Shown piece by piece: positions 1 to 29,409 of a DNA stretch of 29,409 bases (position 1 is its first letter; each line of letters starts with the position of its first letter). Under the pieces are notes generated by a model, which was not told the origin of the DNA, made no database searches, and was given only the letters and a program-made list of their open reading frames with translations. A program made the translations under genes and the position numbers. Source of the stretch: a virus. The stretch lies in IMG/VR virus record IMGVR_UViG_3300030329_002794, positions 1 to 29,409 of that record, one strand, 5' to 3'.

Positions 1-2663
1 TCAACTAATTGTGTTCTAGAGAATTGTCTTCCTTCAGAATCAGTATATTTAATATCACCAACATCTCTTCCTTCTCTAACATTAGTAGCGTAATCACTAA
101 TAAAATCATACATGTTTTCAGCTGTACCAATATCTAGTATTTTATAAGGAGTAGTTTTATTAACAAGTCCATTCCAAAACTTAATCATACCACCCATTAC
201 AGCAGAGTTTTTCCCAACTCTACCAGCGCCAACTTCATCAGAAAGATAATTAAACCACTCTACACTAGTATCTAAATTTTGTTTGTTTCTTTTTAAACGA
301 CTTTTTATTCTATTGTAAGTTTTTAAATCTTTTTCTTTTAATACTCTTCTAAAATCTTTTATATATCCTTTCTTTTCGTTGTCGCTAAGATTATTAAATC
401 CTCCATCAACCATGTTGTGTAGTACTTCGTGAATACCAACAGATTTCCATGCGCCTGTTTCAGCTGCTACCTCTCTATTTATAAATATAGAACCATCAGC
501 GTTTTTAACAGCGTCAGTTTTCATATATTTTGCTCTTCTAGCGTTTATTTCAGCTTCTGTTAAATTAGGATTATCTGCTAAATCTTGTTCAATCATAGCG
601 TCAGCATATTCATCTGCGTTATCAAAAGCTTGGAAAGCTTTACCTTTTTTAGCTTGTTGTTCAGAAGCAAACTTTTCTTGTTTTTCTGTTAAAGCTCTTC
701 TAGTTTCTATTGCTCTTTTAGTTTGTCCAGTTTCGTATTCTAAACCTTCATATTGAGAAACTATTTGTTGCACTTGTTGTTTAGCGTTTTCTACTTTACC
801 TCTATTAGATTCACTAATACCTTTCTTCTCTTCGTTTTCAATTATAGTTTCTAATTGTATTAATTTTTCTCTATCTTCTTTAGATATTCTTTTATCTATT
901 CTAGCGTTTATTTTAACAGCTTGATTTCTAAGATCCATTTCGTGTTGTAAAACTTCATCTTTTCCATCAATTTCAATTCTTGTTACAGCATCTATATCAG
1001 AGGTTTCTGGATCTGATAAATAATTGTAAACGTCAGCTCTAGTAGCTTCTTTACCATTTATTTTATAAGTAGTAGGGTTCATCATTCCTCTAGCAACAGC
1101 AACAATTGTCCCAGGTCCACCAGATACAGCTTCTAATGTAACTGCTTTAGTGTCTATTTCTTCACCTATGGCTAATTGACTGGTAGCCTCACCAAGAGCA
1201 CCCATTCCACCTTCAATAACAGCCCCTTGTAAAAATGTTCTTACTAATGGTCTTGAAAAGAATGGTGTTTTACCTCCCGTCGTTCCAGTTACTCTACCAC
1301 CGGTAACCTTACTTAAAACACTATCTACTTGTGGTACTTTAGAACCGGCTTTGGTAGCAATAATTGAACCTCCCGATGGAACAACTTGGGTTCCAGGTAA
1401 CGCTTTAGCGCCAGGGAGTGCTTTAGCACCAGGGAGTGCTTTTCTTGTTAATTTAGTAGTAGCTCCAGCTGTCTTAAATCCGGCTCCAAGCGCCGCGCTT
1501 CCAATTCTACCAATAGGCGCTATAGTTATAGAAGCGGCTAAACCTTCAAAAGCACCAATAACCATACCTTTTGTTATAGCTTTGTTTTTCATTTTACCCA
1601 TAGCATCCTCATCCCTCATAACCAATTGGGCGTTTTCAAAATTCCATTCTAATCCTCTACTAGCAACCTCTTCTCTAAGTAATTCACCCATTTTAGTACC
1701 AGCTTCTAATGCTCCTGATACACCACCAATTACACCACCTATAAATCCTCTTATTGCACCTTTTTTAGCTCCAACAGCAGCTCCAACACCAGCTCCTGGT
1801 CCACTCCAAGCTGTAGCCGCGGCTCCAACACCAGCTCCAATAGCTGCCCCTGTACTCGCTCCAATTAAACCTCCCTTCCATGCCCAATTTAAACCTTCTT
1901 TTTCTCCAGCGGCTCTAATTAAACCTGTTACAGAAGAGACTAAAACCTCAGTAGCTAAAGAAGGATTTTCTATATAACTAGCTTCGGATAAAGATCTAAC
2001 CCATTCCCAACCTTTTTTATCACTTCTATTAACGTGTCTTTGAAATTCTATCATTTCAGTTGAAACAGGTATCTTAGACAATGCTTCCATAGCTTCAAAA
2101 GCTTCTTTTTCTTGCTCTGGAGTCATAGAACCATCAGAAGCATCATATAAATTAGATAACTCCGTTAAATAAGATGCGCTTGTCCAGCCACTTACAGCAG
2201 CTCGATATGTATCACCTAACCAATCCGTTAATTGATTTGAAGTACCTTCTCCTGGGCTAAACCAATCTTCTATCCACGTGTTTGTTTCAGGTGTATGGGT
2301 TAGTCCATATTTTTTCATTATTTCTGGATCTGGAGACTCCTCTTTTGTTATTTGCCACCATCCAAGTGGATCGTCCCAAATAGATTCATTTTGTTTTGCA
2401 ATACCCGTTTGTGCTGTGTAATATATATCGTCAACGGTTTTATTTCCATGAAATAATCTAGCACCCATACCTCTACCTTGTAAAAACTCTTCTACATCTT
2501 CATCATTAACATTTATCCATGTGCCATCTTGAGTTTTCCATTTACTAACACCTTCACGTATCAATCTAGACGTCTTACCTTCCTCACTTCTAATAAAGTC
2601 CTCGACGTCCCAAGCTTGTATAATTACGTTTTCTCCGTTTTTTAAACGATAAGTATTACTCAT
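1..2663 (-). CDS. Large internal virion (cargo/ejection-type) protein with HExxH motif, partial
   Basis: The frame is open from an ATG at 2663 to the left edge, 887 codons with no stop, so the C-terminus lies outside. The start sits two bases after the previous stop. In order I see: a hydrophilic N-terminal 260 residues rich in Trp and Asp; a Gly/Ala-rich hydrophobic stretch at about 264-320 with repeated GxxxG spacing, like a glycine zipper; a short tandem repeat (ALPGAK) near 408-425; a charged helical, probably coiled-coil region at about 540-660; and an HEVLH motif at 745-749 preceded by GI, the HExxH signature of zincin metallopeptidases. A third zinc ligand is not certain; Glu residues in the EWFNYLSDE stretch some 45 residues later are candidates. 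Its place after the tail genes and the membrane-active-looking segment suggest a protein packaged in the virion and ejected with DNA. The function is inferred; the motif is directly visible. Confidence 0.75.
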   Translation of the reverse strand, partial: MSNTYRLKNGENVIIQAWDVEDFIRSEEGKTSRLIREGVSKWKTQDGTWINVNDEDVEEFLQGRGMGARLFHGNKTVDDIYYTAQTGIAKQNESIWDDPLGWWQITKEESPDPEIMKKYGLTHTPETNTWIEDWFSPGEGTSNQLTDWLGDTYRAAVSGWTSASYLTELSNLYDASDGSMTPEQEKEAFEAMEALSKIPVSTEMIEFQRHVNRSDKKGWEWVRSLSEASYIENPSLATEVLVSSVTGLIRAAGEKEGLNWAWKGGLIGASTGAAIGAGVGAAATAWSGPGAGVGAAVGAKKGAIRGFIGGVIGGVSGALEAGTKMGELLREEVASRGLEWNFENAQLVMRDEDAMGKMKNKAITKGMVIGAFEGLAASITIAPIGRIGSAALGAGFKTAGATTKLTRKALPGAKALPGAKALPGTQVVPSGGSIIATKAGSKVPQVDSVLSKVTGGRVTGTTGGKTPFFSRPLVRTFLQGAVIEGGMGALGEATSQLAIGEEIDTKAVTLEAVSGGPGTIVAVARGMMNPTTYKINGKEATRADVYNYLSDPETSDIDAVTRIEIDGKDEVLQHEMDLRNQAVKINARIDKRISKEDREKLIQLETIIENEEKKGISESNRGKVENAKQQVQQIVSQYEGLEYETGQTKRAIETRRALTEKQEKFASEQQAKKGKAFQAFDNADEYADAMIEQDLADNPNLTEAEINARRAKYMKTDAVKNADGSIFINREVAAETGAWKSVGIHEVLHNMVDGGFNNLSDNEKKGYIKDFRRVLKEKDLKTYNRIKSRLKRNKQNLDTSVEWFNYLSDEVGAGRVGKNSAVMGGMIKFWNGLVNKTTPYKILDIGTAENMYDFISDYATNVREGRDVGDIKYTDSEGRQFSRTQLV
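1393..1443 (-). repeat. 18-bp in-frame tandem repeat (ALPGAK units)
   Basis: Two nearly identical 18-base units lie at 1402-1419 and 1420-1437 (one base differs), flanked by a decayed third copy at about 1393-1401. They encode consecutive ALPGAK units inside the large internal virion protein. The repeat falls right after the hydrophobic region and is probably a flexible Pro/Gly linker that can change length by slippage. Confidence 0.8.
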
Positions 2664-2665
2664 TT

Positions 2666-4522
2666 TTAATAATTTTTCTGATTACCCATACTATAGTTTG
2701 TAGCGTCTTTATCAACAATTGTACTACCAACCATTTCTCTCATCCATTTTTGGAGTTTCTCTGCATTTGCAACATCATCTTCAGTGTCTTCTCCAAATTT
2801 TAAGAAATCATGATTATCAAGAGATAACTCCATTGATTTTTCATAATCATTAGGTCCAGGACCTGTTTTAAAGTATACATACATATAATCACCAGACCAA
2901 CCAGCTTCCTCAAAGAAGAATGTTCCTATAGAATCTGGATCTTTAGCCCAAGAATCTATATCGCCCGATCTATAATAAACATGCTCTCCTTCACCGTTAA
3001 TATATCCTCCGTATGCTTTATTTAACATCTCTTCAGCTTCCTCTTCTTCATAATCAAATATATTATATTGTCCATTAGGTCCGTCTACACCTTCCGTCCA
3101 TTTCATTTTAGTTAAACTATCAAAGATAGTAGAATCTCCCCATGTTTCGTGTTGATACCATGGAACAACTTTACCTTCTTTCCATGTTGATGGCTTTTGA
3201 CCTCCTTTACCACCTTTTTTACCTTTCTTTCCTTGTCCAGGTCCACCTTGACTAGAACCACTACTTGCTGATGTTCTTACTTGAGCCTGTTTGTACTCAT
3301 CAAATAAACCTTCATGATAAGTTATATAGTGGTTTCTAAAGTGTTGTTTTAAAGACATTTTTTCTCCAACCGCATTAGTATAAACCTGATCTAAACCATG
3401 TGACTTCATTTCTTCTATAAAAGTAGCAACATCTCCTTCAGAAACATCTAAATCTTTACCATAAGTATGTTTCATTAATTCCTCTACAAAATCCGTAGTA
3501 TCAAGTCCACCATATTGCGTATTACCACCGTTTAAACCATCCCAAATTAACGAACCTATAGCATCGTTATCCATACCATCAAGATACGAGTTTATTTTAT
3601 TTTTTTGAAATTGCCATGCAACGCCACTTTTTGTACCACCAGCTTCAATATACTGCATTGTGCTAGCAGTTACAGTTAAATGATCTTTCACCGCTTGGTT
3701 ATTTTTCATTTTAGGTGAAGACTGTTTTGATAAATCTAAAAACAAATGTGGTGCTGATTGAATAGTGGCACTTTCTCCACCTGGTCCACCTTGGCCAGCT
3801 GGATCTACCCAATAAACATTACCATCTATTATTTTCATATTATGTCCTTTACTGTAATAAATATCTTCCCAAGCTCTTCTTTCTTTATCTGTCATCATTT
3901 CACTCCACTCGTCTCTATTGGTACCCATGTTTCTCATTTTTAGTAAATTTTGATTAATTTTATCATAACTTACTAATTTACCTTGTTCACTTTCAATTTT
4001 TTGTCTTAGTTTATTGTATTTTTTAGTTCCAGGAGCCATTCTGGATATTTTCTTTAAATCTCGTTTAACAGAGTTACTAATCTTTATAGCTTCTCCAGCT
4101 ATATCTATTTCTGAATTACTTAATTGACCAAATATTTTACTGTCATCAAATTCTGGCATTACAGCCATCAAGGCTTCAAACTTAGCTCTGTCTTGAGCGC
4201 TTTTTGCTGTTAGATATTTTATAGTTGGTTTAAATAGTAAATCTAATGTTCTTCTAGTCTCTAATACCTTTCCTTCACCTTGTAATCTATAATAAGCTGC
4301 TTGTTTTTCTATTACACCACCACGTCTAGGCCCTAAATTAGCTATTTGTCTATCTATAGCCGTAGTATTATGACTAAAATCTTGAGCTGCTAAATCTTGA
4401 TAACCAACAGAAAACATTGGATTGTCTATAAGATCTGTAGGCATTAGCTCAGGCATCATTTGATCATACATTGTAGGATCAATTACTATTTCCTCTTCTT
4501 TTTCCTTTTTTTCTTCTGCCAT
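2666..4522 (-). CDS. Internal virion/cargo protein candidate, 618 aa
   Basis: A hydrophilic protein with no signal peptide or membrane segment. The first 12 residues are almost all Lys/Glu. Residues 40-220 are predicted mainly helical, and a low-complexity Gly/Lys/Gln linker at about 427-445 (GKKGKKGGKGG) divides it from a C-terminal acidic, aromatic-rich domain with many Trp-Ser and Tyr-Asp pairs. I recognise no enzyme motif. It lies between two proteins with features of ejected virion proteins, the neighbours being only 2 and 12 bases away, so a shared transcript and a role as an internal virion (cargo or ejection) protein are the best inference. An alternative is a tail accessory protein. 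The ATG at 4522 follows an AAATTAAATAAA-type leader seen also before other genes here. Confidence 0.75.
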   Translation of the reverse strand: MAEEKKEKEEEIVIDPTMYDQMMPELMPTDLIDNPMFSVGYQDLAAQDFSHNTTAIDRQIANLGPRRGGVIEKQAAYYRLQGEGKVLETRRTLDLLFKPTIKYLTAKSAQDRAKFEALMAVMPEFDDSKIFGQLSNSEIDIAGEAIKISNSVKRDLKKISRMAPGTKKYNKLRQKIESEQGKLVSYDKINQNLLKMRNMGTNRDEWSEMMTDKERRAWEDIYYSKGHNMKIIDGNVYWVDPAGQGGPGGESATIQSAPHLFLDLSKQSSPKMKNNQAVKDHLTVTASTMQYIEAGGTKSGVAWQFQKNKINSYLDGMDNDAIGSLIWDGLNGGNTQYGGLDTTDFVEELMKHTYGKDLDVSEGDVATFIEEMKSHGLDQVYTNAVGEKMSLKQHFRNHYITYHEGLFDEYKQAQVRTSASSGSSQGGPGQGKKGKKGGKGGQKPSTWKEGKVVPWYQHETWGDSTIFDSLTKMKWTEGVDGPNGQYNIFDYEEEEAEEMLNKAYGGYINGEGEHVYYRSGDIDSWAKDPDSIGTFFFEEAGWSGDYMYVYFKTGPGPNDYEKSMELSLDNHDFLKFGEDTEDDVANAEKLQKWMREMVGSTIVDKDATNYSMGNQKNY

Positions 4523-4534
4523 GTTTATTTAATT

Positions 4535-5554
4535 TTAAAGATTATGTTTTTTCTTATAATCAGCAAGTATCTTATCGGCCTGTGATTTGCCATAATAAGC
4601 TATATTTATCTTGTGTTGGTTCTCACCATATTCCAATGATCCTTTTGTAAGATTATCTCTTTTAGAAATATAGCTTTCTAAATTAGGATCATTTTTTATG
4701 GCTTGAGCATAAGTACCGTCATATTTCCCCGAAGTATTAGCGTTGTTTGCGTTAGGCGATTCGTCTGTTACGTTTTTTCTTACCCAGTTTCCATCTGGAT
4801 CTTTTTCCCAGTTATCAGGATTTACACCTTCTTCTTCACCGGTTCCTTGCGCGGCATAATAACCAGACATACCACCTTCAACAGCCATACCAAGCCCCTC
4901 TACACCTTGTTGTCTAGCGGCCATTCTTGCTTGATCAGCAGCCATATTTCTATCTAAAGCTAACTCGTACATTGTTTCTGTTCGTTTTTGCTCTTGAGCA
5001 TCTTTAGCTCTTTCTCCAGCTATTTTATACATTTCTGTTTGCGCGGCTCCTTTTTGTTTTAATTGCTCTCCTTGTAATTGTAATCTCTTATTAGCTCTTT
5101 CTTGTTCACGTATTTGCATAGACGCCTCTTTAGCGCCCTGAGTACCAATATTCGCCATTGTTTGAGCAAGCCCAGCGATACCAGAACTACCAGCAGCGGT
5201 TTTAAGCGTGCTTCCTATATTAGCTAATTGTTGATCTGTTTGTTTTTTCATATAGTCAGCTCCTGTTTGGTCAACTGTTAAATCTTCAGCTAAATTCTCT
5301 TCGTAAGGATTTTTCAAACCAGCATAATAATTTTTAAACTCCATATTTTGATAAGCCGCTTTAGCTTGCTCTAATTCAGCCTTAGCAGCTTCCTGCTCTG
5401 CTATTCTTTTCTTTCTACCTACTAAACTACCAGCGGCCGTTATAAGTCCTGGTACGGCACCTATAGCAGCTGCAACCCACGGCATTTTTAACGGTGAATT
5501 TTTATTTATATTTTTTTTAAATGGAGATGAATATCCCACTAATAATTTTTTCAT
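4535..5554 (-). CDS. Internal virion protein candidate with hydrophobic N-terminus and coiled coils, 339 aa
   Basis: After a basic 23-residue leader containing SPFK and SPLK, residues 24-46 form a hydrophobic Gly/Ala stretch (PWVAAAIGAVPGLITAAGSL) ending in GRKKR. A long Ala/Gln/Glu-rich helical region follows (about 48-70 and 95-215), then a Gly-rich turn (LGMAVEGGMSGYYAAQG) and a polar tail. This arrangement is like the small internal or ejection proteins of podoviruses (T7 gp14 and P22 gp7 are functional analogues; no homology claimed). It is followed closely by two larger putative internal virion proteins. M24 is a possible alternative start; I kept the upstream ATG at 5554 because the leader is in frame and looks like a conserved N-terminal tag. 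Function is inferred from composition and position. Confidence 0.75.
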   Translation of the reverse strand: MKKLLVGYSSPFKKNINKNSPLKMPWVAAAIGAVPGLITAAGSLVGRKKRIAEQEAAKAELEQAKAAYQNMEFKNYYAGLKNPYEENLAEDLTVDQTGADYMKKQTDQQLANIGSTLKTAAGSSGIAGLAQTMANIGTQGAKEASMQIREQERANKRLQLQGEQLKQKGAAQTEMYKIAGERAKDAQEQKRTETMYELALDRNMAADQARMAARQQGVEGLGMAVEGGMSGYYAAQGTGEEEGVNPDNWEKDPDGNWVRKNVTDESPNANNANTSGKYDGTYAQAIKNDPNLESYISKRDNLTKGSLEYGENQHKINIAYYGKSQADKILADYKKKHNL

Positions 5555-5595
5555 ATTACAATATTTTATCTATTTATAGTTACAGTTTTTGTGCA

Positions 5596-5931
5596 TTATT
5601 TACTACTAAGAGCCACGTTAGAGACCACCCTGTATATTTCAGCATGATCTGTGTCATTGTTTATTAATTTTACTTTAGCAAAATAACCTACTAAACTAGA
5701 ATCATTTATTAAAGTGTTTTTAGAGAACATTATAAAGGCACCGTCTGGTGGTAAGGGACCGTCAACAATTAAAAAACTACTAGCAATAGCAATAATTGGG
5801 CCTATTAATATAGGCACGCTTTCTGTATTATTAATATTACCTGTTGTAGTATATTCAACATAATAAGCATTGTCTCCTATTTGTAAAGAATCGTTATTTA
5901 AATTGTTTGATAAGTTTATTCTAATTGGCAT
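5596..5931 (-). CDS. Small beta-rich virion-associated protein, 111 aa
   Basis: A short, beta-rich protein with no membrane helix apart from a moderately hydrophobic stretch at 40-55 (VPILIGPIIAIASSFLIV). It starts with MPIRINLSNNLNNDSLQIGDNAYYVEY and ends with KVKLINNDTDHAEIYRVVSN. It lies two bases after the preceding tail gene and before the internal virion genes, so it is most likely a small tail or baseplate component. I do not recognise the family with confidence. The ATG at 5931 is the only sensible start; the 41-base gap after its stop holds only A/T-rich sequence. Confidence 0.7.
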   Translation of the reverse strand: MPIRINLSNNLNNDSLQIGDNAYYVEYTTTGNINNTESVPILIGPIIAIASSFLIVDGPLPPDGAFIMFSKNTLINDSSLVGYFAKVKLINNDTDHAEIYRVVSNVALSSK

Positions 5932-5933
5932 TA

Positions 5934-7205
5934 TTATGGTGTTTGAGTTCCTATGTTTATAAATTTGTCTAAGTCCATATATATTACTCTATCAGCGCTT
6001 GGATATTGATAAATTTGAATTTTCCCAGTCAAAGTCACTGTATCTGTAGACCCATATATAGTTACATAATTTCCTTGAGCTACTCCAGTTTGATCTAATT
6101 GCGTTTGAATACTTCCAGCCCCAGATCCTAATGTAGCATGAGAAGCACCTAACGTTACACTTTGCACCCTATTTGTACCAGCATTATTAACTCCTAGCCC
6201 AGCAATTGTGGTATTTGCTGATATGCCACGAGTACCATTTAGCGCTATATTAGCATCAGATGCATTTGACCTAACTTGTCTAGTTATTATACTCTCCTTA
6301 TAGCTCCAAGCGCTAGGATTAGCAGAGAAGTCTAATCCAATAGCGTTTTTTATAACAGCTTGACCATATCCTTTAAAAGTTAAAGTGTTACCATCAGGGA
6401 AAGTTTGTGACGAAGAAAGTACTAATGTTTTTGTATCATGATTAATAAGTTGAACTGTAGGTGTTCCTGATAAACTACCACCACCAGAGATACCTGTTAT
6501 CTGCATTCCAACAGCTAAATCTGTTGTATCATCAACCTTTACTTCAGCCGAGGATGACGTGGCCCCATCTACAGTATCTGTAGTTGTAAAGTATATCATC
6601 TCATCCATGCTTTCTATTAAAAAATTACCATTTCTTGGACTATCCGCGTCTATGTCAAAAACATATGTATTATTATGTACTAATCCATAACCATAAGTAT
6701 TACTTGCGGCAGATGATATAGTCCAATTAACATCCATTGCTACACTAACTGAAGAATTAGGTATACCAGTGCTGTCTATATTTGAAGGCATTGAAGCAAA
6801 ATTATTAGTATTTGTAGTTATAGGCGTTAATCTAACAGTAACGTTAGCGTTAGTTTGAGATATATCAGTTGACCAAAAAGCAGGATTATTAGACAAAGAT
6901 GATTCTATAGTTGTCCCACTAAGATGATCAGCATGCACCATAATCTTATATGCACTTCCTGACGCTGGGAAGTCTATAGGTATGTTAAAAAAACTTACAC
7001 CTAAATCTCCAGAAAGAAATTGAGTAGAATTATTATTGCCATCTACAAACGCTTTTGTTTCAAAATTATAAAATTCAGTAGGTGAAGCCGCGTTATAAAT
7101 TTGCACTTTAAATTTAGCACCTGGTTCACCAGAGACAGATAGGTATCTACGTTCACCAGCGGCGCGTATATCTGTTGTATTTATTGTTATATTATTTATT
7201 TTCAT
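5934..7205 (-). CDS. Tail/appendage structural protein, 423 aa
   Basis: Almost wholly beta-type sequence rich in Thr, Ser, Asn and Gly, typical of virion appendage proteins. The N-terminus (residues 5-60) has the look of an immunoglobulin-like or beta-sandwich domain, with VSGEPGAKFKVQIYN. Near residues 222-280 a segment with VDDTTDLAVGMQITGISGGG recalls motifs common in structural proteins of marine phages. Its ATG overlaps the TGA stop of the giant tail protein (ATGA, 7202-7205), so the two are translationally coupled and probably assemble together. It has no enzymatic signature. It could be a tail fibre, a tail collar piece or an adaptor; the exact role is not known from sequence. Confidence 0.75.
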   Translation of the reverse strand: MKINNITINTTDIRAAGERRYLSVSGEPGAKFKVQIYNAASPTEFYNFETKAFVDGNNNSTQFLSGDLGVSFFNIPIDFPASGSAYKIMVHADHLSGTTIESSLSNNPAFWSTDISQTNANVTVRLTPITTNTNNFASMPSNIDSTGIPNSSVSVAMDVNWTISSAASNTYGYGLVHNNTYVFDIDADSPRNGNFLIESMDEMIYFTTTDTVDGATSSSAEVKVDDTTDLAVGMQITGISGGGSLSGTPTVQLINHDTKTLVLSSSQTFPDGNTLTFKGYGQAVIKNAIGLDFSANPSAWSYKESIITRQVRSNASDANIALNGTRGISANTTIAGLGVNNAGTNRVQSVTLGASHATLGSGAGSIQTQLDQTGVAQGNYVTIYGSTDTVTLTGKIQIYQYPSADRVIYMDLDKFINIGTQTP

Positions 7206-10200
7206 TCTCCTGAAGTTATTGGTTCATAAATGAGATTACCATTATCAAAAATAGGTTCATTAGGATCGAGAGATATTGAGTTTACTACTGTACCTAGTCC
7301 TTGAAAGCTAAAACTAGAAGTATCTATAGTTGTATTTTTTCCTTTTATATAATTAAACCATTTACCTTCCTTTTCAATAAACTCCATGACACTTCCACTT
7401 TGTTCATTTGTGTCTATATTATCTACATACCACCCAGCTATATAACCTAATGGATTACCATCATTATCAACATCCTCATATAAATTATGGTTGCTAGAAT
7501 TATACACAACGTTTCCAGCAGCGTCTGTTTCACTTGTAAATTTCCCTACTCTTGATTTAGTTCCTTCGTAAGCTAAAGTATTATAACGTTTAATTTGAGA
7601 AGGACTATGGTTTAATAATGTTGTTATAGTAGAATTATATTGTACATCATAAAAGTTATTTCTTATTTCATTATCATGATGCCTCCATAATCTACCCTGA
7701 TCTAAAGTATAATACGCGTTAGACAAACTTAATCCATTTTCAGGAGTAAAAGATTTAAAACTTGTCCATCCTTTTACATCTTCACTAAAACTTACAGTTT
7801 TTGATGGTAAATCTAAGATTCTATTTAGTACAAAATTATCTAAACGACCAGAAAAATACTCTTCACTAACGAATATTACCAAAGTATTTCTAAGCAAACT
7901 AGGATCATTAGTTGAATCATCACCTATAATAAATTCCGCTTCAAAAGTTTGTTCAACATCTAAATCGCTAAACGCAAAACCTTCGCCATTAGTATTATAT
8001 AAATAACCACTAATTTTTCCAGTTACTGGATTTAAATTATCAACATCAAATAAATCAAATTTTAACTTATATTTATCACCTACTTTAAAATCAGAATTAA
8101 GTTCTTGATACATACTTGTGTCTATAGGTGCGTTATCAAATAAAGCATTTAAATTATAAGTGTCCCAAGTTATATATTGATCAGTTGTTTGATCAAATCC
8201 TGAAAACACCCAATTATTTATACTTCCACCTGAAAATATATTTGTTTTGTCTCTTAAACTAATATCTTTAATTTTAAAATTAGCAGGACCAGTATTGTTT
8301 TTTACGTTAAAAACTAATTTATTATTCCATCCACTTTGTGTACTATCCCCAACTTTTATACCATTAGTTTGTCCTATTACTCCTATTGCTGTTCCTGATT
8401 GAGTGAGGAATATATCTCCTTGATTAATAGTCGCATCTGTTTTACTGAAATTTAAATCTACCTTATACTCACCATAGTCATTTATTTCGAAACTACACCC
8501 ATGTCCAGTATCGCTTGCTGAGTGATCATCAGACAAAAGAATTCTACAAGTCATTATTCCAGTAAATCCACCATTGTTACCTTTAGCGCGAAAACGTAGT
8601 TCATAACCACTTTGACTTTCTACTGGATTTGTAGTTCCGGTGTTCCATCCATTATTGAAAAAATTCCAAAAACAATTGTTTCCATAATACGCATTATTCC
8701 AAGTGACCCACCCGTCTTTAAAATAAACTATTGGCATAGGCGAAAGAGCGTGTAGTTGCTTATGATTTTCATTACCTAAACTCCAATGACCCGCGTTTGG
8801 CATTATTCTTTTATTTGTTACATCATTAATTTCTACACGTGTTATTTCTACTTCACAGTTTTTCGAAAGGGTTAATTTTATCTTATCGCTAAAAGCTGGT
8901 CGGTCGTGCTTGAATATAACTTCTAAATATCCAGCGCCAATATTACTGTCGTCAAATTGTATGCTACCTTGATGGTTCCATGTTCCCACATATCCTTCTG
9001 GTAAAGGAGAACCATTGATAGGATCTCCATTTTGATCTTCAGGTATAGAAAAAGTATTAGTGGTAAAACTTGTGTGATCTGAATCTAATACACCACTCAT
9101 AACTACTACAGGATTGTATGTAATAGTAGTTTGGTCTATGTGTAATTTTACTTGATACCAATTCCCATCAATCCAATTTGTAACTCCAGATATACTAGAA
9201 GAATTTAAAGTCGTTAACGCTGTTAAATCTTGTTCAATTTGAACTCCTGTACTAGTTGAAGTTGATTTAATTATACTTCCATTTGCCTCATGTATACCAT
9301 CTGCGAAATAAGTTACATTATCAGCGCTCGCAGGTGTAACCCCATCCCAATACTGCGCTCCAGAAAGATAAGATACTATTGCCGTATCTAAATCGACATT
9401 AGAATTATTACGTGACCAATCAGGCATACCAGCATTACCAGGGCCATTATAAGTTATATCAACATGTTCCGTAACTTCATTTTGAATAGTGTTTATATCC
9501 AATCCATCCCAACCTGGATTTGTATCAGTTATAGGGTTAAGATAACTCCAGTTACCAACATTGGTAGTTCCATCTGCAATAACTTGTGAGTTCGTACCGT
9601 TCCATCCAAGAGCGGCGACATTATAATTATTTTCACCTTTTAAAATTAACGGTTGCTTTAGTCTTCTTGTTTTTCTTATTTGAATACTTTTTAAACGGAT
9701 GTCGTCACTGAAAGTTTCATCTGTCCCAAATCTAACTTTTAATTTTTTTATAACGATTCTTGCTGTATCTTCTGGATTTTGAGGATCTACTAATTTAAAA
9801 TGACATACATATGTTTTTTCAGAGTTTATTGTATTACCATTCAACCATTGAGAACCTACGGTACTAGTAGTTTGCCATCCTATAGCGCTACCATCAGTGT
9901 TTGTACCTGGGGTATAAGAAACATATCTTGGATCATGAATGTCAGTTATACCAGAGTATGCACCACCATCTACGTCAACGAGTAATGAACTATCAACTTC
10001 TTGATCAGTGTCAGTATCCCATAAAGTAATACGAGGACGAATTGAAGAACCACTTGTGGGTTCTATTTTAAATTGTATTCTTATCTCTTCTCCATTAAAA
10101 ATATCAGAGTTCCTTACTACATAAGGATTGTTAACACCATCCCAATAATTCTTAACTCCACCGTGTAAAATACTATCGTCTAACATATCTGTCATTGGCT

Positions 10201-13200
10201 CTACAAAGTCACCAACTTCTATATTATTTCCGCGAATATGATCATAACTAGTACCAGTTGTATTAACTGCTTCTCTCCAGTATTCATTACCACCACTGTT
10301 ACCCGAGTGATAATGTCCCCATTGATTATCAGAATAAGCGCTCCATTGACACCCAATACCTTGACCACCACCATTTCCAACTACTTCTGTAAATGGTCTA
10401 TCTGAAGCAGCGGTACTAGCCGTCCATTCATATATTATGCTATCAGAATCAGTATATTGAGCCACTGTTGTAGTAGAAGGATCAGGACTTATATTAGCAG
10501 AAGGGATACTAGGTACTGCAGCTACGTTTATTATATCAGCCTCTTGCTTTAACCATGAGTTATTTATTACTTTATAATCTACAACTGGAGAAGTTACTAA
10601 ATTAATTCCAAGAGGAAATAAACCTTCTAACAATAACTCTGGATTAGAACTTTCAGTTGTAGATACAAGTCCTTGTTCTATATTCTCATTAATTATTAAG
10701 TTTTCTTTAAAATGATCTGATAACGTTAAATTATAATCTTGCTTATATTGATCATACGATCCAATTAAATTCGTATATTGATTTAAATTATCTTTAAAGT
10801 AATCTTTCATACCATATTCAGATATAGGTGTCAAACCATCCATAGACAATCTTAATACAGTTCCTCTATTTTTATCTGTAAAATAAGCTCTATAAGATTC
10901 TTTAACAAAAGACTCTGGGTTTTGTGATATACCATAATCTCCGACAAATGGATTTGCGTCACCTAGAACAGCATTAGAAGCTACCACTTGATGACTACCG
11001 TCCGCATTATATAAAGCATTTTTATTTGCTGTAATACCAACAATTCTATCTTCACAAAGAGCAACTAAACTAACTCTTCTTGAAAATAATTTTTGAATAC
11101 TACCATAGGTTGGGTTTAAGTCTTTTGTAATTTTTTCCGCTGCTATAAATTGATTTAAATTGTTTATACCACTTGTGGAATTATACAGTCCAGAATATAT
11201 TAATCCATGTTTTCTATTTTCTTCTGCATAGGGCTGTTCTATTGTGCTAGATACTCTCATTCCGTTTGTAATCTTCATAGAATTAAAGTCATCTCTTACT
11301 CTATTAGATTCAACGCCATTTCCAAAAGATATACAATTGTACCAATTTAACCCTATAGGCATATTGTTACTATATTGTTCTAATTTTAACTTGTGTATAT
11401 TATATCCACTGCTCCACGATAAATTAATTCCACCAGTATTAAAATTTCTTAAAGTACCACCTGTTTTCCAACCAACAACTTTAGCAGAAACAAAACTACC
11501 GTCTTGGTTATAAATTTTTATAAATAAATCAAAAAGATCAGTTCCGATTGCATCTTCAACGTAATACCATTGATTTTGTGCTTGATGAGGATCTGGAAAA
11601 CCAGCACTATCACCAACCCATTTTCTAATGTTTGTACCATTTATTAATTGATTATAAAACGGAAACAAACCTTGTACAATTATAGTATCGTCACTCTCCC
11701 ATTCTCTTATGATAGGTAATTCACCTTCTGAAAATTTAGTTAAATCAGCATTGATCCAGCTTTCAGCGGTACTATTAGTATGTAAACTAAACATATTACC
11801 AGGTTTTGCAAATAATTCTCTATTTTTAGGGTTTAAACGAAATGGAATTGCGTTTGAAGCCTCGTAATATAAATTTAAGTCTGTACCTTCTTTAGCTTCT
11901 GTTTCAAATACAGCTGGGTTTGATTTAGTTAAATTACCTAAAATATCAGTATCCGGCTCTACAAAATCAATAAAACCTTTAGTGTCTGAATCAAGAGTTC
12001 CTGTTGGATCAAACGACGCTGCTGTTGGATCTTTATCTAGTTGTAATATATAACAAACTCTTCTATTGTCAGCTTTACCAAATTCAACTATTTTGTCCAT
12101 TAACGCTTGGGCTTGAGTAGACTCTCCTCTATTAGGAGTTGCACTTCCATAAAACGGTATTGTATCCACATCAAAAGAATCAGCCCATTCTCTAGCTTTA
12201 TCCTCTACAGATTCACCGGTTGTTTTATATTCACCTCCATCCCATTTGTATACAACGTTCCAAGAGGTATGATTGTATAATCTCTTTTTAATAACTCTTT
12301 TAATAGTATAAACCTCTTTATTCGTATCATCTCTAAATACAAATTGACTACCCTTTTTTAACATATCAACAATCCCTTGGTTAAATTGATTATTAAAACC
12401 TGGTTCCCAAGCACTGTTAGCTATAGACATATCAACAGGTTGTCTAGTATCATGGTTATTTATATGAATAGTACCTCTATCGTGAGCCCAATCCCAACCC
12501 CGTGCTAAAATATTTCCTAATCCATTTTTTAAAGCGTATCTTTTACTAGGTTTGCTATAATTTCTTAAGTTACTACTATCTATTTCTTCTCTACTCCAAT
12601 GTGTAGTGCCGTTGTGTAAATCTTCTCCACATCCAGAAAAAGATAAGTGCATAAAGTATTTTTTAGTAGAACTATTACCGTACGTATTATCTAATTTTTT
12701 ATATTGTGCCGATTCATTATGCCAAAATACAGGTACTTTTTGCCATCTTCTAATTGCGCCAGCCCCATCGTTTATAGTTCCTACGCCATTACTATCATAT
12801 ACCCGCGTTGCGTGTGGCGAATTTGTCATTGGATCAACAACTATAAAACCTTCTAAACCATTAACAACACCAGCTCCAGCTTGCGCGCCATCAGTTTGAT
12901 TACCACCATGCCACATCCTACCACAAGCGTGTGCAGATAAAGTATGGTCAGCTTGGCCAGCTTCAACGTGTAATGCATCTATAAACCATTGTTTGTGAAA
13001 TTTACCGCTTGAACCACCATGAGACCACTTGGCTGAAGTATCCATTATACCACCACTACTGTGAATAGAATCCGGATCATCGCTTGGATCTTGTCCTGCG
13101 CCATTAAAATTCAATAAAGCATTGTTAGCATAAACCCCAGCTGCGTTTTCATCATCCCTATGATAATAAGCCCCAATTGTTTCACCGGTATTTACTAAAC

Positions 13201-15382
13201 TAGGATCTAAAACAGTATCAAAAAAAGGCTCTATTAATTCTTTAGTTAATTCATTTGATTTTATTTTCACAAAAAATCTCCCTGAAAACTGTTCTAATGA
13301 TTTCTGTGTTCTTCTTTCAATTTTTACACCAAAATCATCCGCGCTTGTACACCAGTCATCAGCATCAGCTATTGGGTTAGCTAGCCTTATTCTCCAGTAA
13401 TCAGTAGGAGATCCATCGCCTACTTTTTCTACAGATGCTATTCTGTATTTTTGTGACTTTCTATCAGAACTAGTGTTAGCTGGCGCGCTAGTACTTGCTC
13501 CCCCTGAAAACATTTGAAAAAATAAATAATCATTATTATTAACAGCGTTACTCAGATCAGTTCCTTTAGCATTAGTCTCCCAAGCATCACGATTCATAGT
13601 TATAAAATTAAAACCAGGTTGTGGCGCGTGTAAACCACCAAAAAGATCAGTTGTTACAGGTGTTGTACTAGCGCTAGTATCGTCTTGAGCGGATCCAATA
13701 ATATTATAGTCATATTTTATAGCTTCTGGAGCTTGATTAGATATATCTAATATTTTAAATTTATTTTTCTTACTTACTTGATTTGATCTAGCCCCATAAG
13801 TCTTTTTCATTATCAAATAATCTTCTTCTTGTACTTTATTTCTATCTGAAGAAGGAAATGATATCCATAAAGTATCTTCTTCATTTTTATCTTCTATAAT
13901 GTTTTGATAAACTTTATCCATTAAAAGATTATGATAGTCTTCAGATGTTTCTTTTACAAAAATCTTAAAATAATCAGCCCATAAAGGCGGATACGGGTGG
14001 TCTAAATTTATAGTTAATTGATTGGATTGACTCGCGCTTAAACCATCAGTGTTTTTCCATGGTATCTTTATAGATGCCGCGCTTGATGTTTGTACAGGTG
14101 TTTCTCTACCATATTTATCACCGTAAACAATACCTAATTGATAATTTCTTTGTGATTTTATAGATGGTAAACCACCAGATTCAAAATCAATAACGTTTTC
14201 ATTTATAGTTCTTTGTTGATAATCAACACTTAAAGAAGCCATAGTTTGGCCTTCTAAAAAATTATGTCCTTGAGTATAATTACCATAAACAATTCTATTA
14301 CCTGTTACCTCTTGAGACAATGCTTTTTTAGGTACATTATCCCATGATCTTACTAGTTGATCTTCTGGAACAGCAGCGTATATATTTTCGTTGTTTACTG
14401 TATATTTTCCTTTAAAATCAGTTGTAATTCCTTGAAAAGGAGGATTGTTTGTATTCCACTCGTTATCTGTTTTCTTAATGTTAGCTATAGAATAAACTAC
14501 ATTAGTATCTTCTTCTTTATACAATATATCTATTTGAATAACGTCTTTAGGTATATAATCTGGAACAAAATCAAAGATTTCTATTTCCTTTATTCTATTT
14601 ATCATACCAGCGTTATACGGTTCATCTATAGGTAATGTAAATTCGCCAGCTTCAAATATAGTTTGTGAAAACGGTCCAAAAGGAGAATATTCTCCGTCTA
14701 TATATTTATATCTAGTAGAAAATCTTATAAATTTATTTTCAAATAAAAAGTCTTCTTCTCCCTCGTCTTCTTCGTCTTTATCGTCTGGGTTAAAACCAAT
14801 TACATTTATACTAGGCGCCTGTAGAGGACGTTTTTTAATTATAGTTATATTTTCTTCTTCTATATCACCTTCATCAACTCCATTAATTATTAATTTAGTG
14901 TGAGTTACAGAATCAACAGTTCCTTCTATACATCTATCAATATTTATTTTTCTTGGTTCATTTTCATTATCTGTCCAAAATAATAAATTATCTATTATAT
15001 TTATACCTGTTATTGTTTTATTGGGAAATTTTAATACAGCGGAATCTGTATTAGCTTTAGTGTCGACAAATACTAGAGTAGTTAAATCAGTTTTTAAAGA
15101 ATATTGTAAAATATAATCTGTACTGTTACTCTTTACAAACCAATATAAAGTATCGTCTTTTTCATTTGAAATACTACCAACACAAATAGAGTTTTCTCCT
15201 TGATTTATTATATCATCTACTCTAATATTACCTAATAAGTTTTGAGCAGTACCAACGTCTGATCCATCAGAAGTAGTAATTTGTATATTTTCTGCGTCTA
15301 TGTATTCTCCACTAGGAACAAGTCTCTCGTCAAGATCCTTGTTCATTTTGGCCTTGAAAAAACTGTTTACAATATCTGGCAT
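7202..15382 (-). CDS. Giant tail stabilization/muzzle-type protein, 2726 aa
   Basis: The N-terminus carries a signature recalled from tail stabilization proteins of crAss-like and related marine phages: KMNKDLDERLVPSGEY at 12-27, then SDGSDVGTAQNLLGN. Segments such as WISFPSSDRNKV, KILDISNQAPEAIKY and KQWFIDALH belong to the same conserved core, roughly residues 1-1350. In Crassvirales these proteins close the tail tube as part of the muzzle. The remaining half is unusually long: several beta-sandwich stretches resembling carbohydrate-binding modules occur near residues 1760-1830, 2140-2190, 2255-2320 and 2430-2500 (for example YELRFRAKGNNGG and KYKLKFDLFDVDN). A His/Trp-rich zone lies at about 785-830. 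It ends in TGA overlapping the next start. A structural role is well supported; receptor or glycan binding by the C-terminal part is inference. Confidence 0.8.
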   Translation of the reverse strand: MPDIVNSFFKAKMNKDLDERLVPSGEYIDAENIQITTSDGSDVGTAQNLLGNIRVDDIINQGENSICVGSISNEKDDTLYWFVKSNSTDYILQYSLKTDLTTLVFVDTKANTDSAVLKFPNKTITGINIIDNLLFWTDNENEPRKINIDRCIEGTVDSVTHTKLIINGVDEGDIEEENITIIKKRPLQAPSINVIGFNPDDKDEEDEGEEDFLFENKFIRFSTRYKYIDGEYSPFGPFSQTIFEAGEFTLPIDEPYNAGMINRIKEIEIFDFVPDYIPKDVIQIDILYKEEDTNVVYSIANIKKTDNEWNTNNPPFQGITTDFKGKYTVNNENIYAAVPEDQLVRSWDNVPKKALSQEVTGNRIVYGNYTQGHNFLEGQTMASLSVDYQQRTINENVIDFESGGLPSIKSQRNYQLGIVYGDKYGRETPVQTSSAASIKIPWKNTDGLSASQSNQLTINLDHPYPPLWADYFKIFVKETSEDYHNLLMDKVYQNIIEDKNEEDTLWISFPSSDRNKVQEEDYLIMKKTYGARSNQVSKKNKFKILDISNQAPEAIKYDYNIIGSAQDDTSASTTPVTTDLFGGLHAPQPGFNFITMNRDAWETNAKGTDLSNAVNNNDYLFFQMFSGGASTSAPANTSSDRKSQKYRIASVEKVGDGSPTDYWRIRLANPIADADDWCTSADDFGVKIERRTQKSLEQFSGRFFVKIKSNELTKELIEPFFDTVLDPSLVNTGETIGAYYHRDDENAAGVYANNALLNFNGAGQDPSDDPDSIHSSGGIMDTSAKWSHGGSSGKFHKQWFIDALHVEAGQADHTLSAHACGRMWHGGNQTDGAQAGAGVVNGLEGFIVVDPMTNSPHATRVYDSNGVGTINDGAGAIRRWQKVPVFWHNESAQYKKLDNTYGNSSTKKYFMHLSFSGCGEDLHNGTTHWSREEIDSSNLRNYSKPSKRYALKNGLGNILARGWDWAHDRGTIHINNHDTRQPVDMSIANSAWEPGFNNQFNQGIVDMLKKGSQFVFRDDTNKEVYTIKRVIKKRLYNHTSWNVVYKWDGGEYKTTGESVEDKAREWADSFDVDTIPFYGSATPNRGESTQAQALMDKIVEFGKADNRRVCYILQLDKDPTAASFDPTGTLDSDTKGFIDFVEPDTDILGNLTKSNPAVFETEAKEGTDLNLYYEASNAIPFRLNPKNRELFAKPGNMFSLHTNSTAESWINADLTKFSEGELPIIREWESDDTIIVQGLFPFYNQLINGTNIRKWVGDSAGFPDPHQAQNQWYYVEDAIGTDLFDLFIKIYNQDGSFVSAKVVGWKTGGTLRNFNTGGINLSWSSGYNIHKLKLEQYSNNMPIGLNWYNCISFGNGVESNRVRDDFNSMKITNGMRVSSTIEQPYAEENRKHGLIYSGLYNSTSGINNLNQFIAAEKITKDLNPTYGSIQKLFSRRVSLVALCEDRIVGITANKNALYNADGSHQVVASNAVLGDANPFVGDYGISQNPESFVKESYRAYFTDKNRGTVLRLSMDGLTPISEYGMKDYFKDNLNQYTNLIGSYDQYKQDYNLTLSDHFKENLIINENIEQGLVSTTESSNPELLLEGLFPLGINLVTSPVVDYKVINNSWLKQEADIINVAAVPSIPSANISPDPSTTTVAQYTDSDSIIYEWTASTAASDRPFTEVVGNGGGQGIGCQWSAYSDNQWGHYHSGNSGGNEYWREAVNTTGTSYDHIRGNNIEVGDFVEPMTDMLDDSILHGGVKNYWDGVNNPYVVRNSDIFNGEEIRIQFKIEPTSGSSIRPRITLWDTDTDQEVDSSLLVDVDGGAYSGITDIHDPRYVSYTPGTNTDGSAIGWQTTSTVGSQWLNGNTINSEKTYVCHFKLVDPQNPEDTARIVIKKLKVRFGTDETFSDDIRLKSIQIRKTRRLKQPLILKGENNYNVAALGWNGTNSQVIADGTTNVGNWSYLNPITDTNPGWDGLDINTIQNEVTEHVDITYNGPGNAGMPDWSRNNSNVDLDTAIVSYLSGAQYWDGVTPASADNVTYFADGIHEANGSIIKSTSTSTGVQIEQDLTALTTLNSSSISGVTNWIDGNWYQVKLHIDQTTITYNPVVVMSGVLDSDHTSFTTNTFSIPEDQNGDPINGSPLPEGYVGTWNHQGSIQFDDSNIGAGYLEVIFKHDRPAFSDKIKLTLSKNCEVEITRVEINDVTNKRIMPNAGHWSLGNENHKQLHALSPMPIVYFKDGWVTWNNAYYGNNCFWNFFNNGWNTGTTNPVESQSGYELRFRAKGNNGGFTGIMTCRILLSDDHSASDTGHGCSFEINDYGEYKVDLNFSKTDATINQGDIFLTQSGTAIGVIGQTNGIKVGDSTQSGWNNKLVFNVKNNTGPANFKIKDISLRDKTNIFSGGSINNWVFSGFDQTTDQYITWDTYNLNALFDNAPIDTSMYQELNSDFKVGDKYKLKFDLFDVDNLNPVTGKISGYLYNTNGEGFAFSDLDVEQTFEAEFIIGDDSTNDPSLLRNTLVIFVSEEYFSGRLDNFVLNRILDLPSKTVSFSEDVKGWTSFKSFTPENGLSLSNAYYTLDQGRLWRHHDNEIRNNFYDVQYNSTITTLLNHSPSQIKRYNTLAYEGTKSRVGKFTSETDAAGNVVYNSSNHNLYEDVDNDGNPLGYIAGWYVDNIDTNEQSGSVMEFIEKEGKWFNYIKGKNTTIDTSSFSFQGLGTVVNSISLDPNEPIFDNGNLIYEPITSGE

Positions 15383-15385
15383 GTG

Positions 15386-16966
15386 TTAGTGTTTTATATG
15401 TTTAGATCTACCTCTTAATATTTGAGTAATCTCTTCTAATTTTAAGTTTGATAATCTTAATTTCGCTGCTCTAGTAGCGGCAATTTTTTCTCTTTTATAT
15501 CTATTTACTAAATATTCTGGAGTATTAGCTTTGGTAGCTAAAACAGCGTGTGTTATCCATTTATACATGGCTTCTTCAGCGAATTTATGAACTTTCATCT
15601 CACCATCTGTTCCTAGACTATCACTTATATAATCTAAAATAACTGTTTTTCCTGACACTGTAGAGCTAAAGTGTATCAAACCTTTTAAAGTATCTATATA
15701 AAAAGAACCGTTATTTTGAGACATAGAAGAATCTAGTCCATATCTTCTTCCTACGTTTAAAGTATATAACTCGTCGTCATAATCCGGGATGTCAGTTTGG
15801 TTAGTCGCTGGATTGTTACCTTTATAATTTGTCCAAGTTGTAGAATCCCCATCTCTTAGCAAATCATTAGAAACACCATCAACAGTCATTGTTATATTAT
15901 CTACTTTTTGCGTGTAAGTATTAGTACCGACACTATTACTCTCAATACCATTGTCGCTTACTATTAGTAAATAAACTTCTTTATTACCATTAGCATTTAA
16001 AGGTAAATTACTAACATTTACAATTATTTGTTCTCCAGACGTCAATGTATTGTTACCAGTGCTAAACTCTATATAACTACCCAAACCATTAACCGTGTCT
16101 AAATCAAAAACGCTAGTTTGCATATTAAAACTTGGTTTAGTAGGTAACAATGGGTGTGTTCTATATGGATCGTATCCAAGCGTTGTCGAATAAGACGATC
16201 CTGCGCCTTGAGTATTTTGTCCAGTAATAGCGTTACTTAACCCTACTCTTACTACACCTATGTTTTTACCAGTAGCAGCAGCTGTAGATAATCCATCAGC
16301 ATTTAACACAGCCTCTGTTGCTTCTCCATTTATTTCGATTAATTGCCATACCGCATATTGATGACTAAAGTACTCAGAAACACCCCCAAGAGTTCTAGTA
16401 TCATAATTATTTGTAAATATCAATTGATTTAAACTATTTGTTTCTACTTTATCCGTTCCTACCGCATCTCCATTTTCATCTTTAGTCGTTTTGGCTATAG
16501 AATATTCCCAGTTAGTAGATGTTAAAGAAGAACTAAAATCAGCATTATCTATAAAAACAGTTTCTGTTTGATTATCAAAATCATATCCACCGTCTTCATA
16601 CTGCTTTATTTTAAATGGATTTGAAGTTTGCCGTATAGGATACAAAGGATGTTTTATACCAGCTCCATCACTCCAAGAAATTTTAGTATAATTTATATAA
16701 TCATGAGGAACCGTCATTGTTAAAGATGGTGGTAAGACTATTTCTTGAGATTTAACAGATTTAAATGTATCAAAAGAAAGTTCTGCTAAAGCTCTTTGAG
16801 CATGAAAGGCAACATCTATTCTTCTTGCTTTATTTATAATTTTATCTTCACCAACGTAAACAGTTATAAACTGATTAATAATATCTTCTAATGATGTAAA
16901 CTGATAATTACCAAAACTTGAAGAATCATTATAGTAACTATTTGGTGTTTGTTCTAATATTCCCAT
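15386..16966 (-). CDS. Tail ring/tail tubular-like protein, 526 aa
   Basis: The N-terminal 120 residues (GNYQFTSLEDIINQF, VGEDKIINKARRIDVAFHAQ, LPPSLTMTVPHDYINYTKI) and the C-terminal 110 residues (KFAEEAMYKWITHAVLATK, then YKREKIAATRAAKLRL) match what I recall of a ring or tail protein found next to the gp4-like connector in crAss-like and marine podovirus genomes. Between them, from about 130 to 390, is a Thr/Asn/Ser-rich beta-type insertion resembling a lectin or carbohydrate-binding fold. It begins directly after the TAG stop of the connector gene, so the two are coupled, and three bases separate its stop from the ATG of the giant tail protein. It probably forms one ring of the short tail. 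Family recognised by memory, not by search. Confidence 0.75.
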   Translation of the reverse strand: MGILEQTPNSYYNDSSSFGNYQFTSLEDIINQFITVYVGEDKIINKARRIDVAFHAQRALAELSFDTFKSVKSQEIVLPPSLTMTVPHDYINYTKISWSDGAGIKHPLYPIRQTSNPFKIKQYEDGGYDFDNQTETVFIDNADFSSSLTSTNWEYSIAKTTKDENGDAVGTDKVETNSLNQLIFTNNYDTRTLGGVSEYFSHQYAVWQLIEINGEATEAVLNADGLSTAAATGKNIGVVRVGLSNAITGQNTQGAGSSYSTTLGYDPYRTHPLLPTKPSFNMQTSVFDLDTVNGLGSYIEFSTGNNTLTSGEQIIVNVSNLPLNANGNKEVYLLIVSDNGIESNSVGTNTYTQKVDNITMTVDGVSNDLLRDGDSTTWTNYKGNNPATNQTDIPDYDDELYTLNVGRRYGLDSSMSQNNGSFYIDTLKGLIHFSSTVSGKTVILDYISDSLGTDGEMKVHKFAEEAMYKWITHAVLATKANTPEYLVNRYKREKIAATRAAKLRLSNLKLEEITQILRGRSKHIKH

Positions 16967-17704
16967 CTATTTTAGTTTTTTTGTAGTATTTTTAGTATCT
17001 TCACTTGATGCTAATTGATAAAGTCCGTCGTCTTGTATTGTTACGCCTGCTAGCGCTAAAATTTTAATTACTAATTCTGTTTCTTCCGATGGATGTAGTT
17101 CAAAATTTCTATAGTCAGCAGAGCTAGGATTAACCAAGGCTTTTTCTCCTACGACAATATAAGTCCAATTAACTTTGCGTGGTGTTCTTATATAATCTAC
17201 AGTTATATCTGGATCACCATCATGATGAAAGTGTATAAGAAGATCTTCTCCTGGAGTTCTTAACGTGTATGTAGGGCGTGAAGAAGTTGGTCTGGTTAAT
17301 GGACCTAATTGACTTTCAAAATGTTCTTTTTGACTAACTCTTTCTACATTTATCCATTTCCCTTGTCTATAAACTCTTACATTTGCAATTCTATGTAAAT
17401 CAGGTATTGCTTCTGTTAAATTGTATACATAAACCTCGTTTGGTGGATCTATATCAAATCTTGTAACTGATTGAGAATTTTCAAAACCACTTATCTTTTC
17501 GTCTAATATATTTACTATATCCGCATGCTCTGTATCGTTACCTGGTGCTCTTTTAAAAGCGTTTAAATCGTAAAAATATTGTTCAAATATATCCATTTGA
17601 GCTTGATTAGCTAATAAGTTAAATTCTTGAGGTGTTATATATCCTCTTTGCTCTTTATTTGCTAAAGCTAAAACTCTTTGATATACAGTGTCTACGTTTA
17701 CCAT
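16967..17704 (-). CDS. Head-to-tail connector, P22 gp4-like tail accessory factor
   Basis: A 245-residue protein with the helical N-terminus typical of gp4-like connectors in marine and crAss-like phages: NKEQRGYITPQEFNLLAN at 16-33, followed by QAQMDIFEQYFYDLN. A beta-rich middle (about 95-180, with YVYNLTEAIPDLHRIANVRVYRQ) leads to a helical C-terminus (about 203-235, HPSEETELVIKILALAGV). Proteins of this family bind below the portal and begin the tail tube. Length is within the normal range. It ends in TAG immediately before the next ATG, and is preceded by a 56-base gap with a strong hairpin. Confidence 0.8.
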   Translation of the reverse strand: MVNVDTVYQRVLALANKEQRGYITPQEFNLLANQAQMDIFEQYFYDLNAFKRAPGNDTEHADIVNILDEKISGFENSQSVTRFDIDPPNEVYVYNLTEAIPDLHRIANVRVYRQGKWINVERVSQKEHFESQLGPLTRPTSSRPTYTLRTPGEDLLIHFHHDGDPDITVDYIRTPRKVNWTYIVVGEKALVNPSSADYRNFELHPSEETELVIKILALAGVTIQDDGLYQLASSEDTKNTTKKLK

Positions 17705-17717
17705 AATTTCTTTTTAT

Positions 17718-17754
17718 TGTAGTTACAATCGCCCCGTAGGGCGATCGCACTACA
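17718..17754 (-). promoter_or_regulatory. Two-tier intergenic stem-loop between the auxiliary and connector genes
   Basis: The inner stem pairs 17728-17734 with 17739-17745 (7 perfect base pairs, four-base loop, five of seven GC), and an outer stem pairs 17718-17723 with 17749-17754 (6 base pairs) across an asymmetric internal loop. It lies 6 bases after the stop of the 271-residue gene and 13 bases before the connector ATG. On the transcribed strand the sequence after the stem is A-rich (AATAAAAAG), not a U-tract, so it does not look like a normal intrinsic terminator. It may be an RNA-processing, stability or translation-control element. Confidence 0.6.
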
Positions 17755-17760
17755 GTTTGA

Positions 17761-18576
17761 TTAATTATTTAATCTTTTCTCTATATTTGTGTATATTTCC
17801 ATACCTTCATCAGTTTTAAACCAAGCGGCTAAAGCTGAGTATGGATGCTCTTCATAAGGAACTGTCATTAGTTTCTTTCTGTTAGAACTCCACATAAAGT
17901 GTCTTTGATCTTGCGATAAAGCTAATATTCCAGCTTCTACAGCTTTTATACCAAAGTTTCTAAGTGTAACATTCTCATCGTGTGCTAAATCTAAGAACAA
18001 TTGAGGGTTATACTTAGCGAATATAAGTATATCACGTTTAATCTCCTTAGAACTCATCTTAGATACCCCAGAACCTAACTCTGTTCTTAATATAGCTTCC
18101 GACATATCAATATCCATGTTTCTAGCCGCTAAAATAGCATCAGCTTCTAATTCTAATTGTACCATTTCATCTTCAGCTTCTTTGACAGGTTTGTATTCAA
18201 AAAATAATTGATCTCTATCTGGATGATACAATGATAGCAATTTTTGTAAAGTTTGCTTGTTTCTAGGAACATGAAGAGCTCCGTTTCTAAATATTATATG
18301 AGATAATCTTTGGTCTCCTTTCATTTCATCTACAAAAGGAGTTATTTGATTTTCACAATATTTTAGTTCTCTTTCAAAACCTTTTTCTTCGTCAAAATAA
18401 TAAACACCAGCTGACTTAATCATGTAAGATAAAGGTCTTTTCTTTTTAGTTAGATAATAAACTTTATCTTCTATTACCCAACTATCTTTTTTTACAGTTT
18501 TTGGTACTGCAACCATTTCTTCTATCGTTTCCTCAACCTTTGTAGTTGGAGAAACATTACTTGTTTTCTTTGCCAT
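17761..18576 (-). CDS. Capsid-adjacent auxiliary structural protein, 271 aa, family unknown
   Basis: A soluble, mainly helical protein. The first 30 residues are Lys/Thr/Glu-rich; residues 30-120 have a mixed fold with YYLTKKKRPLSYMIKSAG and FRNGALHVPRNKQTLQKLLS; residues 140-235 are a helical, acidic region (ELEADAILAARNMDIDMSEA, FAKYNPQLFLDLAHDENV). I do not recognise a catalytic motif. It follows the major capsid gene and its terminator and precedes the connector, the position of an auxiliary or head-completion protein in crAss-like genomes. Because the terminator lies upstream, expression should be lower than that of capsid unless a promoter lies in the A/T-only 20-base leader, where I see no clear one. 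Confidence 0.8.
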   Translation of the reverse strand: MAKKTSNVSPTTKVEETIEEMVAVPKTVKKDSWVIEDKVYYLTKKKRPLSYMIKSAGVYYFDEEKGFERELKYCENQITPFVDEMKGDQRLSHIIFRNGALHVPRNKQTLQKLLSLYHPDRDQLFFEYKPVKEAEDEMVQLELEADAILAARNMDIDMSEAILRTELGSGVSKMSSKEIKRDILIFAKYNPQLFLDLAHDENVTLRNFGIKAVEAGILALSQDQRHFMWSSNRKKLMTVPYEEHPYSALAAWFKTDEGMEIYTNIEKRLNN

Positions 18577-18594
18577 AATATAATATATAATAAA

Positions 18595-18632
18595 ATTAAT
18601 AAAAATAAAGGGCCGAGGCCGAAGCCTCGACT
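18595..18632 (-). terminator. Intrinsic terminator after the major capsid gene
   Basis: On the minus strand a perfect 6-bp stem CGAGGC/GCCTCG (18629-18624 with 18619-18614) encloses a TTCG loop, giving the very stable C(UUCG)G tetraloop. The stem extends by a G-U and a G-C pair (18630/18613, 18631/18612). It is followed by CC and a T-rich run (TTTATTTTTATT). It begins 18 bases after the capsid stop. It is by far the most GC-rich intergenic element here and fits a rho-independent terminator that sets capsid transcript ends. Confidence 0.85.
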
Positions 18633-18649
18633 CTTTAAAATATAAATGC

Positions 18650-20167
18650 TTACTTCATTAACATAAAGTTATTAGCACCTTGTGTAATCAAACATCTCTC
18701 TGATAACATGTGGATTTGCATTGCATCTAAAGCAGATGTAGCAGCACCAACAGAACCAGTGATCCAAGACTTCATTCTTCTATCGTCAGTTTGAGAAGCT
18801 CTATAACGAACGTGTAAGAAAGGACGTCTCATGTTTTGTCCAACTTGTTGATCATAAACCGTAGAAGTACCAGCTGGGATAATAACCCCTCTAATAGCTT
18901 CAGAACCAGCTGTAGCATTAATACCACCTCTAGTAGCTTTATCGTTTAAGTATCTAAAGTCAGATTTGTAGAAATCGTAAGAACCTCTTCGGAAACCAGA
19001 GAATCCTAAGTTAAGCGCCATGTCTTCTGAATTAGAGAATACTCCAAAAGAAGTACCACCAGCTCCATAAGAATTCATTGAAGCTAACATGTCGTCAAAA
19101 GCTAGAGCAGTTGCTCTATTTACAAACATCATATTTTCTTCAATAGCACCTTGTGAGTCAAACTCAGCTAAAATAGCATCAAATTCTGCTAAATCAGTAG
19201 GTCCGTTAACACCAGTAACACCAGTAGTTATATTACCTCTATCTTCAATAGCAGCAAATAAACCTTCTGTACCTGATTTATTAGCAGATTGACCTAATTC
19301 AGTATCAACATTTGTAGAATTCGACGTTTTGATCGCTTCTAACATAGTCATTTCTAAATAATCAGTAAAACGTGCTCTTGTATCAGCTTCAGCTTTTAAA
19401 TACCATAAGTAACCCGCTGCACCCATTTCAGAAGCAACTTCTACCCAACCAATTCTAGAAGCGTCAGATCCTGATACTTCGTAGAAATCTTTCATAATAA
19501 TTGGTTTATTAGAAAAAGACTTGAAAGTAGGCTCGTTAGAACCACTATGAGTAGCCTCAGCAGTACCTCTGTGACTAATACCATTGTAATTGTCACCTTT
19601 AGCGAATTCAGAACCGATAACTAATAGCGTAGCAGCTCCAACTGTTTCAGAGTGATTAGTTAGTACGTCTTCGTTATAAGCTCTAATACCGATAGTGTTA
19701 CCACTAACAGCCGCTACTAAACATCTAGAAACGTAACCTGGAGTTGATATTAATACGATATCGTTAACTCTAACACCATGAGCGTCTCCTGGATTTGAAG
19801 AACCGAATCCGTCTGCTACAACATTCCCATCAATATCAGATGTAACTGTGAACATACCTTTAGCGCCTGATGAACTTACGTTACCATCTAAGTCTATAGT
19901 ACCTTTTAATGAAATGTGTAGTCTTGATTGTTCAGACCATACAACTTGATCAGCTGTCATGCTCTCTTCAGCCCCAACTTGAGATAAGAAACCTGAAATA
20001 GTTCTAGGTCCGAAAACCTGAGCTTCTTGCTCCATTAGGTCTGGTAAATATTGTTGCGCCCATCCTTGTCCGGATGTAGACGCTAAATCTAGATAATTTG
20101 AAGCGAACGTTTGTTGCTGTGAACTTGGAACACTATTCAAATTACCTCCTGGATTTGAAATTGCCAT
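18650..20167 (-). CDS. Major capsid protein, 505 aa
   Basis: Expected position right after the scaffold-like gene, expected length for crAss-like capsid proteins (about 490-510), and a strong terminator behind it. The N-terminus (AISNPGGNLNSVPSSQQQ, then GWAQQYLPDLMEQEAQVFG and RTISGFLSQVGA) is recalled from major capsid proteins of marine and crAss-like phages; these have the HK97 fold. Later, a long helical spine-like region lies at about 262-290 (YLKAEADTRARFTDYLEMTM), and FLHVRYRASQTDDRRM lies near the C-terminus. Composition is Ala/Gly/Ser-rich with fewer Lys than neighbours, as for a highly expressed protein. No N-terminal cleavage site for a prohead protease is obvious. Confidence 0.85.
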   Translation of the reverse strand: MAISNPGGNLNSVPSSQQQTFASNYLDLASTSGQGWAQQYLPDLMEQEAQVFGPRTISGFLSQVGAEESMTADQVVWSEQSRLHISLKGTIDLDGNVSSSGAKGMFTVTSDIDGNVVADGFGSSNPGDAHGVRVNDIVLISTPGYVSRCLVAAVSGNTIGIRAYNEDVLTNHSETVGAATLLVIGSEFAKGDNYNGISHRGTAEATHSGSNEPTFKSFSNKPIIMKDFYEVSGSDASRIGWVEVASEMGAAGYLWYLKAEADTRARFTDYLEMTMLEAIKTSNSTNVDTELGQSANKSGTEGLFAAIEDRGNITTGVTGVNGPTDLAEFDAILAEFDSQGAIEENMMFVNRATALAFDDMLASMNSYGAGGTSFGVFSNSEDMALNLGFSGFRRGSYDFYKSDFRYLNDKATRGGINATAGSEAIRGVIIPAGTSTVYDQQVGQNMRRPFLHVRYRASQTDDRRMKSWITGSVGAATSALDAMQIHMLSERCLITQGANNFMLMK

Positions 20168-20187
20168 AATTTTGTAATTTTAAATTG

Positions 20188-21426
20188 TTATTTGTTATTT
20201 TTAATTTGAAATTTATAAGTCGGTTCAGGTCCATCTAAAGCTCTAACTCTTAAACCACTAGTATTAACATTCTCAGTGTGAGATTGTCTAGGATCCATAC
20301 TAACATTTTTAGATTGCTCAATGCTTTCTTTTAAACCATCAGCTTTACCTTGTTGATAAAAATGATTAGCAACAACATCTGCGTTCATAGCTGTAAATAA
20401 GGATTTGTGATAACCTACACCATCTGACATACTTTTATTTTTGTCAAGAAACTTTCCTACAAAATTGTTTATATCACTTTGTGTTTGTTTTACTTTATCT
20501 ACATCTGTAACATTAAGCCTAAATTTTTTCTCTCCTATATTATATTCAAAACCTTTGAATTTTTCAGAAAATACTTTATTAGTTTCTTTTTGAAACGCAG
20601 ATCTTTGTTTTTTAGAAAGATCTTCATTTTTAACCTTCTCTTCGTTATAGTTGTTGTAGAAATTAATTGCTTCTTGTTGCTCATTTGTGAGTTTTGAACC
20701 AAGTTTAATCTCTTCATAATATTTGGACTTTAGCCCGTCCAAGTGGCTTTTAGCGCTGGCAACTTGCTCTTTTAACGCTAATTTTTTTCTTTTAATATCT
20801 TTTTCTTCATCTAACTCTTCGTCGTAAGCGAATTGATCTTCCATCATGAAATTAATCTCTTCTTGATCTAGATGAGGTTTTGTTTGTTTATAGTATTCTT
20901 GTAATAATTCTTGATTATCTAATTTACTATAATCTTTACTTAATTTAACGTAGTCACTAAGATCTCCACCAGTAGTATCCATAAACTCCATTAGTTTTTG
21001 AATTGATTCTGGTAGTTTCTCTCCAGTTTCTATAGATTCAGCTATAGCATCTTCTACAACCTCCGTTACTTCTTTTACTTCCTGCTCTTCTTTTACCTCC
21101 TCAACGATGGGTGTGTTTTCATCTTGAATGGGCTTTTCTTCTTGAACGACAATTTCTTCAAGAGCGGGTTGCTCTTGTTTTCCTCCGTCCACTTTCTCGC
21201 CATCTCCGGTTTGTTCTTCCACATCCACTTTCTCTGTTTTTGGCTCTTGAACGGCATCTTCTTTTTCTTTTTTTTCTATATTGTCTAAATCTACTTTAAC
21301 GACGTTATCATCGTCTTTACTACTAAATTTACTTAAGTCGACTTTAGTAATATTTTCATCTACTTTATTGTCTACTTTTTCTTCAGTAGCCTTTTTAGCT
21401 ACTTTTTCTTTTTTCTTTTTTGCCAT
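20188..21426 (-). CDS. Acidic scaffold-like/core protein, 412 aa
   Basis: The first 150 residues are low complexity, dominated by Lys, Glu, Val, Asp and Gln, with a repeated KVDL element (about 28-31 and 43-46). From about 150 on the protein is helical and coiled-coil-like (EEKDIKRKKLALKEQV, then NEQQEAINFYNNYNEEK). Near the C-terminus, NADVVANHFYQQGKADGLKE and SMDPR form a segment I recall from the equivalent gene between portal and capsid in marine and crAss-like phages. Such acidic helical proteins in this slot usually act as scaffold or internal core during capsid assembly, but no experiment-linked motif proves it here. The ATG at 21426 is preceded only by A/T-rich sequence. Confidence 0.75.
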   Translation of the reverse strand: MAKKKKEKVAKKATEEKVDNKVDENITKVDLSKFSSKDDDNVVKVDLDNIEKKEKEDAVQEPKTEKVDVEEQTGDGEKVDGGKQEQPALEEIVVQEEKPIQDENTPIVEEVKEEQEVKEVTEVVEDAIAESIETGEKLPESIQKLMEFMDTTGGDLSDYVKLSKDYSKLDNQELLQEYYKQTKPHLDQEEINFMMEDQFAYDEELDEEKDIKRKKLALKEQVASAKSHLDGLKSKYYEEIKLGSKLTNEQQEAINFYNNYNEEKVKNEDLSKKQRSAFQKETNKVFSEKFKGFEYNIGEKKFRLNVTDVDKVKQTQSDINNFVGKFLDKNKSMSDGVGYHKSLFTAMNADVVANHFYQQGKADGLKESIEQSKNVSMDPRQSHTENVNTSGLRVRALDGPEPTYKFQIKNNK

Positions 21427-21456
21427 AATAAAATATTATATAATTAATAAAATTGC

Positions 21457-23874
21457 TTATCTAGGACCAAATTGATTTAATCCTAAACCACCACCTATTA
21501 TATCATTACCTGCTGATTCAAAGTTTTTAGGTGGTTTTGCGTTGTTTCTTTGATCTATCATTTCTGATTGTTGTGTAGCCTGTATTTTTGTTCTTTCGTC
21601 TTTTCTATCTTCTTTTTGTTTTTCTCGCTCCATTACAATACTCATATCTGTTTCTCTCAATCTCATATTGTACTGAAATTCTAACTCCATTAATTCTTTT
21701 TTGATTTCAGCTTCTTGAGCTAATTTCTGAGCTGCAACTTGTCCTTTTAATTGTTCTAATTCTGCTTGATTTTGCGTTAACATTTGATTTTTTTGAACTT
21801 CTGCTTGAGCGGCCGCTTCTTGAGCTTGTGCATTAGCTTGTGCTTGCGCCTGCATGTTCTCTTGTTGCATTTGTTGATCTTTCTCCATTTTCTTTTTACG
21901 TCTCAATTTTAATAATTGATTGGCTAATTTAATACTTTTAATATTCCTAAGATCAATAGCGTCTTCTAAATCTATACTTTGCTGTGCTAGCGCTACTTGT
22001 ATATTGTTCTCAAGCATGGCTTTTTCTTCTTCGTCTGGAGATAATTCTATAAATATACCAAAATCATATAAATGTAAATCACTCATCTCTTCTAACGTAG
22101 CTACATTGTGTGTTCCTATAGCATTTATAAAAGCATCTCTAGTAGGAGAATATTCTATTATATCAGATATTCTAAGAGATAAACATTCCGCGATATTTTG
22201 TGTTAAAAATAATCCCGCTTGTAATATATGTCTAGTAGCTGTATTTGAGTTTGCCGCTGCTAATTTTTGAACACCAACTAAAGCTTTAGCGTCTGGAGTT
22301 GTTGCGTCTCTAGCTTCGTTTAAACCGGTTACATCTCTTATCATTTGTAAATAATAATTATAATTACCAATAAGAGCTTGTAGTTTATTACCTCCAGTAC
22401 CACTTGTTATTTCTTGAATAGGTACTTTACCTGGGTTCATATCGCCTTCTTGTGTTAACGATCTACCTATAACAGAACCTGTTTGGAAAAACATATTTAA
22501 AGCTTCTTGGGGACTATAATTAGTTCCATTACCTAAATCAATTTCAGCTAAACCATCAGCGTCTAAATATACACCGTCTGGTACCATACGTGACATCACT
22601 TGTTGTAGTTTTAAATGAGTAAGTTGAATCATGTCAGCAAAACCAGTGATACGATTAACTAGTGAATCTATTCTGCCTTTGTACATTCTAGGAGCAACTA
22701 TAGAATAATTCATTTTTACTTTAGTAAAATCACTTTTAGGGCGCATCATATTTTTAGACATTTCCCACTTTAATAATTTTTTACTACCAACTATTATCGC
22801 GCCTTCATATAGACACTCTATAGATCTATACATTCTACCGTAATCTCCTTCCATTTCTTGAGGTGGATCATAACTATCGTCTTTTGGTATGGCTTTAGTA
22901 GCACCTGTACGTGTTTCTTTTGTTTTATAAACCTCATTCATGTAGGTTTTATAATTAAAATATAATACCTGCACTTGATTATTATCTGTTTCTTGATTTA
23001 TACGTGTTCTAGTTGGGTAACTATCAAAATTATTTTTATTTTTAATTAACTCTTCTAAATCTTCATGTTCTAAGTGAGGAAATTCTTTAACAAGTTCGTT
23101 AATAGGTATAGTTTTTACTTCACCAACATAATATATATCTTCAAAATACGGAGATTCAGTATAAGAATATACTAAATTAGATGGATCCACATAGTCTATA
23201 GTGACACCTTGTGAAGTATTAAAACCTGTTTTTACAGCGCCAATACCCAGAACTGTTAAATCTCTATAAAATCTTTTTTTAATTAACTCATAATTATTAC
23301 CGTTCATTAAAACATTTATAGCTTGTTCTTCAGCTAATTCAACAGCTTGTTTATAAGTCAACTGCATGTGTAGTTCTAATTCTTCTTCTGATTCAGGTAA
23401 TTTTGTGGGATCGTTTTCGTATAAATTTATACCAAAAGCTTGTGCTGCATAGTCATTCATTTCTTGTGTAGCCATGTCTCTTAATATAGATTCCATATAT
23501 TCCGTTCTTTTTTCAACGCCATACGGATCTTGAGAGTAAGCTTTTATATCATACACTCTTTCTGATATACCATTAACAACTATATCTACGAATTTAGGGA
23601 TGATTGGAACTGGTGTCCAATCAAGATTTAGATAACTTAAGTCACCATTTATAGATAACTCATCTTTATATTTTTGTACTGATTGGCTTCCACTAGCGTA
23701 TAATCTTAAATTGTGGAAACGAGTTGAAGAAGAAGCAAATCTATTTAAACCTTGATCAATATTAAACCATTCTGATTCTATTGCTTTAGCAACTCTCAAA
23801 CCATAATCATAACTTATTTTCTCAGCATCACTAACAACTTGACTAGGAAAACTATTACTTGCAAAATCACTCAT
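21457..23874 (-). CDS. Portal protein, 805 aa
   Basis: Directly follows the large terminase by two bases. The crAss-type portal signature is visible at about 79-102 (LSYLNLDWTPVPIIPKFVDI), and the body continues with LNLDW, YVDPSNLVYSYTESPYFEDI and, near 515-540, a segment with RDVTGLNEARDATTPDAKAL typical of portals. The length fits the long portals of crAss-like phages (about 750-850). The C-terminal part (about 640-760) is an extended Gln/Ala-rich helix (QAQAQANAQAQEAAAQAEVQ) that may form the barrel above the crown inside the capsid. Twelve copies are expected to form the DNA gate, docking terminase during packaging and the connector afterward. It ends with a short Gly-rich tail. Confidence 0.88.
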   Translation of the reverse strand: MSDFASNSFPSQVVSDAEKISYDYGLRVAKAIESEWFNIDQGLNRFASSSTRFHNLRLYASGSQSVQKYKDELSINGDLSYLNLDWTPVPIIPKFVDIVVNGISERVYDIKAYSQDPYGVEKRTEYMESILRDMATQEMNDYAAQAFGINLYENDPTKLPESEEELELHMQLTYKQAVELAEEQAINVLMNGNNYELIKKRFYRDLTVLGIGAVKTGFNTSQGVTIDYVDPSNLVYSYTESPYFEDIYYVGEVKTIPINELVKEFPHLEHEDLEELIKNKNNFDSYPTRTRINQETDNNQVQVLYFNYKTYMNEVYKTKETRTGATKAIPKDDSYDPPQEMEGDYGRMYRSIECLYEGAIIVGSKKLLKWEMSKNMMRPKSDFTKVKMNYSIVAPRMYKGRIDSLVNRITGFADMIQLTHLKLQQVMSRMVPDGVYLDADGLAEIDLGNGTNYSPQEALNMFFQTGSVIGRSLTQEGDMNPGKVPIQEITSGTGGNKLQALIGNYNYYLQMIRDVTGLNEARDATTPDAKALVGVQKLAAANSNTATRHILQAGLFLTQNIAECLSLRISDIIEYSPTRDAFINAIGTHNVATLEEMSDLHLYDFGIFIELSPDEEEKAMLENNIQVALAQQSIDLEDAIDLRNIKSIKLANQLLKLRRKKKMEKDQQMQQENMQAQAQANAQAQEAAAQAEVQKNQMLTQNQAELEQLKGQVAAQKLAQEAEIKKELMELEFQYNMRLRETDMSIVMEREKQKEDRKDERTKIQATQQSEMIDQRNNAKPPKNFESAGNDIIGGGLGLNQFGPR

Positions 23875-23876
23875 AT

Positions 23877-26093
23877 TTATTGTTTGATTATTTTAGAAAC
23901 ATTACCTTTATTAGAATATTTAGCAATGTTTATATTTAATTTCTGTTTTTCTATTTTTGCGTTTGGCGCATATAAATGTCTATTACAAGCCATTATAGCT
24001 AATCCAGAACTTATTGTAGCGTCAAACTTTGTTCTCTTAGTTATGTCAAATCTACTCCAATCATTTAACGTTCTATTAAAATAAATCTTTCCATAATTTC
24101 CATCTCCCAAATGACCAACGTTGTGCTGTATATACATTTCAATAGCAGCAGCGTGAGCCTGTTTTATATCTTCACTTGAATTAGGTATTCCTCCAACTTC
24201 TTTTTCTGCGACTGATAACTTGTTCCATACTTTATCAGGTCTATTCATACTAAATCCTCTATACCCTCTTCTTCTTAAATAATACAATAATCTAGGCTTG
24301 TTGTTCTCTGCAAGCATTGGCATTCCATAAAAAACTAACGCCATTAAAACGTCTTCAAAAAACATATCTGCCGTTTGAGGTCTTGCTAAATATTCTAAGA
24401 AAAAGTGACTAGGCGGACAATCTTCCATTGAAAATTTAGTTAAACCGTGTAAAGCCCCTTTAGAACCTTTTCCATCAACAGTGCCAGATATATCATAACT
24501 ATCACATCCAAACGCTCCCATGTGTTCATTTCCTGGATATCTTATACCGTTTTTAATTACTATATTATTTTGTAAATGTTGTGGTGGAAACCAACTAATT
24601 TTAAATCTACCTTTTGGGTCTGGATAAAAAATCACATTTGAATCTTTAACCCCATTAATCCATTGAAAATTTCCAACACTTACTATTGACGAGTTGTTTG
24701 TACCGTCATTAAAATCTATTTGTTCGTATATCTTAATTAAGTTAAATATACTATTTAAAGACTCATCTCTAAACGCATGCTCTGTAGTTCTAGGAAATTG
24801 TCTATAAAATTCATTTAAAGCGTCATGATCTGATTTTAAACCTTCAGCTTCATTATCCCAGTGTTCTATTATACCTACATCTATTAATTCACCGTCTGGA
24901 TCGAGGACATCATTATCTGGCGTATCAAAAACAGGATGTCCGTATTCGTCAATAAATCCTTCGTAGTTCCATTCCATTGGGATAAAGAGAGAATATAAAC
25001 CAGACTTTGTCTGTCCATTACGATTTCTTTGTGTAACATCTGATGCGTCATATAGTTTTTTAAAGTTATCACCTCCTTTATCTAAAGCATTTGATGTACT
25101 ACCCATCATACATTTACCAACTATTCTACTACCTAAACGTAGACATGTCTTTGTTACTCTCCAATTATTTAATATATTATCAGGTCTTTCCCATTTACCA
25201 CTTTCATCGTGTACTAGTAAATTAAGCTTTTCACCGTCATAACTATTATCACCCGTGTTCTTCCAGTCTATAGTTGTATCTAAACCAACTATATCTTCTA
25301 ACTTTTCATTCGATGTTATCTTTTTTCTCGTAAACTTACTAGCTGGTACTCTGTATGCTAATTCAGATTTTGGTCTATCCATACCGTCCTGAATAGGTTT
25401 AAAGAAAAACGGATAATTTATACTAATTGGAACGACTTTGTCGGTAAACATTTTCTTAGCATCGGCACCTGTTTTAGACAAGATACCATATCTACTATCA
25501 CTTGATATAGTAGCTAAATTAACTGTTTCTGCTGACGACATAAAAGAAAATCCAGATCTACGATTTTTAAGATAACACATACCATAACATCTTTTATCTG
25601 CTTTACACGCTTCCCAAAATATAAAAAACAATCTATTTGCTTCTCTATAGTCTGGAGCTCCAACATCAATTTTACTCCATTGTAGATACATGTAGTGTGT
25701 ACCGGTTATCCAAGTTGGTTTTCCTTTATTTACGAACCAAAAACCTTCTTCTCTTCGTTTAAATTCTTCATCTATATAATCGTACCATTGCTCTTTATTT
25801 TCATCTGGGTAATTTCTCCAATCAAATATATTTTTTATATTATTTAATTCTTTTGGATAATCTTGTTTAACCCATTTGTTTTTAGCGTGTTTATATGGTT
25901 CTTTAGGCACTTTAGGTAAGGCTATAGCTAAATTTTGAATTTCTATAATTTCACCTATAACTCCATTGTGTGATAACACAATTATATCATGCTCCTTATT
26001 GTAACCGTATTTCCACTTTTTACCTCGATTCATACGGGTAACAGTGGTTCTTTTTACAGGTTCTATTGTCCTAACTAAACTTTGCTTATACAT
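23877..26093 (-). CDS. terL: Terminase large subunit, 738 aa
   Basis: DNA-packaging motor with ATPase and nuclease. A variant Walker A (KNRRSGFS, 176-183, the R/K-rich form used by many phage terminases), a Walker B at 292-297 (LLVHDE, catalytic Glu 297) and a coupling motif GSTSN at 331-335 are visible. The C-terminal RNase H-like nuclease has candidate metal ligands D531 (in GCDSYD), E596 (PMLAEN) and D691 (KFDATISSGL). Segments such as MYLQWSKIDVG, PDYREANRLFFIFWEACKAD and DNILNNWRVTKTCLRLGS resemble crAss-like phage terminases as I recall them. Its ATG overlaps the TAA of the gene before it (TAATG, 26091-26095). Best phylogenetic marker in the window. Confidence 0.93.
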   Translation of the reverse strand: MYKQSLVRTIEPVKRTTVTRMNRGKKWKYGYNKEHDIIVLSHNGVIGEIIEIQNLAIALPKVPKEPYKHAKNKWVKQDYPKELNNIKNIFDWRNYPDENKEQWYDYIDEEFKRREEGFWFVNKGKPTWITGTHYMYLQWSKIDVGAPDYREANRLFFIFWEACKADKRCYGMCYLKNRRSGFSFMSSAETVNLATISSDSRYGILSKTGADAKKMFTDKVVPISINYPFFFKPIQDGMDRPKSELAYRVPASKFTRKKITSNEKLEDIVGLDTTIDWKNTGDNSYDGEKLNLLVHDESGKWERPDNILNNWRVTKTCLRLGSRIVGKCMMGSTSNALDKGGDNFKKLYDASDVTQRNRNGQTKSGLYSLFIPMEWNYEGFIDEYGHPVFDTPDNDVLDPDGELIDVGIIEHWDNEAEGLKSDHDALNEFYRQFPRTTEHAFRDESLNSIFNLIKIYEQIDFNDGTNNSSIVSVGNFQWINGVKDSNVIFYPDPKGRFKISWFPPQHLQNNIVIKNGIRYPGNEHMGAFGCDSYDISGTVDGKGSKGALHGLTKFSMEDCPPSHFFLEYLARPQTADMFFEDVLMALVFYGMPMLAENNKPRLLYYLRRRGYRGFSMNRPDKVWNKLSVAEKEVGGIPNSSEDIKQAHAAAIEMYIQHNVGHLGDGNYGKIYFNRTLNDWSRFDITKRTKFDATISSGLAIMACNRHLYAPNAKIEKQKLNINIAKYSNKGNVSKIIKQ

Positions 26094-26365
26094 TATTTAG
26101 ATCTCCCTTCCGCGAACCCTTTAAAGACTTTCTCTTTTTTCTCTGGTTCTTTACCTTCAATAATATTCTCTTCATCTTGGATTCTATTGAGTATTTCAAA
26201 AGCATCAAAAATGGCGAGTTTTTTGGTAGCGGCAGCATTCTTAAGTCTGTCTGCAGTAATATCATCTCCGCTATCGACGATAGCTTCTTTTGCAACTTTG
26301 ATAAGTTCATCAACTGCTTTGTGCCCAGCTTGGATTATACGCTTCTTCGTTTCCTTGATATTCAT
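26093..26365 (-). CDS. Small terminase candidate, 90 aa
   Basis: A short, helical protein. The stretch ITADRLKNAAATKKLAIFDA followed by FEILNRIQDEENIIEG is similar to helical small proteins found just upstream of large terminase genes in marine phages, and position, size and coupling (TAATG with terL) fit a small terminase that selects DNA. There is no recognisable helix-turn-helix, so this is inference. It begins inside the end of the preceding gene, with a 56-base overlap (26310-26365) in a different frame. No later in-frame Met exists, so the overlap is real if this is a gene; an ATTAAAT leader just before the ATG supports the start. Confidence 0.7.
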   Translation of the reverse strand: MNIKETKKRIIQAGHKAVDELIKVAKEAIVDSGDDITADRLKNAAATKKLAIFDAFEILNRIQDEENIIEGKEPEKKEKVFKGFAEGRSK

Positions 26366-26900
26366 ATTTAATTGTAATAAATTTATTCATAACTCTATAT
26401 AATCTCTTGTTATCTATTATGAATTCGTAAGTTGAAAATGGAGTAAAACCTACCAATTCTCCTTTTTTGTATATACCATCAGTATATTTAACTATACCTA
26501 TACAAGTCTCTTCTTGATTAGCGCTTAAATTGTTTCTTTCTTTAATAGGCTGTACGAAACAATATCCTTTTGGAGCTTTCCATTTATCTTTTCTTTTGTA
26601 TAAAAAAACTTGATCTTCTTTTACGAAATAAGTATTTTCATTAAAAAAACTTCTACTATTTTTTTCTTTACCATACACGTCGTGCCAACGTCTAAATACA
26701 TTGTGGTGTGTTATTATAGTATCTCCTGGTTTTATTTCTGTTTCAAAAGCTGTAGGAACTGATTTAACAATAGCTTCTCTATTTACAAATTGGTGATTAT
26801 AAACCTCAGTATTTAATATAAGATCTTTATCATCAATTTTTGTAGTATTGTTATATCTATTTCCTTTTGGCTCTATAACAAAGTCAAAAGGCGCCTTCAT
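26310..26900 (-). CDS. Tandem GroES-like domain protein (possible co-chaperonin), 196 aa
   Basis: The protein reads as two copies of a GroES/Cpn10-like barrel. Copy one, about 5-103: FDFVIEP, REAIVKSVP, KPGDTIIT at 57-64, then FNENTYFVKEDQVFLYKR at 86-103. Copy two, about 110-181: GYCFVQPI, IGIVKYTD, KKGELVGFTP at 145-154, then FIIDNKRLYRVMNKFITIKY. These match the order in GroES: an N-terminal strand with R-V-V-K-like pattern, a G-[ED]-[VI] strand, V-K-x-G-[DE]-x-[VI], then a C-terminal E-x-x-[LY]-x-[IV]-x-x-x-[DI]-I strand. Copy one has an insertion at 70-86. If correct it could partner host GroEL to fold capsid proteins as T4 gp31 does. Fold assignment is by eye and needs profile search. 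Confidence 0.6.
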   Translation of the reverse strand: MKAPFDFVIEPKGNRYNNTTKIDDKDLILNTEVYNHQFVNREAIVKSVPTAFETEIKPGDTIITHHNVFRRWHDVYGKEKNSRSFFNENTYFVKEDQVFLYKRKDKWKAPKGYCFVQPIKERNNLSANQEETCIGIVKYTDGIYKKGELVGFTPFSTYEFIIDNKRLYRVMNKFITIKYEYQGNEEAYNPSWAQSS

Positions 26901-27121
26901 TAATACTGTAGATTATATTCTATAGATATAGCCATATTTTTATTAAAGTCTTTCCAAGGTAAAACATCTTTGTTTTTTCTTATATAAATAGAATATTTAT
27001 CTTTTTCTTCTATAATATCAGAAATTGTATGCCCACCATAAACCTCTTGACCAACCGCGTAATGCATTGCGTTTTCTTTATAATCTTTACCTACAGTAAT
27101 TTTTCTAATTAGTTTGCTCAT
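26900..27121 (-). CDS. Small protein of unknown function, 73 aa
   Basis: A small beta-rich protein with no membrane segment: IRKITVGKDYKENAMHYAVG, a GGHTISDIIEE turn, then strands KYSIYIRK and AISIEYNL. Its start overlaps the end of the preceding coiled-coil gene by 17 bases and its TAA shares a base with the next ATG (TAATG, 26898-26902), so it is inside a tightly coupled set. I do not recognise the family. The context is DNA packaging and capsid folding, but its role is open. Confidence 0.7.
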   Translation of the reverse strand: MSKLIRKITVGKDYKENAMHYAVGQEVYGGHTISDIIEEKDKYSIYIRKNKDVLPWKDFNKNMAISIEYNLQY

Positions 27122-27374
27122 CTTTTTTGTGATTTATAGTACCATCTTGAATGTTAATATCAGCGGTACCATAAGTCTTTTCAAACTCAACCTGCATACC
27201 ACCTAGCTTTTCTTGTAGTTGAGCTACATGATGTAAAAGATTGTGTTTTTTACTTTCAAAAGAACCAATTTCTAATTGAGCTCTATTTATATCGTTAATT
27301 ACTGATTGTACTTGATTTAATTCTTCGTTTGTAATTTTTGTAGCCTTTTCGACTTTCTTTTTTATTTTTGCCAT
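27105..27374 (-). CDS. Short coiled-coil protein, 89 aa
   Basis: Residues 12-70 form a long amphipathic helix with heptad-like spacing (ITNEELNQVQSVINDINRAQ, then LLHHVAQLQEKLGGMQVEFE), and the last 20 residues are polar. I recall similar small coiled-coil proteins near the terminase in marine bacteriophage genomes, but no defined function. It is the first gene after a 31-base A/T-only leader (27375-27405) ending in ATTAAATAAAAATG, a leader type also seen before the 618-residue gene. It overlaps the following gene by 17 bases. Confidence 0.75.
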   Translation of the reverse strand: MAKIKKKVEKATKITNEELNQVQSVINDINRAQLEIGSFESKKHNLLHHVAQLQEKLGGMQVEFEKTYGTADINIQDGTINHKKDEQTN

Positions 27375-27405
27375 TTTTATTTAATTTAAGTTAATTTATT
27401 TATTT

Positions 27406-28239
27406 TTATTTTTCGAAATGTAATATTATTCTTAATGGATATATATTATATACTAAATCATCATCTGTTAAATCTCCAGCTGCACCAGCTCCATTTTGTA
27501 TTCTCCAAGCAGCTATATCTGCTGGTACAGTATAAGATTGATTTCCAGCAACCACAGCATGATTAGTTGATGTCGAACCGTCAAATTTAAATACTAAATC
27601 ATTAGCATTTAACGAAGCTACTTCTCCTAAAATGATATCGTCTTGTACGTGTAATATATCTCCAACAGCGAAAACAACATTTGGAGCTGTACCATCTAGC
27701 GTGTTAATTGTTCCACTATTTCCAGATATATCAACATCATCATCTAAAGCCACTAAAGATTGAAGATCTAAAGCTCCACCTGCTAAACCACCAATATAAT
27801 ATCTATCTGTACCTTTAGTACCTCCACTATTTGAAGATGATTCTAATATTAATCCTGCGGTAGGTTCTGTAGTTTGATAAGTTACAGCTGTAGCTGTTGC
27901 GCCTTCACCAGACATATCAGAAAGACTACCTGGTAGGAATCCTATAACATCAGTTCTTTCAAAACTACTAATACCAAGTAAAGCATTACCTGATCCAATA
28001 GTAGTAGGCGTTGTGTTTGTACCGTCATCTTTCGCAAATATTAAATCTATAGGTGCAACACCACTAGCAACTTTATTATGTCTTGTCGTTATTGTAGCGC
28101 CTATTAATCTTGAAGCGCCTCTAGGTATATCAAAAGCTGTCCAATCAAAAACAATATCTCCGTTTGCAAACGCGGAATTTTGAGAAGAAGCTTTTACTAA
28201 AGGTGTTATTACTGATGAGTTAAAATAGTTTGATTGCAT
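27406..28239 (-). CDS. Probable virion surface/decoration protein, 277 aa
   Basis: A beta-type protein rich in Gly, Thr, Ala, Asp and Ser with few Lys or Glu except at the ends, the usual composition of an exposed virion protein. FDWTAFDIPRGASRLIGATI lies near residues 30-49; the middle (140-200) contains GGTKGTDRYYIGGLAGGALD and Asp-rich loops; it ends with VYNIYPLRIILHFEK, a hydrophobic beta strand. I recognise no enzyme motif. It may be a capsid decoration or head-fibre protein; Crassvirales do carry such auxiliary capsid proteins, but homology is not established from sequence alone. Confidence 0.72.
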   Translation of the reverse strand: MQSNYFNSSVITPLVKASSQNSAFANGDIVFDWTAFDIPRGASRLIGATITTRHNKVASGVAPIDLIFAKDDGTNTTPTTIGSGNALLGISSFERTDVIGFLPGSLSDMSGEGATATAVTYQTTEPTAGLILESSSNSGGTKGTDRYYIGGLAGGALDLQSLVALDDDVDISGNSGTINTLDGTAPNVVFAVGDILHVQDDIILGEVASLNANDLVFKFDGSTSTNHAVVAGNQSYTVPADIAAWRIQNGAGAAGDLTDDDLVYNIYPLRIILHFEK

Positions 28240-28244
28240 AATTT

Positions 28245-28637
28245 TTATTTTTTTACTTTTTCAAGTGATCTACCACCGAAGTAAGCACCAATCACTGTTA
28301 TTAATACTAATTGTAATAAATCAACCCAAGTATCTTTTACTTCAAAAGCAATAGCGCCAGCATCAATAAATATCATTAATACTGTAGATACTACCAAGAA
28401 GATAAGAACCATAGGTCGTATATTTTTAGAAAGCCATGAATCTGAATTCATATCAACTTTCCATCTTTCTGTCATAGTTTTCTCCATCTCTACTTCGTAG
28501 CTGGATATTAACTCTTTTATTTTTTGATTGGCTTCTAACTTCTCTTCTTCTGATGTATGTAAGTTATCTATAACTCCACCTACACCTTTTACAAGATCCT
28601 TAGCTCCTCCACCTGTGAGCATTCCTAATATATTCAT
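28245..28637 (-). CDS. Holin of the GTA-holin (3TM) type, 130 aa
   Basis: A small membrane protein with a Lys/Glu-rich amphipathic N-terminal half (about 28-62), then SDSWLSKNIRPMVLIFLV, which is the recognisable core of the phage/GTA holin family (holin of 3TMs). Two strong membrane segments are visible at about 75-98 and 104-122; the C-terminus ends in YFGGRSLEKVKK, also typical of the family. The first predicted hydrophobic segment of the name family is weak here (about residues 3-23, Gly-rich). It would make pores in the inner membrane for lysis. No endolysin was found beside it unless the HExxH neighbour acts as one. Confidence 0.82.
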   Translation of the reverse strand: MNILGMLTGGGAKDLVKGVGGVIDNLHTSEEEKLEANQKIKELISSYEVEMEKTMTERWKVDMNSDSWLSKNIRPMVLIFLVVSTVLMIFIDAGAIAFEVKDTWVDLLQLVLITVIGAYFGGRSLEKVKK

Positions 28638-28640
28638 AAT

Positions 28641-29069
28641 TTAAACTGGATTTCCATTATTAGCGTCGTGTTCCCAAGGAAAGTTAGGATACCCTGCTGG
28701 TAACCAATTTCCTTCTACTAAGATCATATCTTGACCCTGTATATTTTGTCTAGGATATGTTACTCCATTATACTTAATATGATCATCTGCATATTTTAAT
28801 TTTCCGATCTTTATATCAGTAGCATGACGCATTTCATGATTAATTGTTATTTTTTCGTCCCAACTGCCTGGTTGTATTTTATCACTAATATATATACTTC
28901 CATCCATATTAGCCTCACCTCCAACTCCTCCTTCTAATTTCTTTCTAATGACAGGTGTCCCAGGAACAGAAATATCTGGATCTCCGGCTTGTTTACCGAA
29001 TCTCATCTTTTTACTAACGTGTCCGTTTATAGCTGTATTTTTTCTTTCTGATCCTAATTTAAATGCCAT
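28641..29069 (-). CDS. Small HExxH zincin-like protein, 142 aa
   Basis: Residues 78-82 are HEMRH, preceded by ITIN and followed by ATD, which fits the zinc-binding helix of zincin metallopeptidases. A later conserved-looking element, FPWEH at 130-134, offers E133 or H134 as a third metal ligand; D85 is another candidate. The middle has GSIYISDKIQPGSWDEK before the motif and GKLKYADDHIKYNGVTYPR after it, an arrangement I recall from small putative peptidases in marine phages. There is no signal peptide. Its ATG overlaps the TAA of the preceding gene (TAATG) and the holin begins three bases after its stop. Its role could be lysis (peptidoglycan peptidase) or virion maturation; the sequence does not decide. 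Confidence 0.75.
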   Translation of the reverse strand: MAFKLGSERKNTAINGHVSKKMRFGKQAGDPDISVPGTPVIRKKLEGGVGGEANMDGSIYISDKIQPGSWDEKITINHEMRHATDIKIGKLKYADDHIKYNGVTYPRQNIQGQDMILVEGNWLPAGYPNFPWEHDANNGNPV

Positions 29070-29409
29070 TATCTATCTTTGTCTTTTATCATATCATCTA
29101 TAGCTTTGTTATAAACTTTATCTGTATATGATTTGTTATTATAAAATTTACTTCTTTCTGATATTGGTAAATCTTCTTCACCTAGAAGTATTCTATATAT
29201 TCTACTTATTAATTGAGAGCATCTGAACGATGTCTTGAATACCGAATATTTTATTGTTGTTCTATTACGATGTCTCCAAGCTTCTATCCAACCTTCTCTT
29301 CTTAATCTTTCCCAACGATTTTTATCCCATGAATATGTATAAACTCCGTCTATAAACTCTTTTCGTGTAAATCTTCCTTTACAATCTAAGTAAATTAATA
29401 ATTCTAAAT
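29069..29409 (-). CDS. Protein of unknown function, 3' part only (112 aa visible)
   Basis: The frame is open from the right edge to a TAA at 29069-29071 that overlaps the next ATG by one base. The visible part is rich in Arg, Lys, Trp and Tyr (TRKEFIDGVYTYSWDKNRWE, RREGWIEAWRHRNRTTIKYS, then CSQLISRIYRILLGEEDLP and SYTDKVYNKAIDDMIKDK). The order helix, helix, short beta-like stretch of basic residues could be a winged-helix DNA-binding fold, and I recall relatives near marine phage packaging genes, so a packaging or regulatory role is possible. The N-terminus is outside the window. Confidence 0.7.
   Translation of the reverse strand, partial: LELLIYLDCKGRFTRKEFIDGVYTYSWDKNRWERLRREGWIEAWRHRNRTTIKYSVFKTSFRCSQLISRIYRILLGEEDLPISERSKFYNNKSYTDKVYNKAIDDMIKDKDR

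Follow-up and report, generated by a model that had tools for sequence, protein, structure and literature searches.

A giant protein encoded by an uncultured phage carries a zincin-like metallopeptidase domain, and the short motif FS[KR][ST] recurs at the borders between the modules of its relatives. We consider the best explanation, with a probability of about one half, to be that the predicted zincin processes its own giant protein at the FS[KR][ST] seams, because auto-processing has been proposed for phage polyvalent proteins (PMC5512222) and a repeated border motif is what such processing predicts. An initial annotation of this DNA had offered three roles for the putative peptidase, in processing of virion cargo or in action on the cell envelope or on host proteins, and the module-border motif favours processing of the protein in which it lies. 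Zincin domains have already been predicted in many giant phage proteins; new here are the modular architecture of the relatives and the enrichment of FS[KR][ST] at module borders. We found no published description of a recognition motif for zincin auto-processing, and a short border motif makes this long-standing proposal directly testable.

The window (the whole stretch of DNA analysed, 29,409 bases) covers positions 1-29409 of a virus record that is 31,080 bases long. Judged by sequence, its source is an uncultured phage whose nearest cultured relatives have flavobacteria as hosts; the large terminase is closest to that of an uncultured podovirus (63%), followed by Flavobacterium elemo phages (45%) and Cellulophaga phages (~38%). 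All of the following late-operon genes are on the minus strand:

Late operon, minus strand, in order: holin, GroES-like protein, large terminase, portal, virion structural proteins, 2,726-residue muzzle-like protein, smaller genes and, last, the giant ORF studied here
7202..15382, minus strand: muzzle-like tail protein of 2,726 aa, upstream of the giant gene, with matches to Pfam crAss_MUZ_C and phrog_14478
3..2663, minus strand: N-terminal 887 residues of the putative giant virion protein, with the ATG at 2663 and open at the left contig end

The muzzle-like protein matches phrog_14478 (virion structural protein) with E=1.7e-143, and crAss_MUZ_C with E=2.6e-5 and 25.0 bits, just under the Pfam cut-off of 27. 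Matches to a further family, phrog_18548, fall in two ORFs: residues 2528-2615 of the muzzle-like protein (7202-15382) match its N-terminal part and a separate 111-aa ORF (5596-5931, minus strand) matches its C-terminal part, an arrangement that looks like one protein divided between neighbours. The GroES-like co-chaperonin gene (26310-26900, minus strand; phrog_13932, E=9.1e-18) adjoins the terminase, and a 618-aa protein (2666-4522, minus strand) has a PqqD-like match below threshold (E=3.7e-4, 21.2 bits vs 23.4).

The giant gene is open to the contig end and is therefore known only to its first 887 residues; the complete ORFs of relatives are mostly 2,000-3,000 aa long. In two annotated relatives, Podoviridae sp. 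ctfjg026 and Elemovirus, the corresponding position of the late gene order is taken by a gene of 3,859 or 3,694 residues, respectively, the latter (elemo gp18) being annotated as 'structural protein'. Both giants have HExxH motifs of their own, but neither is significantly similar to the zincin profile described here or has the FS[KR][ST] repeat pattern. The giant gene of the window lies behind muzzle and tail genes in a late operon of podovirus type, in keeping with a large virion protein that is packaged or ejected, and from the position after the muzzle gene and the annotation of elemo gp18 we infer that the giant protein is probably packaged in the virion. Two hydrophobic stretches precede the peptidase domain:

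1689..1880, minus strand: Gly/Ala-rich hydrophobic stretch, residues 262-325, GxxxG-like, a candidate membrane-active segment
1482..1577, minus strand: second hydrophobic stretch, residues 363-394

The first of these, at about residues 262-325, bears out the glycine-zipper-like hydrophobic region that had been noted in the same protein, and residues 124-380 match phrog_32588 (E=1.5e-24). Opposite the glycine-rich stretch runs a 208-aa frame (1351-1977, plus strand), most likely a mirror of the Gly/Ala codons and no gene.

The peptidase domain and its predicted active-site residues are as follows:

66..650, minus strand: zincin-like metallopeptidase domain, about residues 672-866, from the 90-row alignment A4 and an AlphaFold2 model
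417..431, minus strand: HEVLH, residues 745-749, comprising two predicted zinc-binding His and the predicted catalytic Glu
258..260, minus strand: E802, in EWFNYLSD where the next core helix begins, invariant (90/90 sequences) and a candidate third zinc ligand

The HEVLH motif, described initially as intact at residues 745-749 of a long protein, was located in the ORF and is real rather than a chance match, any HExxH arising in only 0.24% of 5,000 shuffles of the window protein. No match came from tblastn against cultured phages with the window protein and two complete relatives, or from scanning viral contigs directly with the window protein. Because of the latter result, the muzzle gene served as the way into the relatives, whose own zincin and C-terminal modules were then used to extend the search. 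H745, E746 and H749, which had been singled out beforehand as the residues to follow, show no variation among 90 aligned relatives, and neither does E802, a fourth residue absent from the initial annotation (90/90, alignment A4). These four are the sole fully conserved catalytic-type residues across the 90 divergent relatives (median pairwise identity 29%); the Leu of HExLH is likewise invariant in alignment A4, and the spacing from HExxH to E802 in relatives is 48-80 residues. Since 18 first-scan rows beside the window were preselected for HExxH, the fair count is that HExLH is kept in 80/80 loci fetched, in scans with the relatives' zincin domains, by the patterns [DE]E[WI]FTAF and Y[ND]FLK[DE]Y, both of which omit HExxH, and of which the former favours the E802 region and the latter does not.

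In the proposed active site, H745 and H749 would bind zinc, E746 would activate water, and E802 would be the third protein ligand. It is conceivable that the domain is instead a structural or metal-binding relic in which HExxH is kept for folding or packaging without proteolysis, as packaging of the N4 vRNAP needs its MPTase region (PMC5512222) and four distant giants have HDxxH variants. We regard this as improbable, however, as the catalytic Glu E746 is dispensable for zinc binding and yet is kept in 90/90 sequences at ~29% identity.

An AlphaFold2 model built from the 90 sequences (pLDDT 83, pTM 0.75) contains a strand at 677-680, helices, strands at 718-720 and 726-729, the HExxH helix at 742-756, and a helix starting at E802 (residues 163-173 in model numbering). 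The polyvalent MPTase core has three strands, an N-terminal helix and two C-terminal helices, the first with HExxH and the second with a Glu (PMC5512222), and our model shows a minimal zincin core as so described: there is a three-stranded sheet, the helix-sheet-helix-helix order agrees at the level of secondary structure, and the invariant Glu is predicted to lie downstream on the next core helix. An earlier model from 22 sequences (pLDDT 72) missed the sheet, and a Foldseek search with it was uninformative. With the 90-sequence model, Foldseek recovered no zincin from the PDB and nothing at E<4; the best match in a viral library (E=0.058, probability 1.00) was to the model of a protein of 1,475 residues from an uncultured virus, and the remaining weak viral matches include crAss-like and podovirus giants. 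The lack of a PDB zincin and the weakness of the viral matches count against self-processing. No Pfam metallopeptidase family was matched by the window protein or 22 relatives, and PDB profile searches with the zincin, the C-terminal module and the HAD module gave no useful match. The metallopeptidase reading is nonetheless well supported by HExxH taken together with an invariant Glu on the core helix that follows and a predicted zincin core, and as far as sequence and predicted fold can show we regard it as near certain. The initial annotation was thus largely right, since phage polyvalent proteins and the N4 virion RNA polymerase are known to contain such metallopeptidases, and the predicted domain is a new divergent clade of this known type.

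Comparison of 57 complete relatives shows that the zincin and the last ~700 residues are common to 55-56 of the others and that the middle is highly variable. The relatives consist of exchangeable modules in a row, flanked on one side by a conserved N-terminal part with the zincin and on the other by a C-terminal module of 700 residues, also conserved. As a set, the 57 show what characterises polyvalent proteins, a giant multidomain phage protein with varying modules around the zincin. In most of them, glycine-rich hydrophobic stretches occur at two places, ahead of the zincin and close to the C-terminus. A HAD-like middle module (DFDDTLA, LTAR) is present in 35/57 by motif, a polynucleotide kinase family is matched in one relative (phrog_415, E=6.2e-5), kinases of the AAA_33/zeta-toxin type are found in two and LPD18 in one. 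The C-terminal module is very common, with at least 591 confirmed loci. Among the matches listed, 72 complete giants were picked by that module alone, and these comprise (counts combined by hand) 57 with this zincin and HExxH, 10 with another HExxH domain, four with HDxxH and one short or split ORF; HExxH is kept in 58/58 zincin domain matches of this sample, again among the matches listed. HDxxH replaces HExxH in L172:1031, L229:945, L205:868 and L213:868 (protein positions), and FS[KR][ST] is absent from all of these, although four are too few to prove a link.

The window protein has a single full match to the border motif, 136 residues past H745, and several relatives have a site at the equivalent position:

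12..23, minus strand: FSRT, residues 881-884, a member of FS[KR][ST] and a candidate processing site just after the zincin

FS[KR][ST] occurs at 0.73 per 1000 aa in the zincin giants, compared with 0.05 in the remaining ORFs of these loci and 0.045 after shuffling, an enrichment of about 16-fold. Raw counts are inflated by homology among the giants, and repeats were therefore tallied within single proteins. FSKS is the top repeated 4-mer, with at least two copies in 21/57 proteins (shuffle maximum 5), and when K and R, and S and T, are merged, within-protein repeats are seen in 38/57 (shuffle maximum 21). The motif lies within 10 aa of homology ends at 75/82 sites, against a mean of 40 and a maximum of 53 in 500 rotations, and at 71/82 sites against a mean of 37 when the motif is masked. 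Motif matches and masking can both pull BLAST ends to the sites, by different causes, so that neither version is free of bias, yet both give the same picture, with a large excess. Neighbouring sites are typically separated by 120-420 residues, and the HAD module occupies exactly one of these intervals in several relatives (L088, L116, L117).

This placement by itself names no protease, and the giant might be processed at FS[KR][ST] by another enzyme, either a phage prohead protease or one from the host. We think this very unlikely, in that no prohead protease was recognised within the window by the libraries used, and the zincin sits in the same polypeptide with one site after it. FS[KR][ST] could alternatively be a recombination seam or a docking motif. 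The strict rule that the motif occurs only where the zincin is was rejected, as FS[KR][ST] is absent from 18/58 zincin-bearing giants of the C-terminal-module sample, among the matches listed, and five giants with other HExxH domains have no site. In a small sample, other zincin groups had no comparable repeated motif. The many giants without sites, the lack of the motif in other zincin groups, the four giants with HDxxH, and the packaging of N4's comparable protein as a whole all count against self-processing.

A plausible course of self-processing is that the giant modular protein, of which the window ORF would be the N-terminal part, travels in the virion and is cut by its own zincin at the FS[KR][ST] linkers between modules, either in the head or after ejection. 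Cleavage would release an N-terminal fragment that contains the peptidase together with the glycine-rich, putatively membrane-active stretch, the enzymatic modules of the variable middle, and the conserved module at the C-terminus. More tentatively, we suggest that the entry proteins of a widespread family of uncultured phages, relatives of the flavobacterial podophages, are packed as a single polyprotein that processes itself by zincin cleavage at FS[KR][ST]. The interchangeable modules, such as HAD phosphatase, kinase and further enzymes, may then travel as one chain and act separately in the host, and the seams may also be points of module exchange in evolution. If true, a podovirus moves many entry enzymes through its narrow tail as one chain, and the module boundaries of uncultured phages can be read from sequence.

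Both auto-processing and roles as host-directed effectors have been proposed for the metallopeptidase domains of polyvalent proteins (PMC5512222), and the zincin could be an active peptidase acting in trans after ejection, on the envelope or on host proteins, with the seams having some other origin such as recombination. The domain is fixed and its neighbouring modules vary, and the N4 vRNAP, which has such a domain, is packaged unprocessed (PMC5512222), both of which are consistent with action in trans. This would, however, leave unexplained the recurrence of a single short motif at the seams of these same polypeptides and its absence from the phages' other proteins, and we consider it rather unlikely, if the strongest of the alternatives.

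The zincin-like MPTases of polyvalent proteins (Iyer et al. 2017, PMC5512222) resemble the domain described here in having HExxH in one core helix and a Glu in the next, a three-stranded sheet, a giant multidomain phage protein as context, and proposed auto-processing. They differ in that this domain and 22 relatives are without a Pfam match and belong to a phage group around flavobacterial podoviruses, and in the recurrent FS[KR][ST] seam motif, of which the parts of PMC5512222 that concern the terms searched make no mention. The N4-like virion RNA polymerase is likewise a giant ejected podovirus protein with an HExxH domain, its C1 domain (PMC12633501), whereas the zincin here is N-terminal to the variable modules. 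An RNA polymerase reading was rejected because no RNA polymerase family was matched in three complete relatives or 54 middle regions and because D.DGD, the crAss-like RNA polymerase motif and the one for which we scanned, is absent from the 57 complete giants, the rest of the window's own gene being missing from the record. The crassvirus cargo proteins (PhicrAss001 gp45-gp50, PMC10172136) are also encoded after the muzzle and are large cargo ejected via the tail, but the main text of PMC10172136 mentions no protease, and the muzzle match here is just under the Pfam cut-off.

Two inserts were seen within the HAD-like module. In L099 (residues ~1640-1760) the module is interrupted by KVIFLAGGAGSGK, a P-loop kinase-like sequence that L125 has in the same module, which suggests that the giant may carry a polynucleotide kinase-phosphatase whose role might be to mend cut nucleic acid during entry. 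In L085 (residues ~1640-1790) and L151 this module has another insert, which by eye resembles a domain of the ADP-ribosyltransferase type.
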